Assembly: GCF_035474595.1 (NCBI RefSeq)
Contig: NZ_DATIND010000046.1
Location: 124,001-188,000, forward strand
Length of the DNA stretch: 64,000 bases
Direction: 5' to 3'
Source: Longimicrobium sp.
GTDB taxonomy: Bacteria; Gemmatimonadota; Gemmatimonadetes; Longimicrobiales; Longimicrobiaceae
How positions within the stretch are numbered: position 1 is the stretch's first letter; each line of letters opens with the position of its first letter. Position numbers and translations under genes: made by a program. Under the pieces are notes generated by a model. It was given only the letters and a program-made list of their open reading frames with translations. It was not told the DNA's origin and ran no database searches. This document shows, piece by piece, positions 1 through 64,000 of this stretch.

Positions 1-1
1 G

Positions 2-187
2 ATCGGCAACCCGCCGGCGCAGCCCGCCCTGGCGGGAGATACGGTCGTGTTCGTGGTCCGCCGCAATGGCGCCGAGGTCCCGCTCACCGTGGTCCTGGGC
101 CAATGGGACCCGCCCCAGGAGGCGGAGGGGGTCACGCGCGTCTGCCGCCCCATGGGAAGCCAGACGGCGAGCGCCAAACCCGATTGA
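2..187 (+). CDS. C-terminal end of a PDZ-domain-like protein (5' truncated by window)
   Basis: An open frame enters the window at base 2 and ends at TGA 185-187, giving 61 residues. The segment GDTVVFVVRRNGAEVPLTVV has the strand pattern typical of the last beta-strands of a PDZ domain, followed by a short polar tail. PDZ domains of this type close periplasmic proteases and secreted scaffold proteins; which of these it is cannot be told because the N-terminal part lies outside the window. It is the only plus-strand gene before 4.6 kb. Confidence 0.6.
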   Translation: MGNPPAQPALAGDTVVFVVRRNGAEVPLTVVLGQWDPPQEAEGVTRVCRPMGSQTASAKPD

Positions 188-304
188 TCCGACTGATCGG
201 GACGTCACCCGGAAGGATGCTCTCGCGGGCAGCCGGCCGGGCGATTCGCCCCCGCTCGGGCCGGATCTTCCGCCGGACCACGGCTTTCGCGCGGTGACCG
301 CGGT

Positions 305-487
305 TCAGGAGACGGGGTCGCCTTCGGGAGGGACGATCCAGACGTGGTCCCGCAGGGCCTCATCCTGGAACCCGGCCTGCCTCCGCTCGGCCGCGTCGAC
401 GGCGGCCTGGGCCAGCGCGCGCGTCGCGTACTCGCCCACGACGTACTCCTCGCGGGCGAAGGTGTCGTATCCCATCACCCTCCACAT
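305..487 (-). CDS. Small hypothetical protein (60 aa)
   Basis: The minus-strand frame begins MWRVMGYDTFAREEYVVGEY and is preceded by CGGAGGATGCG, a good Shine-Dalgarno sequence, which is why the internal ATG at 487 is preferred over the upstream ATG at 538. The peptide is mixed alpha/beta with an Ala-rich helix (AQAAVDAAERRQ) and no signal or membrane segment. I do not recognise the family. It sits between the window-edge PDZ fragment and a glyoxalase remnant in a run of short minus-strand accessory genes. Confidence 0.5.
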   Translation of the reverse strand: MWRVMGYDTFAREEYVVGEYATRALAQAAVDAAERRQAGFQDEALRDHVWIVPPEGDPVS

Positions 488-544
488 CGCATCCTCCGGC
501 GAGAAGGGGGGACGCTCTACTCTCCGCCCCCCGGACACCAGCTA

Positions 545-630
545 CACTCGTTGGGCCAGCGATCTCGAAGCCGAGCTCGTCCGCATACCAGCGGAGCGTG
601 GCGTCGACATCGGTGGCGTGAAATGGTCAG
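545..630 (-). pseudogene. Remnant of a VOC/glyoxalase gene N-terminus
   Basis: The minus strand encodes ATDVDATLRWYADELGFEIA, nearly the same as the VADVGATMRWYADELGFATA segment of the intact VOC gene at 3334-3747. Only about 25 codons are recognisable. There is no start context, and the frame runs into unrelated sequence on both sides, so this is a gene scar. It shows that VOC genes have been gained and lost repeatedly in this accessory region. Confidence 0.6.
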
Positions 631-645
631 CCAACCACCGGCCGT

Positions 646-1659
646 CTAGGTGGCATGTTCCAACTTGATGATCAGGTTAGAGAGAAAAATGTATAAGCCC
701 AGCAGCCCTTGCCGGGCTTCAGCATGTGTAACGTCCGTGTGGACACCTTTGGATGCAACTTCGTTGATCCTCCTGATCAACACTGAAAGGAGATCCAACT
801 CGGCGCGAAGAAGCCGTGAGGATGTGTCTGCACCGAAGCGAGTGCGGCAAAACTCCTCCAGCCGATTCAGGTACTGTTCCTCACCCAATTGGCGTGATTT
901 GCCGTCCAAGCAGACTACTGGTTCGCCAGAAGGCGGATAATGATAATCAGCCACGGCATTTACTGCTCTGCGTATACTTGTGAGCAGAAGAGCGTGATCC
1001 TCCGGGTCGGAAGAAGGCAGCAATTCGGCTGCCTTTCGCATACGCTGGTAGGCCGGCTCACATCTGGTAGCGTAAAAATTATGGACTTCTTGTTGGATAC
1101 TGCTGACGAGATCGGAGGTCTTCTGCTGAGAATTCAGTTGTCCTTCGATCCGCAGTGCATAGTAGAGGCATCTTGTGCGGACACGCTCTAAAATCGTGTG
1201 ACACGCACGGATTTTAAGGCGCATTCCACCTTTTAGGCCACTATGTCGATCAGTGAATGCTGCAAGGTCGAACTCTCCCATGCCCTCGGGTAAGCGAAGG
1301 TCATCGATTGAGCGCTCGAGTTGCTCAACTTCGCGTGTGAGTTCGCCCACGCCCATTACGAGTACGTTCTTATCGGGATTGTCCGAGTCGACACCAAAAT
1401 CCAAGGTGCGTTCGGCGAGCCAATGTTTGCCTGAGTTCTCCCATACAAAAGTCCGTCCTTCGTCTGTGAGGTGCACAGTCTCGTCGTAGACAGCAGAATG
1501 AAGTTGTTTCTGGTCGGGGTAAAGTTCACGCAGGAAAAGTATGACATTATATGTGTCGCCCACAGAGCGGGCGAGCCGAAGGCATGCAAGTGTAGCTTTG
1601 TCTACCTCGCGGGCTTCACAATAGTTTACGATACGCTCAATTAGATCATGGCCTTGCAT
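646..1659 (-). CDS. Unrecognised helical protein, possibly abortive-infection-like (337 aa)
   Basis: A 337-residue, mostly helical soluble protein without signal peptide. The first 50 residues (IVNYCEAREVDKATLACLRL) resemble short helical adaptor domains. The C-terminal 40 residues (NEVASKGVHTDVTHAEARQG) resemble the closing helices of proteins that carry AbiTii-type domains; this is a weak, memory-based resemblance. The gene is visibly poorer in GC and uses codons unlike its neighbours, a sign of recent transfer. It stands alone, with short spacers on both sides. Function is not assigned; a phage-defence or toxin role is a guess from composition and context. Confidence 0.6.
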   Translation of the reverse strand: MQGHDLIERIVNYCEAREVDKATLACLRLARSVGDTYNVILFLRELYPDQKQLHSAVYDETVHLTDEGRTFVWENSGKHWLAERTLDFGVDSDNPDKNVLVMGVGELTREVEQLERSIDDLRLPEGMGEFDLAAFTDRHSGLKGGMRLKIRACHTILERVRTRCLYYALRIEGQLNSQQKTSDLVSSIQQEVHNFYATRCEPAYQRMRKAAELLPSSDPEDHALLLTSIRRAVNAVADYHYPPSGEPVVCLDGKSRQLGEEQYLNRLEEFCRTRFGADTSSRLLRAELDLLSVLIRRINEVASKGVHTDVTHAEARQGLLGLYIFLSNLIIKLEHAT

Positions 1660-1820
1660 TGTCCCTCGTTGTGGCAGGTTCTAGGCCAGACGTGGTCGAT
1701 TGGGCCACGTCGTGTCGTGCGGCTCACGCGAGTAGCTCATCTCGGTGAATCGCATTTGCGGGCAGAAGACTGAAAACCACGGCAGCGGCCGGGGCATGGC
1801 GGCTGCCGAACTGCTCAGCA

Positions 1821-2480
1821 TCACGGGGCGGGCGGCCACACGACGGGAAGTCCGTACATCTCGCCGAGCATCCGCACGTAGTCGGCGACCGGCGGCAGCC
1901 CTACCGCGGCGCGCCGGGCGTCGAGCCGGGGCAGATCGGCGATCGGGGCGGGCACCAGCCGGCCCCCCGTCACGTTGAACTGCGTTCCGTAGCGCTGCGG
2001 CTGGCCGCGGTGGACGAGCACGCGGTCGGTGAACAGCGCCAGGTCGGGCGGCGGCAGCTCTCCGCGCGCGGCCAGCTCCTCCAGCGTGGGGAGCATCTCG
2101 CCCTGCCACTCGTAGAACGGGCTGTGCTGCAGGATCAGCCACGCCACGTGGGCCGCGGTGTCGGGCATGCTCGCGCGCGTGGGCCAGCCGTGCTCCCGCA
2201 CCACGCGGCGCAGCCACAGCGAGCGGGCGCTGTCCGCGCGCAGCGACTGCTTGAGCGTGGCCGTGTCGCCCGCGGCGGCCGCCTGCGCCAGGGCGGCGCG
2301 CCCGTCCTGGTCCTCGCGCCCCAGCCGCACCAGCGTGTCGACGAGCGCGGGGCTCCACGCCCCCGCGCCCGCCGAAGGACCCGTGGCGGCGCGCGCGCCC
2401 GGTTGCGCCGCGCAGGCGCCGCCCACCAGGCAGGCGGCAATGAACGTGATCAGGCGGACGAAGTACCTGTGCATGTGCAC
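1821..2480 (-). CDS. DUF6624 family exported protein (219 aa)
   Basis: The protein starts with a hydrophobic signal (RLITFIAACLVGGACAAQ) that could be processed by signal peptidase I or, less convincingly, at the Cys as a lipoprotein. The body carries the features I associate with DUF6624: a VVREHGWPTR motif, a helix with AAHVAWLILQHS, then LALFTDRVLVHRGQPQRYGT and a C-terminal EMYGLP tail. The family is common in soil bacteria and has no known activity. The next minus-strand gene in the transcription direction is 646-1659. The 161 bp after its stop hold no recognisable gene. Confidence 0.75.
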   Translation of the reverse strand: MHMHRYFVRLITFIAACLVGGACAAQPGARAATGPSAGAGAWSPALVDTLVRLGREDQDGRAALAQAAAAGDTATLKQSLRADSARSLWLRRVVREHGWPTRASMPDTAAHVAWLILQHSPFYEWQGEMLPTLEELAARGELPPPDLALFTDRVLVHRGQPQRYGTQFNVTGGRLVPAPIADLPRLDARRAAVGLPPVADYVRMLGEMYGLPVVWPPAP

Positions 2481-2528
2481 CGTCGGATTGCGTGGGATTG
2501 CGGCCGGCGAGTGTAGCGGTGACGCCGG

Positions 2529-3263
2529 TCAAAGTTGGAGCACATGGCGCGCGAGTGGGCCCAGGCGGGCGCGCGTATCGGGGCGCATGCGCGCCGCGAA
2601 GTCGGTCCCGGCGCGTCCGCCGCGGGGGATGAACGCCCCCTGGAGCGAGCGGCGCGGCCCGTCCGACGTGTTGCCCGTATGGCCGTGCCACGCGGATCCG
2701 TCGAAGACGAGCAGGGAGCCCGCCGGCCCGCAGGCCAGCACCTGGCCGTCGTAATCGGCCCCGGGGTCGGGGATGACGTCGTCCGGGGCGGCGGACCACC
2801 GGTGCGAGCCCGGCACGAACCGGGTGGCGCCGTTGTCGGGCCGGAACTCGTCGACCATCAGGATGAAGCCGGCCAGCGGCCAGTCGGCCGAGCCGCGCCG
2901 CACGTCCACGTGGAGCTCCTGCGCCGGGGAGCCCGGCCGCAGCGTCCGCGCGTGCATCGAGCTGAGCATGAACGGCCGGCCGATGATGCGGCAGCACGCC
3001 TCCAGGAGCGGCGGGAACACGTAGATGCCATCGAACTCGGCGCCGCGGTTGACGAAATCGGTGACGCGCGTGGTCGTGCTGCCCACCCTCACGTCGTCGC
3101 CGGCCGCGGACGCCGCCGCGGTGTCGTATGCCCGCGCCAGCCGGTCCATCTCCCCGGCCGGCACCGGGCCGGGGAGCACGACGAAGCCGTGCTCGCGGAG
3201 CTCGCGCGCCGCATCCGGCGGGAGCTCGCTACCCGCGGCTAGTGTGCTGAACCAGTCGTCCAT
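2529..3263 (-). CDS. Phytanoyl-CoA dioxygenase (PhyH) family protein (244 aa)
   Basis: Predicted Fe(II)/2-oxoglutarate-dependent oxygenase of the PhyH family. Metal-binding candidates are visible: HVDVRRG (HxD) near residue 140 and the distal His in WHGHTGN near residue 200. A family-typical stretch, RPDNGATRFVPGSHRW, precedes the distal His. The start MDDWFSTLAAG at 3263 gives a normal length for small PhyH proteins; the longer upstream frame is not needed. No signal peptide, so cytoplasmic. The substrate is unknown. It lies between the DUF6624 gene and a VOC gene on the same strand. Confidence 0.8.
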   Translation of the reverse strand: MDDWFSTLAAGSELPPDAARELREHGFVVLPGPVPAGEMDRLARAYDTAAASAAGDDVRVGSTTTRVTDFVNRGAEFDGIYVFPPLLEACCRIIGRPFMLSSMHARTLRPGSPAQELHVDVRRGSADWPLAGFILMVDEFRPDNGATRFVPGSHRWSAAPDDVIPDPGADYDGQVLACGPAGSLLVFDGSAWHGHTGNTSDGPRRSLQGAFIPRGGRAGTDFAARMRPDTRARLGPLARHVLQL

Positions 3264-3333
3264 GCGAAAACAGCGCGTGGCTGGGCGGCTTCGACATCTA
3301 CGGGCGTGATCCCATCGCGGCGGCTGGCGAACG

Positions 3334-3747
3334 CTATTCTCCGCCTCCGAACACCAGCACGTACCCGTTCGGGTCTCGCACCTCGAACTCCCAGTCGCCG
3401 TACGGCTGACGCCTGAGCGGCATCTGGATGAAGGGCCTGGACTCGAGTGTCTCGTACAGGGCGCGCACCCCGTCCATCCGCACATACGCGTCCCACAGAC
3501 CTTCCGGCCGCAGTGTCCTGAGATCCGGCTTCTGATAATCCATCATCCGCAGCAGCATGATCTCCGCGCCGCCACGCTGCATGCTCGCGTAGGCGAACGG
3601 CTCGTGTTCCGGAAACGTGCCGGCGGTCGCGAAGCCGAGCTCGTCCGCATACCAGCGCATCGTGGCGCCCACATCGGCGACGGGAAAGGTCGGAACGGCG
3701 GACCTGATCGCGACCGCGTTGGCCGCATCGGCGAGTGTGTCGGTCAT
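3334..3747 (-). CDS. VOC family (glyoxalase/bleomycin-resistance-like) protein (137 aa)
   Basis: A single-chain VOC protein with the paired beta-alpha-beta-beta-beta pattern: VPTFPVADVGATMRWYADEL at the N-terminus and WEFEVRDPNGYVLVFG near the end. In this superfamily the DPxG(Y/N) loop follows the last metal-ligand strand, and the proteins act as metal-dependent isomerases, dioxygenases or drug-binding resistance proteins. The specific reaction cannot be read from sequence. The remnant at 545-630 is a close relative. Confidence 0.85.
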   Translation of the reverse strand: MTDTLADAANAVAIRSAVPTFPVADVGATMRWYADELGFATAGTFPEHEPFAYASMQRGGAEIMLLRMMDYQKPDLRTLRPEGLWDAYVRMDGVRALYETLESRPFIQMPLRRQPYGDWEFEVRDPNGYVLVFGGGE

Positions 3748-3843
3748 CGGAATCGCTCCTGCTGTCGTCGCGTTTCTCGCATCCCATCCGAGGGCGAGGA
3801 TACGGGCCGCGACGCACGCCGGCGGCCCGTCTGCCGCGGCCGG

Positions 3844-4485
3844 TCAGGGCTCGGGCGGGCGTACGGCCGATCCCGGTAGCCGGGAAATCTGGCCCAACAG
3901 CCCCTCGGGATAGACCGTCTCGGATGTGCCCTGCAGGTCGGCCGGGCTCCACCACCGGTGTTCCTCGATGGCTTCCGGCGACGAGTTCCAAACGCCCGGT
4001 GATGCCTCGGCGATCCGCACGAGGAAGAAGCATTCGGTCTGCTCCACCCATCCCTGCGGTGAATCCCACTCGAAGCGCCGCTGCCAGAGCATGGGCCCCA
4101 CCTCCGCCCGGAGCCCGGTTTCCTCCCACAGCTCGCGGGCGGCGGCCGCTTCCAGCGATTCGCCCGGTTCCACCTTGCCTCCGGGCGTGGCCCAGTACCA
4201 CCGGCCGCTCGTGCGATGGTCGCGGTAGCGGACCAGCAGGATCGCGCCCGCGGCGTCGATCACGATCAGGCGAGCCGTTTCGCGCAGCGGGAGCACGCCT
4301 CGCGCCGGATCGGCCGGGGAAACGGCGGCGTCGGGATCCACGAATCGTGTGTCGTTGCGGGAGGCGCGCCCGGCCGCTTGCGCGGCCGTCGGTCGAAACG
4401 CATAAGATGCCCGGCCTCCGCGTCCCCTACAAGGATTCAGCGACACCGGGAGCCGCCGCATCTCGCCGGGATCGGCGCCGTCCAT
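3844..4485 (-). CDS. Nudix hydrolase
   Basis: The full Nudix signature GX5EX7REUXEEXGU is present: GGKVEPGES, then ARELWEETGL. The N-terminal strand ARLIVIDAAGAILLVRY and C-terminal EEHRWWSPADLQ also fit. Such enzymes hydrolyse nucleoside diphosphates linked to another moiety (MutT-like housecleaning). The start is uncertain. The longest frame adds about 60 low-conservation residues; an internal GTG at 4296 (VLPLRETARLIVID) would give the usual 150-residue length. The gene is divergent from the DUF2911 gene that begins at 4636. Confidence 0.8.
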   Translation of the reverse strand: MDGADPGEMRRLPVSLNPCRGRGGRASYAFRPTAAQAAGRASRNDTRFVDPDAAVSPADPARGVLPLRETARLIVIDAAGAILLVRYRDHRTSGRWYWATPGGKVEPGESLEAAAARELWEETGLRAEVGPMLWQRRFEWDSPQGWVEQTECFFLVRIAEASPGVWNSSPEAIEEHRWWSPADLQGTSETVYPEGLLGQISRLPGSAVRPPEP

Positions 4486-4635
4486 CGCTCGTCCCGCCGC
4501 CCGCGCGTCTGGTCACCCGCGGATGCGTCTGGCCACATTCCCGGTGACGCGCCACCGCCGGGCGCGTATCCTGTGACGGCCCCTCGCCGTCGCGGCCTAC
4601 CGCGCCGGGTTGCCGATCTCCCGCCATCCCTCCCC

Positions 4636-5829
4636 ATGAAACGCTTCATCTTTCTCGCGCTCGCAGCCCTCGCGTGCAGCCCCGCCGCGCCCGGGGAGCA
4701 GTACGGGTTCGTCGCACGCCTCGGTCGCGACACGGTCTCGGTCGAGAGCGTGACGCGCCGCGGCGACACCGTCACCAGCGACGCGGTCGACCGGTTCCCG
4801 CGCGTGCGCCGGCGGCACACCCGGATCGAGCTGGGCCCCGGCGGCGCCATCCGGCGGCTCGTGATGGACATCCACACGCCCAGCGAGCCGGCCGCGCAGC
4901 GCGAGCGCCACGTGGTCGCCGAGGTGACGGCGGGTTCCGTGCGCGTCACGAGGCGGGACGGGACGGGCACGACCACGCGCGCCTTCGCCACGCAGGGCGG
5001 CATGGCCATGGCGCACGTTCCGCAGATGTACAGCCTGTACGAGCTGTACTTCGCCGCCGCCCTCAGGCGCGCCGCGGCGGGGCACCGCGCCGCCGGCGAC
5101 ACGGTGCGGATGCGGCAGTTCTACATCGACCGCGAGTTCGACGATTTCCCGCTGCACCACGGCGTCGTGCGGCTCCTGCCCGGCGGCCGGGCGGAGATCA
5201 CGCACGACTGGCTGTCGGGCACCGGCGAGGCGGCGTTCGACTCCGCGTACCGCATGCTGCGCTACTCCGGCGCCCGGACCACGTACCTGGTCGACGTGCG
5301 CCGCCTGGCGTCGCCGCCCGACGTCGGGGCCGTCGCCGCGCGGTTCGAGGCGCTGGAGGCGAGGGGCGGCGGGTTCCGGCAGCTGAGCGTGCGCGACACG
5401 GTGCGCGCCCGCATCGGCGCCGCCGCGTTCACCGTCGACTACGGCCGTCCGCTGGCGCGCGGGCGCGTGCTGCTCGGCAACGTCGTCCCGTACGACCGCG
5501 TCTGGCGCACGGGAGCGAACGCCGCCACGCAATTCACCACGTCGGCGCCGGTCACGCTCGCCGGGATGCGGCTCCGCGCGGGCACGTACACCCTGTGGAC
5601 GATCCCGCACGCCCGCGGCGCCGAGCTGATCGTGAACCGGCAGACCGGCCAGTGGGGCACGCGGTACGATGCCGCGCACGACCTCGGCCGCGCGCCCATG
5701 ACCGCCGATAGGGTGGCTCCGCCCGTCGAGCAGTTCACCATCTCGATCGATGCGGTCGACGCGCGGCGTGGGACCCTTGCGATGGCGTGGGGCCCATTCC
5801 GGTGGACGGCGCCGATCGAGGTGCGATGA
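4636..5829 (+). CDS. DUF2911 domain exported protein (397 aa)
   Basis: The start ATG at 4636 is chosen because MKRFIFLALAALACSPAAPG is a clear signal or lipoprotein-like leader; the open frame upstream is not coding. The last 150 residues carry the DUF2911 pattern: VDYGRPLARGRVLLGNVVPY, WRTGANAATQF, TYTLWTIP, NRQTGQWGT and VEQFTISI. The preceding 230 residues form a beta-rich domain with no family I recognise. DUF2911 proteins are exported proteins of unknown function common in Bacteroidota, Gemmatimonadota and Acidobacteria. It stands between the divergent Nudix gene and a lipoprotein gene. Confidence 0.8.
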   Translation: MKRFIFLALAALACSPAAPGEQYGFVARLGRDTVSVESVTRRGDTVTSDAVDRFPRVRRRHTRIELGPGGAIRRLVMDIHTPSEPAAQRERHVVAEVTAGSVRVTRRDGTGTTTRAFATQGGMAMAHVPQMYSLYELYFAAALRRAAAGHRAAGDTVRMRQFYIDREFDDFPLHHGVVRLLPGGRAEITHDWLSGTGEAAFDSAYRMLRYSGARTTYLVDVRRLASPPDVGAVAARFEALEARGGGFRQLSVRDTVRARIGAAAFTVDYGRPLARGRVLLGNVVPYDRVWRTGANAATQFTTSAPVTLAGMRLRAGTYTLWTIPHARGAELIVNRQTGQWGTRYDAAHDLGRAPMTADRVAPPVEQFTISIDAVDARRGTLAMAWGPFRWTAPIEVR

Positions 5830-5871
5830 TGGGAAGCGCGTGATGGGGTGCAGAACCCACGCGGTGTGTGG

Positions 5872-5899
5872 TTGACAGTTTTGTGGCGTAAAATATACC
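5872..5899 (+). promoter_or_regulatory. Sigma70-type promoter for the 5960 lipoprotein gene
   Basis: TTGACA (5872-5877) is followed after 16 bp by TATACC (5894-5899) inside an AT-rich patch that stands out from the GC-rich surroundings. It is 60 bp upstream of the ATG at 5960, which has a GGAGGAG ribosome site. Confidence 0.6.
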
Positions 5900-5959
5900 T
5901 TCCATAGAGATCCGTTCGCGCCCTGCGTACGGGAAAGATGTGTCCAACGAGGAGGAGCG

Positions 5960-6397
5960 ATGAAGCGCTTCCTGGCAACCGTCGCGGCGGCGCTGAGTCT
6001 GGCCGGCTGTGGCGGCGACGGCAACAATCCGGTTTCCGCGGAGGGAAGCAGGCCGGCACTGACCGGCACAGGACTGCCGAACCTCTACATCTCGGAGATC
6101 CTGCCGCGCCGCGACGCCAACGGCGTGCTCACCGCGCGGATCCGCGTCTGCAACAACGGCACGACGGGGGCGGCGGCATCCACCACGTACCTGGAACACT
6201 GGTACGACCTCTCGTACGACATCCACGACATCTACACCACGAATCTGGCCGCGGGCTGGTGCACCTACGTGACCAGCGCGCCTCTGGGCGACAACAACGG
6301 CGCCATCCACAGCTATTACGCCAAGGCGGACGAATTCCTGGTCATCCAGGAATCCAACGAGAACGACAACGAGAAGGAAATCGACGTCTATCCCTGA
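5960..6397 (+). CDS. Small CARDB-like lipoprotein (145 aa)
   Basis: A textbook lipoprotein leader (MKRFLATVAAALSLAGCGGD) with lipobox LAGC places Cys17 as the acylated residue. The mature part (NLYISEILPRRDANGVLTAR) followed by VCNNGTTGAAASTTY resembles the CARDB/cell-adhesion-related fold with an acidic C-terminus (NENDNEKEIDVYP). It is probably surface- or periplasm-anchored; the partner is unknown. It has its own AT-rich promoter upstream and a strong hairpin downstream, so it is a single-gene unit. The start is set by GAGGAGGAGCG eight bases upstream. Confidence 0.75.
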   Translation: MKRFLATVAAALSLAGCGGDGNNPVSAEGSRPALTGTGLPNLYISEILPRRDANGVLTARIRVCNNGTTGAAASTTYLEHWYDLSYDIHDIYTTNLAAGWCTYVTSAPLGDNNGAIHSYYAKADEFLVIQESNENDNEKEIDVYP

Positions 6398-6424
6398 TAG
6401 GCCGCCGGGGAGGATTCCCGACGT

Positions 6425-6458
6425 GAGGGGGCGCCTTCCACGTGAAAGGCGCCCCCTC
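6425..6458 (+). terminator. Strong stem-loop downstream of the lipoprotein gene
   Basis: GAGGGGGCGCCTT (6425-6437) pairs with AAGGCGCCCCCTC (6446-6458) around an eight-base loop. No U-tract follows, so termination may be less efficient than for a classic intrinsic terminator. Confidence 0.7.
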
Positions 6459-6573
6459 CTCATTCCACCATCACCGCGTGAAGTCATACCGAATCCGGGA
6501 ATTCAGTTCGTGCATTCTCATACCCGCATTCGGAGATCGATCGTGCAATCCGGCAGCGCACGTGCGACCTCGC

Positions 6574-6643
6574 TTATGGATCCTTCGGCCTGCAACCGCT
6601 CCTGCGAGGGCAACGACGGTGTGGTCGGCCTCAGGATGACGTC
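6574..6643 (+). repeat. Interspersed palindromic repeat, family B, copy 1
   Basis: The ends match the family: GGATCCTTCGGCCTGCAA on the left and GGCCTCAGGATGACGTC on the right, with a unique centre. Homology with copy 6 (58398-58465) extends on both sides to about 6535-6685, including CAGCGCACGTGCGAC and GAATGCACAGGTGATTGC-type flanks. A partial right-hand relative (TTGCAGGCCGAAGG) lies near 6915. The 6398-6992 stretch holds only the terminator, this repeat, a REP copy and this fragment; no gene is visible. Confidence 0.8.
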
Positions 6644-6790
6644 TCTCTGTGCGTTTGGAATGCACAGGTGATTGCGAGATCCGGTATCACCGCATCAACC
6701 CGACGTCATCTTGTGTCGTCCCCGCGCTGCGCGTCCAAGGAGGATGAAAAGAGATCGGTTGTGAGCGCCGATGCCGCGGACTCAGCCGAA

Positions 6791-6849
6791 CAGCCTCGCG
6801 CAGTTTGCGAGGCTTCCCGTGGTTGTTGCTGCGACTTCAGTCGCCGGTG
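6791..6849 (+). repeat. REP element copy 1 (RAYT-associated)
   Basis: Two adjacent hairpins: GCCTCGCGCAGTTTGCGAGG (stem GCCTCGC/GCGAGGC) and GCGACTTCAGTCGC, separated by a linker with GTGG. Nearly identical to the copies that flank the RAYT gene at 24.7 kb. Confidence 0.9.
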
Positions 6850-6992
6850 AGGAGGGCCAGTTCGTGTACTCTCCATTCAGGCTGTCCACACTGTAACCCA
6901 CGTCTGCACAAGACGTTGCAGGCCGAAGGAACTATCGTTGCCGCAGCACGTGATTCGGCGAGAAGCACTGATTCCTCCCCCCGGATTTGGTA

Positions 6993-7382
6993 TCAGGCCG
7001 CGGAGATGGCGCTGATCGTAACGTAGTATCCGTCCGGGTCCCGGAGCGAGAACTCCCTCGTTGCGGTGTTCGGGTTCACGTGGGGCTCCTCCTCGAATCG
7101 CGCGGCGAGAGCGTGGGCCCTGTCCAGCACCTCGTCGTAGTCGTCGACGCGGAAGAACAGGAGGAGGCCGTTGCCGGGCAACGCGTGCTCCGGGCTCGTC
7201 AGCGACGGATGCTCGTGCGCGCCCCACTGGTGGAGGCAGAGCAGCACGGTCCCGTCCGTATCCACGATCTGCCCGAAGTGGTCATGCGCAGGCGGCGTCT
7301 CCGGCTGGCCGAGGAGCGACTGGTACCACCCGCAGCTCTCCGGAACGTCACGGACGCCGATGATCGTCCACGTGCGTTTCAT
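6993..7382 (-). CDS. VOC family protein (129 aa)
   Basis: The start is placed at MKRTWTIIGVRDVPESCGWY (ATG 7382), matching the usual N-terminal strand of VOC proteins; the longer frame to 7436 adds an unconserved tail. The second half ends REFSLRDPDGYYVTISA, the family's metal-ligand strand and turn. Length is typical for a one-gene VOC monomer that would dimerise. Glyoxalase/dioxygenase-like role, substrate unknown. It is 102 bp from the P450 gene on the same strand, so co-transcription is possible. Confidence 0.85.
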   Translation of the reverse strand: MKRTWTIIGVRDVPESCGWYQSLLGQPETPPAHDHFGQIVDTDGTVLLCLHQWGAHEHPSLTSPEHALPGNGLLLFFRVDDYDEVLDRAHALAARFEEEPHVNPNTATREFSLRDPDGYYVTISAISAA

Positions 7383-7484
7383 CGCATTGATGATTCGAAA
7401 GGGTCCGGGCCGCTGCACGCGATTCCGATCGACCATCCTGTGCCCGTCGGGCCGGCGGCACGCGCTCGGGCGGCCGCAATCCGG

Positions 7485-8747
7485 TCATGGAGCGGCCCAC
7501 TCCAGCTCCAGCGATTCGGGGCGCCGAGCGGTGGCGCTCGGGAAGTAGCAGAGCTTCTGATCCGGGACCAGGCGCAGGCCCGGCAGGCGCCGCGTCAGCA
7601 CCTCCAGCGCGATGCGGCCCTCGAGCCGTGCGAGCGGGGCGCCGATGCAGTAGTGGATCCCGTGCCCGAACGCGAGGTGCGGCGTCGTGCGGTGAATGTC
7701 GAAGCGAAGCGGATCGTCGAACCTGCGCTCGTCGTGGTTCGCCGAGATGTACGCGATCTGCAGGCGGTCGCCTTTGCGGATGCGCACGCCGCCGAGCTCC
7801 ACGTCCTCGTTCGCGGTGCGGTACATGGCGTGGATCGGCGAGGCCGTGCGGAGCACCTCTTCGATGAGCGGCGGGATGATCGCCGGGTCCCGCTTTGCCG
7901 CCGCGAAGAGCTCCGGATCGAGCGCGAGCTGGAGGGCGCCGGCCGCGATGAGGCCGGCCGTGGTCTCGTATCCCGCAAAGATCACCTGCAGGAGCATGTT
8001 GATCAGCTCCGGCATCCCGAACGGCCGGTCGAGCGCGTCCGCGCCGGTGACGATGTCGGAGAGCGCGTCGTCCCGCGGCCTCGCACGCCGCTCCTCGATG
8101 GCCCCGGCGAGGTAATGCTGGTACGCCACGAAGCCGCGCGCGTGCTCGACGAGCTGCGCGAGCGGCTTCTGCATGGCGAAGATCTCGGTGCTGTCGGTCG
8201 TCCAGTCGTTGACCCGCGCGAGGTCCTCCTTCGGCAGGCCGAGCAGGTCGATGATGAAGTTCCCCGGCAGGGCGATGGCGAACGCCTCCACCAGCTCCAC
8301 CCGGCCGCGCGCGGCGAACCTGTCCACGAGCCCCTCGGCGATCTCGCGGAGGATCGGCTCGAACGCGGCCAGCCGGCGGAGCGAGAGGGCCCTGACGACG
8401 AGGGCCCGCGCATGGGTGTGGTCGGGCGGATCGCTGGTCACCAGGCTCGGGAGCAGCGGAAAGCCCTGGACGAGCTCGGCGAGCAGCTCCGGCGGAGGCG
8501 GAGCGGTGCTGGGCTTCGGCTGGATCGAATCGGCGGACGAGAACCTCGCCGCGTTCTTCGCCACGGCGCAGACGTCCTCGTACCGGGTCACCACCCACAG
8601 CCCCAGCGATTCGCTCCAGAACACGGGCTCATCGCGGCGGGCGCGCGCATAGAACGGCCGCGGATCGTCCAGCATCGGCGAGGTGAGCGGCGAATGCTCC
8701 CGTCCACACGCCGACCCGGGCAGGGTGGGTGCGCCAGCTTCGGACAT
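7485..8747 (-). CDS. Cytochrome P450 (420 aa)
   Basis: A soluble bacterial P450 of normal length. The I-helix oxygen-activation motif FAGYETT (about residue 255), the K-helix ExxR (EEVLR, about 297) and the heme loop FGHGIHYCIGAPLAR (Cys about 362) are all intact. Substrate cannot be read from sequence; the overall pattern resembles CYP107-like hydroxylases of polyketides, fatty acids or terpenes. No ferredoxin or ferredoxin reductase gene is adjacent, so electron partners must be encoded elsewhere. It lies upstream of a VOC gene on the same strand. Confidence 0.92.
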   Translation of the reverse strand: MSEAGAPTLPGSACGREHSPLTSPMLDDPRPFYARARRDEPVFWSESLGLWVVTRYEDVCAVAKNAARFSSADSIQPKPSTAPPPPELLAELVQGFPLLPSLVTSDPPDHTHARALVVRALSLRRLAAFEPILREIAEGLVDRFAARGRVELVEAFAIALPGNFIIDLLGLPKEDLARVNDWTTDSTEIFAMQKPLAQLVEHARGFVAYQHYLAGAIEERRARPRDDALSDIVTGADALDRPFGMPELINMLLQVIFAGYETTAGLIAAGALQLALDPELFAAAKRDPAIIPPLIEEVLRTASPIHAMYRTANEDVELGGVRIRKGDRLQIAYISANHDERRFDDPLRFDIHRTTPHLAFGHGIHYCIGAPLARLEGRIALEVLTRRLPGLRLVPDQKLCYFPSATARRPESLELEWAAP

Positions 8748-8874
8748 GAGGGTCTCCTTGTCACGTTCGTATCAGTCGTTGGCGTGCGATGCCCGAGGGT
8801 CGGTGCCTGGAAGGGCCCGGCGAGAGCTGCGCGCGTTTGCCAGCTGCAACGATTCGTCGGGCTGCGAGGCGACT

Positions 8875-9156
8875 TTACTGCCGCGCGGGGGTCTGCAGCT
8901 TCACTCTGGCCGCGCGGGCGACGGCTGCCGCGAGCATGCCCACGGCGGCCGCCACCGAGCCCGCGACGAGTTGGGCGATGGGCCACATCGATGCCCCACC
9001 GCCTGAGTAGGGAACGAGATACTCGTTATAAAGCAGCCAGGCGAGCACCCCGAGCCACGGGACAGCGCCACCCCAGGCGACCGTGCGGCGCCCCGGGAGG
9101 ATCCAGCCGCAGACCACCCCTGCGAGAGCGGACAGCACGATCAACGTTGACCACAT
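8875..9156 (-). CDS. Small integral membrane protein (93 aa)
   Basis: The ATG at 9156 is preceded by GGGAGGTG and is preferred over the longer frame. The protein has three predicted membrane helices: STLIVLSALAGVVCGWIL, a VPWLGVLAWLLYNEYLV segment, and IAQLVAGSVAAAVGMLAA. A short basic tail follows. No family is recognised. Its upstream side abuts a degenerate attC site, so it may be the distal cassette of the integron array. Confidence 0.65.
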   Translation of the reverse strand: MWSTLIVLSALAGVVCGWILPGRRTVAWGGAVPWLGVLAWLLYNEYLVPYSGGGASMWPIAQLVAGSVAAAVGMLAAAVARAARVKLQTPARQ

Positions 9157-9192
9157 CAGTGCAACACCTCCCTTTCTCTTCGCTGGACCGAC

Positions 9193-9298
9193 CTGACGCA
9201 CGTTGAGAGCACGCCCCTGCCGCAGTTCCGCGGTCGAGCGGTCCAACACACGCCGCCGCGGGATGGATCACCTGCGGCTGCCGCGATGTTTGTCCAGC
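9193..9298 (-). repeat. Cassette-boundary repeat pair (first copies)
   Basis: Two segments found again elsewhere in the array. About 9193-9243 (containing GAGAGCACGCCCCTGCCGCA) matches 15483-15530. About 9246-9298 (CTGCGGCTGCCGCGATGTTT region) matches 16537-16591. The second segment abuts the end of an attC site in both places and forms a GC-rich hairpin. On the minus strand these lie at the 5' edge of a cassette, so they may supply expression signals or be scars of cassette exchange. Confidence 0.6.
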
Positions 9299-9428
9299 GG
9301 CCTACGCCCCAAAGGTCAGGGGGCGGGGCTGGCGCGCAAGACCCAAGCTCAGCAGCGACCTGGCCCGCGGGAAGCGTGGATTGCAACCGTGACGCGATGG
9401 CCGGGTTCGCTGCAGCGCATGGTTATAC
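9299..9428 (-). other. attC-like site 5 (degenerate)
   Basis: Read on the minus strand it opens with GTATAAC and closes with GTAGGC, degenerate forms of the integron consensus RYYYAAC ... GTTRRRY. Inside the right half is the block GCGCGCCAGCCCCGCCCCCT that parallels the arms of the better sites. It begins 13 bp after the stop of the VOC gene 9441-9875, where a cassette's attC belongs. It is the least certain of the five. Confidence 0.5.
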
Positions 9429-9440
9429 GCCGGGCACGCC

Positions 9441-9875
9441 TCAGCCAAGCTGCTCGGCCAGCCCGACGATGATGCCCTCAGGCCCGCGGAGGTAGGCCAG
9501 CCGGTACGTGTCCCCGTACTGCATTTCGCCAATGAGCTCGGCTCCGTGGGTGCGCATGCGCGCGACGACAGCGTCGATATCATTGACGGAGAACATGATG
9601 CGGCGGATGCCCAGCGTGTTCACCGGCGCGTCCACGGGACCAAACCTGATCGCGTCGGGCGTGTGGAACTTGTCCAGCTCGATGCCCTGCCCATCGGGAG
9701 TCCGCATCATCGCGAGGGTGGCCCGGACATCCTCGAGCCCGATCAAGCGCCCGACCAAAGGCCCCTCGACTGTCGTCTCGCCCTCGAGCCTGAGACCCAG
9801 TTCGATGAAGAACGCCTTGGTGGCTTCGAGATCGTCGACAACGATGAGGACGTTGTCCATCCGTTTGACCGTCAT
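9441..9875 (-). CDS. VOC family protein (144 aa), integron cassette gene
   Basis: Single-gene cassette between attC-like sites. The protein starts MTVKRMDNVLIVVDDLEATK and ends with YLRGPEGIIVGLAEQLG, the two anchor points of the VOC fold; RRIMFSVNDIDAVVARMRTH opens the second half-module. Glyoxalase/extradiol-dioxygenase-like; substrate unknown. The stop is only 13 bp from its attC site, the spacing expected for a mobile cassette. VOC proteins are frequent cargo in environmental cassette collections. Confidence 0.87.
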   Translation of the reverse strand: MTVKRMDNVLIVVDDLEATKAFFIELGLRLEGETTVEGPLVGRLIGLEDVRATLAMMRTPDGQGIELDKFHTPDAIRFGPVDAPVNTLGIRRIMFSVNDIDAVVARMRTHGAELIGEMQYGDTYRLAYLRGPEGIIVGLAEQLG

Positions 9876-9934
9876 ATCCTTCCCTTCCTCGCTTCACTTC
9901 ACTGGTGATGCCCGTACTCGCCGCACGTGGCGGA

Positions 9935-10030
9935 TGACAACACCACGGTCAGCGTACGGGGCTGGCCGCAAGGCTTGCGTCCGCCGAAAAACATGGACGG
10001 CCCCGCATCCCCTGCAGCCGCTTGTCAGGC
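9935..10030 (-). other. attC site 4
   Basis: On the minus strand it opens with GCCTGAC (10024-10030) and ends near GTTGTCA (9935-9941). The arm block CAGGGGATGCGGGGCCGTCC is the same as in the perfect site at 16592-16692. The site starts 54 bp after the stop of the reductase gene 10084-10731. Confidence 0.7.
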
Positions 10031-10083
10031 GGCGACGGGCGACGGGTGACGGGCGACCGGCCGGGCTGGACGCCGCGGCGCGG

Positions 10084-10731
10084 TCACGGACGCCGGCGGA
10101 CGAAGACGTGGGTTGCGCGCTCGCCGGCGACGGTCTCCGCGCACTCGTAGCCCAGCGCGCGCAGATCGATGCCGCCCAGCAGGTGTTCCCCTGCCCCCAG
10201 GAGCACCGGCCGGACCGCGAGGTGCAGCTCGTCGACCAGCCCCGCCTGCAGGTACTGCCGGACGGTGGCCACCCCGCCGCCGAGCCGGATGTCGCGGCCG
10301 GCCGCCGCCGCGGTCGCCTGCTCCAGCGCGGCGTGGATGCCGCCGGTGACGAAGTGGAACACGGTGCCGCCGGCCATCTCGAGTGGCGGGCGGGGGTGGT
10401 GCGTCAGCACGAAGGTGGGGACGTGGTACGGCGGCTCGTCGCCCCACCAGCCCCGCCAGCTCTCGTCGGGCCACGGCCCGCGCACGGGGCCGAACATGTT
10501 GCGGCCCAGGATCCAGGCGCCGAAGCTCCCGAACCCGCGCCGGGCGATCTCGTCGTCGATCCCGGTTTCGCCCCCGGGCTGGCCCTGCATCTCGCGCCAC
10601 GTGCGCGTGGGGAAGAACCACTGCATCAACTCCGGGCCGTGGACGCCGAGGGGGTGCTGGAGGCTCTGGTCGGGGCCGGCGCTGAACCCGTCGAGCGACA
10701 TGCCGAAGCTGTGGACGCGCAGTCTGGACAT
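10084..10731 (-). CDS. Dihydrofolate reductase/RibD C-terminal family reductase (215 aa), cassette gene
   Basis: The start MSRLRVHSFGMSLDGFSAGP at 10731 is the classic opening of YyaP/RibD-C-type reductases (SLDG motif). WILGRNMFGP and VTGGIHAALEQA are the NADPH-binding loops, and the C-terminal part (HLAVRPVLLGAGEHLL) fits as well. Likely an NADPH-dependent reductase of a pterin-like or other small substrate; such proteins are often found in soil bacteria beside regulators, and their true substrates are mostly unknown. It is bounded by attC sites on both sides, so it forms a single-gene cassette. Confidence 0.85.
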   Translation of the reverse strand: MSRLRVHSFGMSLDGFSAGPDQSLQHPLGVHGPELMQWFFPTRTWREMQGQPGGETGIDDEIARRGFGSFGAWILGRNMFGPVRGPWPDESWRGWWGDEPPYHVPTFVLTHHPRPPLEMAGGTVFHFVTGGIHAALEQATAAAAGRDIRLGGGVATVRQYLQAGLVDELHLAVRPVLLGAGEHLLGGIDLRALGYECAETVAGERATHVFVRRRP

Positions 10732-10775
10732 GCGGTGCGTTGGTGGTTGGCTGGTAGCGGGACGGGTGGTGCGCC

Positions 10776-10863
10776 GCCTGACACCCGAAGGGTCAGAAGC
10801 GCGCGAGACTATCGTCGGCGAAAACATGGACGGCCCGCATCCCCTGCAGCCGATTTGCCAGGC
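10776..10863 (-). other. attC site 3
   Basis: On the minus strand the site runs from GCCTGGC (10857-10863) to GTCAGGC (10776-10782) and contains the family arm block GCTGCAGGGGATGCGGGCCG. It begins 19 bp after the stop of the hydrolase gene 10882-12237, a very typical cassette spacing. The core triplet is GTC instead of GTT, so recombination activity may be reduced. Confidence 0.7.
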
Positions 10864-10881
10864 CGCTGGCGCGAGTACCGT

Positions 10882-12237
10882 TTAATGCAACTCCGCTCGC
10901 GCTCGTTCCCGAAGCCAGCTCAAGTCCTGCACGATCAGGTCAGGATGCGTGGCCCGTGCGCGAGCTGGGAAATCCGATGGTGCGTCCTTCACGTGGCGAT
11001 AGAGGAACCCTCCCACCAGGGCGTTCTGAACCGCGGTGAACGTCGCGAGCGCAGCCTCCGTTCCCAACTTCCCACGCAGCACCGGAACGCCTGACAGTTC
11101 GGGCAGATCTGAAACGCCACTGTGCCGAATGCCCGGTACGAGGAATCGGTATCCGTCGGAGCGAAGGCCGGCCCGGGCAAGCAACTCGTACGCGAGGTCC
11201 GACCCCGTCGGCGTTTGTGGGCTCAGGGGCTCGCGGACGCTGGGGTCCATGCCGCGAGGCATCTCCGGCATGCTCCGAAAATCTTCCCAGAGATCGGAGC
11301 CCAGTGTCAGGAATGGTGTGCGGAGCTCGCTGTCGACCAACTCGTAGGACCAGACGCCGCCGTCGAGGTGCACTACGCCGCGGGCCCGCGGGTCACCCTG
11401 CCCCAGCATTCCCGCGATGTAGGCGCCGAAGGATTTGCCCATGTACGCCCGGCGCTCGTGATCGATGATCCTCGACACCGGGGCAGCGGCTGGAACTGCA
11501 TTCTCCTCGAGCCGGTCGAGCACGAAGTAGACGTCGTCGCGCCAGACGGGGGCGAGCCGCCCCGCCGAGGTGGTGCGCAACACCCGGATGTATTCGCGCA
11601 AGGCTCCGAGCTGGGCGGTCAATGTCGGGGCGGCGTAGGCGGCCATCGCGCCCAGGGCCTGGCCGATCTGCATCATGTCTTCGAGAATGCGTGGCGATCC
11701 GAGAACACGGTCGCCGTTCGGATAGACGATTCCACCACTCTCCCACGGGTGGCCCACACCGAGAACCACGTATCCGTTCGCGGCGAGGTGCTCGAACAGG
11801 GCGGTGTGCTGGGCAGGGTACGACAGGTATCCATGGTTGAACACGGCGACCGGAAACCTGCCCGTCGCCGGCGGCGCCCCGGCGCAGGCATTGGTGAGGA
11901 GCCGGACCGCGTTACGGAACGCGTCGGGCGGTTGCCGAAGCAGCTGGAGAGACATGACCGGGACCGTGTCGATCTCGGCCGTCGTGAAGTATGGCCGGCG
12001 GGGATAGCCGGCTACGTCACCCGCCGGATACCACGCCCTCACGTACAGGCGGCGGGTAACGGTCGGCTCCGGTGCGTACTGAGAATTGCGAAGCGTGTCG
12101 ATGACCTCGAACTCGAGCGTGCCCACCGGGAATTGACCAACGACGTCAGGCCAGTGGCGGCAGTTCGCATCATAGTCGTACGAATCGACGGTCATTGCGT
12201 CTCTTGCATCCAGGTAGATAAGCAGAAGCCTGGGCAC
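10882..12237 (-). CDS. Alpha/beta hydrolase, PAF-acetylhydrolase-like (451 aa), cassette gene
   Basis: The nucleophile elbow GKSFG (in RRAYMGKSFGAYIAGM) fits GxSxG. FPVAVFNHGYLSYPAQH supplies the oxyanion-hole HG motif and GIRHSGVSDL a plausible catalytic His. This layout matches bacterial platelet-activating-factor acetylhydrolase-like esterases. The substrate is unknown. ATG 12237 gives 451 residues; a second ATG at 12195 (MTVDSYDYDANCRHW) is possible. No clear signal peptide. Composition is less GC-rich than the surrounding backbone. A hairpin separates it from the upstream cassette gene. Confidence 0.82.
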   Translation of the reverse strand: MPRLLLIYLDARDAMTVDSYDYDANCRHWPDVVGQFPVGTLEFEVIDTLRNSQYAPEPTVTRRLYVRAWYPAGDVAGYPRRPYFTTAEIDTVPVMSLQLLRQPPDAFRNAVRLLTNACAGAPPATGRFPVAVFNHGYLSYPAQHTALFEHLAANGYVVLGVGHPWESGGIVYPNGDRVLGSPRILEDMMQIGQALGAMAAYAAPTLTAQLGALREYIRVLRTTSAGRLAPVWRDDVYFVLDRLEENAVPAAAPVSRIIDHERRAYMGKSFGAYIAGMLGQGDPRARGVVHLDGGVWSYELVDSELRTPFLTLGSDLWEDFRSMPEMPRGMDPSVREPLSPQTPTGSDLAYELLARAGLRSDGYRFLVPGIRHSGVSDLPELSGVPVLRGKLGTEAALATFTAVQNALVGGFLYRHVKDAPSDFPARARATHPDLIVQDLSWLRERARAELH

Positions 12238-12245
12238 TCGACGTC

Positions 12246-12280
12246 AGAAGCCCCCGCACCGGGAGCCGGCGGGGGCTTCT
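12246..12280 (-). terminator. Stem-loop between 12308-12793 and the hydrolase gene
   Basis: AGAAGCCCCCGC pairs with GCGGGGGCTTCT around an 11-base loop. It lies just downstream of the stop at 12308 on the minus strand and upstream of the hydrolase start. No long U-tract follows. Confidence 0.65.
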
Positions 12281-12307
12281 CTCGCTCTTCACTGACCGAG
12301 ACCCGAA

Positions 12308-12793
12308 TCACGGGCGCGACTCAGACCCCATGTCGTCGTAATCCGGAACACAGTCATCGCACTGTGCCTTGTAGACGTCGAACGACTTCTCGCCGAACTC
12401 CATCTCATACAGGCGATGAGTCTCCCTGAACCGGTCATCCAGCACGGACCTGGTCAGATCAGGATCTCGATGCAGAGCGTGCGGGTCGTGGTGCAGGAAG
12501 AACCCGAACATCTCCTGACAGTCGGCCGCGTACTTCCGGGTGTCGAGGATGTGACGGTGCCAGAAAGCGTCGACATCCCGGGTGGCAACCGTCACCCCGG
12601 GGTGTTTGTAGCAGAGGAAGAGAAATCGCCGATAGACCGATGCCAGGTGATTGACCTTCTCCTCGCTCCAGTCCGTTTCACTCGCCACCTTCTTCTTCAC
12701 CAACCTCAGGTCGAGCTCGGCGACAGCTTTCCGCACGTGGGCGAGCTGCTCGTCGGTGCGTGCGACACCTGCGGGGTGGGCAACGGTTTCCAT
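12308..12793 (-). CDS. Glycine-rich-domain-protein-like (GRDP/DUF1399-like) protein (161 aa), cassette gene
   Basis: The start METVAHPAGVARTDEQLAHV at 12793 is preceded by GGGAGAGCCG. The core YRRFLFLCYKHPGV, VDAFWHRHILDTRKYAADC and FGFFLHHDPH is the conserved helical block I associate with the GRDP/DUF1399 family: the WHxHIL motif, then a short helix, then HHDPH. The role of the bacterial members is unknown; conserved His and Asp residues hint at metal binding. It shares the interval between attC sites 2 and 3 with the hydrolase gene, so that interval carries two genes. Confidence 0.7.
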   Translation of the reverse strand: METVAHPAGVARTDEQLAHVRKAVAELDLRLVKKKVASETDWSEEKVNHLASVYRRFLFLCYKHPGVTVATRDVDAFWHRHILDTRKYAADCQEMFGFFLHHDPHALHRDPDLTRSVLDDRFRETHRLYEMEFGEKSFDVYKAQCDDCVPDYDDMGSESRP

Positions 12794-12919
12794 CGGCTCT
12801 CCCAATCTCAGGTGCGCCAGCGACGGTCGGATCTGGACCAATAACCTTGCAACAACCATCGGTCAAGGATGACGCGACGCCATTCACCAGTACCTGAAAA
12901 GGAAACCGTTCAATTGTCG

Positions 12920-13019
12920 GCCTAACGCGCGAAGGGTCAGGGGTGCGGGGCCGGCGCGCAAGCCTCGCCTCCGCGAGAAACATGGACGGCCCCGCATCCC
13001 CTGCAGCCGATGGTCAGGC
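12920..13019 (-). other. attC site 2
   Basis: On the minus strand it starts GCCTGAC (13013-13019) and ends with a perfect core GTTAGGC (12920-12926). The arms (GCTGCAGGGGATGCGGGGCC and GGCCCCGCACCCCTGACC) are complementary over about 20 bases, with a central GAGGCGAGG-type loop. The core that matters for recombination is intact in the leftward orientation. Confidence 0.85.
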
Positions 13020-13141
13020 CGCGACGCCCTGCGCACCTATCCGTGTGGCGGGCGAGCTGGTGTGCCTCACATGTACCGGAAAGGCGCGCGAGAGGTGGTA
13101 CGGCGGCTCTCCGCCTGAAACGGACGGCGATCCACTGCAAG

Positions 13142-13176
13142 GGAACAAAATAAGAGCGCCGCGCGAAGCGCGGCGC
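13142..13176 (-). terminator. Rho-independent terminator of the SnoaL-like gene
   Basis: GCGCCGCGC (13156-13164) and GCGCGGCGC (13168-13176) form a perfect nine-base-pair stem with a GAA loop. On the minus strand it is followed by TCTTATTTTG, a good U-tract. It ends transcription 87 bp after the stop at 13263. Confidence 0.85.
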
Positions 13177-13262
13177 AACCAGCTCCGTTGTCAGGTGCAA
13201 CGATCGGGTAGCGGTGCGACGGACGGTTACAGCCGCTGGTCCGGCCCTCGCCCCTTGTGACA

Positions 13263-13691
13263 CTAGAGTGCGGAGGGCTCGCGGATCTCCTCCAGCAGGC
13301 CGTGCAGGTCGGTTACGACCCATCGCTCCATCAGCTTGCCGCCGTCCACCCGGTAGATTGCGATCCCCTTGAGCGCGATCGCCCGGCCGGTGGGAGCGAT
13401 GCCGCGAAAGTCGCCCTGGTGGGTCCCGAGCAGTCTCCACCGCACCACGACCTTGTCATCTTCAGCAACCAGATCGTCCACTTCATATCGGGCATCGGGC
13501 AGCGCGGTGCGTATCGCTGAATAGAACGCCCCGAACCCCCGTGGACCGGTCGGGCTCCCCTCGGGCCAGTCGTGGGATGTGAACCGGGGTGACACCACCT
13601 CGTCTACCAGCGCCATGTTCCAGTCGCCGTAGACCTCCTTGTAGAAGCGGCGGACGAGTGTTTTGTTCGCGGCCGCGATATCGTCGGACAT
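13263..13691 (-). CDS. SnoaL-like polyketide cyclase / ester-cyclase family protein (142 aa)
   Basis: The ATG at 13691 follows CCGGAGGAACTGGA, a strong ribosome site, and yields MSDDIAAANKTLVRRFYKEV. SnoaL hallmarks follow: FTSHDWPEG, DARYEVDDLVAEDDKVVVRW, THQGDFRGIAPTGRAIALKG and IYRVDGGKLMERW. SnoaL-like proteins are NTF2-fold monomers or dimers acting as cyclases or carrying unknown hydrolytic roles. It is the gene nearest attC site 2, with its own terminator between, so it is the likely cassette owner of that site. The ECF gene upstream also has a C-terminal SnoaL-like domain. Confidence 0.85.
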   Translation of the reverse strand: MSDDIAAANKTLVRRFYKEVYGDWNMALVDEVVSPRFTSHDWPEGSPTGPRGFGAFYSAIRTALPDARYEVDDLVAEDDKVVVRWRLLGTHQGDFRGIAPTGRAIALKGIAIYRVDGGKLMERWVVTDLHGLLEEIREPSAL

Positions 13692-13892
13692 TCCAGTTCC
13701 TCCGGTTTGGATCATCGAAGCGTCGAAGCGCTCCACGCCCGGATCGAGCGCCTGCGTTGCGCGCGCGAGAGCAGGGTGGCGGATCGAAGGCACGCGGCGT
13801 CTAGCCCGCGGTTCGGCATCGTGTCTTGCGTCTGCGCCGAGCTCCCGTCGTGATGACAAGCGAGCACGCGCGAATGTGACGGGCCGGGCGTC

Positions 13893-14786
13893 TCAGAAGG
13901 CGCCGGGCTCGAGGACGGAAATGTCCAGCCGACGCAGGTGCGCCGGGTCCGCGATCACCTCGATGCTCATCACCTTGGGGCCGGCGAACGTGAACACGAG
14001 CGCCCGCATGAGCTGCCCGTGCGGCGCCATCACCAGACCGGGGCTGCCGTTCAGCAGCGCGAGTCGGCAGAACCGCGCGGCGCGAGCGAAATCGCGTGCC
14101 CGCTCGAGCACCGCCTCCACCCCGCGGAGCTCCCGTCGCCCGCCGGGGTGCCCGCGCACGTCCTCGATGCAGACCACGACGTTCGGATCCAGCAACGTGA
14201 GGAGCGCGCCGAAATCGCCCTGTCGCGAGGCGGACAGAAACGCTTCCACGGCTTGTCTGCGCCGATGGAGATCGGCATCGCCAGCCATCCCGGCTCCTCG
14301 CACACGCCGGCGAGCACGACTCGCCAGTTGACGAGCTGCGGCGGGTGAGCGCCCGACGAGGGGCGCGATCTCCTCGAACGGCAGGTCGAACATGTCGTGC
14401 AGCACGAACGCGAGACGCTCCGCGGGCGTCAGACGCTCGAGCACGACCAGAAGCGCGAGCCCGACCGAATCGGCAAGGACCGCTTCCTCCTCGGCGTCAG
14501 CCCCCACGCCCGGGATCGCCGGGACGAACTCGTCCGTGTCGATCGGCGCCTCACGACGGATGTTCCGCGCGCGGAGCATGTTGAGGCTGATCCGGGCGAC
14601 AACGGTCGTCAGCCAGCCTCGGAGATTCAGCACGTCGCCCGTCCCCGCCCGGCTGACACGCAACCACGCCTCCTGCACGGCATCGTCGGCGTCGCTCGCG
14701 GAGCCGAGCACGCGGTAGGCCACGTCCCGCAGATGGCTTCGGTGCTCCTCGAACTGGCTGCCGATCCGATCGCGTTCGCCGCTCAC
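13893..14786 (-). CDS. ECF RNA polymerase sigma factor, SigJ/ECF41-like (297 aa)
   Basis: The GTG at 14786 is chosen because GGAGGGG lies six bases upstream (VSGERDRIGSQFEEHRSHLR). Sigma region 2 is HLRDVAYRVLGSASDADDAV with QEAWLRVSRA; region 4 is ERLAFVLHDMFDLPFEEIAP with a helix-turn-helix SPAAARQLASRARRRV. The last 110 residues form a SnoaL/NTF2-like domain (FLSASRQGDFGALLTLLDPN), the hallmark of ECF41/SigJ factors, in which this domain tunes activity in place of an anti-sigma factor. It is divergent from the membrane protein at 14878 and sits upstream of a SnoaL-like gene. Confidence 0.88.
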   Translation of the reverse strand: MSGERDRIGSQFEEHRSHLRDVAYRVLGSASDADDAVQEAWLRVSRAGTGDVLNLRGWLTTVVARISLNMLRARNIRREAPIDTDEFVPAIPGVGADAEEEAVLADSVGLALLVVLERLTPAERLAFVLHDMFDLPFEEIAPLVGRSPAAARQLASRARRRVRGAGMAGDADLHRRRQAVEAFLSASRQGDFGALLTLLDPNVVVCIEDVRGHPGGRRELRGVEAVLERARDFARAARFCRLALLNGSPGLVMAPHGQLMRALVFTFAGPKVMSIEVIADPAHLRRLDISVLEPGAF

Positions 14787-14877
14787 CTGCCCCTCCGTCA
14801 CATGTTGGCCGCGTGGTGTGTCATGGGGATGACCCGCGAGTACGCGGCGATGTGACACCCCCAACCCCGATCGACCT

Positions 14878-15291
14878 ATGCGAGCCACTGCAAGCATCAG
14901 TAACTGGATCGTGCGCCTCGCCGGCACTTTGCAACTCGTGCTGGGTGCCCTCTTCTGGACCGGCCACGCCTACACCTGCGTTCCGCTCCACATCATCGGC
15001 GGCGCCGCAATCGTGTTGGCGCTCTGGACGGTCGCCGTGCTGGCCCTCATCGCCCGAACGCACCGGGGGCTCGCCTTGTTCGCGCTCCTGTGGGGTCTGG
15101 CGCTGCCGGCGTTCGGGATCCGGCAGGCCACCGTGCTCATCGGGCCGATGCACTGGATCGTTCGGGTGATTCACCTCCTGATGGGACTCGCCGCCATGGC
15201 ACTGGCGGGCACGCTGGCCCAGGCGATTCTCGCCGCCGTGCCCGGGCGCGTCCCCGGGCCGGAGCGCGAACGCGAAGCTGTGACGTCGTGA
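14878..15291 (+). CDS. Four-helix membrane protein (137 aa), divergent from the ECF sigma gene
   Basis: Starts MRATASISNWIVRLAGTLQL and contains about four hydrophobic segments: LQLVLGALFWTGHAYTCV, AAIVLALWTVAVLALIA, GLALFALLWGLALPAFGI and a last one around HLLMGLAAMALAGTLAQA. It ends in a charged tail. No family name is certain. Its 91-bp divergent spacing from the ECF start (14786) suggests a shared control region and that it may be a target or partner of that sigma factor. It is the only plus-strand gene inside the attC array. Confidence 0.7.
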   Translation: MRATASISNWIVRLAGTLQLVLGALFWTGHAYTCVPLHIIGGAAIVLALWTVAVLALIARTHRGLALFALLWGLALPAFGIRQATVLIGPMHWIVRVIHLLMGLAAMALAGTLAQAILAAVPGRVPGPEREREAVTS

Positions 15292-15482
15292 CTGGTGGTC
15301 GACGAAACGCGCATCGGAGGCATCGGCGCGCCAGCCGGATCGACGCTCGGGGCGGCGCGCGCTTTACTGCGACGCACTCGGCGGTCGGGAGATGCGTCGC
15401 ATGCGACCGGGCGATGGCAGCAGCATGTCGAGGTTCCTCGTCCGAGGAGTGAAGGTTGTCCACTGAGGAGAAGGTTAGCGGC

Positions 15483-15530
15483 CTGACGCATGTTGAAAGC
15501 ACGCCCCCTGCTGCAGTCCCGCGGTCGCGA
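15483..15530 (-). repeat. Cassette-boundary repeat, second copy of the 9193-9243 segment
   Basis: GTTGAAAGCACGCCCCCTGC and CAGTCCCGCGGTCG match 9193-9243 closely. It starts with GCCTGAC, like an attC end, but no matching partner end or long palindrome is seen, so it may be a half-eroded attC. The rest of 15292-15577 shows no gene. Confidence 0.5.
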
Positions 15531-15577
15531 CCCAGACGTGAACCGCAGCAGGGAGCGGCCCTCAGGGCGGGCGTCGC

Positions 15578-16495
15578 TCATGGACGAACGCAGATGATCG
15601 TCTTCCCCGGGCGTCGCTCGGTTCGGTTGAAGGCGGCGACGGCATCGTCGAGGGTCGCGATGGTGCCGATGTTCGTGCGCAGCCGTCCGTCTCGCACCCG
15701 CTGGACGACCTCACTCAGTTGGGCACGATCGGACTCGACAACGAAGTCGACCGCCAGGCCGTCGGCGGGTCGTGCCTCGGACGGCCCGACGATGGACACC
15801 AGCGTTCCTCCGGCTCGCACCAGGCGCGCGGATCGCTTCCCGATGTCGCCGCCGATGAGATCGATCACCAGATCGACGCCGCCGACGTCTTCCAGGGCGT
15901 CGTTCTGCAGGTCGACGAACTGCTTCGCGCCGAAGTCGTGCACCGTCTGACGGTCGGCGGCGCGTCCGGTGCCGATGACGTAGGCGCCAGCCAATCGTGC
16001 GAGTTGCGTCACCATCGACCCAACTGCGCCCGCCGCGCCGTGTGCGATAACGCTCTGTCCCGCCTGGAGGCGGCCGTGCACGAACAGTCCCTGCCACGCG
16101 GTCAGGCCCGAGATCGGCAGGCTCGCTCCCACCGTGAAGTCGACGTCGCCCGGCAACGGCGCGAGGTTCCGTGCCTCAACGGCCGCGTACCCGGCCAGAG
16201 TGCCGTCGCGATACCAGTCCGCGAGGCCGAACACCCGCTGTCCCACCGACAGCCCCGTCGTGCCATAGCCCAGAGCAGTGACCACTCCGGCCAGCTCGTG
16301 CCCGGGGATCGACGGTGTTCGGTCACGGCCGAGGCGATCGGTCCAGGTCGAAGGCCAACCCAGCTCGGTCCCGACGAATCCCGATGCATGAACCTGAACG
16401 ACGACGTCGTTTATCGCTGCCTGCGGCTCGGGCCGCTCCACCAGCTTCATCCCGGCCATTCCCGCAGCCTGGTCCGTCACAACGATCGCCTTCAT
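15578..16495 (-). CDS. Quinone-oxidoreductase-like NADP-dependent MDR enzyme (305 aa)
   Basis: ATG 16495 follows CAAGGAGGTGGACG, an excellent ribosome site (MKAIVVTDQAAGMAGMKLVE). A zinc-free medium-chain dehydrogenase: GroES-like N-terminal half with IPGHELAGVVTALG, then the Rossmann nucleotide site AHGAAGAVGSMVTQLA, and the DLVIDLIGGDIGKRSARLVR stretch. Family members reduce quinones or enones with NADPH. It lies immediately after attC site 1 in the direction of transcription, so it heads the next cassette interval. Confidence 0.88.
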   Translation of the reverse strand: MKAIVVTDQAAGMAGMKLVERPEPQAAINDVVVQVHASGFVGTELGWPSTWTDRLGRDRTPSIPGHELAGVVTALGYGTTGLSVGQRVFGLADWYRDGTLAGYAAVEARNLAPLPGDVDFTVGASLPISGLTAWQGLFVHGRLQAGQSVIAHGAAGAVGSMVTQLARLAGAYVIGTGRAADRQTVHDFGAKQFVDLQNDALEDVGGVDLVIDLIGGDIGKRSARLVRAGGTLVSIVGPSEARPADGLAVDFVVESDRAQLSEVVQRVRDGRLRTNIGTIATLDDAVAAFNRTERRPGKTIICVRP

Positions 16496-16536
16496 CGTCC
16501 ACCTCCTTGTGTGTGGTATGAGGGGGCCAGCGATGA

Positions 16537-16591
16537 ACACACGGCAGCCGCGGGAGGGATCCCCCGCGGCTGCCGCGATGTTCGTCCGGCG
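16537..16591 (-). repeat. Cassette-boundary repeat with hairpin, second copy of the 9246-9298 segment
   Basis: Contains a perfect hairpin: GCAGCCGCGGG (from 16544) pairs with CCCGCGGCTGC (to 16573). It directly abuts attC site 1, just as its relative abuts attC site 5. It lies in the 5' leader of the MDR gene. Confidence 0.7.
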
Positions 16592-16692
16592 GCCTAACGG
16601 CTCAAGGGTCAGGGGTGCGGGGCCGGCACGCAACAGTTTCGTCCGGCCGAAAGCATGGACGGCCCCGCATCCCCTGCTGCCGATGGTTAGGC
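16592..16692 (-). other. attC site 1 (perfect consensus ends)
   Basis: Ends are GCCTAAC and GTTAGGC on either strand, an exact match to RYYYAAC/GTTRRRY. The arms GGGTCAGGGGTGCGGGGCC and GGCCCCGCATCCCCTGCTGC are complementary, and a central TTTCG/CGAAA hairpin gives the variable terminal structure. On the minus strand it follows the first cassette gene (serine hydrolase, stop 16918). The 225 bp between contain only a gene fragment-like frame (LLPDVETNLVGDPAHAEMNK) that I cannot name. Confidence 0.92.
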
Positions 16693-16917
16693 CGCAGGCT
16701 GCTTCGGCAACAACAGGAAGCAGGTACTATACGGCGACAGCGCTGCTGCCGGACGTCGAGACCAATCTGGTCGGGGACCCTGCGCATGCGGAAATGAACA
16801 AGGCGGCCAGCGCAATTGCCCGTTTCATCGGCACTTCTCCAGGGGAAGTTGATCGGACTCGATGATCGGAGCAATCAATGGTCCTACGGTGCGCTCTGGG
16901 GCGCTCTGCGGCTCATG

Positions 16918-18249
16918 TCATTGGAAGGTCGAAAACAGGTCGTGCGTCGGAACCGAAGTGACGCCCGCAAACGCATTCCATAGCGCGGCATCGACTTCGA
17001 CTTCGAGATTGGCTGTCAGGGAGCGCGTGTTGAAGAGACCGACCCACGAGAAGTTGTTGTACGTGCGCACGAGTATGCTCGTCGTGCCGGGCAACGTTCC
17101 CGTGTGCCACCAGGTCGCGTCGCCCTTGGTTGGGCGAACCCACCACCCAAATGCGTAATAGCACGCGCCACCGGCACATTGGTCGGGGCCGCTGCCGGTC
17201 ATCTGCGCGACGAGTTCAGGCCTGAGGATGTCCGGACGATTGGCGCGGCCATCGACGCCGCCCAGGAATCGCAGGAGATCAACGGTCGACGATACCCAGG
17301 CGCCGCTTGCATCACCCGCTTCGAGGTGGAAGCCGCCATAGTTGAGCGGCACGAGGCCTTCGCCCGGGAAAACGGAAGGCACCAGCGGCGCGTTCGCGCC
17401 GAAGCCGGGGAAGTAGTACTTCACTTCGCCCGCGAGCGCGTCGGCCATGCGCGACCTGCCCTGCTGCGTGCGATTGGCGCCCACGGGCTGCAGCACGCGG
17501 CTGCGCACGTACTGCTCGTACGGCATGCCGCTCAGACGCTCGATCACGCGGCCGAGGATGATGTAACCAAAATTCGAGTAGGCGAACTTTTCGCCCGGAT
17601 TGAAGTCGAGCGGCATTCCCTTCATGTAGCGGATCAACGTTTCACTCGACGCCGGCGCGGGCGCGTTGACCGCGGCTGCAGCGATCGCCGGCCGATCTAT
17701 CGGGTCGAATCCACCATCCGGCTTGTTACGGTCCCAGCCCCCCGTGTGGTTGAGCAGGTGCCGAATGGTGATCTGCTCCCATCGCGGATCGACGGTCGCC
17801 CCCGGTGCGGGCTTGAGGTCCGCGATGAGTGGCGCCACGCGATCGTCGAGCTTGAGCTTGCCCTCCTCGACGAGCTTCATGATGGCGGCGCTGGTGAGCG
17901 TCTTGGACACGCTGGCGATGCGGAACAGCGCGTCCGGGTGCACCGGCGTCTTGTTCTCGACGTCCGCGTAACCGAAGCCGCGCGCGTAGATCAGCCTGCC
18001 GTCGTGCATCACGGCAACCGCGCCACCGGGAATGTTGTACTTCCGCATGAAATCGGGAATGACCTGATCGTACGACTCCATTCCCGGCACTGCAGCCCCG
18101 GTGATCGGCATCTCCTGCTGCGCCGGAGGCGTAACCGGGGGAGAGGCAGGCGGCGTGGTCGGCTCTCCGCCGCAGGAAAGCAGAACGGCGAGACAAGCGG
18201 TAGCCCCGGCGCCGCGGGACAGGCCAGGCCAATCACGACGTGAGATCAT
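16918..18249 (-). CDS. Serine hydrolase, beta-lactamase class C-like lipoprotein (443 aa), first cassette gene
   Basis: Lipoprotein leader with lipobox LLSC (Cys26) and a Pro-rich linker, then a penicillin-binding/beta-lactamase fold. The catalytic motif SVSK (Ser113, Lys116), the Tyr motif YSNFG and the third-box HTG (WWHTGTLPG) are all present. Such proteins are esterases, D-aminopeptidases or PBP-like enzymes; real beta-lactamase activity would have to be shown. It is the first gene next to the dead integrase, the position with the best expression in an integron. Its attC lies downstream at 16592-16692. Confidence 0.88.
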   Translation of the reverse strand: MISRRDWPGLSRGAGATACLAVLLSCGGEPTTPPASPPVTPPAQQEMPITGAAVPGMESYDQVIPDFMRKYNIPGGAVAVMHDGRLIYARGFGYADVENKTPVHPDALFRIASVSKTLTSAAIMKLVEEGKLKLDDRVAPLIADLKPAPGATVDPRWEQITIRHLLNHTGGWDRNKPDGGFDPIDRPAIAAAAVNAPAPASSETLIRYMKGMPLDFNPGEKFAYSNFGYIILGRVIERLSGMPYEQYVRSRVLQPVGANRTQQGRSRMADALAGEVKYYFPGFGANAPLVPSVFPGEGLVPLNYGGFHLEAGDASGAWVSSTVDLLRFLGGVDGRANRPDILRPELVAQMTGSGPDQCAGGACYYAFGWWVRPTKGDATWWHTGTLPGTTSILVRTYNNFSWVGLFNTRSLTANLEVEVDAALWNAFAGVTSVPTHDLFSTFQ

Positions 18250-18368
18250 GCGGTTTCGCCTTGTGGTCGATCGTGGTCAACCGGTTTCGCAGTGGTTCCA
18301 CTTCATGAACGCGCCGGGCACAACAAGTACTACACGTCGCAGCCGCCGGGCTGTGTCTGCGCGACATA
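18250..18368. other. Presumed former attI/promoter region between first cassette and intI remnant
   Basis: In a working integron the recombination site attI and the cassette promoter lie here. I find no clean GTTRRRY core and no clear -35/-10 pair; the AT-poor sequence is uninformative. A short frame, [13 protein letters not shown], just before the remnant could be the eroded IntI N-terminus (usual pattern RAAIRARHYS), but this is weak. Confidence 0.35.
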
Positions 18369-18594
18369 ATGGGGTTCCGCGCGAGGCCGGTGCCCCACGG
18401 CAAGCGGCACCCGCGCGAGATGGGGGCGCGCGAGATCCAGGCGTTCCTCACCTGGCTCGCGGTCGAGCGCAACGTGGCCGCGTCCACGCAGAACCAGGCG
18501 CTCTGGCCACGCCGGCGTGCGCGCCACCTTGATCTACACCCACGTGCTGAACCGCGGCGGCCGCGGCGTGCGCAGCCCGCTCGATCTCGCCTGA
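18369..18594 (+). pseudogene. intI: Integron integrase (intI) remnant with large internal deletion
   Basis: The first part encodes [18 protein letters not shown] then [16 protein letters not shown], the well-known conserved segment of the IntI core-binding domain. The frame then breaks at about 18503. The next frame encodes [20 protein letters not shown] followed by GVRSPLDLA and a stop, which is the IntI C-terminus with the box-III GH and the nucleophile Tyr in IYTHV. About 220 codons that should lie between, including the catalytic Arg and His boxes, are missing. It is transcribed away from the cassette array, the class 1 integron arrangement. It cannot be an active recombinase. Confidence 0.9.
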
Positions 18595-18633
18595 AGGACG
18601 GAGAGGCCCCGGTCGAAACGCCTCGCAAGGGCC

Positions 18634-18893
18634 CGCTTCCTGCGTCGCCGCCCGCGCGCTATTCTGACGCACCAACCATCCCGGCGCCCCGGCGCCGGGC
18701 TTCGTTTCGGGACCGGAATTCGGACATCGCGAGGAACGCCCGTGAGCGACGACCCGCTCTGGTACAAGGACGCCGTCTTCTACGAGCTGCACGTCAAGGC
18801 CTTCCAGGACTCCAACGGCGACGGCATCGCGACTTCAACGGGCTGATCCAGCAGGCTCGAGTACGTGCAGGAGCTGGGGGTCGACGGCATCTT
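18634..18893 (+). pseudogene. Duplicated, frameshifted 5' end of treS
   Basis: This 260-bp stretch matches 19718-19985, from the leader hairpin (CCCGGCGCC/GGCGCCGGG) through the GTG start and about 50 codons ([20 protein letters not shown]). The first 100 coding bases are almost identical; then a two-base loss after GACGGCATC and further changes destroy the frame. It ends where the 42-codon minus-strand frame stops. It is a scar: the intact treS begins about 830 bp downstream, with foreign-looking genes in between. Confidence 0.9.
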
Positions 18894-19020
18894 ACGTTTT
18901 CGAGCCTGTGAGGGGCCGGTTAAGAGGATCGCAGGCCACGATGCCCGAGCAGTCGAAGGACCCCACGCCCGCAGCCGCTGCGGCGAGGAACGTCCAGCCC
19001 AGTCGCTGAAACTTGGGCAT
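18892..19020 (-). CDS. Possible small peptide gene (42 aa)
   Basis: The frame [20 protein letters not shown] then [20 protein letters not shown] is preceded by AAAGGATCCCAAG, a plausible ribosome site. It has a basic start, a short hydrophobic Ala-rich core and two Cys, so it could be an exported micropeptide. It lies wholly in the insert between the two treS 5' ends. Coding status is uncertain because of its size. Confidence 0.35.
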
Positions 19021-19067
19021 CTTGGGATCCTTTACACGCTTCGTGGACCCCGAGAGAGAACTAGAGA

Positions 19068-19454
19068 CTAGACGAGAATCACGAATGGGAAAGCACTAAT
19101 TTTTTCGACCAAGGACCAGCCCGAGACATCACGTGCGATCACTAGGATATCGGGTAGCTCAGTGCCTCCAGGAACATGCTTTAGCGAGAAATCTTCTGGC
19201 AGATCAAAGTTCCCATTGCTATCGGGCGTTGGATTTCTCACCACATCACTCCCGTTTTTGTCTGGCACATTTTGGATTGTGATGGTAACGGGCTGGCCCG
19301 GCGTGTAGCCATGTCCTTTGATACGCAGGGTCACCTTGGTTTGGAAGCGTTGCGTGGAAAGGGTCAGCGTTGCCCCCGCCGGAGGTTCCTGGCAAGCAGC
19401 TCCAAGAAGGAGCATGCTAGCTCCGATCAGGTATGAGAGGGCGTGAGGTCTCAT
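19068..19454 (-). CDS. Small lipoprotein with Ig-like (TIG/IPT-type) domain (128 aa)
   Basis: Starts MRPHALSYLIGASMLLLGAA followed by Cys, a lipoprotein leader, after an AGGAGA ribosome site. The mature chain is beta-rich: LTLSTQRFQTKVTLRIKGHG, YTPGQPVTITIQNVPDKNG, then PDILVIARDVSGWSLVE. Spacing of hydrophobic positions and the G-x-x-P-G turn suggest an immunoglobulin-like TIG fold. GC content is visibly lower than that of neighbouring treS, which fits an acquired gene. It sits between the broken and intact 5' ends of treS. Confidence 0.65.
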   Translation of the reverse strand: MRPHALSYLIGASMLLLGAACQEPPAGATLTLSTQRFQTKVTLRIKGHGYTPGQPVTITIQNVPDKNGSDVVRNPTPDSNGNFDLPEDFSLKHVPGGTELPDILVIARDVSGWSLVEKISAFPFVILV

Positions 19455-19832
19455 GACTTCTCCTGGACGGGGAAATAAACGGGAAAACGCTAAACACAGC
19501 AGTCCTGGCTATCGCTGCCGAATGGAAGTCGGTGCGAACGCTGTGCCGCGTTTCACTACCTCCCAGAATTCTGCCAACGCGTTGGTAGTCTACGGTTTAG
19601 AATGACAAACCAAGTCGCCTTCACGCGCAGATAGTCACTTTGGGACATTGCTGCCACTGTTTGGTGTCCCATCTTTGAGCGCGAGTCGCTTGACTCTGGC
19701 TTGAACCTCCCCAAGCACGCTTCCTGCGTCGGCCGAGGCACGCTATTCTCACGCAGGCACAACCATCCCGGCGCCCTGGCGCCGGGCTTCGTTTCGGGAC
19801 TGGACTTCGGACCACGCACGCAGGGGAAGCCC
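19455..19832 (+). promoter_or_regulatory. Leader region of treS with stem-loop
   Basis: No gene is seen. From about 19718 on it matches the duplicated copy upstream. A GC-rich hairpin (19767-19786, CCCGGCGCC/GGCGCCGGG) followed by CTTCGTTTC could end transcription arriving from upstream or act in the leader of treS. No confident -35/-10 pair. Confidence 0.45.
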
Positions 19833-22800
19833 GTGAGCGACGACCCGCTCTGGTACAAGGACGCCGTCTTCTACGAGCTGCACGTCAAGGCCTTCCAGGA
19901 CTCCAACGGCGACGGCATCGGCGACTTCAACGGCCTCATCCACCGCCTGGATTACGTGCAGGAGATGGGCGTCGACGCCATCTGGCTCCTCCCCTACTAC
20001 CCGTCTCCCCTGCGCGACGACGGGTACGACATCGCCGACTACTGGAACATCCACCCCAGCTACGGCACCGTCGACGACTTCACCCGCTTCATGGAAGAGG
20101 CGCACCGGCGCGGCCTCAAGGTCATCTCCGACCTCGTCCTGAACCACACGTCGTCCGACCACCCGTGGTTCCAGCGCGCGCGCCGGGCGCCGAAAGGCAG
20201 CCCGGAGCGCGACTGGTACGTGTGGAGCGACAGCGACGAGCTGTACCGCGAGGCGCGCATCATCTTCACCGACACCGAGCCCAGCAACTGGACGTGGGAC
20301 CCGGTGGCCGGGCAGTACTACTGGCACCGCTTCTTCAGCCACCAGCCGGACCTGAACTGGGACAACCCGGCGGTGAAGGAGAAGATGTTCGAGGTGATGG
20401 AGTTCTGGCTGGACCGCGGCCTGGACGGCTTCCGCGCCGACGCGGTGCCGTACCTGATCGAGCGCGAAGGCACCATCTGCGAGAACCTGCCCGAGACGCA
20501 CGAGATCCTGAAGGAGTTCCGCACGCGCCTCGAATCGAAGTACCCCGGCCGCATCCTCCTGGCCGAGGCCAACCAGTGGCCCGACGACGTGCGCCCGTAT
20601 TTCGGCGACGGCGACGAGTTCCACATGGCGTTCCACTTCCCCCTCATGCCGCGGATCTTCATGGCGGTGCGGCAGGGGATCCGGCAGCCGATCGTGGAGA
20701 TCATCCGCCGCACGCCCGGCATTCCCGAGAACTGCCAGTGGTGCATGTTCCTGCGCAACCACGACGAGCTCACGCTCGAGATGGTGACCGACGACGAGCG
20801 CGACTACATGTACCGCGAGTACGCGCAGGACGCCCGGATGCGCATCAACCTGGGCATCCGCCGCCGCCTGGCGCCGCTGATGGACAACGACCGTCGCAAG
20901 ATCGAGCTGCTGAACTCCATCCTCTTCACCATGCCCGGGTCGCCCATCATCTACTACGGCGACGAGATCGGGATGGGCGACAACGTGTGGCTGGGCGACC
21001 GCGACGGCGTGCGCACCCCCATGCAATGGACGCCGGACCGCAACGCCGGATTCAGCCGCGCGGAAGCCGCGCGCCTCTATCTCCCCGCGATCGCGGACTC
21101 GGTGTACGGCTTCCAGGCGATCAACGTCGAGGCGCAGCAGAAGTCGCCGTTCTCGCTGCTGAACTGGACGCGGCGGCTGATCCGCGTGCGCAAGCAGCAC
21201 CACGCCTTCGGCCGCGGCTCCATCACCTTCCTGGAGCCGGAGAACCCGCACGTGCTGGCGTACATCCGCGAGCACGGCGAAGACGCCATCCTGGTCGTCA
21301 ACAACCTGTCCGGCGCGGCGCAGGCGGTGCGGCTCGATCTCACCCGCTTCACCGGGCACGTTCCCGTGGAGCTGCTGGGCGAGACGGAGTTCCTGCCGGT
21401 CGACGAGACGCCCTACGCGCTGACGCTGCAGCCGTACGGCTTCTTCTGGTTCGCGCTGCGGAAGGCGCGCGCCGGGGCCGAGCTGGAGATCCACCCCGAG
21501 GTGGCGCGCGAGTGGGCCGAGCAGGACGCGGAGATCCTGGAGAGCACCGCGAGCGTAGCGGGGATGATCGACGCGCTGCCGCACGAGTGGATCCAGCGCC
21601 AGCGCTGGTTCCGCGGCAAGGCGCGCGAGATCGCCTCCGTCGAGCTGGCCGACCACGCCGTCCTGCGCCCCGAGCGCGCGCCGCACGTGCTCGTCGCGCG
21701 CGTCCGCGTGCGCTACCGCGAGGGCGACCCGGACGTCTACCTCCTCCCCCTCTCGCTCCGCCCCAGCGCGGTGCCGGGCGAGGCGAGCGAGCCCATCCTC
21801 TCGCACGCCACCGAGCGCGGCGACGTGCGGGTGTACGACGCGCTGGTGGACCGGCGCGTGGCGGGGGCGCTGCTGGACCTGGTCCTTTCCGAGCGCACCG
21901 TGGCCGGGGTGAACGGGCGCTTCTGCGGGTGCGCCACGCCGGGCGCGGGCGACCGCTCGATCCGCGGCCCCGCGCGGCCGATGGGGGCGGAGCAGAGCAA
22001 CACCTCTATCGTGTTCGGCAGCGAGTACGTGCTGAAGGTGTTCCGCAAGCTGGAGGCGGGGATGAACCCCGACCTGGAGGTCACCCGCTTCCTGGTGGAG
22101 ACCGCCGGCTTCCGCTCGCTCCCGGCGCTGGCGGGGTGGATCGAGTACGAGGGGACCGACGGCGTGAAGTCGTCCGTCGGCGGGCTCTTCCGCTACGTGG
22201 AGAACCGGGGCGACGCGTGGAGCGTGGCGCTGAAGGCGATGGAGCGCTTCCTGGGCGCCGCCAGCCGCAGCGCCGCCGACCCCGACACGCCCACCGGACG
22301 CGACGCGCTGTACCGCATGGCGGGCGACTTCTTCCCCGCTGTCCGCCGGCTGGGGGAGACCACGGCGCGCCTCCACCTGGCCCTGGCGGCGGAGACGGCG
22401 GACGCGGCGTTCGCGGCCGAGACGGTGGGGCACGACGACGTGCGGCGCTGGGCCGACGGCTTCCGGCGGCAGGTGGACGGCGTGCTGGGCGAGCTGTCGC
22501 GGCGGCTGGACGCCATGCCGGGCTTCTTCCCGCGCGAGCTCCAGCCGGGGCTGCAGCGCGTGGTGCGCATGGCCAACGACCTGCGCCTGCGCGGCGAGGA
22601 CCTGGAGGTGCTGGCCGACAGCGGGAGCGTAAAGGTGCGCATCCACGGCGACTACCACCTGGGCCAGGTGCTGCGCGGCGCCACCCCCGCGCCCGACGGC
22701 AACGAGTGGTACGTGATCGACTTCGAGGGCGAGCCGGCGCGCTCGCTGGAGGAGCGGCGCGCGAAGTTCTCGGTGCTGCGCGACGTGGCGGGGATGCTGC

Positions 22801-23114
22801 GCTCGTTCGACTACGCGGTGCGGATGTCGCTGCAGGGCTTCAAGGTGGACGACCTGCGGGTGCGGATGGCGGTGGAGCGCTGGGCCGAGGCGTGGCGCAA
22901 CGAGGTGCGCTCGCTCTTCGTCTCCGCCTACCGCGAGACGCTGGGCGAATCCTCCGTCGTTCCCCGCGACCTGAACGCGCTGCTGCGGGCGCTCGCCGTC
23001 TTCGAGCTGGAGAAGGCCGTGTACGAGCTGGGGTACGAGATGAACAACCGGCCCGACTGGATCTGGGTGCCGCTGCAGGGCGTGCTGGCCATCACGGGGG
23101 AGGGCGCCGCGTGA
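19833..23114 (+). CDS. treS: Trehalose synthase / maltokinase fusion protein (1093 aa)
   Basis: GTG at 19833 starts [20 protein letters not shown], the usual TreS N-terminus; the longer frame runs into the leader hairpin. Residues about 10-540 are a GH13 TreS domain with [22 protein letters not shown] (nucleophile Asp near 200), LLAEANQWP (acid/base Glu near 245) and FLRNHDEL (near 310). Residues about 620-1090 are a maltokinase (Pep2) domain with [10 protein letters not shown] (near 938) and IDFEGEP (near 962). The protein interconverts trehalose and maltose and phosphorylates maltose to maltose-1-phosphate, feeding GlgE-type glucan synthesis. It overlaps the next gene by GTGA, so the two are translationally coupled. 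Confidence 0.93.
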
Positions 23115-24475
23115 CGCCGCCGCTCATCTACAACCTCTTCCCGCGCCTGGTCGGGCCCACGTCGCGCTGGCCCGAGCACGCGGCGCGCGCGGCGGCCATG
23201 GGGTTCGACTGGCTGTACGTGAACCCGTGGCACTACCCCGGCTTCTCGGGGAGCCTGTACGCCATCAAGGACTACCGACGGCTGAACCCGCTCTTCGTCC
23301 CCCAGGGCGCCGACCCCGAGTCGCTGGAGCCGCTGCGCGACGCGCTGTGGAAGATCCGCGACGGGCGGATGAAGCCGGTGATGGACCTGGTCGTGAACCA
23401 CACCTCCAAGGACTCGCCGCTCATCCGGCAACATCCGGAGTGGTACCGCTGGGGGGATGACGGGCAGGTGCGATCTCCCTTCGTCCGCGACCCCGACGAC
23501 CCGTCGAAGATCACCGTCTGGGGCGACCTGGCGGACATCGACAACGAGCCGCCGGCCGGGCACGAGGAGCAGTGGGCGTTCTGGGCGGAGATCGTGCGCG
23601 AGTCGGTGGAGCTGGGCTTCCGCGGCTTCCGCTGCGACGCCGCGTACAAGGTGCCCGCCGCGCTCTGGCGTCACCTGATCGAGGCGGCGAAGTCCGTCGA
23701 CCCCTCTGTCGTCTTCTTCGCGGAGACGCTGGGGGCGCCGGTGGAGGATGTGGCCGCGCTGGCCGGCGCGGGGTTCGACTACTTCTTCAACTCCAGCAAG
23801 TGGTGGAACTTCAGCGAGCCGTGGGCGCTGAAGCAGCACGAGGACTTCCGGGCCATCGCGCCCTCCATCGCCTTCCCCGAAAGCCACGACACGCCGCGGC
23901 TGGCGGCGGAGACGAACGGTGACGAGGCGGTGCAGCGCCAGCGCTACGCCTTCGCGGCGGCGTTCAGCGCGGGGGTGATGATGCCCATCGGCTACGAGTT
24001 CGGCTTCCGCGCGCAGGTGGACGTCGTCCGGACGATGCCGACGGACTGGGAGCGGCGGTGGATGGACCTGCGCGGCTTCATCGCCCGCGTGAACGCGCTG
24101 AAGAAGGCGCACCCCGTGCTGCACGGCGAGGGCGTGCTGCGCGCTCCGCGCGGCATCTACGAGGACACGCTGGTGCTGGAGCGCCGCGCGTCGGACGCGC
24201 CCGCCGCGGCGAGGGGATGGATCCTGGTCAACAAGGTGTGGGCGGAGCCGCGCGAGGTGCGCCTGGCCGGCATCGCCCCCGAGGCGCTGGCGCCGGGCTA
24301 CCGCCTCTTCCGCGTCTGCCGCGACGGCGCGCCGCAAACCGGCGAGCCCGTGCGCGACACCGTCTCCCTCGGCCGCGCCGAGGTCGCCTACGTACTCCCC
24401 GAGCTGACCGCGACGGAGTCCGCCCCCGCCACGCCGGCCGCGCCGGCCACGCCGCCGCCGGTGCTGGACGAATAG
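23111..24475 (+). CDS. GH13 alpha-amylase-family enzyme, GlgE/maltosyltransferase-related (454 aa)
   Basis: The GTG start overlaps the treS stop by four bases. Catalytic positions are present: GFRCDAAYK (nucleophile Asp about 172), FAETLG (Glu about 203), FPESHDTPR (Asp about 257), plus [12 protein letters not shown]. It lacks the long N-terminal domains of classical GlgE and has [18 protein letters not shown] near the N-terminus, where amylases of the GlgE-like clade bind. The best reading is a maltosyltransferase or alpha-glucan hydrolase acting on the product of the upstream TreS-maltokinase. Ends in an Ala/Pro tail. Confidence 0.8.
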
Positions 24476-24497
24476 CGGCGTCCCAATCCCCCCACTG

Positions 24498-24555
24498 CAC
24501 CGGCGACTGAAGTCGCAGCAACAACTACGGGAAGCCTCGCAAACTGCGCGAGGCT
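24498..24555 (-). repeat. REP element copy 2
   Basis: Reverse orientation relative to copy 1. Carries the GTAG variant of the linker. With copy 3 it forms a tandem pair 60 bp apart upstream of the RAYT gene; both copies share the flank CACTCCTCCACGCC. Confidence 0.9.
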
Positions 24556-24614
24556 CACTCCTCCACGCCGGGGCTTCGGTGCGGCGCCCTGAGGTGATTG
24601 CCTCGCCAGGGTTG

Positions 24615-24672
24615 CACCGGCGACTGAAGTCGCAGCAACAACCACGGGAAGCCTCGCAAACTGCGCGAGGCT
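24615..24672 (-). repeat. REP element copy 3
   Basis: Same orientation as copy 2, with the GTGG variant of the linker. It ends 34 bp before the RAYT start codon. Confidence 0.9.
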
Positions 24673-24706
24673 CACTCCTCCACGCCTGACTTTCGGAGAG
24701 TCTCCG

Positions 24707-25120
24707 ATGCGAACGCCGTGGACCGAGGTTTACCTGCATGTGGTGTGGAGCACGTGGCGGCGGCAGCCGTTCATTTCGCCGGAACTGCAGCAGCGGGTCT
24801 TCGGCGCGCTCGCGCACCAGTGCATGTCGCTCGATGCCGATGTCATCGCCATCGGCGGAATGCCGGACCACGTGCACGTGCTCGCGCGGATGCCGACGAC
24901 AATCTCGATTTCCGAGTTCGTGCGCCGGTTGAAGGGAGCGTCATCGCACCTCGTCACCCATGTTCTTCGTTCCCCCGAGCCGTTCAAGTGGCAAGGTGGA
25001 TACGGCGCCTTCAGCGTCTCGAAGCGCCATGTCCCGGTTGTCCGCGACTATGTTCAGAACCAGGAGCAGCACCATCGCGAGGGTACGACCCATCTCGCCT
25101 TTGAACGGACAGGTGAGTAG
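24707..25120 (+). CDS. REP-associated tyrosine transposase (RAYT), IS200/IS605-like (137 aa)
   Basis: A Y1/HUH-type nuclease: the metal-binding HUH motif is DHVHVL (His55, His57), and the catalytic Tyr is in YVQNQ (Tyr115, in the Y-x3-Q context of the family). VYLHVVWSTWRRQPFI is the usual RAYT N-terminus. Unlike IS200 transposases, RAYTs are single-copy genes thought to mobilise or maintain REP hairpins. Here two inverted REP copies lie just upstream and one in the opposite orientation 20 bp downstream, so this gene is the likely founder of all seven REP copies in the window. The reading frame is intact. Confidence 0.92.
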   Translation: MRTPWTEVYLHVVWSTWRRQPFISPELQQRVFGALAHQCMSLDADVIAIGGMPDHVHVLARMPTTISISEFVRRLKGASSHLVTHVLRSPEPFKWQGGYGAFSVSKRHVPVVRDYVQNQEQHHREGTTHLAFERTGE

Positions 25121-25140
25121 CGCGAAGATGCCGGCCCCCA

Positions 25141-25199
25141 CAGCCTCGCGCAGTTTGCGAGGCTTCCCGTAGTTGTTGCTGCGACTTCAGTCGCCGGTG
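25141..25199 (+). repeat. REP element copy 4
   Basis: Opposite orientation to copies 2 and 3, so the RAYT gene is bracketed by inverted REPs. Carries GTAG in the linker. Confidence 0.9.
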
Positions 25200-25359
25200 C
25201 GATATCGGCTGACGAGCATCACCTTCGATTCCGCGCCCTCGATCCTCGGTTCCAGCACCTCGTGAGAAATCGCGTGTGCCCCTCTGGCGCGGACGTTGCC
25301 GAACCATCCTTCCGTCCTGCCGCCCAATGGCGGGCGGCGCGCAACGGGAGGATGAGGCG

Positions 25360-25929
25360 ATGAGGTACGACCGGGGATACGGCCGCGACTACGGCGGCTG
25401 GCAGGGCGGCCCGATGGGCGGAATGCCGCGCTACGATTCGATGTTCCGCGGGCGCGAGCGGCACGCGGGCCCGCCGCAGGGCCGCCGCGGGCGCGACGCG
25501 GGGCGGGTGGGGTGGCGCGACATGGGCGCGCAGACGGCGTTCGGCGGACCCGCCCATCCGTCGCAGAACCAGCGCGTGGCGCCGGGAGAGACCGACTTCC
25601 TGGGGCGCCCCTACTCGCGGCAGGCGCTGGACGACCGGCCGTGGGGGCTGATCGAGCAGGAGCGGATGCAGACCCACATGCAGGGCTACGACCGCGACTT
25701 CGGCGGCTACGATGCCGGCTTCCGCGGCCGCCCGCGCGGCTACGACCGCGGTTTCCAGCGGGGCTACGATCGCGGCTACGGCGCGCGCGGCCCGTACCAG
25801 ATGGACGGCCGGCCCGAGGACTACCATCCGCACATCATCCCCGACAGCGACGAGGCGGGGATGGACGTGCACCGCTACGGCCACGGCCGGGAGATGCGCT
25901 ACACCAGCAACTGGACGCGCTGGTTCTGA
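25360..25929 (+). CDS. Low-complexity Gly/Arg/Tyr/Asp-rich protein (189 aa)
   Basis: ATG 25360 follows GGGAGGATGAGGCG. The chain is dominated by RGYDRGFQRGYDRGYGARGP-type repeats at both ends and a conserved-looking middle (ETDFLGRPYSRQALDDRPWG). No signal, no membrane helix; predicted to be intrinsically disordered. In composition it resembles RGG/RGY-rich RNA-binding or condensate-forming proteins, but no domain confirms that. It is a single gene that converges with the adenylate-forming enzyme at a long inverted repeat. Function unknown. Confidence 0.65.
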   Translation: MRYDRGYGRDYGGWQGGPMGGMPRYDSMFRGRERHAGPPQGRRGRDAGRVGWRDMGAQTAFGGPAHPSQNQRVAPGETDFLGRPYSRQALDDRPWGLIEQERMQTHMQGYDRDFGGYDAGFRGRPRGYDRGFQRGYDRGYGARGPYQMDGRPEDYHPHIIPDSDEAGMDVHRYGHGREMRYTSNWTRWF

Positions 25930-25946
25930 TCTCCTGAAAAGAAGCA

Positions 25947-26021
25947 AATCACATGGAGGGAACGGAGGTAACGGAGGAACTGCGATGAGTCCTCCGTCAC
26001 CTCCGTTCCCTCCGTGTGATT
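25947..26021. terminator. Long purine-rich inverted repeat at convergent junction (1)
   Basis: A 32-base left arm (25947-25978, AATCACATGGAGGGAACGGA and on) pairs with a right arm at 25990-26021 with few mismatches. It lies between the plus-strand stop at 25929 and the minus-strand stop at 26032, so it can act for both directions. Confidence 0.75.
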
Positions 26022-26031
26022 CGATTCCGTT

Positions 26032-27456
26032 TCAGTGCTCGATAACGATGACGCCCGGCTGCTTGTACGCGGCGAGGCGTTCGCGGCAGATGAGCTTCAC
26101 CGCGGCCTCGTCCAGCTCCGCGCCCGGGGCGGCGGTGACGGTGACCACGACCTCGTTCTCCTTCACCGGGTCCGGCGCGGAGGTCACGCACACCTCCGCG
26201 ATGCGCGGGTCGGCCAGCAGCGCGCGCTCCACCTCGCGCGGGTAGACGTTGAAGCCGCCGCGGGTGAACATGCGCTTCTGCACGCCGCGGAAGCGCACCG
26301 CGCCGTCGGCCTCGGCCACGCCCAGGTCGCCGGTGCGGAAGGCGTCGTCCCAGAACGACGCCGGGTCGCGCCCGTCGTCGCCCACGTAGCCGGCAAACAC
26401 GCTGGCGCCCTCCACGCAGATCTCGCCCGTCTGCCCCGGCGGCACCATCTCCCCGCGCGGGTCGCGAATGCTGACCTCCACGCCGGGGAAGGGGTAGCCC
26501 AGCGTGCCCGGGCGGTTGGGCCGGTCCACGCGGTTGAACAGCGCCACCGGCGAGCACTCGGTGATCCCGTACCCCTCGCGCAGCGGGATGCCGAACGTCT
26601 CCTCGAAGCGCCGCGCCACCTCGGCCCGCAGCGGCGCGCCGCCGCAGATGGCCGCGCGCAGGCTGTGCCTGGGCACGCCCTGCCGCTCCGCCGCGGAGAC
26701 CAGCGCCACGTACATGGCCGGGACGCCGCAGACCACCGTGGCGCAGTCGCTCTCCATCAGCGCCAGCGTGCGCGCGGGGTGGAAGCGGTCCACGGGCACC
26801 ACGCGCGCCCCGGCCGACAGCGGCGCGTTCAGCGTGGCCGTCAGCCCGAAGGCGTGCACCCAGGGGAGGAGGCCGAGGACGCAGTCGTCCGCCGTCAGCT
26901 GCATCGCCTCGACCACGCCGTGCAGGTTGGCGCCCAGGCTGCGGTGCGTGAGCCGCGCGCCCCGCGCCCATCCGTCCATCGCCGAGGTGTAGATGACCAC
27001 GGCCTCGCGGTCGCCGCGCGCCAGGCCGCCGTCCTCGTGCGCGTCGGCCAGGCGCCGGTCCCACGCCGTCTCCAGCGCGCCGTCGGCCGCGTCCACGCAG
27101 AGCTTGGGAATGCCGGGGGGAACCAGGTGCTCCAGCGCCTCGATGGTCACCACGCCGCGCGCCCGCGAGTCGGCCAGGTACTCGGCGGTCTCGCGGGGGG
27201 AGAGGAGGGGATTCAGCAGCACCGCGCTGGCCCCGGCGCGCAGCGTACCGTAGAAGGCCGTGGGGAAGGCGGGAACGTTGGGCAGGAGGAGCCCCACGCG
27301 GCCGCCGCGGATCCCCAGCTCGGCCAGCCCGTCGGCGAAGTCGCGGACGCGGCACTCGAGCTCGAAGTACGTGGCGGGCGCGTCGGCGGCCAGCGCCATG
27401 CGCTCGGGCGTGGCGCGGGCGGCGGCGGCCAGCAGGGTGTCCAGCGGCTGCGTCAT
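26032..27456 (-). CDS. Class I adenylate-forming enzyme (acyl-CoA ligase-like, 474 aa) with altered P-loop
   Basis: AMP-binding fold: AFRTGDLGV (A7), GGFNVYPREVE (A8) and C-terminal AYKQPG with the catalytic Lys (A10) are intact, as is YGITECSP (A5). The phosphate-binding loop (A3), normally YTSGTTGxPKG, reads YTSAMDGWARGARL: the Thr/Gly pair and the Lys are gone. The ligase may therefore be weak, specialised or inactive, or may use another cofactor arrangement. The substrate is unknown (fatty or aryl acid). It is divergent from glmM with a 240-bp spacer that contains a palindrome. Confidence 0.88.
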   Translation of the reverse strand: MTQPLDTLLAAAARATPERMALAADAPATYFELECRVRDFADGLAELGIRGGRVGLLLPNVPAFPTAFYGTLRAGASAVLLNPLLSPRETAEYLADSRARGVVTIEALEHLVPPGIPKLCVDAADGALETAWDRRLADAHEDGGLARGDREAVVIYTSAMDGWARGARLTHRSLGANLHGVVEAMQLTADDCVLGLLPWVHAFGLTATLNAPLSAGARVVPVDRFHPARTLALMESDCATVVCGVPAMYVALVSAAERQGVPRHSLRAAICGGAPLRAEVARRFEETFGIPLREGYGITECSPVALFNRVDRPNRPGTLGYPFPGVEVSIRDPRGEMVPPGQTGEICVEGASVFAGYVGDDGRDPASFWDDAFRTGDLGVAEADGAVRFRGVQKRMFTRGGFNVYPREVERALLADPRIAEVCVTSAPDPVKENEVVVTVTAAPGAELDEAAVKLICRERLAAYKQPGVIVIEH

Positions 27457-27505
27457 CGGCCTTGGGATGTGGGTCCGCTCGGGCGCGTACGGCGCGCCAA
27501 CCTAC

Positions 27506-27523
27506 CGTTCGGCGTACCGAACG
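27506..27523. promoter_or_regulatory. Perfect 18-bp palindrome, candidate operator
   Basis: CGTTCGGCGTACCGAACG: seven-base arms with a CGTA centre, 50 bp upstream of the adenylate-forming enzyme start and 173 bp from glmM. The length and symmetry fit a TetR-type dimer site. No cognate regulator is nearby. Confidence 0.45.
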
Positions 27524-27695
27524 CAAGACGAGAACCGTTCTTGCATACGCCCGCGGGCCGGTGCCGCCATGTGTTTGGCTTGACGGAAGATGCGGGGCCG
27601 CCGACATTCACCGCCCTGTCGCGCCCCGGCTCGCTGCCCGCGGCGCGACTTTTGTCCCCGCGATCTTCAACGACACTGCCAACCCACGGGTGGGG

Positions 27696-29066
27696 ATGCT
27701 GGATACTTCGAAGCTGATGGTGAGCGTCTCGGGCGTGCGCGGCCGCGTGGGCGACGGGCTGACGCCCGAGGTGATCGCCTGGTTCGCCGCGGCGTTCGGC
27801 GCCTACGCGCGCCGCCGCGGGCCGGGAACCACGGTGGTGATCGGCCGCGACAGCCGCGTCTCGGGCGCCATGTTCGCGCGCGCCGCCACTTCCGCGCTGC
27901 AGGCCGCCGGCTGCGACGTGGTGGACGTCGGCATCGCGCCCACGCCCAGCGTGCAGCTGGCGGTGGAGGAGCTGAAGGCGGCGGGCGGGCTGGCCGTGAC
28001 CGCCAGCCACAACCCCATCGAGTGGAACGCGCTGAAGTTCATCGGCCCCAGCGGGATGTTCCTGGACGCGGAAGAGAGCGCCGAGATGCGCGCGCTGCTG
28101 GAGGGCGACATCCCCCGCGCCACCTGGAAGGAGCTGGGCGGCTGGCGCGAGGACCCCGGCGCGGTGGACCGCCACGTCCAGCGCATCCTCGCCATCCCTT
28201 TCCTGGACGTGGAGAAGATCCGCTCGATGCGCTTCCACGTGGCGCTGGACTGCGTGCGCGGCGCGGGCGGAACCATCTTCCCGCGTCTTCTCGAAGCGCT
28301 CGGCTGCACGGTGGACGCCATCAACCTGGAGACCGACGGCCTGTTCCCGCGCGAGCCGGAGCCCATCGCCGAGAACCTGGGGGAGCTGGAGGAGCTGGTC
28401 CGCCGCACCGGCGCCGTCGTCGGCCTGGCGACGGATCCGGACGTCGACCGCCTCTCGCTCGTTTCCGAGCAGGGGAAGGCGATCGGGGAGGACTACACGC
28501 TGGCGCTGGCCTCGACGCTCGTGCTGCGGCACCGGCCGGGCGCGCTGGTGACGAACCTCTCCACCAGCCGCCTGATGGACGACGTCGCCGAGGCGGCCGG
28601 GGTGCGGCTGTTCCGCGCGCCGGTGGGGGAGATCAACGTGGCGCGGCGGATGCAATCCGAGAGCGCCACGGTGGGCGGCGAGGGGAACGGCGGGGTGATC
28701 CTGCCCGACGTGCACCTGACGCGCGACGCGCCGGTGGCCGCCGCGCTGATCCTGCAGCTGCTGGCGGAGACGGGAAAGCCGCTGAGCGAGCTGGCCGCGG
28801 GGATCGGCCGCTACGAGATCGTAAAGGAAAAGCTCCCCCGCCCAAGCCAGCCGCTGGACGCCGTCTACGACGCGCTGGCCGCCCGCTTCCCCGACGCGGA
28901 GGCCGACCGGCAGGACGGGCTTCGGCTCTCCTGGCCCGAGCGGAAGAGCTGGGCGCACCTGCGTCCCTCCGGCACCGAGCCGATCGTCCGCATCATCTGC
29001 GAGGCCCCGACGCGGGAAGAGGCGCAGGGGCTGGTGGAGACGTTGCGGGAGGCATTGCCCGAGTAA
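27696..29066 (+). CDS. glmM: Phosphoglucosamine mutase (456 aa)
   Basis: Starts MLDTSKLMVSVSGVRGRVGD (ATG 27696 after GGTGGGG). The four alpha-D-phosphohexomutase sites are complete: TASHNPIEWNALK with the phospho-Ser near 104, DPDVDR metal site near 248, GEGNGG sugar loop near 328, and RPSGTEPIVR phosphate loop near 424. It converts glucosamine-6-phosphate to glucosamine-1-phosphate for UDP-GlcNAc. glmS follows on the same strand 374 bp downstream, so the two steps of the pathway are neighbours. A phosphomannomutase/phosphoglucomutase role is the alternative; the glmS context favours glmM. Confidence 0.85.
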   Translation: MLDTSKLMVSVSGVRGRVGDGLTPEVIAWFAAAFGAYARRRGPGTTVVIGRDSRVSGAMFARAATSALQAAGCDVVDVGIAPTPSVQLAVEELKAAGGLAVTASHNPIEWNALKFIGPSGMFLDAEESAEMRALLEGDIPRATWKELGGWREDPGAVDRHVQRILAIPFLDVEKIRSMRFHVALDCVRGAGGTIFPRLLEALGCTVDAINLETDGLFPREPEPIAENLGELEELVRRTGAVVGLATDPDVDRLSLVSEQGKAIGEDYTLALASTLVLRHRPGALVTNLSTSRLMDDVAEAAGVRLFRAPVGEINVARRMQSESATVGGEGNGGVILPDVHLTRDAPVAAALILQLLAETGKPLSELAAGIGRYEIVKEKLPRPSQPLDAVYDALAARFPDAEADRQDGLRLSWPERKSWAHLRPSGTEPIVRIICEAPTREEAQGLVETLREALPE

Positions 29067-29067
29067 A

Positions 29068-29093
29068 AGTGCCTAGTGCCTAGTGCCTAGTGC
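29068..29093. repeat. Heptameric tandem repeat (AGTGCCT)n
   Basis: AGTGCCTAGTGCCTAGTGCC with one more unit, period 7, immediately after the glmM stop. A second run, built on GGCACTT, lies at 29219-29247. The rest of 29094-29440 contains no gene that I can support. Confidence 0.7.
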
Positions 29094-29440
29094 GCGGCGG
29101 CCGTGTCGGTGTGACACGGGAGATGCCCAGGCTGGAGACGCGCCCGGTGAACGGACGCTCCGGCGCCCCGATGTCGTACCGGCCAAGCGGGCGCCGGACA
29201 CCCCCGAAAACCCACTTGGCACCAGGCACTTGGCACTTGGCACTGCCGTTTTCTCCGGACGGCCTGAAGATTGAAATGAGGTTGGACGGGCCGCCGGGGG
29301 CCCGGCGCCGTTGGCAACAGTCGTATCGTTGCCTACGGCGCGCGCAGCCCGGCCCCCGCGCAGCGGGGGACATGCCCGAATCCGCAGTCGGCAGTTCGGT
29401 CTGGCACTTCTAGACACACAATCCACGCGAAGGACGCGCT

Positions 29441-31303
29441 ATGTGCGGGATCGTGGGATACATCGGTAACCAGCAGGTCGCCCCGCTCCTGATCCAGGGG
29501 CTGAAGCGGCTGGAGTACCGCGGGTACGACTCGGCGGGGATCGCCGTGGCGAAGAACGGCACGCTCGCGGTCCGGAAAGAGGCCGGGAAGATCGCCGAGC
29601 TGGAGAAGATGATGGCGGCCGACCCGGTCGAGGGCGTGTACGGCATCGGCCACACGCGCTGGGCCACGCACGGCCCGCCCAACCAGCGCAACGCGCACCC
29701 GCACGTGAGCGAGGCGGGCGACTTCGCGCTGGTGCACAACGGGATCATCGAGAACGCGCAGGCGCTGAAGCGCAAGCTGCTGGAGCGCGGCCACACCTTT
29801 TCCAGCGACACCGACACCGAGGTCCTGGTCCACCTGATCGAGGACATCTTCAACACCGGCGTGGCCGAGGACGGCGGCCGCGCCGGCAAGCTGGAGCGCG
29901 CGGTGGAGGCGGCGCTGCAGCAGATCGAGGGGACGTACGGGATCGCGGTGATTTCGTCGAAGGACCCGGGGAAGATCGTGGCCGCGCGGCTCGGCAGCCC
30001 GCTGCTGGTGGGCGTGGGCGAGAACGGCCAGACCTTCGTGGCCAGCGACGCGGCGGCGGTGATCGCGCACACCCGCGACGTGATCTACCTGGACGACGGC
30101 GACATGGTGACGGTGACGGAGAAGGGGTACACCGTGCACCGCCACAACCAGGGCCCGGTGAGCCGCCCCATCAGCCGGGTGGACTGGGACCTGGACGAGG
30201 TGGAGCGCGGCGGCTACGCGCACTTCATGCTGAAGGAGATCATGGAGCAGCCGGAGACGCTGCGCGCCACCATGCGCGGCCGGCTGCTGGAGGAGGAGGG
30301 GAACGTGAAGCTGGGCGGCCTGACCGGGATGGACCACGAGCTCCTGGAGACGGAGCGGGTGATCATCCTGGGGTGCGGCACCAGCTGGCACAGCGGGTTG
30401 ATCGGCGAGTACATGCTCGAGGACATCGCCCGCGTGCCCACCGACGTGGAGTACGCCAGCGAGTTCCGCTACCGCCGCCCCGTGGTGGAGCCCAACACGC
30501 TCACCATCTCCATCTCGCAGAGCGGCGAGACGGCCGACACGCTGTGGGCCATGCGCGAGGCCAGGAGCCAGGGTGCGACCACGCTGGGGATCGTGAACGC
30601 TGTGGGATCGACGATCGCGCGCGAGACCGACGCCGGCGTGTACCTGCACGCGGGGCCGGAGATCGGCGTGGCGAGCACCAAGGCGTTCACCAGCCAGGTC
30701 GTCGTGCTGGCGATGATGACGATCCACCTGGGGCGGCTGCGCGGGACGCTGACGGCCAGCCGCGGGCGCGAGATCGTGCGCGCGCTGCAGCAGCTCCCCG
30801 AGCAGGTGGCGCGGCTGCTGGAGCAGGACGACGACATCAGGCGGCTGGCGGAGGAGTACAAGGACAGCCGCAACTTCCTGTACCTGGGGCGCGGCTACAA
30901 CTTCCCGGCGGCGCTGGAGGGGGCGCTGAAGCTGAAGGAGATCAGCTACATCCACGCGGAAGGGTACCCGGCCGCGGAGATGAAGCACGGCCCCATCGCG
31001 CTGATCGACGAGCAGATGCCGGTGGTGGTGATCGCCCCGCGCGACGCCGTGTACGACAAGGTGCGCAGCAACATCGACGAGGTGAAGGCACGCGGCGGGT
31101 GCATCATCGGCGTGATCAGCGACGACGACACCGAGCTGGAGCAGGTGGTGGACCACGTGATCCGCATCCCGCGCACCCACGACGCGCTGACGCCGATCCT
31201 GGCCAGCGTGCCGCTGCAGCTGCTGGCCTACCACATCGCCGTGATGCGCGGCACCAACGTGGACCAGCCGCGGAACCTGGCCAAGAGCGTGACGGTGGAG
31301 TAG
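29441..31303 (+). CDS. glmS: Glutamine--fructose-6-phosphate aminotransferase (620 aa)
   Basis: MCGIVGYIGNQQVAPLL has Cys2, the glutaminase nucleophile. The N-terminal class-II amidotransferase domain (with GYDSAGIAV, GIGHTRWATHG and VHNGIIEN) is followed by two SIS sugar-isomerase domains (GCGTSWHSGL, SQSGETADTL, and the second with YLGRGYNFPAALEGALKLKE). The tail ends KSVTVE. It forms glucosamine-6-phosphate from fructose-6-phosphate and glutamine. The last 228 bases are duplicated at 32463-32690, and a terminator lies at 31337. Confidence 0.96.
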   Translation: MCGIVGYIGNQQVAPLLIQGLKRLEYRGYDSAGIAVAKNGTLAVRKEAGKIAELEKMMAADPVEGVYGIGHTRWATHGPPNQRNAHPHVSEAGDFALVHNGIIENAQALKRKLLERGHTFSSDTDTEVLVHLIEDIFNTGVAEDGGRAGKLERAVEAALQQIEGTYGIAVISSKDPGKIVAARLGSPLLVGVGENGQTFVASDAAAVIAHTRDVIYLDDGDMVTVTEKGYTVHRHNQGPVSRPISRVDWDLDEVERGGYAHFMLKEIMEQPETLRATMRGRLLEEEGNVKLGGLTGMDHELLETERVIILGCGTSWHSGLIGEYMLEDIARVPTDVEYASEFRYRRPVVEPNTLTISISQSGETADTLWAMREARSQGATTLGIVNAVGSTIARETDAGVYLHAGPEIGVASTKAFTSQVVVLAMMTIHLGRLRGTLTASRGREIVRALQQLPEQVARLLEQDDDIRRLAEEYKDSRNFLYLGRGYNFPAALEGALKLKEISYIHAEGYPAAEMKHGPIALIDEQMPVVVIAPRDAVYDKVRSNIDEVKARGGCIIGVISDDDTELEQVVDHVIRIPRTHDALTPILASVPLQLLAYHIAVMRGTNVDQPRNLAKSVTVE

Positions 31304-31336
31304 GCCTCGCACTGTACCCCAGGGTACGCACACGAA

Positions 31337-31379
31337 CGGGGGGGAGAGATCGCACGATTTCTCCCCCCCGGTTTCGTTT
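31337..31379 (+). terminator. Terminator after glmS
   Basis: CGGGGGGGAGA pairs with TCTCCCCCCCG, followed by GTTTCGTTT. It lies about 35 bp after the glmS stop and separates it from the bacteriocin-related gene. Confidence 0.8.
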
Positions 31380-31559
31380 GAGCCGGCCGTCAAAGCAATT
31401 CTTATTTCCCAAAACGGGCGAATAGGAATCGGGTCCTTGGATCAGGAGCGGGATGCTTCGCGGGTTGCCCGCTCCCGTACATCTAGGATCATTGGTGAGA
31501 TACAGGCGAAATTCCGTTCATTGCCGTTCGTTTGGAGACTAATCACATTTACATATTTA

Positions 31560-31588
31560 TTGACGATTTAAGATTGTTCGTCTATCCT
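31560..31588 (+). promoter_or_regulatory. Sigma70-type promoter of the fulvocin C-related gene
   Basis: TTGACG (31560-31565), 17-bp spacer, TATCCT (31583-31588), in an AT-rich patch of about 60 bp that contrasts with its GC-rich surroundings. It is 84 bp before the ATG. The remaining part of 31380-31672 shows a GAGCGGG/CCCGCTC hairpin and no gene. Confidence 0.65.
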
Positions 31589-31672
31589 GGGAGAACTGGC
31601 CGGAACGCCGGTCGGAGCGCCGGGGCCACGTGGGTCCGGCGGCGAACATCCTTCTCACCAGGAGGTGTCCCC

Positions 31673-32284
31673 ATGCGGAAGCGACTTCTTGCTCCCCTCG
31701 CCGCGGTGCTGTTCACCGCCACGCTGGGCGCCGCCACCCGGCCCGGCGATCCGCCCGCGTGCGTGGTGGCGCGGCGGTGGGTGGCGGCGCACCGCAATGC
31801 GCTCCCCACCACGCTCCCCGCGCTGTCGCGCCAGCCGATGGCGCGCCGCCGCGCCATCTACGACGTGCTTCCCGCCGCCACGCGTGCGTCTCTCTGGCGC
31901 CAGCAGCTGGAGGATGTGCTGCGCTCCAACGCGTCGCTCACCGGCGCGCAGCGCGCCACGTTGCGCGAGATGATCGCGCAGCTGCCGACGCTGGTGCGGC
32001 ACAACCCCGACGACGCGGCCAGCCTGGCGCTGCGCAACCGGCTGATCCGCGAGTTCGGCAGCGACGGCTACCGCCAGATCTTCGGCACCTTGGGGCCGCC
32101 CTCGGCAGAGCGTAACGCCAGCGGCGTGCTCCTGCCGATCTGCGCCTGCGATCGCTTCACTCCCTGCCCGGAGGGCAGTACCTGCAGGATTGCCCTGTGC
32201 AGCGGCAACTCCGGGTGCGGCCCGTTCTGGAGCGACCAGTGCACGGGCTGGTGCAAGTACGCAGTGACCGAAGCGGAGCGGTGA
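31673..32284 (+). CDS. Fulvocin C-related bacteriocin family protein (203 aa)
   Basis: Leader MRKRLLAPLAAVLFTATLGA is a signal peptide and follows CCAGGAGGTG. A helical middle (AAHRNALPTTLPALSRQPMA through VLPAATRASLWRQQLED) is typical of the fulvocin C-related family. The last 45 residues hold eight Cys in the order CACDRFTPC, STCRIALC, SGC, DQC, GWC; fulvocin C of Myxococcus fulvus also has eight Cys in a similar pattern. Antibacterial activity is inferred from family, not shown. No immunity or export gene is adjacent. It lies between the glmS 3' end and its duplicate. Confidence 0.72.
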   Translation: MRKRLLAPLAAVLFTATLGAATRPGDPPACVVARRWVAAHRNALPTTLPALSRQPMARRRAIYDVLPAATRASLWRQQLEDVLRSNASLTGAQRATLREMIAQLPTLVRHNPDDAASLALRNRLIREFGSDGYRQIFGTLGPPSAERNASGVLLPICACDRFTPCPEGSTCRIALCSGNSGCGPFWSDQCTGWCKYAVTEAER

Positions 32285-32290
32285 AACCAC

Positions 32291-32320
32291 GCTCCCGGCG
32301 AGGATTTCCTCGCCGGGAGC
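32291..32320 (+). terminator. Terminator after the fulvocin C-related gene
   Basis: GCTCCCGGCGAGGA pairs perfectly with TCCTCGCCGGGAGC, 14 bp stem with a two-base loop, 7 bp after the stop codon. No long U-tract. Confidence 0.75.
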
Positions 32321-32462
32321 GCCTGTGTTCCGGGCGGCGTAGCTGCAATTGCAAGGACGAAGTGCTGCGTAACACCAGAGCATCCAGCGAAGATTCCGCA
32401 GCGCGGGTGGACACGCACGGGCGACGAGATCATCGGTCACGACGAGCACGGGCTACCTTTGT

Positions 32463-32690
32463 GACGAGCCGAAGGCGAGCGCGGGCTGCATCATCGCCGC
32501 GACCAGCGAGGACGACACCGAGCTGGAGCAGGTGGTGGACCACGTGATCCGCATCCCTCGCACGCACGACGCGCTGACCCCGATCCTGGCCAGCGTGCCG
32601 CTGCAGCTGCTGGCGTACCACATCGCCGTGATGCGCGGCACCAACGTGGACCAGCCCCGGAACCTCGCCAAGAGCGTGACGGTGGAGTAG
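32463..32690 (+). pseudogene. Second copy of the glmS 3' end (75 codons plus stop)
   Basis: Same length as 31076-31303 with no indel. The encoded sequence [20 protein letters not shown], then [20 protein letters not shown] and on to KSVTVE, is identical to GlmS after the first 16 residues. Most of the base changes downstream of that are synonymous third positions. It has no start and cannot encode an enzyme. The synonymous pattern shows both copies came from functional glmS genes that diverged before they met here. The original terminator seems to follow at 32732. Confidence 0.93.
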
Positions 32691-32731
32691 CGATCGACGG
32701 CTGGGTTGGAGGAGTGAACGGAGACCAATGA

Positions 32732-32767
32732 AGGGAGCAGGCGAGCTCGGTTCGCCTGCTCCCTTTT
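32732..32767 (+). terminator. Rho-independent terminator after the glmS 3' duplicate
   Basis: AGGGAGCAGGCGA pairs with TCGCCTGCTCCCT, followed by TTTT. It sits 42 bp after the duplicate's stop. Its good quality suggests this was the original glmS terminator. Confidence 0.85.
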
Positions 32768-32858
32768 CGCACCGGCACGGAATCGGTAAGCTTCACGTCC
32801 GCCCGCTTGCCCGATTTTCGCCGCCCGTCCTCCCTGGCTGAACGAACACGGCTGACAC

Positions 32859-34781
32859 ATGCTCATGACTCGATCATTCTCGCGCCGCGCCGGCATCGCC
32901 GTAGCGCTCACGCTGTTCTGCGCCGCGCCGCTTCGCGCGCAGAACGGTGCCGGACCCGTCTTCGTGAACGGCATGGCGCAGGTCGTTCCGGCGTTCGCCG
33001 ATTCCACGCAGTGGATTCGCCAGAATCTCTGGGTCGAGACGGACTTCGACTCCGATCGCGATGGGCGCAACGATCGCGTGCACGTGGACGTGACGCGGCC
33101 TCGCCAGACGGAGACCGAGGGGCTGAAGGTGCCGGTCGTGTATGGATCGAGCCCCTACTATGCCGGCGTCGCGCGCACGAACGTGTTCTGGGACGTGCGC
33201 CAGGAGCTCGGCCAGCCCTCGCCGCCGCGCGGGAAGATGCTCGCCGCCCCGTACGATTCGATGCGCACGCGCATCTCGAACCAGCTCGTGCGTACGTGGG
33301 TGCCGCGGGGCTTTGCCGTGGTGCATTCGGATGCGCCGGGCACCGGGCGCTCCCAGGGATGCGTGACGATCGGCGACACGCCGGAGCGCACCGCGATGAA
33401 GTTCGTCATCGACTGGCTGAACGGACGCGCGAGGGGCTATACGACGCCGGCCGGCGCAGAGGAGGTGTCGGCGATGTCGTGGTCGACGGGGAAGGTGGGA
33501 ATGATCGGCACGTCGTACGAGGGCACGCTGCCGCTCGCCGCGGCTACCACGGGGGTCGCGGGACTCGAGGTCGTCATCCCGGTCTCGCCGAACACGTCCT
33601 ACTACCACTACTATCGTTCGAACGGGCTGGTGCGTTCGCCGGGCGGGTATCTCGGCGAAGACATGGACGTGCTCTACGACTTCGTCGCCAGCGGCAATCC
33701 CGCCACGCGCGTCGTGTGCGACCGTCTCTGGAAGAACGGCGTATTCGCCGCGGGACAGGACCGCGCGACCGGCGACTTCAACGACTTCTGGGCCTCGCGC
33801 GAGCTGCTGCCGTACGTGGGGAACATCCGGGCGGCGGTGCTGCTCGCGCACGGGCTCAACGACTTCAACGTGATGCCGTCGCACAGCGTGCGGATCTACG
33901 AGGCGATGAAGGCGCGCGGACTGCCCGTCTCGCTCTACCTGCATCCGGGCGGTCACGGGGGCGATCCGCCCGCCGACATGGTGAACCGCTGGTTCACGCA
34001 CTACCTGTACGGCGTGGACAACGGTGTCGGCAGCGACCCGCCGGTGTGGATCGTGTCGAGCACCGCCGTCGATTCGGCCATCGCGAAGGCACGCAGGTCG
34101 GGCGGGCGTGCCACGATGCCGGCGCCGGTTCCGTTCGCGTCGTTCCCGGTCCCGGGCTCCGCACCTGTCCGGCTGTATCCCGCGGGTGACGGCAACGGCA
34201 TCGCCTCGCTCGCCCTTCGTCCCGCGCGAGGGGTCGACTCCATCGTCGACGACGCCGCCGTCTCCGGGAGCGCCAATGCCGGCGCGTCACGCTCGTCCCA
34301 TCGCCTGCTCTTCGCGACGGCGCCGCTCACCGATTCGCTGCACATCTCCGGGACGCCGCGCGTCACGGTGCGCATCGCCGTCGACCGGCCCGCGGCAAAC
34401 CTCAGCGTGTGGCTCGTGACGCTGCCCTACGACCCGGCGCCGACCGGCTCAGCCAGCCACGCGGGCGTGGTGACGCGCGGGTGGGCCGACATCCAGAACC
34501 ATGCGTCGCTCACGCGCGGCGGCGTCTACGACTCCATGCGCCGCGGCGAGCCGCTCGTTCCGGGCAGGTACTACGACCTGACCTTCGATCTGGAGCCGGA
34601 CGATCAGGTCATCCCGGCGGGGAGACAGCTCGGGGTCATGATCATGTCCAGCGACCCGGAGTTCACGCTCTGGCCGGGGGCGGGAACGCGGCTGACGGTG
34701 GATCTCGCGGGGACGTCGTTCTCGGTGCCGGTCGTGGGCGGCGGCGCGGCGCTGGAGCGCGCGGGCGGCGTGCGGCGGTAA
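32859..34781 (+). CDS. Secreted S15-family peptidase/CocE-type hydrolase (640 aa)
   Basis: Signal peptide MLMTRSFSRRAGIAVALTLF ... APLRAQ. The catalytic fold contains GMIGTSYEGTLP (GxSYxG nucleophile) near residue 222, a DFNVMPSHS Asp region and LHPGGHGG His region, followed by a C-terminal jelly-roll (RVTVRIAVDRPAANLSVWLV). This is the X-Pro dipeptidyl-peptidase/CocE layout; it could cleave X-Pro dipeptides or esters/amides. Its length fits the family. It is a single gene with terminators on both sides. Confidence 0.88.
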   Translation: MLMTRSFSRRAGIAVALTLFCAAPLRAQNGAGPVFVNGMAQVVPAFADSTQWIRQNLWVETDFDSDRDGRNDRVHVDVTRPRQTETEGLKVPVVYGSSPYYAGVARTNVFWDVRQELGQPSPPRGKMLAAPYDSMRTRISNQLVRTWVPRGFAVVHSDAPGTGRSQGCVTIGDTPERTAMKFVIDWLNGRARGYTTPAGAEEVSAMSWSTGKVGMIGTSYEGTLPLAAATTGVAGLEVVIPVSPNTSYYHYYRSNGLVRSPGGYLGEDMDVLYDFVASGNPATRVVCDRLWKNGVFAAGQDRATGDFNDFWASRELLPYVGNIRAAVLLAHGLNDFNVMPSHSVRIYEAMKARGLPVSLYLHPGGHGGDPPADMVNRWFTHYLYGVDNGVGSDPPVWIVSSTAVDSAIAKARRSGGRATMPAPVPFASFPVPGSAPVRLYPAGDGNGIASLALRPARGVDSIVDDAAVSGSANAGASRSSHRLLFATAPLTDSLHISGTPRVTVRIAVDRPAANLSVWLVTLPYDPAPTGSASHAGVVTRGWADIQNHASLTRGGVYDSMRRGEPLVPGRYYDLTFDLEPDDQVIPAGRQLGVMIMSSDPEFTLWPGAGTRLTVDLAGTSFSVPVVGGGAALERAGGVRR

Positions 34782-34817
34782 GGCTGGGCTGCTGTTGTCG
34801 CAGGTCGAAGTAGTATA

Positions 34818-34846
34818 GGGCCGCCGCGTACACCGGCGGCCCTTTT
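34818..34846 (+). terminator. Terminator after the S15 peptidase gene
   Basis: GGGCCGCCG pairs with CGGCGGCCC around GCGTACAC-type loop, followed by TTTT. About 37 bp after the stop codon. Confidence 0.8.
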
Positions 34847-34921
34847 GCATCGAGATCAGAGTGGCGCCCGAGGCATTTGAGAGGGAATAACTTTGGCTGA
34901 ATTCTATCGGGGATTGTTGCG

Positions 34922-36661
34922 ATGCCTATTCCGATCCACCACTTGACCCAGGACCAAGCCCCGCTCGTCTTTGTCGCTCCTGGCGATAATCTCGAAGACG
35001 CTGTCGGGAAGATGATCGAACATGATTTCAGCCAGCTTCCCGTGGTGGAAAATGGGCGGCCTTACGGAAAGCCGGCCAGCTTCGTTACGAGCAGTTCCGT
35101 CGCCCGTGCTCTGCGCATCTTCCGATCGCCGCTTCACCATCTCCGGGTGCGAGACGCAGTCATTCCCGCTCCAACCGTTCTCTCGGATGATGACGTATTC
35201 GCAAAGATGGATGATCTCCTCGATGCTTACGCGGTTCTGGTGCTGAACCCCGATGGCACGATCGCGGGAATCGTTACCAACTACGATACCACACAGTACT
35301 TTCGCCGCCGCGCGGAAGACGTGCTCCTGGTCGAGGACATCGAAACCACGCTGAAGGACCACATCAGGAGTGCGTATGGCGGAGACGAAGGGGATCCCGA
35401 CGGACCACTCAGCGCAGCCGTAAATTCGCTCAGCACTCCAACCGATTCGATTCGTGAGACATGCCGCAAGAGCTTCCGGCGCTTCTGTGGACTGAAGTTG
35501 ATTCAGGTCACGGAGGCGGACGTCTCCGAGTTTGTCGAGCGGTCAGTCGGGAAAACGTCGGCAGAGCGAAAGTTTGAGGATCTCTCGCTATACGAGTACA
35601 TCGAGCTGGCGTGCCGCTCGGATGCCTGGGAGCGTTTAGGAGTGGTGTTCGGCGTCCCCGTGACCGCATTCCGGGAGATGCTTGACGATGTCCGAAAGAC
35701 CCGGAACAAGCTGATGCATTTCCGGGCCGACGTCGACGCGGTCGAGCGCGACCGGCTGAGATTCTGCGCGGAGTGGTTCAAGAACCATCCACCCGTGATG
35801 ATGGAGACTGCCAGGGAAGAATCGGGCACCGAAGCTTCGGCCAATATTCCTGTTCCATCCGGAATGGAGGATGGCCTTCAGTACGTCGAAGATGCCTCCG
35901 CCGGTACGGAGGCCGGATACACCGGGAGTGACATCGTCGACAGCAAATACGCTCCGCTCGCGAGGCATCTGGCGCGGCTGCCGCGTTCCCTCGAGCGTGT
36001 CGCTCTCACGTTCGGCGAGATCGAGGAGATCATCGACGCCGAGTTGCCAGCAGCCGCTCGCGATCATCGCGCCTGGTGGTCGAACGATACGACCGCCCAC
36101 GTTCAGTCCGCGCAGTGGCTGGATGTCAACTGGCGCGTTGTTTCGATCAACATGACGAACGAGCGGGTGGTGTTCGCACGTGCGCGAGATCGGGAACGCG
36201 CGTACATCCATTTCTTCAGCATTGTGCAGAACCGGCTACGAGAGACGAACCTGCCGCTGGCTTCGGCGAATCCCCTCGGCCAGAATTGGATCCCTATCAT
36301 CTATTATCACGGTACCGGCCTCACCCTGGTCCTGTCGTTCGCCCGTCGCCGGCGATTCCGCCTGGAGTGCTACATCGATACCGGGGATGGGACCAGCAAC
36401 ACTGAGCTTTTCCGGCAACTCCACGCCCATCGGGACTCTCTCGAAGCGGTGATCGGCTCCACGCTCGAATGGGAGCAACTTGATAACCGCCGGGCCTGCA
36501 GGGTCGCCTTGTACACGTCCGGGTCAATCAACGATGACTCTGTGGATCTCGAGAAACTCGTAGAATGGGTGGCCGAGAACGCTCCGCGAATGCATCGGGG
36601 GCTCGCGGAACTCATCCCGCTCATTACGGGTGTGGATGATCCCTTCGCCAATCCGGAGTGA
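34922..36661 (+). CDS. CBS-HEPN-DUF7662-DUF4268 multidomain protein (579 aa)
   Basis: Four parts can be recognised. Residues 1-140 are a CBS pair (GDNLEDAVGKMIEHDFSQLP and NPDGTIAGIVTNYD), likely a nucleotide sensor. Residues about 170-300 look like a Swt1/HEPN-type domain with RNKLMH (R-x4-H, about residue 261), the active-site motif of HEPN ribonucleases. Residues about 345-425 have the DUF7662 pattern (YAPLARHLARLPRSLERVAL then DHRAWWSNDTT and WRVVSINMTNERVVFAR). Residues about 430-570 match DUF4268 (RAYIHFFSIVQNRLRETNLP). GC is lower than in the neighbours. The combination suggests a sensor-effector protein of anti-phage or toxin type; no antitoxin or partner gene is adjacent. Confidence 0.75.
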   Translation: MPIPIHHLTQDQAPLVFVAPGDNLEDAVGKMIEHDFSQLPVVENGRPYGKPASFVTSSSVARALRIFRSPLHHLRVRDAVIPAPTVLSDDDVFAKMDDLLDAYAVLVLNPDGTIAGIVTNYDTTQYFRRRAEDVLLVEDIETTLKDHIRSAYGGDEGDPDGPLSAAVNSLSTPTDSIRETCRKSFRRFCGLKLIQVTEADVSEFVERSVGKTSAERKFEDLSLYEYIELACRSDAWERLGVVFGVPVTAFREMLDDVRKTRNKLMHFRADVDAVERDRLRFCAEWFKNHPPVMMETAREESGTEASANIPVPSGMEDGLQYVEDASAGTEAGYTGSDIVDSKYAPLARHLARLPRSLERVALTFGEIEEIIDAELPAAARDHRAWWSNDTTAHVQSAQWLDVNWRVVSINMTNERVVFARARDRERAYIHFFSIVQNRLRETNLPLASANPLGQNWIPIIYYHGTGLTLVLSFARRRRFRLECYIDTGDGTSNTELFRQLHAHRDSLEAVIGSTLEWEQLDNRRACRVALYTSGSINDDSVDLEKLVEWVAENAPRMHRGLAELIPLITGVDDPFANPE

Positions 36662-36788
36662 TTAATCAAACGACTCCCTTGGCTTCCGCACGTCCGATCA
36701 TTACACTGCGCACTCCACCGCAACCATCCCGATCGCGACCGACTGACCCGCGTCGGCTCGCAGTTCATCCTCCATCCGGAGTTCGCGC

Positions 36789-37949
36789 ATGGATTCGAAC
36801 GGCTCCTCCGCAGCGCCTCCGTCCGTCGCGTCCGCGGCCGACGGCCAGGTGCTGCTGATGGTGGGCACCATGAAGGGCGCGTTCGTGTTCCGCTCCGACG
36901 GCGAGCGGCGGGAGTGGCGGATGGAGGGGCCGCACTTCCGCGGCGAGACCGTGTACTCGCTGGCCTTCGACCAGCGCGGCGGGCGGCGGCGGATGCTGGC
37001 CGGCACGCAGAGCTGGCACTGGGGCAGCGTGGTGCGCGCCAGCGACGACCTGGGCGCCACCTGGAGCTCGCCCGAGCGGAAGAACGTGCGCTTCCCGGAG
37101 GACTCCGGACTGGCGCTGGCCAACATCTGGCAGCTCCGCCCCGGCCGCGCGAGCGAGCCCGACGTCGTCTACTGCGGCGTGGAGCCGGCGGCGCTCTTCG
37201 AGTCGCGCGACGCGGGCGAGACGTTCGAGCCCGTCGACGGGCTGCTGCACCACGAGCAGCGGCCGAAGTGGATGCCGGGCGGCGGCGGGCTCTGCCTGCA
37301 CACCATCGTCTTCGACCACGCCGAGCCGCGGCGGATGGGCATCGCCATCTCCACCGCGGGGTTCTACCGCACCGACGACGGGGGCGAAAGCTGGCAGCCG
37401 CGCAACCAGGGCGTGCGCGCGGAGTTCCTCCCCGACAAGTATCCCGAGATCGGGCAGTGCGTGCACAAGGTGGTCAATCACCCGTCACGCCCCGAGCGGC
37501 TCTTCCTGCAGAACCACTGGGGGCTCTACCGCAGCGACGACTGGGGCGACAGCTGGACCGACATCGCCAACGGCGTTCCGTCGGACTTCGGGTTCGCCAT
37601 GGAGATGCATCCCCACGACCCGGACACGGTCTACATCGTGCCGCTGGAGTCCGACGGGTTCCGCTGCGTTCCCGAGGCCAGGATGCGCGTCTACCGCACC
37701 CGCGACGCCGGCGCGTCGTGGCAGCCGCTGGCGAACGGGCTGCCGCAGGAGGGCGCGTACGAGACCGTGCTGCGCGACGCGATGTCCACCGACGGGCACC
37801 GCCAGGCGGGGATCTATTTCGGCACGCGGCTGGGGAAGCTGTACGGCTCGGCGGACGAGGGGGAGAGCTGGATGGAGATCGCCGACGCGCTGCCGCCCAT
37901 CGTCTGCGTCCGGGCCGCCGTGCTGGGCGGCGCCGCGGCGGGGAGCTGA
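36789..37949 (+). CDS. BNR/VPS10-type beta-propeller protein (386 aa)
   Basis: Repeated BNR/Asp-box motifs can be seen: SDDLGATWSSPE, SRDAGETFEPVD, TDDGGESWQPRN, SDDWGDSWTDIA, TRDAGASWQPLA and ADEGESWMEIA, six blades of a propeller. No signal peptide, so probably cytoplasmic. Such proteins were once called exo-alpha-sialidases but many have no sialidase catalytic set. The stop is 8 bp before the start of a MoaD/ThiS-like gene, so the two form an operon. This pair occurs widely in bacteria; the joint role is not known to me. Confidence 0.82.
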   Translation: MDSNGSSAAPPSVASAADGQVLLMVGTMKGAFVFRSDGERREWRMEGPHFRGETVYSLAFDQRGGRRRMLAGTQSWHWGSVVRASDDLGATWSSPERKNVRFPEDSGLALANIWQLRPGRASEPDVVYCGVEPAALFESRDAGETFEPVDGLLHHEQRPKWMPGGGGLCLHTIVFDHAEPRRMGIAISTAGFYRTDDGGESWQPRNQGVRAEFLPDKYPEIGQCVHKVVNHPSRPERLFLQNHWGLYRSDDWGDSWTDIANGVPSDFGFAMEMHPHDPDTVYIVPLESDGFRCVPEARMRVYRTRDAGASWQPLANGLPQEGAYETVLRDAMSTDGHRQAGIYFGTRLGKLYGSADEGESWMEIADALPPIVCVRAAVLGGAAAGS

Positions 37950-37957
37950 GAGGGGAG

Positions 37958-38239
37958 ATGGGGATCACCATCGAGCTGCCGAGCGCGCTCCGCCCCTTCG
38001 CCGGGGGGAGCCTGGCCGTGACGCTGGACGAGCGCTGCGACACCGTCCGCGACGCGCTCGGCGCCCTGGCCCGCCACCACGCCGGCGTGGTCGACCGCGT
38101 GGTGGAGGAGACCGGCGAGCTGCGCCGCCACGTGAACGTCTTCGTCAACGGCGACAACGTGCGCTTCCTGGACGGCCTCGGCACGCCGGTGGGCGAGGGG
38201 AGCACGATCATCATCGTCCCCTCCGTCAGCGGCGGCTAG
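37958..38239 (+). CDS. MoaD/ThiS-family ubiquitin-like protein (93 aa)
   Basis: Starts MGITIELPSALRPFAGGSLA after AGGGGAG. The beta-grasp pattern includes ELRRHVNVFVNGDNVRFLDG and ends STIIIVPSVSGG, the di-glycine C-terminus required for adenylation and thiocarboxylation or conjugation. It is a sulfur carrier (molybdopterin, thiamine or other) or a protein modifier. No E1-like or moeB gene is adjacent. Coupled to the BNR-propeller gene. Confidence 0.85.
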   Translation: MGITIELPSALRPFAGGSLAVTLDERCDTVRDALGALARHHAGVVDRVVEETGELRRHVNVFVNGDNVRFLDGLGTPVGEGSTIIIVPSVSGG

Positions 38240-38274
38240 CGGCCGGGGACGGCGATTGGAGATGGACGGACGAC

Positions 38275-38304
38275 GATGGCCCCGCCATGAGCAGCGGGGC
38301 CATC
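38275..38304 (+). terminator. Terminator after the BNR-MoaD operon; gap 38240-38640
   Basis: GATGGCCCCGC pairs with GCGGGGCCATC, an eight-base loop, followed by TCCATTCC. The rest of 38305-38640 is GC-rich, contains no convincing ORF, and carries no clear promoter for the next gene. Confidence 0.75.
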
Positions 38305-38640
38305 TCCATTCCGGGGTTCGGGAGGATCGGGTCGTGCACGGGACGTGGGATCCGCCTCGCGGCTCCGGAGGGAGATGGCAATCTCCCCCCATCGCCCCTC
38401 GCCCATGGGTGAACGCGTCAGGGGATGGAGATGCGATGAAGCTCCCCATCCCCCGGATGCCAGGTCCCATTATGTCTCGCCGGACCGGCGGGGATGAAGG
38501 CGGGCGGCGGCTCTTCGCGCGGACGATCCCGTCGCCGCCCTCGCGTCCGATGCGGGGCTTGTGCGGCAGGTATCTGGCGCCAAGAGATAGGCGGAGGTAA
38601 ACTGCGCTCAGGTTTCGGATCCCTTCCCTTGCGCCCGACA

Positions 38641-39915
38641 ATGAGCGAGCCAGCCCCTACCTTGCGCCGTCCGCGCAGCAGGCTTTCTCCCGCTCCCCCC
38701 ATGCCCGCCGCGCGCCCCTCGCTGCTGGTGCTGGACGAGGTGCCGGAGGCGCGCGCCGCCTATTCGTTCTGGCGCATCCTCGCCGACCTGGAGGTGATTT
38801 CCACGCCCGCGCGCGACGACGGCACGCCCTTCGGCGGGGCGGACGCGCTGGAGCTTCCGGCGGAGCTGGGCGACGCGGCGCGCGTTCTCGCCGGGCGCGA
38901 GAGCCACGTCCCGGGCGAGGTGGCGGACGCCTGCGCGGCGGTGTGGGAGTGGGCGGAGCAGCGGGGAATGCCGGAGCTGGCGCTGCAGTTCGCCGAGGCG
39001 GCCGCGCGGCTGGAGCCGGACAGCTCCGCGCGCGCCGCGACGGCCGGGCGGCTCTGCCGGCGGCGGAGCGAGCGCATCCGCGGCACCCTCTGGTTCCGCC
39101 GCGCGGCGCGGCTGGCGCGGGTGAGCCACGCGAAGACCGCCGAGGTCGACTTCGCCATCGCCCACCTGGGGTGGGGAAACCTGGAAAGCGACCTGGGGCG
39201 CTTCGGCGAGGCCGAGAAGCACGCCGACAAGGGGCGCCGCGCGGCGCTGCGCGTGGGGCGGCGGAGCCTGGCGGCGTCGGCATACCACGACCTGATGACC
39301 ATCCGCATCCACTCGGGGCGGCTGGACGAGGCCGCGGCCCACGCCCGGAGCGCGGTGGCCTTCTACAAGCCCGAGCACCCGCGCGTCCCCGCGCTGGCGC
39401 ACGACATCGCCTTCCTGTGGGCCTGCCGCGGGTTCTTCTCCAGCGCCGCGCCGCTGTACGACGCGGTGCTGCCCTTCATCCACCTGGCCGCCGAGCGCGT
39501 GGTGGTGCTGGCCAACCAGGCCCGCGCGGCCGGCGCCTGCCGCGACCGGCTGCGCTACGAGCGCGCCTACCAGGCGGTGGAGCGGCTGCGCCAGGCGGGC
39601 GAGACGGTGCCCGCCAGCGCCTTCTACCACCTGGCCGAGGGGTGCCGCTCGTTCGAGGAGTGGAACCGCGCCGAACAGTGCTGCCTGCTGGCGCTGCGGC
39701 TGGCCGGCGAGCGCGGGAACGCGCTCACGGTGGCCCAGGCGCAGCAGCTGCTGGCCGGCCTCCGCGTGCGCGCCCCCGGCGACCGCGACGTGGTTCCCCC
39801 CGAAGGCGGCGAGGTGGACCTCGTCCGCGAATCCCTCCTCCGCAAGCTGCGGAAGCACGCCCCGGGCGCCAGGCCCAGGGCGGTCCCGCCGGAGAAGTAT
39901 CCCATCGAGCAGTAG
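38641..39915 (+). CDS. TPR-like helical repeat protein (424 aa)
   Basis: Starts MSEPAPTLRRPRSRLSPAPP. Residues about 100-400 are a stack of tetratricopeptide-like helix pairs (GNLESDLGRFGEAEKHADKG, RIHSGRLDEAAAHARSAVAF, SFEEWNRAEQCCLLALRLAG). There is no DNA-binding domain and no membrane segment. Proteins of this build in Gemmatimonadota often occur alone. It may be a scaffold or a degenerate regulator. The C-terminus is basic and Pro-rich (HAPGARPRAVPPEKYPIEQ). It converges with the small lipoprotein gene 2 bp away. Confidence 0.78.
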   Translation: MSEPAPTLRRPRSRLSPAPPMPAARPSLLVLDEVPEARAAYSFWRILADLEVISTPARDDGTPFGGADALELPAELGDAARVLAGRESHVPGEVADACAAVWEWAEQRGMPELALQFAEAAARLEPDSSARAATAGRLCRRRSERIRGTLWFRRAARLARVSHAKTAEVDFAIAHLGWGNLESDLGRFGEAEKHADKGRRAALRVGRRSLAASAYHDLMTIRIHSGRLDEAAAHARSAVAFYKPEHPRVPALAHDIAFLWACRGFFSSAAPLYDAVLPFIHLAAERVVVLANQARAAGACRDRLRYERAYQAVERLRQAGETVPASAFYHLAEGCRSFEEWNRAEQCCLLALRLAGERGNALTVAQAQQLLAGLRVRAPGDRDVVPPEGGEVDLVRESLLRKLRKHAPGARPRAVPPEKYPIEQ

Positions 39916-39916
39916 C

Positions 39917-40129
39917 TCAGTAGCCCGAGCCCAGGGTCCCGTTCCCCTCGGCCGACCGGTCGTAGCCGCTTCCCAGCGTGCCGTTCCCCGGCACCGCCGA
40001 GGGCACGCTGCTCCCGTTTTCGCTCCGGGTTCCGCGGGCGCTGGCGCCGTCGGGGCCCGCGATGCTGCCGTTGCAGGCGCCGAGGACCGCCACCGAGAGC
40101 GGAAGCAGGAGGATGCGGGCACGCTTCAT
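39917..40129 (-). CDS. Small lipoprotein with GNGTLGSGY repeats (70 aa)
   Basis: Lipoprotein leader MKRARILLLPLSVAVLGAC with lipobox LGAC. The mature chain is short and disordered and ends with two copies of GNGTLGSGY separated by DRSAE. The start follows CTGGAGGTCTCC. No family known; the repeated tail looks like a surface or recognition tag. Upstream, 40130-40493 has no further gene; a TTGACA at 40454 has no matching -10. Confidence 0.7.
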   Translation of the reverse strand: MKRARILLLPLSVAVLGACNGSIAGPDGASARGTRSENGSSVPSAVPGNGTLGSGYDRSAEGNGTLGSGY

Positions 40130-40493
40130 GGAGACCTCCAGAAAGTTAAGGGCAACAGAGGGTACATCTCGAAGCTAATCCGCACGCAAAGCGACAGCAA
40201 CTGGTGTATCGCCCTGCTTCCGATCCTAATCGGACAGGGACAGGTATACACAGCTTGCGCGGAGTATGCCAGTGGGTGTCCGAATCGGCACGGGTTGGCC
40301 CATAAGAGTTGACGTCCGGACCCGCGGTCCCTATTCATAACGAACGGTATACGGAGTTGACGGCCCCGGAGCGGATTTCCGGGTCGCGCCTGAGACGCCG
40401 CCACGTTCCGGAAGCCCGGGGCGCGCGGCCGGCCCCACGGGCTCCGTAAGTGGTTGACAGACAATGGATTCACCGACCTGCGGAGGGATGTTG

Positions 40494-40706
40494 ATGCGTC
40501 CACACGCCTCACCGGACGACCCGCCCGGCAGCCCCGAAACCGGCGACGACCCGGGCGGCTCCGAATCGATGATTCGGCCCATCCGGCGCGCCGGCCGTCC
40601 GCGCGGCGCGCGGCCCCGCACCACGCCGCCGTCCACCGGCGGGTTCTCGCTCGATTGGCCTCCTCATCGCCCCGGTCGTGATGGCTACTATGGCTCCGGC
40701 GCCTGA
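40494..40706 (+). CDS. Possible small disordered protein (70 aa)
   Basis: The ATG is preceded by CGGAGGGATGTTG. The frame (MRPHASPDDPPGSPETGDDP then GRPRGARPRTTPPSTGGFSL) is Pro/Arg/Gly-rich, without known domain, and overlaps the next ORF by 26 bases. It may be a real leader-type gene or a chance frame in GC-rich DNA. Confidence 0.3.
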   Translation: MRPHASPDDPPGSPETGDDPGGSESMIRPIRRAGRPRGARPRTTPPSTGGFSLDWPPHRPGRDGYYGSGA

Positions 40707-40953
40707 CCCCTCCCTGCAGGAGCGCGCGGCCGAGGCCGAGCGCCTGCGCGACGAGCTGGCGGGGGTGGCGCGGCAGATCGCGCGGCTCCTGGTGCAGCCG
40801 CGCTACGACGAGGCCGAGCTGGCCGAGCTGGACGTGCGGGCGCGCGACCTGCGCCAGCAGCTGGCCCGCGCGATGCCGCCGCACGACGTGGAGGGGCCGC
40901 CGGAGCTGCGGCTCCCCGTCTCCTACGGCGGCGGGCTCGTCTCGGGCGGCTGA
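40681..40953 (+). CDS. Small coiled-coil protein (90 aa)
   Basis: MATMAPAPDPSLQERAAEAE opens a helix with heptad-type spacing (LRDELAGVARQIARLLVQPR, then LDVRARDLRQQLARAMPP) that predicts an antiparallel coiled-coil hairpin. The tail LRLPVSYGGGLVSGG is Gly-rich. Soluble; no family recognised. It converges with the aldo/keto reductase gene at an inverted repeat. Confidence 0.5.
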   Translation: MATMAPAPDPSLQERAAEAERLRDELAGVARQIARLLVQPRYDEAELAELDVRARDLRQQLARAMPPHDVEGPPELRLPVSYGGGLVSGG

Positions 40954-40972
40954 GATACAGAAGAAAGGAAAC

Positions 40973-41038
40973 TCACGCGGAGACGCGGAGACACGGGGAA
41001 CTCATCGCGGTTCTCCGGGTCTCCGCGTTTCTGCGTGA
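40973..41038. terminator. Long purine-rich inverted repeat at convergent junction (2)
   Basis: Left arm 40973-41000 (TCACGCGGAGACGCGGAGAC and on) pairs with right arm 41011-41038 with a few mismatches. Lies between the coiled-coil gene (+) and the aldo/keto reductase gene (-). Confidence 0.75.
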
Positions 41039-41074
41039 TACAGAATCCGCCGGGAGAGTGGGTGCCGGGCCGAA

Positions 41075-41133
41075 CAGCCTCGCGCAGTTTGCGAGGCTTC
41101 CCGTAGTTGTTGCTGCGACTTCAGTCGCCGGTG
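41075..41133 (+). repeat. REP element copy 5
   Basis: Same orientation as copy 1, GTAG linker, with the extended flank GCCGAACAGCCTCGC shared with copies 1, 6 and 7. Confidence 0.9.
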
Positions 41134-41308
41134 CGGGAGCCGGCCCAGCGTCAACCAGGCATCGTCAACTGCGTCATCAGGGGGGATGGAGATAGCCCCA
41201 CCCGCGTCACGCCGGGCAATCACCTCTGATCGAAAAATCCGCGATACTCATCGCATGCCGAGCCCTCCACGGCGGTCCCGCGCCATTCGCGCAGGATGCC
41301 GGGTATAT

Positions 41309-41369
41309 CACCTGGCACCTGGCACCTGGCACTTGGCACTTGGCACTTGGCACTTGGCACTTGGCACTT
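41309..41369. repeat. Heptameric tandem repeat (TGGCACY)n
   Basis: Eight or more units of CTTGGCA/CCTGGCA with period 7, ending 5 bp before the stop codon of the aldo/keto reductase gene. Related runs occur after glmM (29068 and 29219). Confidence 0.8.
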
Positions 41370-41373
41370 CCGT

Positions 41374-42336
41374 CTACGCCGGCATCAGCTCCCGCAGGCG
41401 CTTGGGCTCGTCGCCCAGCCAGTCCGGGTTGCTGGCCGTGGCGTCGAAGATCGACGAGGTCTTGAACGGCTCGAAGCGGCCCCGCGCGGCGGCCTCGGCC
41501 GTCCTCGCCAGGAGCGCACCCACCTGCGCGGCGTCCATCGGGCGGAAGCTTTCGGCGGCGGTGATGGCCTGGTCCAGGACCTCCATGCTGTCGCAGCCGG
41601 TGATCACCACGCTCGTCGGCAGGTTCAGTGCATAGTGCAGGCATTCCGTCGCCGTCACCGTGCCCGACTTGAGGATGATCCCGTTCGCCATGCTCTTCAT
41701 CCCCAGCACGCCGATCCCCTGCCGCTGCAGTTCGGGCACCACCAGCCGCTCGAAGCTGCGGTAGTGCGCGTCCATCACGTTCAGCGGCATCTGCGCGGCG
41801 TCGAAGGTGAAGCCGTGCTCGCGCGCCACCTCCAGCATGTGCAGGTGGATGTGCGGGTCCTTGTGCCCGGTGAAGCCGATGTAGCGCACCTTCCCGGCCG
41901 CCTTGGCCTCGAGGAGCGCCGCGTGCGCGCCGTTCTCGTCGAACACGCGGTGCGGGTCCTCGTAGCGGATGATCTCGTGGTGCTGCACCAGGTCCACGTA
42001 GTCCGTCTTCAGCCGCTCCAGCGACTCGTCCAGCTGCCGCGCGGCCGCCTTCCGCGAGCGGCCGTCGATCTTCGTCATCAGGAACACCTTCTGCCGGTAT
42101 CCGTCCTTCAGCGCCTTTCCCATCCGCCGCTCGCTGGCGCCCTCGTTGTAGTCCCACGAGTTGTCCATGAAGGTCACGCCGCGGTCGATGGCGCTGCGCA
42201 CGATGCGGATCGCCAGCTCCTTGTCCACCGACGGCAGCGCCAGGTGCCAGCCGCCCAGCCCGATGGCGGACACGCGCTCGCCCGTGCGGCCGAGCGTGCG
42301 GTACGGCATGGACGTATTCTGCGCGCTCTCCGCCAT
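41374..42336 (-). CDS. Aldo/keto reductase (320 aa)
   Basis: Starts MAESAQNTSMPYRTLGRTGE after CCAGGAGACCCCC. The (beta/alpha)8 reductase signature is present: Asp in VTFMDNSWDYNEG, catalytic Tyr in the same segment (WDYNEG), Lys in FLMTKIDGR and His in LVQHHEI. NADPH-dependent reductase of a carbonyl substrate; an AKR14/YgdS-like or oxidative-stress role is possible but not defined. Single gene, divergent from the NAGPA-like gene. Confidence 0.9.
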   Translation of the reverse strand: MAESAQNTSMPYRTLGRTGERVSAIGLGGWHLALPSVDKELAIRIVRSAIDRGVTFMDNSWDYNEGASERRMGKALKDGYRQKVFLMTKIDGRSRKAAARQLDESLERLKTDYVDLVQHHEIIRYEDPHRVFDENGAHAALLEAKAAGKVRYIGFTGHKDPHIHLHMLEVAREHGFTFDAAQMPLNVMDAHYRSFERLVVPELQRQGIGVLGMKSMANGIILKSGTVTATECLHYALNLPTSVVITGCDSMEVLDQAITAAESFRPMDAAQVGALLARTAEAAARGRFEPFKTSSIFDATASNPDWLGDEPKRLRELMPA

Positions 42337-42476
42337 GGGGGTCTCCTGGTTGGGGATGGGTCGCCTGCCCGCTCCGTCCGCCGCCGGTGCCAGATCCGGT
42401 CCAGCACACGAACAATGGGTACGATGAGATGCGGGATGCAATGGACTGCATCGGGAGATGGTGGGTAGATTGGGGG

Positions 42477-43307
42477 ATGATGAGCCGATTCTCCCGCCTT
42501 CCGATCTTCGTCTTGCCGCTCCTCGCGCTCGCGGCCTTCCGCTGCACCGCGCGCGATGCGGATGCCGAAACGACGACGCGGCAGCCGGAGATGCGCTGCC
42601 GCGCGCGGACGATCGCCGGCGCGCGCTACCGCGTCTGCGAGCTTCCGCCCGCGGCGTTGGGCAGGCTGCGCCTCCTCGCCCGCGACGCGCAGGGCCGTCC
42701 GTGGCGCACCATCGAGCGGCTCGATGCCGGGCTCCACGCGCGCGGCGAGCGCCTCCAGTTCGCCATGAACGCGGGGATCTACGAACGGCCGGACTCCGCG
42801 ACGGGGCTGCTGGTCGCGGACGGCGGGCGGACCTACACGCGGCTGAACGTGTCGCCCGGCCCGCCGAATCCCTGCCGCACGGCCAACTTCTACTGCCCGC
42901 CCAACGGCGTCTTCTTCGTCGCCGGCGGCCGCGCGGCGGTCCTCTCCACCGCCGATTTCGCGCGGCGTCCGCGGACCGCGCCCGCGGTGGAGATGGCGAC
43001 GCAGTCCGGTCCGCTGCTCGTCCGCCGCGGCGCGCTGGCGCAGGCGTTCGACCCGCACGGCCGCTCGCGCACCATCCGCAACGGCGTCTGCGTCCGCGCC
43101 GACGGCACCGTCGTCTTCGCCATCTCCGACGACGGGGTCACGCTGTACGAGCTCGCGACCGCCTTCCGCGACGCGCTCGCCTGTCCTGACGCGCTCTACC
43201 TCGACGGCACCATCTCCGCCCTCTACACCGGCGCGGATCTCCCGCCCCAGCGCCACGACTTCTCCGCCATGTTCGCCGTGACCGAGCCGATCGCGGGGCG
43301 CCGCTGA
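42477..43307 (+). CDS. Phosphodiester glycosidase (NAGPA/DUF2233)-family exported protein (276 aa)
   Basis: N-terminal signal MMSRFSRLPIFVLPLLALAA. Conserved fold features: FAMNAGIYERPD, PPNGVFFVAGGRAAVLST, ATQSGPLLV, NGVCVRADGTVVFAISDDG and DALYLDGTISALY with the Asp typical of the family. Members hydrolyse phosphodiester-linked sugars, for example N-acetylglucosamine-1-phosphodiester; the natural bacterial substrate is unknown but may be cell-envelope glycans. The ATG at 42480 is an equally good start. Confidence 0.82.
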   Translation: MMSRFSRLPIFVLPLLALAAFRCTARDADAETTTRQPEMRCRARTIAGARYRVCELPPAALGRLRLLARDAQGRPWRTIERLDAGLHARGERLQFAMNAGIYERPDSATGLLVADGGRTYTRLNVSPGPPNPCRTANFYCPPNGVFFVAGGRAAVLSTADFARRPRTAPAVEMATQSGPLLVRRGALAQAFDPHGRSRTIRNGVCVRADGTVVFAISDDGVTLYELATAFRDALACPDALYLDGTISALYTGADLPPQRHDFSAMFAVTEPIAGRR

Positions 43308-43350
43308 CGCCGGCTATCAAACGAGGCTCTCTCATCGACATCCCCCGAAA

Positions 43351-43420
43351 GACGTCATCCTGAGGCCGCCTACACGCAACTCGTCTCACACCATTGGTTG
43401 CAGGCCGAAGGATCTATAAC
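43351..43420 (-). repeat. Interspersed palindromic repeat, family B, copy 2
   Basis: GACGTCATCCTGAGGCCGCC on one end and TTGCAGGCCGAAGGATCTAT on the other, variable centre. Inverted relative to copy 3, about 95 bp away. Confidence 0.85.
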
Positions 43421-43513
43421 CGACGCAGCACGTCCATTTCCGAAGTCGCTCCGACCTGCTTCCGCATACCACGCCACGGCATCGGCGCGTCTCCGAAGCC
43501 GACGTGCGGCCGT

Positions 43514-43585
43514 GGTTATAGATCCTTCGGCCTGCAATCGTTCGTGCAGAGGCAGGGTCGGTGTGGCCGGCCTCAGGATGACGTC
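43514..43585 (+). repeat. Interspersed palindromic repeat, family B, copy 3
   Basis: GGTTATAGATCCTTCGGCCT at the left, GGCCTCAGGATGACGTC at the right. With copy 2 it forms an inverted pair in the 43308-43736 gap, which has no gene. Confidence 0.85.
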
Positions 43586-43736
43586 TCCTTGGGGTTCGTG
43601 GCGGTGGTAAAGCCCCGAGATGCTCGACGGCTGCGGGGTGGGGATTGCGCCGTTTGCTATGTTGCGTCCGGCGGCGGCGTGCCCCGTGCGGGCCGCGCGG
43701 AGACCGGCATGACGACGAGCAACGGATCGGGGTGAG

Positions 43737-44828
43737 ATGGAGATCGGGGTCTACACGTTCGCGGAGGTCGGGCGCGACCCGGTGACGGGCGATACCCTCG
43801 GCGCCGGGCGGCGGCTGCGGGAGCTGCTGGAGGAGATCGAGCTGGCGGACCAGGTGGGGCTGGACGTGTTCGGCGTGGGCGAGCACCACCGCCCCGACTA
43901 CGCCGTCTCCGCGCCGGCCATCGTGCTGGCCGCCGCGGCCGGGCGCACCGAGCGCATCCGGCTGACCAGCGCCGTCACCGTGCTCAGCTCCGACGACCCG
44001 GTGCGCGTTTTCCAGCAGTTCGCCACGCTGGACCTGCTTTCCGGCGGGCGGGCGGAGATCATGGCCGGGCGCGGCTCGTTCATCGAGTCGTTCCCGCTCT
44101 TCGGCCACGACCTGCGCGACTACGACGCGCTGTTCGGCGAGAAGCTGGAGCTGCTGCTGAAGCTCCGCGATTCCGAGCGCGTCACCTGGAGCGGCCGCCA
44201 CCGCGCCGCGCTCGCCGACCAGCCCGTGTACCCGCGGCCGCAGCAGGACCCGCTCCCGGTCTGGATCGCGGCGGGCGGCACGCCGCAGTCCGTCGCGCGC
44301 GCGGGGACGCTGGGGCTGCCGCTGGCGCTGGCCATCATCGGCGGCGCGCCGGAGCGCTTCGCTCCGCTCATCGAGCTGTACCGCGAGGCCGCGCGCCGCG
44401 CCGGGCACGACCCCGCGCGCCTGGCCGTCGGCATCAACTCGCACGCGTTCATCGCAGACGATTCCCAGGAGGCGGCGGACGCGTTCTACCCGTCGTACGC
44501 CGAGACGATGACGCGCATCGGGCGCGAGCGCGGGTGGCCGCCCACCACCCGGCAGCAGTTCGAGGCACAGCGCTCGCCGCGCGGCGCGCTGCTGGTGGGC
44601 AGCCCGCAGGAGGTGATCGACAAGGTGCTGTTCCAGCGCGAGATCTTCGGCCACCGGCGCTTCCTGGCCCAGCTCACCGTCGGCCCCATGCCGCACGCGA
44701 AGGTGATGCGGGCCATCGAGCTGCTGGGCACCGTCGTCGCCCCCGCCGTCCGCGCGGCGACGCAGGAGGAGCGGCCGTCGGCGGATGAGTCGCCGCCTGC
44801 CAAGACGGAGGCCGCACCGGCGGAGTGA
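43737..44828 (+). CDS. LLM-class flavin-dependent oxidoreductase (363 aa)
   Basis: Luciferase-like monooxygenase fold: [20 protein letters not shown] opens the barrel, [20 protein letters not shown] carries the typical EHH motif of the active-site rim, and [11 protein letters not shown] follows. The C-terminal part ends with a charged tail ([20 protein letters not shown]). Uses FMNH2 or F420; the substrate is unknown. Start chosen at ATG 43737; a short ribosome site (GGGGTGAG) precedes it. The small gene at 44895 follows on the same strand. Confidence 0.87.
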
Positions 44829-44894
44829 GCCTGTCGCGAAAGGCGCGGAAGGGGCTGATACGTTTCCGGCGCCGGACCTGCGTCCCCCGCGCCC

Positions 44895-45080
44895 ATGGTG
44901 TATCCCTCTGACGACCGCGACCTGCGCGCCCGGATCCTGGCGCAACGCTCCCGCGAGCTCCGCAACCGCGTCGCCACACGCGAAGCGGGGCCGGCCGAGG
45001 CGATCCGCGGCATCCAGCAGCTGCTGGACGAGGCCGAGGAGCTGCTGCGGAGGAAACCGGACGCCCGGGGGGGCGAATAG
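44895..45080 (+). CDS. Small helical protein (61 aa)
   Basis: MVYPSDDRDLRARILAQRSR is followed by a helix EAIRGIQQLLDEAEELLRRK and a Gly-rich end. Charged and soluble. It is 66 bp after the LLM gene and could be co-transcribed with it. No family recognised. Confidence 0.5.
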   Translation: MVYPSDDRDLRARILAQRSRELRNRVATREAGPAEAIRGIQQLLDEAEELLRRKPDARGGE

Positions 45081-45160
45081 CGGACGTGGACGGGCGCGGC
45101 AGAACGGCCCCGAGCCCGCCGCACGTCTGACGCGCCGTCATGAAACGATGCATCCAAGCG

Positions 45161-45206
45161 GAGAAGCAGAGGAGCGGAGATCCCTCTCTGCTCCTCCGCT
45201 TCTCTG
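45161..45206. terminator. Long purine-rich inverted repeat at convergent junction (3)
   Basis: GAGAAGCAGAGGAGCGGAGA pairs with TCTCTGCTCCTCCGCTTCTC with two mismatches and a very short loop. It lies between the small plus-strand gene and the minus-strand gene at 45395. Confidence 0.7.
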
Positions 45207-45291
45207 TTCGAGCCCGCCTTTCCTGAGTCGCCCCCGCGTTGTGCGCGTCCAAAGAGATTCAAGGACGAGCCGTAGCCGTGGGCGAGCCGAA

Positions 45292-45362
45292 CAGCCTCGC
45301 GCAGTTTGCGAGGCTTCCCGTGGCTGTTGCTGCGACGCTGCGACTTCATTCAGTCGCCGGTG
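45292..45362 (+). repeat. REP element copy 6 (with internal expansion)
   Basis: The second hairpin is expanded: TGCTGCGACGCTGCGACTTC replaces TGCTGCGACTTC and a further ATTC is inserted in the loop. Linker GTGG. All else matches copy 5. Confidence 0.88.
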
Positions 45363-45394
45363 ACTGGCCGCGCCGGAACTGTCCTTCAGGTGGA

Positions 45395-46069
45395 TCAGGG
45401 TTCCGGCGGCGTGGGCGGGGTGATCCACACGCCCAGGGGGACGCGGACCCCGCGCCAGGTCACTACCTCCCCCGTCTCCTCCGCCCCGCCGATCCGCACG
45501 GCGGCGATGCTGCGCACCCCGCGCACGTGCTCGGGCGAGAGCCACGCGCCCACCGACGCGTCCCACACCTCGGCGCGCCCGCCGGCAATCGTGGCGCACG
45601 CCTCGTGGTAGGCGGCGCCCTCGCCGGCCCACGCGGGCGAGGCGCCGGAGCCGTTCCATCGCCCCAGCCAGTGCAGGTAGTGGTGCCGCTCCTGCCGCTG
45701 CACCAGCTGCACGGGCACGGCGCGCACCCCCCGCGCGCGGAACGCCTCCCGCGTCATGAAGGCGTGCGCGCCGCAGTCCAGCTCGTCCGCGCGGACGGCC
45801 TCGCACCAGTGCAGCGGCCACCGCGACGGCCCCCACGGCCACCGCCGGGGGATCCACCCCGGCCCGCCGTGGCCCTGCCAGAACGAGCGGTCCATGGCCA
45901 GGAACCAGGCCCGCGCCGCGGTGCAGCAGTTGCCGCCGTGGTGGGCCAGGCTCGAAGGGTTGCACGCGGCCCACGGCGCCCAGTCGGCGCCGGGTTCGAT
46001 CGCCGGCGCGGCGGGGGCGGGGTGCGCCGCGTGCGGGCGTCTCGCGCGGGTCTCAGCAGCAGGCGTCAT
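45395..46069 (-). CDS. Unrecognised protein with possible Cys-His-Asp (transglutaminase-like) triad (224 aa)
   Basis: ATG 46069 gives a 17-bp overlap with the upstream fusion gene, so the two are co-translated. Candidate catalytic residues in the order of papain/transglutaminase folds: Cys in ELDCGAHAFM, His in AAYHEACATI, Asp in AEVWDASVGAW. The N-terminal region has a conserved-looking HHGGNCCTAARAWFLAMD and a W-rich patch. No family name is certain. It probably acts on the product of the ATP-grasp/decarboxylase partner, for example as an amide- or ester-forming or hydrolysing enzyme. Confidence 0.6.
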   Translation of the reverse strand: MTPAAETRARRPHAAHPAPAAPAIEPGADWAPWAACNPSSLAHHGGNCCTAARAWFLAMDRSFWQGHGGPGWIPRRWPWGPSRWPLHWCEAVRADELDCGAHAFMTREAFRARGVRAVPVQLVQRQERHHYLHWLGRWNGSGASPAWAGEGAAYHEACATIAGGRAEVWDASVGAWLSPEHVRGVRSIAAVRIGGAEETGEVVTWRGVRVPLGVWITPPTPPEP

Positions 46070-48368
46070 CCAGCACTCCGCGTCCAAAGTTGTAGGCCAT
46101 GCTGGCGTCGTACGCGCCCGCGTCACCGATCACCAGCCGGTCGCCGGCGGCGAGGTCGTCCGGGAGCGCCAGGTCGCTGGCCAGGATGTCGGTTTCCATG
46201 CAGATGCGGCCCAGCAGCCGGTCGCCGCGGCCGCCCAGCGGCTCCCACGCGCCGCCGCGCCCGCAGGCGAAGACGCGGTGGGGATAGAAGGGCGCCATCG
46301 GCAGGTCCGAGATGGCGGCGTCGACCACCGCCTCCACCGCGCCGCCGCGGGCGCGGCGCACCTCCAGCACCGTGGTCACCAGCGCCATCGCGGGCTGCGC
46401 CATCGCCTTCCCCGGCTCCACCACGAAGCGCTCCAGCGCGGGAAGCGCCTCCGCCGCGGCCGCCATCATCCGGGGGAGCGAGGGAACGAGCTCGCGGTCG
46501 AAGTCGTCGGGGAACCATCCCCCGCCCACGTCCAGGCAGCGAACGGGGCGTCCCACGCCGTCCTGGATGGCCGCCGCCCAGTGCAGCACCCCCTCGAACG
46601 TCTCGAACCACCGCGCCGGCCCCAGCACGTCGCTGGCGAAGTGGAAGTGCAGCCCCAGCGCCTGCCCGGCGGGGAGCGCACGGAGGAGCGCCAGCGTCTC
46701 GGCGAAGCGCTCGGGCGCGCCCAGGCTGGCCCCGAAGCGCGACAGCTCCAGCGTGGCCGGGCGCAGCCGCAGCCCCAGGTAGCGGGCCCGCGGCCGCCCT
46801 TCCTTCAGCCAGAGCGCCAGGTTCTGCGGCGAGTCGGCGAAGGCGGCCACCATCTCGCCGTCCGGCTCGGGCCCGGCGGGCCAGCGCGGCGCCGGCCCGT
46901 TCAGCACCACCCGCTCGAACGGAAATCCCGCCGCCAGCGCCTGCCGCATCTCCGCCGCGCTGATCACCTCCGCGAACATCCCCGACGCTTCCGCCATGGC
47001 CAGCAGCGAGGGGTGGGGATTGGTCTTCACGCTGTACCCGAAGCCCAGCTCCACGCGCCCCCCCGCGCCGGCCGCCAGCGCGCGCTCCACCCGCGCGAAG
47101 CGCTCCCGCGCGGTGCGGGGGAGGAGGATGCGGCGCGGCGTGGGCAGCTCGCCGGCCAGCGCCTCGTCCAGGTCCCACTGCAGGGTGGCGGGCACCTCGG
47201 GGGCGGGGCGCCGCCGCGGGGCCGGCTTCTTCCCGTTGGCGCGCGGCTCGGGAGTGGTGTCGCCGCCGCGCGTCTCGGCCAGCCGGCGGGCCAGGTCCGG
47301 CATCCCCGACGGGTGCTTGGAGCCCGCGCGGCCGTCGTCCACCGGGTCGCGCACGGCGGGGAGCGGGTAGGCGGGAAGGATGGGGATCTCCATCACCACC
47401 CGCGTGAACTGCCGGCCGCGGAAGGGCGCGGCGGCGGGCGCGCCGAACCCGGCGGCCTGGAGGAGGCGCGCGGGAAGGTTGTGCCCGGCGAACGAGGCGG
47501 CGTGGATCCACGCGGGAAAGCGCGGGTTCCAGTCGATCAGGTGCATGGTCCCGTCCAGCGCGCGGACGTATTCCAGCTCGCCGCCGCCCGTCCACTCCAG
47601 CTCCGCCAGCACCTCGCGCAGCGGTTCGGCGATGGCGGGGTCCACCGGGCCCACGGCGCCGGCCCATGTCTTTCCCTCGTGCGTCTGCGTGTGCTTGCGC
47701 ATGTGCACGCAGTCCAGCAGTTCGCCCCGCCAGGCGCAGAACGCCACCGACTCTTCGGCGCCGGGCACGTGGCGCTGCACGAACAGGCTCTCCGTCCCCC
47801 AGATCTCGGAGAGGAAGGAGCGTGCGTGGCGGAACGAGGGCCAGTCGAGCGCGGGCATGGCCTCGTAGTTGGGGCCCTTCACCCACACCCGCCACCCGTG
47901 CTCGCGGCAGAAGCCGTGCAGCTCCCAGTCGGCCCGGCCGGCGGAGAGGAACGGGGGGATGGTGAAGGGGAGGAGCGCGGCCGCGGCCTCGATGGCGGGC
48001 TTGGCCACGCGGCGCAGCGACTCGCGCGGCGGCACCAGCGCGCCGTCGTCCGCGCCCAGGAAGGCGGACACGAACTCCACCTCCAGGTCCTGCCCGGGAA
48101 GCCAGACGGCGCCCCGGTCCAGCACCTCGCGGATGGCGGCCTGGTAGACGGGAAGGCGCATCTCCTTCCACGGCCGCTGCAGCCACACCTCGTCGAACAC
48201 CTCGCTGTGCAGCCCGGAGCTTTCCACCCCGTAGTCCACCGCCACCAGCCGCGCGTGCGGGTACGCCTCGCGCAGCGAGCGCGCCACGCCCAGCCCCGGC
48301 GACGGGTTGGGGCCGCTGTGCACGCCGGACAGGTAGCAGGTGAGCGGCGGGTGGGAATCTCGTGGCAT
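46053..48368 (-). CDS. ATP-grasp / PLP-dependent (group IV) decarboxylase fusion protein (771 aa)
   Basis: The N-terminal 350 residues resemble an ATP-grasp ligase: SGVHSGPNPSPGLGVARSLR, FVQRHVPGAEESVAFCAWRG and LIDWNPRFPAW. Residues about 395-771 are a fold-III PLP enzyme like DAP/ornithine decarboxylases: YSVKTNPHPSLLAMAEASGM (PLP Lys near 447), GLHFHFAS, LDVGGGWFPDDFD, VEPGKAMAQ, and the C-terminal GRICMETDIL plus GAYDASMAYNFGRG. Ends CC. It would activate and couple an amino or carboxy group and decarboxylate an amino acid, i.e. peptide/polyamine-like natural product synthesis. Start MPRDSHPPLTCYLSGVHS at 48368 preferred over 48440. Confidence 0.82.
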   Translation of the reverse strand: MPRDSHPPLTCYLSGVHSGPNPSPGLGVARSLREAYPHARLVAVDYGVESSGLHSEVFDEVWLQRPWKEMRLPVYQAAIREVLDRGAVWLPGQDLEVEFVSAFLGADDGALVPPRESLRRVAKPAIEAAAALLPFTIPPFLSAGRADWELHGFCREHGWRVWVKGPNYEAMPALDWPSFRHARSFLSEIWGTESLFVQRHVPGAEESVAFCAWRGELLDCVHMRKHTQTHEGKTWAGAVGPVDPAIAEPLREVLAELEWTGGGELEYVRALDGTMHLIDWNPRFPAWIHAASFAGHNLPARLLQAAGFGAPAAAPFRGRQFTRVVMEIPILPAYPLPAVRDPVDDGRAGSKHPSGMPDLARRLAETRGGDTTPEPRANGKKPAPRRRPAPEVPATLQWDLDEALAGELPTPRRILLPRTARERFARVERALAAGAGGRVELGFGYSVKTNPHPSLLAMAEASGMFAEVISAAEMRQALAAGFPFERVVLNGPAPRWPAGPEPDGEMVAAFADSPQNLALWLKEGRPRARYLGLRLRPATLELSRFGASLGAPERFAETLALLRALPAGQALGLHFHFASDVLGPARWFETFEGVLHWAAAIQDGVGRPVRCLDVGGGWFPDDFDRELVPSLPRMMAAAAEALPALERFVVEPGKAMAQPAMALVTTVLEVRRARGGAVEAVVDAAISDLPMAPFYPHRVFACGRGGAWEPLGGRGDRLLGRICMETDILASDLALPDDLAAGDRLVIGDAGAYDASMAYNFGRGVLDDACC

Positions 48369-48804
48369 CCAGGCTCCGCGGGTGGAATGGAGGGCGGCGT
48401 GCGCGACCGGCCCGCGCCGCAGGACACGCCGAAGCCGCACCGCCCGTGTGGGGGAGTGGAGCGGCTGCGCACTTCCCGCATGTGGCCGGACCGCCGGAAG
48501 CTCCCGGAGTGTTCAGGCCGTCATCAAGATGCAAAAAATAAAAATCCAACTCGGGCTCCCGCTCCGCAGCAGGCGCGCCGCCCGATCCGCAGCGCCGCCC
48601 GCCACCCTCGCAGCAGGGCCCGGGGAGCAGGATGGCAAGAAATCGGCCCGTATGGATGGGTGCGCCCCGCGGCACGGCGCATCGCGAGGGATGGAGATCG
48701 GAGTGCGCGGGGAGCGGCGTCTCCCGCTGGAAGCCGCGGGACCGTAGCTTGTGCCCGGAGCACTCACGCACTCACGCACTTCGCACTTTCGCACTTTCGC
48801 ACTC
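48369..48804. promoter_or_regulatory. Spacer upstream of decarboxylase and HipA genes
   Basis: Divergent intergenic region without a gene. On the minus strand an AT-rich patch near 48535-48560 contains TTGGAT, a 17-bp spacer and TGATGA, a poor promoter candidate for the fusion gene. At 48762-48804 is a tandem repeat (units CGCACTCA/CGCACTTT, period about 7-8) right before the HipA-like start. Confidence 0.45.
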
Positions 48805-49641
48805 GTGGCCCCTCTCCCGACCTACCTTGCCACCCGCTACCTGCAGCCGCTCCGAGAGGGCGGCTCGCTGCCGGCCATCGTGGACACCGACGGCGGCGGG
48901 CGGTTCGTGGTGAAGTTCCGCGGGGCGGGGCAGGGGGCGAAGGTGCTCGTGGCCGAGCTGGTGGTGGGGATGCTGGCGGGGGCGCTCGGATTTCCCGTTC
49001 CCGAGCTGGCGCTGGTCGAGGTGCCGCCGCCCTTCGGCCGCACCGAGCCCGATCCCGAGATCCAGGACATCCTGCGGAAGAGCCACGGGCTGAACGTGGG
49101 GCTGCGCTACCTGGACGGCGCCTTCAACTTCGACGGCTTCGCGGCGGGTGACCTCATCACCCCCGCGTTCGCGGCGGAGCTGGTGTGGTTCGATGCGCTG
49201 GTGACCAACGTGGACCGCACGCACCGCAACCCCAACCTGCTGCTGTGGGAGCGCCGCCCGTGGCTCATCGACCACGGCGCCGCGCTGTACGCGCACTACG
49301 ACTGGAAGGGGGTGGATGAAGCGCGCACCCGCACGCCCTTTCCCATGGTGAAGAACCACGTCCTGCTGCGCCTGGCGGGCGACCTGGAGGCGGCGGACGC
49401 GAAGCTCGCGCCGATGCTGACGGACGAGGTGATCGCGGGGGTGATGGAGAACGTGCCGGACTCGCTGCTGCTGGACGAGGTCGCCGGTGCCGAGTTCGAC
49501 TCGGCCGAGGCGGCGCGCGAGCGCTACCGGCGCTACTTCCGCACGCGGCTCACGGCGCCGCGCGCCTTCGCCGCCGAGGCCGCCCGCGCGCGCGATGCGC
49601 TGCTGCGCGAACCGCCCCGCGCCCTCTCCGCACGCCGATGA
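48805..49641 (+). CDS. HipA-like kinase domain protein (279 aa)
   Basis: The frame with VAPLPTYLATRYLQPLREGG uses the GTG at 48805; the ATG at 48751 lies in the tandem repeat and lacks a ribosome site, so the start is uncertain. The kinase shows RFVVKFRGAGQGAKVLVAEL (phosphate-binding strand), the catalytic segment NVDRTHRNPNLLLW and the metal segment LIDHGAAL. HipA-type kinases phosphorylate translation factors and cause growth arrest. Here no HipB-like DNA-binding antitoxin is adjacent; the DUF3037 gene is coupled downstream by ATGA. The likely role is a HipA-DUF3037 pair of unknown target. Confidence 0.82.
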   Translation: MAPLPTYLATRYLQPLREGGSLPAIVDTDGGGRFVVKFRGAGQGAKVLVAELVVGMLAGALGFPVPELALVEVPPPFGRTEPDPEIQDILRKSHGLNVGLRYLDGAFNFDGFAAGDLITPAFAAELVWFDALVTNVDRTHRNPNLLLWERRPWLIDHGAALYAHYDWKGVDEARTRTPFPMVKNHVLLRLAGDLEAADAKLAPMLTDEVIAGVMENVPDSLLLDEVAGAEFDSAEAARERYRRYFRTRLTAPRAFAAEAARARDALLREPPRALSARR

Positions 49642-50024
49642 GCGCCGCGACCGAGTACAACTTCGCGTTCATCCGCGCCGTGGCGCACCCGTACCTGGGC
49701 GTGTTCGTGAACGTGGGCGTGGTGCTGCACGCGCGCACCGCGGGCTTCCTGCGCGCCCGCGTGGTGAGCGACCCGGCCGTGCTGCGCGCCCTGGTCCCCG
49801 GCGCGGACGCCGACCTGCTGGCACGCTATCTGGACGCCTGCCGCGCCATCTGCGACGGCGACCCCGCGGCGGGGCCGGTGGCGCTCGCGCCGACGTCGGA
49901 GCGCTTCCACTGGCTCACCAGCCCGCGCTCCGACGTCATCCAGCCCTCCCCCGTGCACGAAGGCCTCTGCGGCGACCCGCAGACCACGCTCGACGAGCTG
50001 TTCGACGCCTTCGTCAGGCGGTGA
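49638..50024 (+). CDS. DUF3037 family protein (128 aa)
   Basis: ATG overlaps the stop of the HipA-like gene (ATGA), a sign of coupled translation. Family features: EYNFAFIRAVAHPYLGVFVN, VVLHARTAGFLRARVV, ARYLDACRAI and a C-terminal ERFHWLTSPRSDVIQPSPVH. DUF3037 genes commonly accompany HipA-like kinases in soil bacteria and may act as antitoxin or modulator; that is inference from neighbourhood. Soluble, no signal. Confidence 0.85.
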   Translation: MSAATEYNFAFIRAVAHPYLGVFVNVGVVLHARTAGFLRARVVSDPAVLRALVPGADADLLARYLDACRAICDGDPAAGPVALAPTSERFHWLTSPRSDVIQPSPVHEGLCGDPQTTLDELFDAFVRR

Positions 50025-50046
50025 TCCAGACGAGCAGGCACCCTGA

Positions 50047-50117
50047 GAACCAGAGGACCGGAGAACCAGAGACGTCGCCCCGTGGGCCTCGTCTCCGTTC
50101 TCCGGTCCTCTGGTTTC
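50047..50117. terminator. Long purine-rich inverted repeat at convergent junction (4)
   Basis: 27-base arms: GAACCAGAGGACCGGAGAAC on the left (50047-50073) and the complement at 50091-50117, with only one or two mismatches. Between the DUF3037 gene (+) and the unknown gene 50323-51126 (-). Confidence 0.8.
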
Positions 50118-50202
50118 CTGTGTGAAATTCCCGGAGCCCGCCGCCCCTCAGAGCGATTCCGAAAGAAGATTCAGTGCGGCCCGTTGAGTCACGTGCTACC
50201 GC

Positions 50203-50275
50203 GGTTATAGATCCTTCGGCCTGCAACTTACTGTGCAGACGCTGATTACGGTGTGGCCGGCCTCAGGATGACGTC
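50203..50275 (+). repeat. Interspersed palindromic repeat, family B, copy 4
   Basis: GGTTATAGATCCTTCGGCCT at the left and GGCCTCAGGATGACGTC at the right with a unique centre. Confidence 0.85.
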
Positions 50276-50322
50276 GGGCGGGTAGCGCGCTGAAACGCAA
50301 ACGTTCATTTGCGAATCCGGTG

Positions 50323-51126
50323 TCAGAGCGATTCCACGTGCGTCAGGTCGTACGGCCAGCGGTCGCGGTGATCCTTCGCGCAGCGGACGAAGCAGCGGTG
50401 GCGGAGAAGCTCCAGGCGCTCGGCCTGGGTCAGGTCCTCGTCGAGCGCGGCCGGGCTGGTAGGGTCGACGTTCATATGGAGCGCGCCGCCGATCTCGTAG
50501 TCGCGGCGGAAGCGGGTGCGCCACTGCGAGTTGCTTCCCCAGCCGACGCTCAGGTCGTACGTGGGGCGCGTGTGCCGCGCGAACGCCCAGTACAGCGTCG
50601 ACGTCTCGGCGATCTCCTTCACCACGTGTTCGCGGCCCGCGCGGACGGCGCATCCCGCGCGGGAGATGAGGAGCGGGCCGAGCCGCCAGCCGGGCCAGTA
50701 TTCGCGCGCCACCTCCGGCTCCGCGGACGCATCGTCCATCGGCTCGACGGTGACGATCTCGTGATGGAAGGGATGGAAGCGCGGGCGGTCGATGCGCTCG
50801 AAGCCCAGCGCGTCCATGAACGCCGCCATCTCCTCCGCGCCCACCCTCGGCATCTTCCAGTCGTCCCCCACCCGCGGCGCGAAGGAGAGGTTCAGCACGT
50901 CGACCACGCGGGAGAGCGCGTACAGCTCCCAGCTCTCCTCGTCCGAGATCGCGGGGACCGGCGCGCCCGGGCGGCGGCGGAGCTCGTCCAGCCAGCGGCG
51001 CTGCCCGTCCTGCCACCCCAGCCAGACGCGCAGCACGTCGTCGTACAGCGCGCCGCCCTCGTAGTCGCGAATCGCGTAGTAGAGCTGGCGATACGGCAGG
51101 TGCGCCGGGTAGTCGTCGCGGGTCAC
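50323..51126 (-). CDS. Unrecognised soluble protein (267 aa), last gene of a four-gene operon
   Basis: GTG at 51126 overlaps the stop of the upstream hydrolase by four bases (GTGA), so it is translated as a coupled operon member. Aromatic-rich with several motifs in tandem: YRQLYYAIRDYEGGALYDDV, VLRVWLGWQDGQRRWLDEL, RFHPFHHEIVTVEPMDD and REHVVKEIAETSTLYWAFAR. No signal or membrane segment. I cannot name the family; the regular HFHHE and RDY patterns suggest an enzyme. Confidence 0.65.
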   Translation of the reverse strand: MTRDDYPAHLPYRQLYYAIRDYEGGALYDDVLRVWLGWQDGQRRWLDELRRRPGAPVPAISDEESWELYALSRVVDVLNLSFAPRVGDDWKMPRVGAEEMAAFMDALGFERIDRPRFHPFHHEIVTVEPMDDASAEPEVAREYWPGWRLGPLLISRAGCAVRAGREHVVKEIAETSTLYWAFARHTRPTYDLSVGWGSNSQWRTRFRRDYEIGGALHMNVDPTSPAALDEDLTQAERLELLRHRCFVRCAKDHRDRWPYDLTHVESL

Positions 51127-51818
51127 GATGCGGGAGATGGGGAGCCGAGCCGCGCGACCCACGCCCGCGTCGCGTCCGCGACCTCGTCCAGCACCTGCGC
51201 GTCGCTGCGGCCGGAGGATTTGAGGACGTGGAAGCTGTGGTCGGCGCCCTCCAGCCAGTGCATCGTCCAGTCCGTCTTTACCGTCTGCAGCGCGCGCTCC
51301 ATCAGGTCGCGGCGGCACAGGTCGTCGCGGGTGCCGTTGAAGCAGAGCACGGGGATGGTGATGGAGGGGAGATGCGCGTCCCGCAGCTTCTCCGGCTGCC
51401 CCGCGGGGTGGAGCGGATACGCCATCAGCAGCAGTCCGTCGGACGCGAATCCGTCCGCGGCGAGCATGGAGGCCGCGCGCCCGCCCATCGATCGCCCGCC
51501 CGTCAGCAGCACCTCCGGCCGCAGCTCGTCCCGCACCCGCGCGACCACGGCGGCCACCGTCTCCATCAGCCGCGGCATGGGGTCCGGCCGCCCCGAGCCC
51601 TTTTCGCGGTAGAGGAAGTTGAAGCGCACGGTGCCCATCCCGCGCGAGCGCAGCGCGGCGCACATCGCCACCATGCCGCGGTCGTCGCGGTTCCCGCCCG
51701 CTCCGTGCGCGCAGACGAACACGGCGTTCCGGCCATCGGCCGAATCCGCCGCGTCGAAGACCGCGACGGTCTCCGCATCCCCCACCTTCACCCTCCAGGT
51801 CACGCTCTCCGTCGCCAT
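51123..51818 (-). CDS. Alpha/beta hydrolase, TEX30/KANL3-like (231 aa)
   Basis: Contains HGAGGNRDDRGM (oxyanion-hole HGAG), the nucleophile elbow GGRSMGGRAA (GxSxG), VLCFNGTRDDLCRRD (Asp) and LEGADHSFHVLKSSG (His). The HGAGGNRD signature is typical of the TEX30/KANL3 hydrolase group, whose substrate is unknown. Start MATESVTWRVKVGDAETVAV follows the GNAT gene with a 3-bp gap, so it is in the same operon. Confidence 0.85.
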   Translation of the reverse strand: MATESVTWRVKVGDAETVAVFDAADSADGRNAVFVCAHGAGGNRDDRGMVAMCAALRSRGMGTVRFNFLYREKGSGRPDPMPRLMETVAAVVARVRDELRPEVLLTGGRSMGGRAASMLAADGFASDGLLLMAYPLHPAGQPEKLRDAHLPSITIPVLCFNGTRDDLCRRDLMERALQTVKTDWTMHWLEGADHSFHVLKSSGRSDAQVLDEVADATRAWVARLGSPSPAS

Positions 51819-51821
51819 CCG

Positions 51822-52256
51822 TCACCCCTCTCCGCGGTTGAGCCGGAAGCTGAACATCACCGGCTGGGGAACCTGCTCCGTGCCTCCCGCGGCCGCGTAG
51901 AGCCGCATCGCCGCGGCGTTTCCCGCGTCCGTCAGCACCCACGCCTCGCCGCACCCAAGCGCCCGCCCGTGCGCGAGCATCGCGTCCAGCAGCCGCTTGG
52001 CGACGCCCATCCGCCGGTGCGTGGAGGCGACGCCGACCTCGTTGATCCACAGCTCCGGCGCCTTGTCGGGATGCACGTAGTGCACGGCGGACACCATCCC
52101 CACCACCGTCCCGTCATCGATGGCGACGGCGAGGTGATGGCGCGGGTCGGCGAAGAACTGGGCGCACCAGCGCGGGTCGATCGCGTGATCGAACACCTCC
52201 GGCGCCTTGTTCTCCAGCACCGCGGCGTCGCCTGGACCCAGCACGGCGATCTCCAT
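51822..52256 (-). CDS. GNAT family N-acetyltransferase (144 aa)
   Basis: Acetyl-CoA-binding pattern VASTHRRMGVAKRLLDAML (R/Q-x-x-G-x-G/A variant) with preceding ELWINEVGV strand. The MEIAVLGPGDAAVLENKAPE start, 5 bp after the ATL gene stop, is used. The acceptor substrate is unknown. Second gene of the operon. Confidence 0.88.
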   Translation of the reverse strand: MEIAVLGPGDAAVLENKAPEVFDHAIDPRWCAQFFADPRHHLAVAIDDGTVVGMVSAVHYVHPDKAPELWINEVGVASTHRRMGVAKRLLDAMLAHGRALGCGEAWVLTDAGNAAAMRLYAAAGGTEQVPQPVMFSFRLNRGEG

Positions 52257-52261
52257 CTCCC

Positions 52262-52594
52262 TCACTCCTCCTTCCGCCGGCGGCCGCGCCACCCGAAGCG
52301 CTCCAGCGACACGCGCCCGTTCGCGTCGAACGCCACGCCCTCGGCTTCCAGGAGGAAGCGCTGCTCCAGCCGCGGGTCGCCGCCGGCGCGGATGCTGACG
52401 CGGCCCTGCGCGTTGATCACGCGGTGCCACGGCACGGTGGTGTGCGCGGGGAGCGCGGCCATGGCGTACCCCACCTGGCGTGCGGCGCCGGGAACGCCCG
52501 CCAGCTCCGCGATCCACCCGTACGTGCTCACCCGCCCGCGCGGAATGCGGCGTGCGGCGGCGTAGATGCGGTCGTAGGTGGACGGCTCCGGCAC
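52262..52594 (-). CDS. Alkyltransferase-like (ATL) protein, MGMT family without the active Cys (110 aa)
   Basis: GTG at 52594 begins VPEPSTYDRIYAAARRIPRG. The MGMT DNA-binding signature is present but the active-site PCHR is PWHRV: the alkyl-accepting Cys is Trp. That is the mark of alkyltransferase-like proteins (ATL/Atl1), which bind O6-alkylguanine and hand it to nucleotide excision repair rather than reversing the damage. Length is normal for ATL. First gene of the four-gene operon; 52595-52840 upstream is a gene-free divergent spacer. Confidence 0.88.
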   Translation of the reverse strand: MPEPSTYDRIYAAARRIPRGRVSTYGWIAELAGVPGAARQVGYAMAALPAHTTVPWHRVINAQGRVSIRAGGDPRLEQRFLLEAEGVAFDANGRVSLERFGWRGRRRKEE

Positions 52595-52840
52595 GGCGGG
52601 TCGGCGGGTCGGCGGATGGAGATGGAGCGGATGCGACGGCCGTGTACAGTCTCGCCGCAACGGCCGCAGTGTCAACCGTCGCGCCGATGGAGGGGTCCGC
52701 GCCGGGGATCGAAATCTCGCGGCGCGTATTGCGCGCATGAACGGATGGCGATTATCTCTTACCGTCGCGAACCGTATGTGCTCGCGCGCGGGGGGGCAGG
52801 CCGCCGCCTCCGCGAGAGACCCGTCAACCAGAGGTGTCCG

Positions 52841-53110
52841 ATGAAGAAGCTGCGGCTGCAGATCGACGAGCTGAGCGTGGAGTCGTTCCCGACGGCGGCG
52901 AAGGCGGAGGAGGCGGGGACGGTCCGCGGGTTCGACAGTACCACCGGAAACCAGATCATCTGCGAGTGTACCGACGAGGGCGGCGCCTGCGGCGGCAGCG
53001 CCGGGTGCGGGAGCTATGGCTGCGGCACCTTCGGCTGCAGCGGCGGGTGCGGCGGCGGCACCAACTACGCCACCTGCGCGACCGGCAACCAGATCATCTG
53101 CGAGTGCTGA
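52841..53110 (+). CDS. Pinensin-type lanthipeptide precursor-like peptide 1 (89 aa)
   Basis: Leader MKKLRLQIDELSVESFPTAA has the KKLxLxIDELxVESF consensus of pinensin-family leaders; a Gly/Thr-rich hinge (AGTVRGFDSTTG) follows, then a Cys-rich core with ten Cys. The motif TGNQIICEC occurs twice, at residues about 36-44 and at the C-terminus (81-89). Ribosome site AGAGGTG precedes ATG. No LanB/LanC, LanM, export or protease gene lies in the window, so it is an orphan precursor or is modified in trans. Likely a secreted RiPP. Confidence 0.8.
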   Translation: MKKLRLQIDELSVESFPTAAKAEEAGTVRGFDSTTGNQIICECTDEGGACGGSAGCGSYGCGTFGCSGGCGGGTNYATCATGNQIICEC

Positions 53111-53190
53111 TCCATCCGGCGCCGCCATCCCCGCGATGGCGGCGCCGCTCACGTCCCGAGATGATCTCTACCCAACCCGCGAGGTGTGTG

Positions 53191-53451
53191 ATGAAGAAGC
53201 TGCGGCTGAGCATCGACGAGCTGAACGTGGAGTCGTTTCTGACGGCAGGGAAGGCGGGCGATACGGGCACGGTGGAGGGGTTCGACAGCACCACCGGCGG
53301 CCAGCGCCTGTGCGGCTGCACCGACAACGGCGACCCGTGCGACACCGACGGCTGCGGCACCTACGCCTGCAGCGGCGGCTGCACGGTGGGCTGCCCGGAC
53401 ACGAACTACGTCACCTGCGCCACCGGCTCGCAGCGCCTTTGCGAGTGCTGA
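53191..53451 (+). CDS. Pinensin-type lanthipeptide precursor-like peptide 2 (86 aa)
   Basis: Tandem paralogue, 80 bp downstream. MKKLRLSIDELNVESFLTAG is the leader; the core has C-x-C pairs at both ends: TGGQRLCGC early and TGSQRLCEC at the C-terminus. Differs from peptide 1 in the same positions at both ends of the core. Ribosome site GAGGTGTG precedes ATG. Ends CEC like its neighbour. Followed by the inverted repeat 53475-53522. Confidence 0.8.
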   Translation: MKKLRLSIDELNVESFLTAGKAGDTGTVEGFDSTTGGQRLCGCTDNGDPCDTDGCGTYACSGGCTVGCPDTNYVTCATGSQRLCEC

Positions 53452-53474
53452 CCGGCTGACGGTTCCACAGAAAA

Positions 53475-53522
53475 GACGCGGAGCCGCGGAGGAGCAGTCT
53501 CGCCCCTCCGCGGCTCCGCGTC
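53475..53522. terminator. Inverted repeat at convergent junction (5)
   Basis: GACGCGGAGCCGCGGAGG pairs perfectly (18 bp) with CCTCCGCGGCTCCGCGTC. Between the second precursor peptide (+) and the dioxygenase gene (-). Confidence 0.8.
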
Positions 53523-53542
53523 TCCGCGTGAGATGCCGTGGG

Positions 53543-54451
53543 TCAGCCCGCCGCGACGATCCGCAGCGTGGTCCCCCACGGATCGTCCGCGCGGCCGTCC
53601 CGGGAGGCGAACCCGGCATCGGCCAGGCTGCGCGCCGCCGCGTCCACGTCATCCGCGGCGGGGACGACCAGCTCCCACTCCAGCAGCCGCGCCTCGTCCT
53701 CGGCGGGCGGGCGGGCGCCGGGGCCGGCCCAGGTGTTCAGCCCCAGGTGGTGGTGATAGCCGCCGGCCGAGAGGAAGAGCGCGCCGGGATAGCTCCACAC
53801 CATGGCGTCCAGCCCCAGCGCGGCGTGGTAGAACTCCGCCGCGCGGTCCAGCGAGCCGGCGTGCAGGTGCACGTGGCCGATCGTGGTTCCCGCCGGCATC
53901 CCCGCCCACGCTTCGCCGCCCGCCGCGGCGACCACGGAGCGCACGTCCATCGGCGTGGTGTCCATCCGCAGCTCGCGGCCGGTGGCGCGCCACGACTCGC
54001 GCGGGCGGTCGGCGTACACCTCGATCCCCAGCCCGTCGGGGTCGTGGAGATACGTCGCCTCGCTCACCAGGTGGTCGCTCGCCCCGAAGCGCTCGCCGAC
54101 GGCGCCCAGGTGGGCCACGAAGCGCCCGAGCGCCGCGCGGTCCGGCAGCAGGATGGCGAAGTGGTACAGCCCCAGCCGCCCGCGGTGCGGCACCGGCGCG
54201 GCGCCCGGCCGCTCGTGCAGCTCCACCAGCGGCGCGCCGTCCCCGGCGCCGAGCGTCGCCCGGCCGTCGCCGCGGGCAAGGACGCGCATCCCCAGCACCT
54301 CGCCGTACCAGGCCAGCGAGCGCTCCAGGCCGGCCACCTGCAGCCGCACCCGGCCCACGTGCGTCTCCGCCGGCAGGCGGTATCCCGCCGGGGCGATGCC
54401 GTACCCCCCCTCGGCCTCGGCCGGCGCGGCCGCGAAATCGATGTTGGACAT
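53543..54451 (-). CDS. VOC-family extradiol dioxygenase, CatE-like (302 aa)
   Basis: Two VOC modules, about residues 30-150 and 165-290. HVGRVRLQVAGLERSLAWYG opens module 1, LYHFAILLPDR and HDPDGLGIEVYADRP provide ligand positions, GHVHLHAGSLDRAAEFYHAA opens module 2. Likely a ring-cleaving or quinone-detoxifying dioxygenase of the CatE (ring-cleavage/hydroquinone) group. Start MSNIDFAAAPAE at 54451 follows AGATGGTAAGG. It lies downstream of doxX and marR, matching the catDE arrangement. Confidence 0.82.
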   Translation of the reverse strand: MSNIDFAAAPAEAEGGYGIAPAGYRLPAETHVGRVRLQVAGLERSLAWYGEVLGMRVLARGDGRATLGAGDGAPLVELHERPGAAPVPHRGRLGLYHFAILLPDRAALGRFVAHLGAVGERFGASDHLVSEATYLHDPDGLGIEVYADRPRESWRATGRELRMDTTPMDVRSVVAAAGGEAWAGMPAGTTIGHVHLHAGSLDRAAEFYHAALGLDAMVWSYPGALFLSAGGYHHHLGLNTWAGPGARPPAEDEARLLEWELVVPAADDVDAAARSLADAGFASRDGRADDPWGTTLRIVAAG

Positions 54452-54488
54452 CCTTACCATCTCCCTTCTCATGATTTCCTGCCGTGGC

Positions 54489-54521
54489 CCGTCCCCGCCG
54501 CGACGGTGCGGGCGGGGACGG
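54489..54521 (-). other. Stem-loop between doxX and the dioxygenase gene
   Basis: CCGTCCCCGCC pairs with GGCGGGGACGG around a 10-base loop. It lies in the 81-bp intercistronic gap. It could lower expression of the dioxygenase relative to doxX or stabilise the processed message. Confidence 0.55.
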
Positions 54522-54532
54522 AAAAGCCCGCG

Positions 54533-54988
54533 TCAGGAGTTGCGCGTGCCGCCGGCGCGGCGGCCGGCGATCACGGCGTCCAGCGAGTACGCCCCCGCGC
54601 CGGTGAAGGCCAGCGCCGCCGACGCGGCCAGCAGCGCCAGCGCGTACTCGTACCCGACCTTCGGGGGTGCGATGAAGAAGCCGTTCTTGAGGTGCACCAG
54701 CAGGATCGCGCCCAGCATGTCGATGGCCAGCCCCAGCCCGGCCAGCCGCGTGAGCAGCCCGAACACCAGCGCCAGCCCGCCCAGCAGCTCCACCAGCGCC
54801 ACCAGCGGCGCGGTGACGCCCGGCAGCGGCACGCCCATGCCGGCGAACCCCTGCGTCACGCCGGGAAGGCCGTACACGAACAGCTTCTGCGCCCCGTGCG
54901 CGATCATGATCCCGCCGATCACCACGCGCAGGATCAGCAGCCCCAGGTCCACGTTCCGGGCCAGCGGCCCGCGTGCGATCGTGTTCAT
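54533..54988 (-). CDS. DoxX family membrane protein, CatD-like (151 aa)
   Basis: Four membrane helices: GLLILRVVIGGIMIAHGAQK, PLVALVELLGGLALVFGLLT, AGLGLAIDMLGAILLVHLKN and YEYALALLAASAALAFTG. Conserved IAHGAQKLF and the HLKNGFF loop are typical of DoxX/YodA-type quinone- or thiol-linked membrane proteins. In Bacillus subtilis the DoxX gene catD is paired with the dioxygenase catE in a quinone-stress operon; the same pair appears here. Start ATG 54988. Confidence 0.85.
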   Translation of the reverse strand: MNTIARGPLARNVDLGLLILRVVIGGIMIAHGAQKLFVYGLPGVTQGFAGMGVPLPGVTAPLVALVELLGGLALVFGLLTRLAGLGLAIDMLGAILLVHLKNGFFIAPPKVGYEYALALLAASAALAFTGAGAYSLDAVIAGRRAGGTRNS

Positions 54989-55027
54989 CCGTCTCTCTCC
55001 GTAGGGAATGGTGGGCGTTGCAACGAC

Positions 55028-55045
55028 ACGTGTGTAAACACACGT
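55028..55045. promoter_or_regulatory. Perfect 18-bp palindrome between marR and doxX
   Basis: ACGTGTGTAAACACACGT, with 8-base arms around AA. It lies 40 bp upstream of the doxX start, a position fit for a MarR dimer. Half sites TGTGT/ACACA recur in the marR promoter. Confidence 0.7.
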
Positions 55046-55058
55046 TTGCTCCGGAAAA

Positions 55059-55523
55059 TCAGGCCGTCCGCACCTTCGCGAGCAGGGCGATGAGCGTGCC
55101 CAGCTCGCCCTGCTCCAGGTGCCCCAGCGAGCGGCGGTGGATCTCCTCCACCGGCTCGTCCATCTCGTCCAGCAGCCGCAGCCCCCGCGCGGTGATGCGG
55201 GTGGTGACGAAGCGGCGGTCCTCGGTGCCGCGCTCGCGCTCCACGAGGCCCGCGGCCTCCAGCCGGTCCAGCAGCCGCGTGACGTCGGGCACCTGCGCCA
55301 CCAGCCGGTCGCGCACCTCGCCACGGCAGAGCCCCTGCGGCCCGGCGCCGCGCAGGATGCGCAGCGCGTTGTACTGCGCGGGGGTCACGCCGTGCGCCTT
55401 CAGCGCCTCGGCCATCGCGTGCACCAGCACCGCCGCCGTGCGCTCGATGCTGAGGTGCGCCTCCTGCTCCAGGCTGCCGAACGGCTTGCTCTGCCGGATC
55501 TCGTCCTTCAACTGCGTCGTCAT
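55059..55523 (-). CDS. MarR family transcriptional regulator (154 aa)
   Basis: Winged-helix repressor: GVTPAQYNALRILRG, LVAQVPDVTRLLDRLEAAGL (recognition helix) and wing VERERGTEDRRFVTTRI. Start MTTQLKDEIRQSK at 55523. The C-terminal dimer helices follow. Likely senses quinones, phenols or similar electrophiles, because its downstream genes are doxX and a catE-like dioxygenase, transcribed the same way. A Cys-based sensor is not obvious (one Cys, in GLCRGEV). Confidence 0.88.
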   Translation of the reverse strand: MTTQLKDEIRQSKPFGSLEQEAHLSIERTAAVLVHAMAEALKAHGVTPAQYNALRILRGAGPQGLCRGEVRDRLVAQVPDVTRLLDRLEAAGLVERERGTEDRRFVTTRITARGLRLLDEMDEPVEEIHRRSLGHLEQGELGTLIALLAKVRTA

Positions 55524-55530
55524 GGATCGA

Positions 55531-55559
55531 AATATATGTGTGATAACATCTAATGTCAA
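55531..55559 (-). promoter_or_regulatory. Sigma70 promoter of marR with overlapping operator half-sites
   Basis: On the minus strand TTGACA (55554-55559), 17-bp spacer and TATATT (55531-55536), a near-perfect consensus promoter. TGTGTTGACA and TTATCACACA half-sites overlap it, as expected for autoregulation. Confidence 0.8.
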
Positions 55560-55692
55560 CACACGCGTTCGGCAGATGAGGAGAACGGTGTGCCAGCCAG
55601 TCCCCGCCGCGCGCAAGATCCGTTCGCGATGGATACCGGGTTCGCGGACGAAAGGCGCGGAGGGTCCGAATGGAAGTGGCGGTCCGGCTTCG

Positions 55693-55751
55693 CACCGGCG
55701 ACTGAAGTCGCAGCAACAACCACGGGAAGCCTCGCAAACTGCGCGAGGCTG
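55693..55751 (-). repeat. REP element copy 7
   Basis: Reverse orientation, GTGG linker. It lies in the 55524-56093 spacer, which otherwise has no gene that I can support. Confidence 0.9.
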
Positions 55752-56093
55752 TTCGGCGCGGAAGCCGGTTCCGGCGCGTCTGAGTCCACCCCCCGCGCGC
55801 GGATGGCAAGGGCGCGAGTCCGCGAAGGCGGACTTCGGGCCGTTGTTGCCGCGAATTCATTCGCCTTTCGGCCTTGCGGAAGCACCCCTATCTCCAGCCA
55901 CGACAAAGAACTCCTCGATTCGCACCCCCCCGCCGAGAACCGGCTTGGCCGCTATTCAGCGGGGCGTGCGACTCCGTTCCGTTCTCGCGTTCTATCTCTG
56001 ATCTCCATACCACCATCCGGCGACGCGCGGCCGCATCCCCGCGGCATCCTCCTACCCGTCGCGCAACACCTCTTCTCCCCCGAGGCTCCCCGC

Positions 56094-58169
56094 GTGAAAA
56101 CCCTGACCGCACTCCTCCTCCTGGCCGCCGTGGCGGCCCCGGCGGCGGCCCAGACCGTTCGTGGCGAGCTGGTGGATCCGCGCAACCGCGCCGGGATCGG
56201 CGGCGCGCACGTGTTCCTGATGGATGCGGAAGGCCACAACGTCGCCTCCGCGCTGACCACTTCGTCGGGCACGTTCATCCTGCGCGCGCCGGCGGCGGGG
56301 AGCTTCACGGTGCGCGCGGAGCGGATCGGCTTCGTCACCACGCGCTCGCGCGTGCTCTCGCTGGCCGCGGGACAGACGGTGGATTACCGGATGGAGGCGG
56401 ACCTCACCGCGCTCACGCTGGCCGGAATCACGGCCCAGTCGGCGTCGCGGTGCGTGGTGCGGCCGGGGCGCAACCTGGAGACGGCGCGGGTCTGGGAGGA
56501 GGCGCGCAAGGCGCTCGACGTCACGCGCACCGCCCTCTCCGACCGCATGTTCCGCTTCCGGGTGCGCAACTGGTCGCGCGAGAGCGACTTCAACACCGGG
56601 CAGGCGGCGGACGGCACCATCCGCGAGGCCGAGGCGGTGACCGATCGCCCGTTCTCCGCGGTGCCGCTGGACACGCTGCGGGCGAGCGGCTTCATCCAGA
56701 CCCGCGCCGACACCACCATCTACAACGCGCCCGACGCGGACGTGCTGCTCTCGGACGAGTTCCTGGACACGCACTGCTTCCGCATCGTCGACTCCAGCGA
56801 CCGCGACACCAGCGTCATCGGCCTGGCCTTCGAGCCGGTGCGCGAGGGGCGCAAGTCGGATGTGCGCGGCACGCTCTGGCTCAGCCGCGCGCCCGTCGAG
56901 CTGCGCTACCTGGACTACCAGTACACGCGCGCGCCGATCCGCGGCCCCGGCGGCGTTCCCGGCGGACGGGTGGATTTCAAGCGGCTCCCGAACGGCGTCT
57001 GGATCGCGTCGAAGTGGCTGGTGCGCATGCCCATCCGCGACGCGGACCCGGTGACGGAGGTGATTCCCCACGCCGCCGCCGCGCGCCAGCCGTCGCTGGT
57101 GCGCGAGGAGGGCGGCGAGGTGGTGGCGATCGACGCGGCCAACGGCGCGGCGGCGGGCATCGTGGCGCTGGGAACGGTGACGGGGACGGTGTACGACAGC
57201 ACCACCAATCGCCCGCTGGCCGGCGCCCGCGTCTTCATCTCGGGCTCCAGCTACGAGGCGACGACGGACTCCGCCGGGGTGTTCGAGATGCGCGGCGTGC
57301 GGCCGGGGAGGTACGGGCTCTCCTTCTCCTCCCCACGGCTCAGCGGGCTGGGATACCTCCCCGCGCCGGTGACGGTGACGATGGCCGAGGGCGGCTCGGT
57401 GAAGCAGGACCTGTTCGTTCCCTCGCTCACCCGCGTCCTGGCCTCCGCCTGCCCGGCCGACTCGGCGGGCGCGGTCGGCGGCGCGGTGCGGAGCGCGGCC
57501 AGCGGTGCGCCGGTCCCCGGCGCCGTCGTCGTGCTCACCTGGCGGGCCACGCGCAACAGCCCGGCGCGCACCGCGCAGGCGGCGGCCGACTCGGCGGGGG
57601 CGTACCACTTCTGCGGGATCCCGGCGGGCGCGGCCGTCCAGCTCGCGGCCAGCGAGCCGGGCACCGGCTCCGCCTCGGCCAACCTGCGGCTGGCCTCGGC
57701 GTCGCTGGAGCGGCGCGACCTGGAGCTGGGGACGCGCTCGCAGCTGATCTCCGGGCGCACGGTGTCCACGAGCAGGCGCGGCTCGGCGCGGACGCGCATC
57801 CTCACGCGCGAGGAGATCCAGCAGTCGGGGCTGACCAACGCGCTGGACCTGCTCACCCATCTCCGCCCCGAGTGGAACCAGATGCGCGGGCAGTCGACGA
57901 TGCAGCTGGGGCAGGTGCCGGGCGACAACCGGGCGCCGGGGGGCACGCACGAGGGCCCGGTGAAGCAGTTCCCGGCGCTGTACGTGGACGGGGTGCGGGT
58001 GGAGTACGCGTTCGGCGACGACTTCACGCGGATCTGGACGGCGTCGCTGCGCATCGTGCCGGCCTCGAGCATCGAGAAGATCGAGTTCCTCACCGGGCCC
58101 GAGGCCACGCTGCGCTTCGGCACCGACAGCCCGAACGGCGCCATCATGATCACCACCTACCACAACTGA
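56094..58169 (+). CDS. Secreted protein with carboxypeptidase-regulatory-like and plug-type domains (691 aa)
   Basis: GTG 56094 gives VKTLTALLLLAAVAAPAAAQ, a signal peptide. The first 120 residues (RGELVDPRNRAGIGGAHVFL, FILRAPAAGSFTVRAERIGF) are a CarboxypepD_reg-like domain, a second at about residue 360 (TVTGTVYDSTTNRPLAGARV). The last 120 residues resemble a TonB-dependent plug: RILTREEIQQSGLTNALDLL, and FLTGPEATLRFGTDSPNGAI with ITTYHN at the end. There is no outer-membrane barrel, so it is a plug-only protein. Such proteins are numerous in Gemmatimonadota. Confidence 0.82.
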   Translation: MKTLTALLLLAAVAAPAAAQTVRGELVDPRNRAGIGGAHVFLMDAEGHNVASALTTSSGTFILRAPAAGSFTVRAERIGFVTTRSRVLSLAAGQTVDYRMEADLTALTLAGITAQSASRCVVRPGRNLETARVWEEARKALDVTRTALSDRMFRFRVRNWSRESDFNTGQAADGTIREAEAVTDRPFSAVPLDTLRASGFIQTRADTTIYNAPDADVLLSDEFLDTHCFRIVDSSDRDTSVIGLAFEPVREGRKSDVRGTLWLSRAPVELRYLDYQYTRAPIRGPGGVPGGRVDFKRLPNGVWIASKWLVRMPIRDADPVTEVIPHAAAARQPSLVREEGGEVVAIDAANGAAAGIVALGTVTGTVYDSTTNRPLAGARVFISGSSYEATTDSAGVFEMRGVRPGRYGLSFSSPRLSGLGYLPAPVTVTMAEGGSVKQDLFVPSLTRVLASACPADSAGAVGGAVRSAASGAPVPGAVVVLTWRATRNSPARTAQAAADSAGAYHFCGIPAGAAVQLAASEPGTGSASANLRLASASLERRDLELGTRSQLISGRTVSTSRRGSARTRILTREEIQQSGLTNALDLLTHLRPEWNQMRGQSTMQLGQVPGDNRAPGGTHEGPVKQFPALYVDGVRVEYAFGDDFTRIWTASLRIVPASSIEKIEFLTGPEATLRFGTDSPNGAIMITTYHN

Positions 58170-58215
58170 TACCGTATCTGGAGATTACCTGTGCATTTCC
58201 GCTCAAGACTAGGAA

Positions 58216-58286
58216 GACGTCATCCTGAGGCCGGCCACACTGCAAGCTGAATCTGCACAGGTATTTGCAGGCCGAAGGATCTATAG
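58216..58286 (-). repeat. Interspersed palindromic repeat, family B, copy 5
   Basis: GACGTCATCCTGAGGCCGGC at one end and TTGCAGGCCGAAGGATCTAT at the other. Inverted relative to copy 6, 110 bp downstream; together they fill the 58170-58615 gap, which has no gene. Confidence 0.85.
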
Positions 58287-58397
58287 CCGGTGCCGCACGT
58301 CCGCTGAGGAAATGCAGCCGATTCTCGAAATCGGTATGACACGACACCGGTTTCGGGGATCAATCGTGCAGTCCAGCAGCGCACGTGCGACTTCGCC

Positions 58398-58465
58398 TAG
58401 AGATCCTTCGGCCTGCAATGACTCGTGCCGGGCAAAGTTGGTGTGGCCTGCCTCAGGATGACGTC
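58398..58465 (+). repeat. Interspersed palindromic repeat, family B, copy 6
   Basis: AGATCCTTCGGCCTGCAA to GCCTCAGGATGACGTC, with long flanks shared with copy 1 (6535-6685), e.g. ATGCACAGGTGATTGC. A short tandem of CGTACTTTCGTACTTCC lies at 58588-58612, just after the stop of the pentapeptide gene. Confidence 0.85.
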
Positions 58466-58615
58466 CCCTGTGCGTTTGTAATGCACAGGTGATTGCCAGA
58501 TCCGGTATGAATCCGTGGAAGGAGATCGAAATACGAACCCCCGCCGGTTCGATACCGACGGGGGATTCCCATCTCCCGATCATCCCATCGTACTTCCGTA
58601 CTTTCGTACTTCCCT

Positions 58616-59458
58616 TCACGTCGTCGCGGGCGCGCGATAGTTGTGGCTCCCGGCGAAGTCGGCACCCTGCACGTCGGCGCCGTCGAGCGTGAGGCCGTCC
58701 AGGTCGGCGCCGATGAACGACGCGCCACGGAGGGAGGCGCCGCGCACCACGACGCCGTCCATCTGCGCCTCGCGCAGGTTGGCGCTGGAGAGGTCGGCGC
58801 CCTCGAGCACCGCCTCGGCCAGGTTCGCGCGCACCAGCGACGCGCCGCTCAGGTTGGCGCCCCGGCAGACGGCGCGCGACAGGTCGGCCTCGTCGAAGCT
58901 GGCGCCGGAGAAGACGCCGTCGTCCAGCCGCGCGTGGCGCAGGTTGGCGCCGCGGAAGCTGGCCCCGCCCGCGTGCACGCCGCGCAGGTCGGCCTTGCCC
59001 AGCCCCGCCTCGTCCAGCACCGCGCCGGTGAGGTTGGCGTTGCGCAGGATGGCGCGCGAAAGCTCGGCGCCGGTCAGGTCCGCGCCGGCCAGGTTCGCCT
59101 CCTCCAGCATGGGCGGGGCGAGCGCGCCGGTGCGGACGCAGTTCACGTCGCGCAGGGTCGCGTTCTCCAGCACCGCGCCGGTGAGGTTGGCGTTGCAGAG
59201 CTGCGCCATGGTCAGGTTGGCGCCGCGCAGGTTGGCCCGCGTGAGGTTCACGTCGCGGAGGCGGGTGCCGGTCAGGTCGGCGCCCTCCAGGTCCACCGCG
59301 CTCAGGTCCGCCCCGGTGAGGTCGAGGCCCGCCAGCGAGCGCTCCCCGCCCGCGGCGAGGCGCTCCTCCACCTCGGCGCGGGAAAGGCCGCGCGGCGCGG
59401 CGGCCGCGCTGGACGAGTCGGGACGGAACACCGAGATCGCACGATCCAGGATCCCCAT
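58616..59458 (-). CDS. Pentapeptide-repeat protein (280 aa)
   Basis: After 40 residues of linker (MGILDRAISVFRPDSSSAAA) the chain is a series of A(D/N)LxX repeats: LTGADLSAVDLEGADLTGTR, ANLRGANLTMAQLCNANLTG, on to GADLDGLTLDGADVQGADFA. About 40 quintets build a right-handed beta-helix. Some relatives protect gyrase from quinolones (Qnr-like), others are effectors or scaffolds; no role can be told. The start follows CAACGGAGGTTGGCC. Ends with a short unstructured tail. Confidence 0.9.
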   Translation of the reverse strand: MGILDRAISVFRPDSSSAAAAPRGLSRAEVEERLAAGGERSLAGLDLTGADLSAVDLEGADLTGTRLRDVNLTRANLRGANLTMAQLCNANLTGAVLENATLRDVNCVRTGALAPPMLEEANLAGADLTGAELSRAILRNANLTGAVLDEAGLGKADLRGVHAGGASFRGANLRHARLDDGVFSGASFDEADLSRAVCRGANLSGASLVRANLAEAVLEGADLSSANLREAQMDGVVVRGASLRGASFIGADLDGLTLDGADVQGADFAGSHNYRAPATT

Positions 59459-59682
59459 GGCCAACCTCCGTTGTGGGCGCGGAGCGGCGCGGCTCCGGGC
59501 GAGGGCTTCCGGCCGGGGCGCGTCATCCCAAGGTGCCGCGGCGGCACCGAGCCAACAAGAGTTTTCGGATGATGTGTCCCGCCGCAGCTTCGCCGCAAGA
59601 TTCACGCGAGGCGGGTCGCGTGAGGACCAAGGACGGGGGGTGGACGGCGGGCCCGCGCGGCGCTCGCGGGCCCGCGGGAAGG

Positions 59683-60273
59683 CTACGTGTGCTCGAAGAA
59701 GGTCAGGTCGTCGATGGCGAGGCCGGCGTCGCGCATGCCCCAGAGGACGAAGGAGGAGATCCGGTCGTCCGCCACCTGCACCTCCAGGGGGGTGAAGCCG
59801 GTGCCGGGCAGCACGGTCTGCACGGACCGCCCGATCTCCGTGCCCGCGGCGTCCAGGGCCACGAGCGTCACCTCGGACTGCGCCCGGCCCGGCGCGTTGC
59901 GCACGTGCAGCAGCAGCCGCCAGGCAGGCCGCACCAGCCGCGCGCAGACGGCGTTCACGGCGAACTCCGGCTGGCCGTGGCGGATGTCGGCGACCTTGGA
60001 ACCCGAGAGCGCCCCCGCTTCCGCGATCACCCTGGGAAGGGCCTCGCATCGTCCCCGCCACCGTTCGCTCACGGGAACGCACGCGGGGCCGCCGGCGCAG
60101 TTCACGGCCGTGAGGAACTCTACCCCCGGCGCCTCCAGGTACTGCCTGCCGACCTCCTCGCCGACGGCCGGCGCCTCGAAGTCGACCCGGTTCTCGCAGC
60201 CGGGCGTAAGCGCCAGGCCCAGGGCGGACGAGAGGGCGAGCAGGGTGGTGAACATGCTGGTGGGTGTGGACAT
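59683..60273 (-). CDS. Exported lipoprotein of unknown function (196 aa)
   Basis: Leader MSTPTSMFTTLLALSSALGL ending in LTPGC; Cys about 27 may be lipidated. The mature part (FEAPAVGEEVGRQYLEAPGV, VPVSERWRGRCEALPRVIAE, LHVRNAPGRAQSEVTLVALD and VQVADDRISSFVLWGMRDAG) is beta-rich, reminiscent of a lectin/CBM-like sandwich with a C-terminal AIDDLTFFEH motif. Starts after ATCGGAGGCC. It is divergent from the BTAD/TPR regulator gene 60406, so the two may be regulated together. Confidence 0.75.
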   Translation of the reverse strand: MSTPTSMFTTLLALSSALGLALTPGCENRVDFEAPAVGEEVGRQYLEAPGVEFLTAVNCAGGPACVPVSERWRGRCEALPRVIAEAGALSGSKVADIRHGQPEFAVNAVCARLVRPAWRLLLHVRNAPGRAQSEVTLVALDAAGTEIGRSVQTVLPGTGFTPLEVQVADDRISSFVLWGMRDAGLAIDDLTFFEHT

Positions 60274-60405
60274 GATGGCCTCCGATGAGAGGGGACATTC
60301 CATGGGAGCGGTTTTCTTGCTCCCGTCGTCGTGCGCCTCTATCGTGCGGCGGAGCCCTGAACGCAGCGTTACCCCAGCGTTACCTCCCCCGGGACATCTC
60401 CTCCC

Positions 60406-62691
60406 ATGCCGTTTTCCCTGCGCCTTTTCGGCGCGCCGGGCGTCGACGGTCCCGATGGGCCGCTCGGCGGCCGTATCGCGCAGCGCCACCCCCTGGCGCT
60501 CCTGGCCGTGCTCGCCGCCGCCCCCTCGGCTACCGTAAGCCGCGAAAAGCTGCTGGGGCTGCTCTGGCCGGACAGCGACACCGACCGCGCCCGCGGGCTG
60601 CTGAACGTGGCCGTCCACGCCATCCGCAAGGCACTGGGCGAGGGTGCCATCGTCTCGGTGGGCGGCAGCCTGCAGCTGGACAGGGCGAGCGTGCGAAGCG
60701 ACGTGCGCGCGTTCGCGGATGCGCTGGCGCAAGGGGAGCCGGAGCGGGCGGTGGAGGTGTACGCGGGGCCCTTCCTGGACGGCTTCTACCTGGACGCGGA
60801 GGCGTTCGACGGCTGGGCGGAGGGGGAGCGGGCGCGGCTGGCGGGAGCGTTGGCGGAGGCGCTGGAGCGGCTGGCGGACGCGGCCGGGCGCGCGGGAGAT
60901 CCCGTGCGGGCGGCGGCGTGGTGGAAGCGGCGCGCCGGCCACGATCCGTGCGACTCGCGGGTGGCGCTGCGGCTCATGGAGGCGCTTTCCGCCGCCGGTG
61001 ACCGCGCGGGTGCGCTCCAGCACGCGCGGGTGCACGAAGCAATGGTCCGCGCAACGCTGGACGCACCCCCGGACCCCGCCATCGCCGCGCTGGCCGGGCG
61101 CCTGCGCTCGGCGCCCGCCGCGGCCGCGCCTCCCCCGACCTCGGCCGAACCCGCCGCCGCCACGGGGGTGGCGGAGGCTCCGTCCCCGGTTCCGAAGCGG
61201 CTCCGCCGGCGGCGGCCGGCTGGCGCGGCCGCCGGCGTGCTCGCCGTCGCGACGGCGGCGGCACTCTACCTCGGGGCGACCGGCCGCCCAGGCGCTCCGC
61301 GGGCAGATCCGGGCACGACGGCCGTGGCCGTGCTCCCGTTCGCGGACCGCAGCCCGCACGGCGACCAGGCGTACCTCGCGGACGGAATCAGCGAGGAGAT
61401 TCTCACGGCCCTGGCGCGCCTGCCGGGGATGCGGGTGCCTGCCCGTACCTCCGCCTTCGCGTTCCGCGCCCGGGAAATGGACGTGCGCGAGATCGGGCGG
61501 CGGCTGGGCGTTCGCTACGTCCTGGAGGGGAGCGTCGGGACGAGCGCGGACCGGCTGCGGGTGAACGCCTCGCTGGTCAGCGTGGACAACGGGTATCGCG
61601 TGTGGTCCGGCACGTTCGACCGCGGGATCGACAGCGCCTTCGCGGTGCAGGACGAGATCGCGCGCGCCGTGGTGGCCCGCCTGCGGCCGCACGCCGACGA
61701 CGCGCCGCCTCCCCCGGGCGCCCGGCGCGCCGTGAACCCGGAGTCGTACCGGCTGTTCCTGCAGGCGCGCGAAGCCTGGAGCAGCCGTACGGGCGAGGGG
61801 CTGGCGCGCGGGCTGTACCTGCTGGAGCAGTCCATCGCGCGCGACCCGTCGAACGCCAGGGCCCACGCGGGGCGCGCCGAGTGCTTCGCCCTGCTGGTCA
61901 CCTACGGCGTGCTTTCGCCGCAGGAGGGGTACTCGCGGGCCCGGCCCGCCGCCGAGCGGGCGCTGGCCCTGGACTCGACCCTTGCCGAGGCGCACGCTTC
62001 GCTGGCGCTGGTGCAACTGTACTACGACCGCGACTGGCGGGGCGCCGGGCTGTCGTTCGAGCGGGCGCTGCGCCTGAACCCGGGGTACGCCACGGCCCGG
62101 CAGCGCTACGCCACCTATCTGGCCTACCAGCGGCGCTTCGGTGAAGCGCTCGCCGCGGTGGAGGCGGCGCAGCGTCTGGACCCCTTCTCGGCGCCCGCGC
62201 TGACGGCGGAAGGGGCCATCCTCTACTACGCGCACCGCTACGACGAGGCGCTCGAGCGCTTCCGCGCCGCCCTCACGGTCGACCCCGGCTTCTGGCCGGC
62301 ATACCTTCGGCTCGCCCAGACGCACGCGCAGCAGGGGCGCTACGGAGAGGCGCTCGCCGAAGCGGAGCGGGCACGGCGGCTGGCGCACGGGCAACCGATC
62401 GCGGAGGCCCTGCGCGGGTACGTGCTCGCGCTCTCGGGCCGCCGCGACGAGGCGCGCGCCGTTATCCGGGGCCTCGCGGAGCAGGGGAGCCGCCGCTACG
62501 TGTCGCCAGCGTACGCCGCGGCCATCCATGCGGCCCTCGGCGAGCCGGACTCGGCCACCGCGCAGCTGGAGCGCGCCTTCGCCACGCACGACGACTGGGT
62601 GGTCTACCTCCCCGTCGAGCCGGTATTCGACCCGTTGCGCTCCGACCCCGCATTCGCGCGTCTCGTAGCCCGCGTGGAAGCCGGGGAATGA
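60406..62691 (+). CDS. BTAD/SARP-type transcriptional regulator with membrane segment and TPRs (761 aa)
   Basis: N-terminal winged-helix OmpR/SARP-like domain (ATVSREKLLGLLWPDSDTDR, LNVAVHAIRKALGE) and BTAD helical domain (residues about 90-230: FADALAQGEPERAVEVYAGP, ARLAGALAEALERLADAAGR). A hydrophobic stretch near 270 (AAAGVLAVATAAALYLGAT) could be a membrane helix. After that comes a TolB/FlgO-like N-terminal part (TAVAVLPFADRS, VRYVLEGSVGTSADRLRVNA) and TPR repeats to the end (RYDEALERFRAALTVDPGFW). Architecture typical of Gemmatimonadota regulators, probably sensing periplasmic signals. Divergent from the 59683 lipoprotein. Confidence 0.85.
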   Translation: MPFSLRLFGAPGVDGPDGPLGGRIAQRHPLALLAVLAAAPSATVSREKLLGLLWPDSDTDRARGLLNVAVHAIRKALGEGAIVSVGGSLQLDRASVRSDVRAFADALAQGEPERAVEVYAGPFLDGFYLDAEAFDGWAEGERARLAGALAEALERLADAAGRAGDPVRAAAWWKRRAGHDPCDSRVALRLMEALSAAGDRAGALQHARVHEAMVRATLDAPPDPAIAALAGRLRSAPAAAAPPPTSAEPAAATGVAEAPSPVPKRLRRRRPAGAAAGVLAVATAAALYLGATGRPGAPRADPGTTAVAVLPFADRSPHGDQAYLADGISEEILTALARLPGMRVPARTSAFAFRAREMDVREIGRRLGVRYVLEGSVGTSADRLRVNASLVSVDNGYRVWSGTFDRGIDSAFAVQDEIARAVVARLRPHADDAPPPPGARRAVNPESYRLFLQAREAWSSRTGEGLARGLYLLEQSIARDPSNARAHAGRAECFALLVTYGVLSPQEGYSRARPAAERALALDSTLAEAHASLALVQLYYDRDWRGAGLSFERALRLNPGYATARQRYATYLAYQRRFGEALAAVEAAQRLDPFSAPALTAEGAILYYAHRYDEALERFRAALTVDPGFWPAYLRLAQTHAQQGRYGEALAEAERARRLAHGQPIAEALRGYVLALSGRRDEARAVIRGLAEQGSRRYVSPAYAAAIHAALGEPDSATAQLERAFATHDDWVVYLPVEPVFDPLRSDPAFARLVARVEAGE

Positions 62692-62710
62692 GGAGGACGC
62701 GCGGCGAGAA

Positions 62711-62740
62711 GCCCCACACTGGCCGTTGCCGGTGTGGGGC
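62711..62740 (+). terminator. Terminator after the BTAD/TPR regulator gene
   Basis: GCCCCACAC pairs with GTGTGGGGC around a 12-base loop, then TGCTTTC. Followed at 62773 by the next inverted repeat. Confidence 0.75.
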
Positions 62741-62772
62741 TGCTTTCACTCATATATCATGGCGCCGGATCG

Positions 62773-62817
62773 AACGGAGGAAACGGAGAACGCCTCCGTT
62801 CCTCCGCTTCCTCCGCG
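62773..62817. terminator. Purine-rich inverted repeat at convergent junction (6)
   Basis: ACGGAGGAAACGGAGAACG pairs imperfectly with CTCCGTTCCTCCGCTTCCTC. Between the BTAD/TPR regulator (+) and the thioesterase gene (-). Confidence 0.65.
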
Positions 62818-62835
62818 TGACTCTCTTCCTTTGAT

Positions 62836-63363
62836 CTACCGCCTGCGCCGGGCGAGGCGCTCGGCGCGGCGCTGCTCGCCGGCCTGGTAGCGGCGCTTCT
62901 CCTCGTCCGTCTCGGCCAGCACGGGCGGGACGCGGGCGGGGCGGCCGTTCCCGTCCAGGGCCACGAAGGTGGCGTAGCAGGTGTTGGTGTGGCGCTCCTC
63001 GCCGGTCACGGGGTTCTGCGCCAGCACCTTCACCCCCACCTCCATGCTGGTGGTGCCCGCGAAGTTCACCGACGCGTGCGCCACCACCAGCTCGCCGATG
63101 TAGATGGGCTCGTTGAACTCCACGCTGTCGAAGCTCTTGGTCACCACCGGCCGCCCCGCGTGCTTCATGGCGCAGAACGCCGCCGCGCGGTCGATGAAGC
63201 CCAGCAGCACGCCGCCGAACAGCGTGCCCGCCACGTTCTGGCTCTGCGGCTCGGCCAGGTCCGCGAACGTCACCTGGCTCAGCCGCACCGGCCGCGGCAC
63301 CGCCGGGTCCGGCGGCGCCGACTTCAGGTAGATCTCCACCGGCCGGATCATCCTCTCCGCCAT
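62836..63363 (-). CDS. Acyl-CoA thioesterase, hotdog fold (175 aa)
   Basis: The ATG at 63363 yields MAERMIRPVEIYLKSAPPDP. Hotdog thioesterase features: VAGTLFGGVLLGFIDRAAAF with the Asp in the helix, SFDSVEFNEPIYIGELVVAH, and VGVKVLAQNPVTGEERHTNT followed by CYATFVALD. This is the YciA/acyl-CoA thioesterase II-like layout that hydrolyses acyl-CoA. Basic C-terminus (EQRRAERLARRRR). The upstream spacer 63364-63646 is gene-free. Confidence 0.88.
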   Translation of the reverse strand: MAERMIRPVEIYLKSAPPDPAVPRPVRLSQVTFADLAEPQSQNVAGTLFGGVLLGFIDRAAAFCAMKHAGRPVVTKSFDSVEFNEPIYIGELVVAHASVNFAGTTSMEVGVKVLAQNPVTGEERHTNTCYATFVALDGNGRPARVPPVLAETDEEKRRYQAGEQRRAERLARRRR

Positions 63364-63646
63364 CTCGCTCCTCTTCGGTTCTCGATCTCCATCGAAATCA
63401 CCGCCTGAACGACGGGCGGGGAAGATGGCGGGCGATGCGGCGCGCGGAAAGCCGCTCCCCGCTCCGGCCACGAATCCCCCGCCGCTTCCGGGATGGCGGG
63501 GGCGATGCGGAGGCGGTCCGGAGGCGAGAGGGAGACGTCTCGCCGGCGCAGGCGCGGAAGGGCCGGGCGGATGCTGGTGAAGCGCGGGGGATGATCCTAT
63601 GATTGTCGATTCTCCGCCCCGCCCGCGCTGCCCACCGGAAGGAAAC

Positions 63647-64000
63647 ATGGCGGCACCCGTACCCGATCGCCCTTCTTCTCCGTTCGATCCCGGCGCCGCC
63701 GGGGCGCGCGAACGCCCGGCCCGGGTGCGCTACGGCGCCGCGCTGGCGGGGACCGCGGTGGCGCTGGCCGTGTCGCTGTCGCTCAGGCAGTTCATCGCCC
63801 CCAACGTCTTCATCTTCTTCTTCGCCGCGGTCATCCTCACGGCGTGGTTCGGCGGGCGGGGGCCGGCGCTGCTGGTCACGGTGCTCGCCCTCCCGCTGGT
63901 GAACTGGTTCTTCCTGGACGCCCCGTTCGCGTGGAGCACCGCGCCGGTCACGCTGCTGCGGCTGGCGCTGTTCGCCAGCCTGGCGGTGCTGATCGGCACC
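63647..64000 (+). CDS. DUF4118 sensor histidine kinase N-terminus (truncated by window end)
   Basis: ATG 63647 after CGGAAGGAAAC starts MAAPVPDRPSSPFDPGAAGA; 118 codons to the window edge with no stop. Three hydrophobic segments (AALAGTAVALAVSLSL, FIFFFAAVILTAWFGG, LLVTVLALPLVNWFFL) and a fourth begin at LLRLALFASLAVLIGT. This is the four-helix DUF4118 sensor domain of KdpD-like histidine kinases. The kinase core lies outside the window. Confidence 0.8.
   Translation, partial: MAAPVPDRPSSPFDPGAAGARERPARVRYGAALAGTAVALAVSLSLRQFIAPNVFIFFFAAVILTAWFGGRGPALLVTVLALPLVNWFFLDAPFAWSTAPVTLLRLALFASLAVLIGT

Follow-up and report, generated by a model that had tools for sequence, protein, structure and literature searches.

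Two adjacent, intact genes in the window, a 64,000-nt stretch of the Longimicrobium sp. genome (C46:124001-188000), encode putative pinensin-type precursor peptides and belong to a set of at least 150 leader-bearing loci scattered through this genome. Each peptide carries the same kind of motif at both ends of its core, and the two copies, or arms, change together among homologues. We propose that the pair are class I (pinensin-type) precursors from a large dispersed set, that a split LanB and a LanC would modify them in trans, and that the product would be a pseudo-symmetric, bivalent peptide with twin rings; we give this account an even chance. The two genes are as follows.

52841 to 53110, + strand: precursor gene 1 (ORF 1), 89 aa, ATG start; pinensin-type leader, GTVRG leader-end motif, Cys-rich core
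53191 to 53451, + strand: precursor gene 2 (ORF 2), 86 aa, ATG start; pinensin-type leader, GTVEG, Cys-rich core

The N-terminal leaders read MKKLRLQIDELSVESF in ORF 1 and MKKLRLSIDELNVESF in ORF 2, just as in the original prediction, which had described a pinensin-type KKLRLxIDELxVESF leader in both peptides. In scans against NCBIfam and Pfam, NCBIfam NF038180 (leader_pinensin) was the only family match to both; Pfam gave none. Peptides 1 and 2 scored 22.6 and 20.3 bits as isolated proteins and 24.1 and 21.5 bits in the genomic search (cut-off, 24 bits), and members of the same precursor set score up to 29 bits elsewhere in this genome and up to 40 bits in relatives. No match to LanB or LanC was found across the window, which agrees with the absence already reported, and the pair is thus not clustered with such enzymes. 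Probable membership of the pinensin family is supported by the leader and by enzymes elsewhere in the genome, for a pair that scores near the model cut-off and lies apart from those enzymes.

Neighboring genes in the window encode HipA-like kinase, DUF3037, alpha/beta hydrolase, GNAT, alkyltransferase-like, glyoxalase, and MarR proteins, and no conservation of the window flanks was seen within ~3 kb of the homologues in genomes G011, G017, or G001. A k-mer search of the 150 bases upstream of the precursors gave no convincing common promoter; all it returned was ribosome-binding sites and pieces of the cores lying upstream. Elsewhere in the window, a 795-aa ORF (46053-48440, - strand) joins an ATP-grasp-like region (weak PF15632, below cut-off) to an ornithine/diaminopimelate-type PLP decarboxylase (PF02784, PF00278). 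It scored below the cut-off of every NCBIfam equivalog, and the fusion appears unusual.

A search for LanB and LanC elsewhere in the genome, suggested together with the original prediction, found a split LanB and a LanC on contig C23, where LanB-N, LanB-C, LanC, an ABC exporter, an HlyD-like protein, a TonB-type receptor, and four precursors are encoded on one strand.

C23, cut by the contig start: LanB-N
C23:15265-16203: LanB-C, the sole LanB-C match in the genome
C23:13814-14941: LanC, resembling LanM cyclase domains (TIGR03897)

C4 carries another LanB-N, which closely resembles the C23 copy without being identical to it and ends at the contig edge. In addition to LanC, the genome thus holds one LanB-C match and two LanB-N matches, and PF04738 and PF14028 fall on separate proteins. 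The two LanB-N proteins (L079:11501-14374 and L066:16214-17704), each cut by a contig end, have long Ala/Pro/Glu-rich stretches near the C-terminus.

When this genome was searched with NF038180, there were 99 matches at E<=1, of which 19 exceeded the family cut-off, and 122 distinct leader-bearing peptides could be read from the loci examined. Their cores are Cys-rich and largely unrelated, and the leader end bears GT[VIM] in 110 of the 122. With a profile built from 41 of the leaders (threshold E<=0.001), at least 150 matches were obtained in this genome and at least 150 in G011, followed by G014 (149), G017 (84), G001 (70), G007 (47), G009 (18), G015 (11), G004 (5), and G013 (1); the 11 other genomes of the family gave zero, and all 11 are without LanB. 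In this repertoire, many precursors scattered over the genome share one leader type, and few enzymes would modify them. The original prediction missed this set; its leader assignment, the presence elsewhere of the enzymes it proposed to look for, and the co-variation of its motifs are supported. Of the causes it offered, gene conversion is not supported and interaction between the core ends is not favored.

Across the 21 genomes of the family, in a count of leaders, LanB-N, and LanB-C, the same ten genomes and no others carry all three features. The chance of drawing the same 10 genomes out of 21 is 1 in 352,716 if genome relatedness is ignored. The window's own genus is split, with G010, G012, and G016 having no leaders, LanB-N, or LanB-C.

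Since this genome also encodes two LanM proteins, one LanKC, and two YcaO proteins, another enzyme could act on any given core. The window pair might be modified by a class II LanM (on C25 or C136) or by YcaO, or be left as unmodified disulfide-rich peptides, and a leader-bearing precursor does lie ~4.6 kb from the C25 LanM. We consider this improbable: leader presence tracks LanB presence in 21 of 21 genomes, and the C23 enzyme cluster includes precursors with the same leader. Near the LanM on C136 (1,082 aa; L080, G000:C136:1-12000) are two YcaO proteins of 410 and 413 aa, and the locus may be a mixed lanthipeptide/azoline cluster.

Several other loci of the repertoire were noted. At L062 (G000:C109:4000-7500), L048 (C97:3500-9500), L057 (C70:13000-16000), and L023 (C3:8606-11656), pinensin-leader precursors stand in tandem, about six or more to an array, and their cores are related yet diverging. 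The cores at L019, L058, L085, and L088 consist largely of repeated TCxxSC or TCDASCNGTC-like units, with up to ~19 Cys. A family on C119 (L069, G000:C119:9537-13073) and its relatives L163, L164, and L165 have three to four tandem TxCGG(V/I)xTCGxGC units of ~20 residues each; from one paralogue to the next the units change in concert and differ in number, and these cores resemble ordinary tandem repeats whose copy number changes.

In both window peptides, a TxxQxxCxC motif stands near the start of the core and again at the C-terminus, 46 residues apart in peptide 1 and 43 in peptide 2, and the two arms bracket the Cys/Gly-rich middle of the core.

52943 to 52969, + strand: arm 1 of peptide 1, TGNQIICEC, residues 35-43
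53081 to 53107, + strand: arm 2 of peptide 1, TGNQIICEC, residues 81-89, C-terminus
53293 to 53319, + strand: arm 1 of peptide 2, TGGQRLCGC
53422 to 53448, + strand: arm 2 of peptide 2, TGSQRLCEC, C-terminus

These sequences are exactly those quoted in the original prediction; its description of the core motif as mirrored was mistaken, as the arms form a direct repeat at both core ends and no mirror image. The arms of peptide 1 are identical at the protein level, and those of peptide 2 differ at two positions. The best internal match was equaled in 2 of 200 shuffles of the peptide 1 core and 5 of 200 of the peptide 2 core, and within a single core such a match is moderately unusual for Cys/Gly-rich sequence. 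Chance is untenable as the origin of the layout because all five homologues have the identical architecture, and the twin-arm observation is confirmed.

The five homologues were found by searching 21 genomes of the same family and come from three related genomes: G011 and G017, with one each, and G001, with three in tandem. No further credible homologue was found in 395 genomes of the phylum or 154 of the order. A pattern scan of genome contigs for TCATGxQxxCxC gave 12 places with no precursor among them on inspection, and a pattern scan of viral contigs gave no match. Arms 1 and 2 of the seven peptides read as follows.

Peptide 1 (P0001): TGNQIICEC and TGNQIICEC
Peptide 2 (P0002): TGGQRLCGC and TGSQRLCEC
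G011: TAGQRLCGC and TGSQRLCEC
G001a: TCFQRICTC and TGFQRVCEC
G001b: TCFQIMCTC and TGFQIMCSC
G001c: TCFEDLCTC and TGFQDLCEC
G017: TGNQIICEC and TGHQIICEC

Thr and Cys for ring formation are invariant in all 14 arms. In every peptide the two arms share the residue after Q (7/7; I/I, R/R, or D/D), and the second residue after Q matches in six of the seven. Random pairing of arms among peptides equaled the observed match in 4 of 5,040 arrangements (P = 0.0008, all seven peptides) and, when the likely orthologue in G011 was omitted, in 2 of 720 (P = 0.0028). On a tree of the seven peptides from four genomes, built after the arms had been masked, the residue after Q requires three changes in arm 1, three in arm 2, and three when the arms are scored as a pair; all are concerted. 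With seven homologues from four genomes, this amounts to about three independent events. The coordinated change of both motifs claimed in the original prediction is therefore borne out at this residue, where the case that would count against it, one motif changing alone, is absent; at the positions under weaker constraint, before Q and between the last two Cys, that case is present.

Co-variation of two distant segments could reflect contact between the arms in the mature peptide, through interlocked rings, strand pairing, or arm-arm disulfides, with the residues changing so as to preserve it; an interaction of the core ends had been part of the original prediction. A predicted model does place strands at residues 38-42 and 84-88, at a confidence too weak for use: AlphaFold, run on the seven-row alignment, gave a mean pLDDT of 42.7 and was uninformative. 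The paired residues themselves are R/R, D/D, or I/I, whereas contacting residues would be expected to be complementary more often. Because even charged residues are matched by identical ones, direct pairing of the arms is not our first choice, and we regard contact as unlikely. Two equivalent rings presenting the same Q-x-x face, to a repeated or dimeric target or in a symmetric assembly, would be a better match to this identity.

Gene conversion, the other cause offered in the original prediction, or repeated local copying could also keep the arms alike with no functional coupling. Homogenization does occur in this peptide set, where other tandem-repeat cores (the C119 family and relatives) change together and vary in copy number, and the arms of P0001 are identical as protein. 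At the codon level, the arms within a peptide are no more alike than arms of different peptides: synonymous mismatches stand at 11 of 48 (23%) within peptides and 42 of 219 (19%) between them, in a comparison whose power is limited by GC-rich codon bias and the small sample. The D-L shared by the arms of G001c is encoded by GAT CTT in one and GAC CTC in the other, and the L in the arms of P0002 by CTG and CTT. Residues specific to one arm also flank the matching block in each lineage: in P0002, G/S precedes Q and G/E lies between the two Cys, and all three G001 peptides have C/G after Thr (arm 1/arm 2). As these residues directly flank the block, conversion tracts would have to be ~10 to 15 nt long. 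The codon-level test thus came out against gene conversion as the cause of the likeness, with evidence short of proof, and we think this explanation has little chance of being right. Because synonymous differences are no rarer within peptides than between them and the flanking residues are arm specific, the data favor selection as the probable force keeping the two arms alike.

Under the explanation we prefer, twin rings made in trans, the shared leader (KKLxLxxxxLxVESF...GTVxG/A) would take each peptide to the LanB-N plus LanB-C dehydratase and the LanC cyclase on another contig, and would be removed near GTVxG/A. The core of this subfamily would offer two equivalent TxxQxxCxC arms at its ends, and on the likeliest reading the two arms form equivalent Thr-Cys thioether rings with the same Q-x-x surface. 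The product would then be a pseudo-symmetric, bivalent ligand, and selection on a common target, or on a symmetric assembly, would make both arms change together. We infer the modification in trans, the ring pattern, and the bivalency from the leader set, the enzymes, and the arm sequences; for the role of the product, a competitive or signaling peptide is our default guess. The broadest form of the proposal, in which a single split LanB and a single LanC serve about 150 or more mostly unlinked precursors per genome and selection keeps the two end rings of the pseudo-symmetric, bivalent peptides of one subfamily identical, so that they are re-targeted together, we hold only tentatively and think somewhat more apt to fail than to stand. 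If the split LanB and LanC do modify all of these cores, they would form the class I equivalent of ProcM and be useful for making libraries, and the twin-ended subfamily would offer a direct test of joint selection on two ring copies in one peptide.

Pinensins are class I products of Chitinophaga pinensis made with a split LanB (Mohr et al. 2015, as cited in PMC7268733), and the LanC of the pinensin group is related to the cyclase domains of class II LanM (PMC7268733). The system described here shares the leader type, the separate glutamylation and elimination proteins, and the LanM-like LanC (C23, TIGR03897). Unlike in pinensins, the precursors are mostly unlinked to the enzymes and number at least 150 in this genome, and their cores are unrelated, have up to ~19 Cys, and in this subfamily end in twin arms. 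In multicore precursors of the graspetide/microviridin type, a motif is likewise repeated within a single precursor, but there the repeats are several separate cores (PMC5934393, PMC8939145), whereas here two arms bracket one Cys-rich core; no graspetide-type ATP-grasp ligase was found adjoining the pair. No published description of this repertoire was found in the literature searched, most subscription papers lying outside its coverage. The organization resembles that of the prochlorosins (ProcA/ProcM, class II), in which one leader family also serves many divergent, scattered cores and few modifying enzymes. Prochlorosin identity itself was rejected, as the leader is of the NF038180 type with no Nif11 or other NCBIfam or Pfam match, and the precursor counts differ, prochlorosins numbering at most 83 in the strains given in PMC10783134, against at least 150 leader matches here. 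Prochlorosins pair a class II LanM with a Nif11 leader, whereas the pinensin leader here goes with split class I enzymes; pinensin-type leaders and a prochlorosin-like dispersed repertoire, each of a known kind, are here combined with split class I enzymes.
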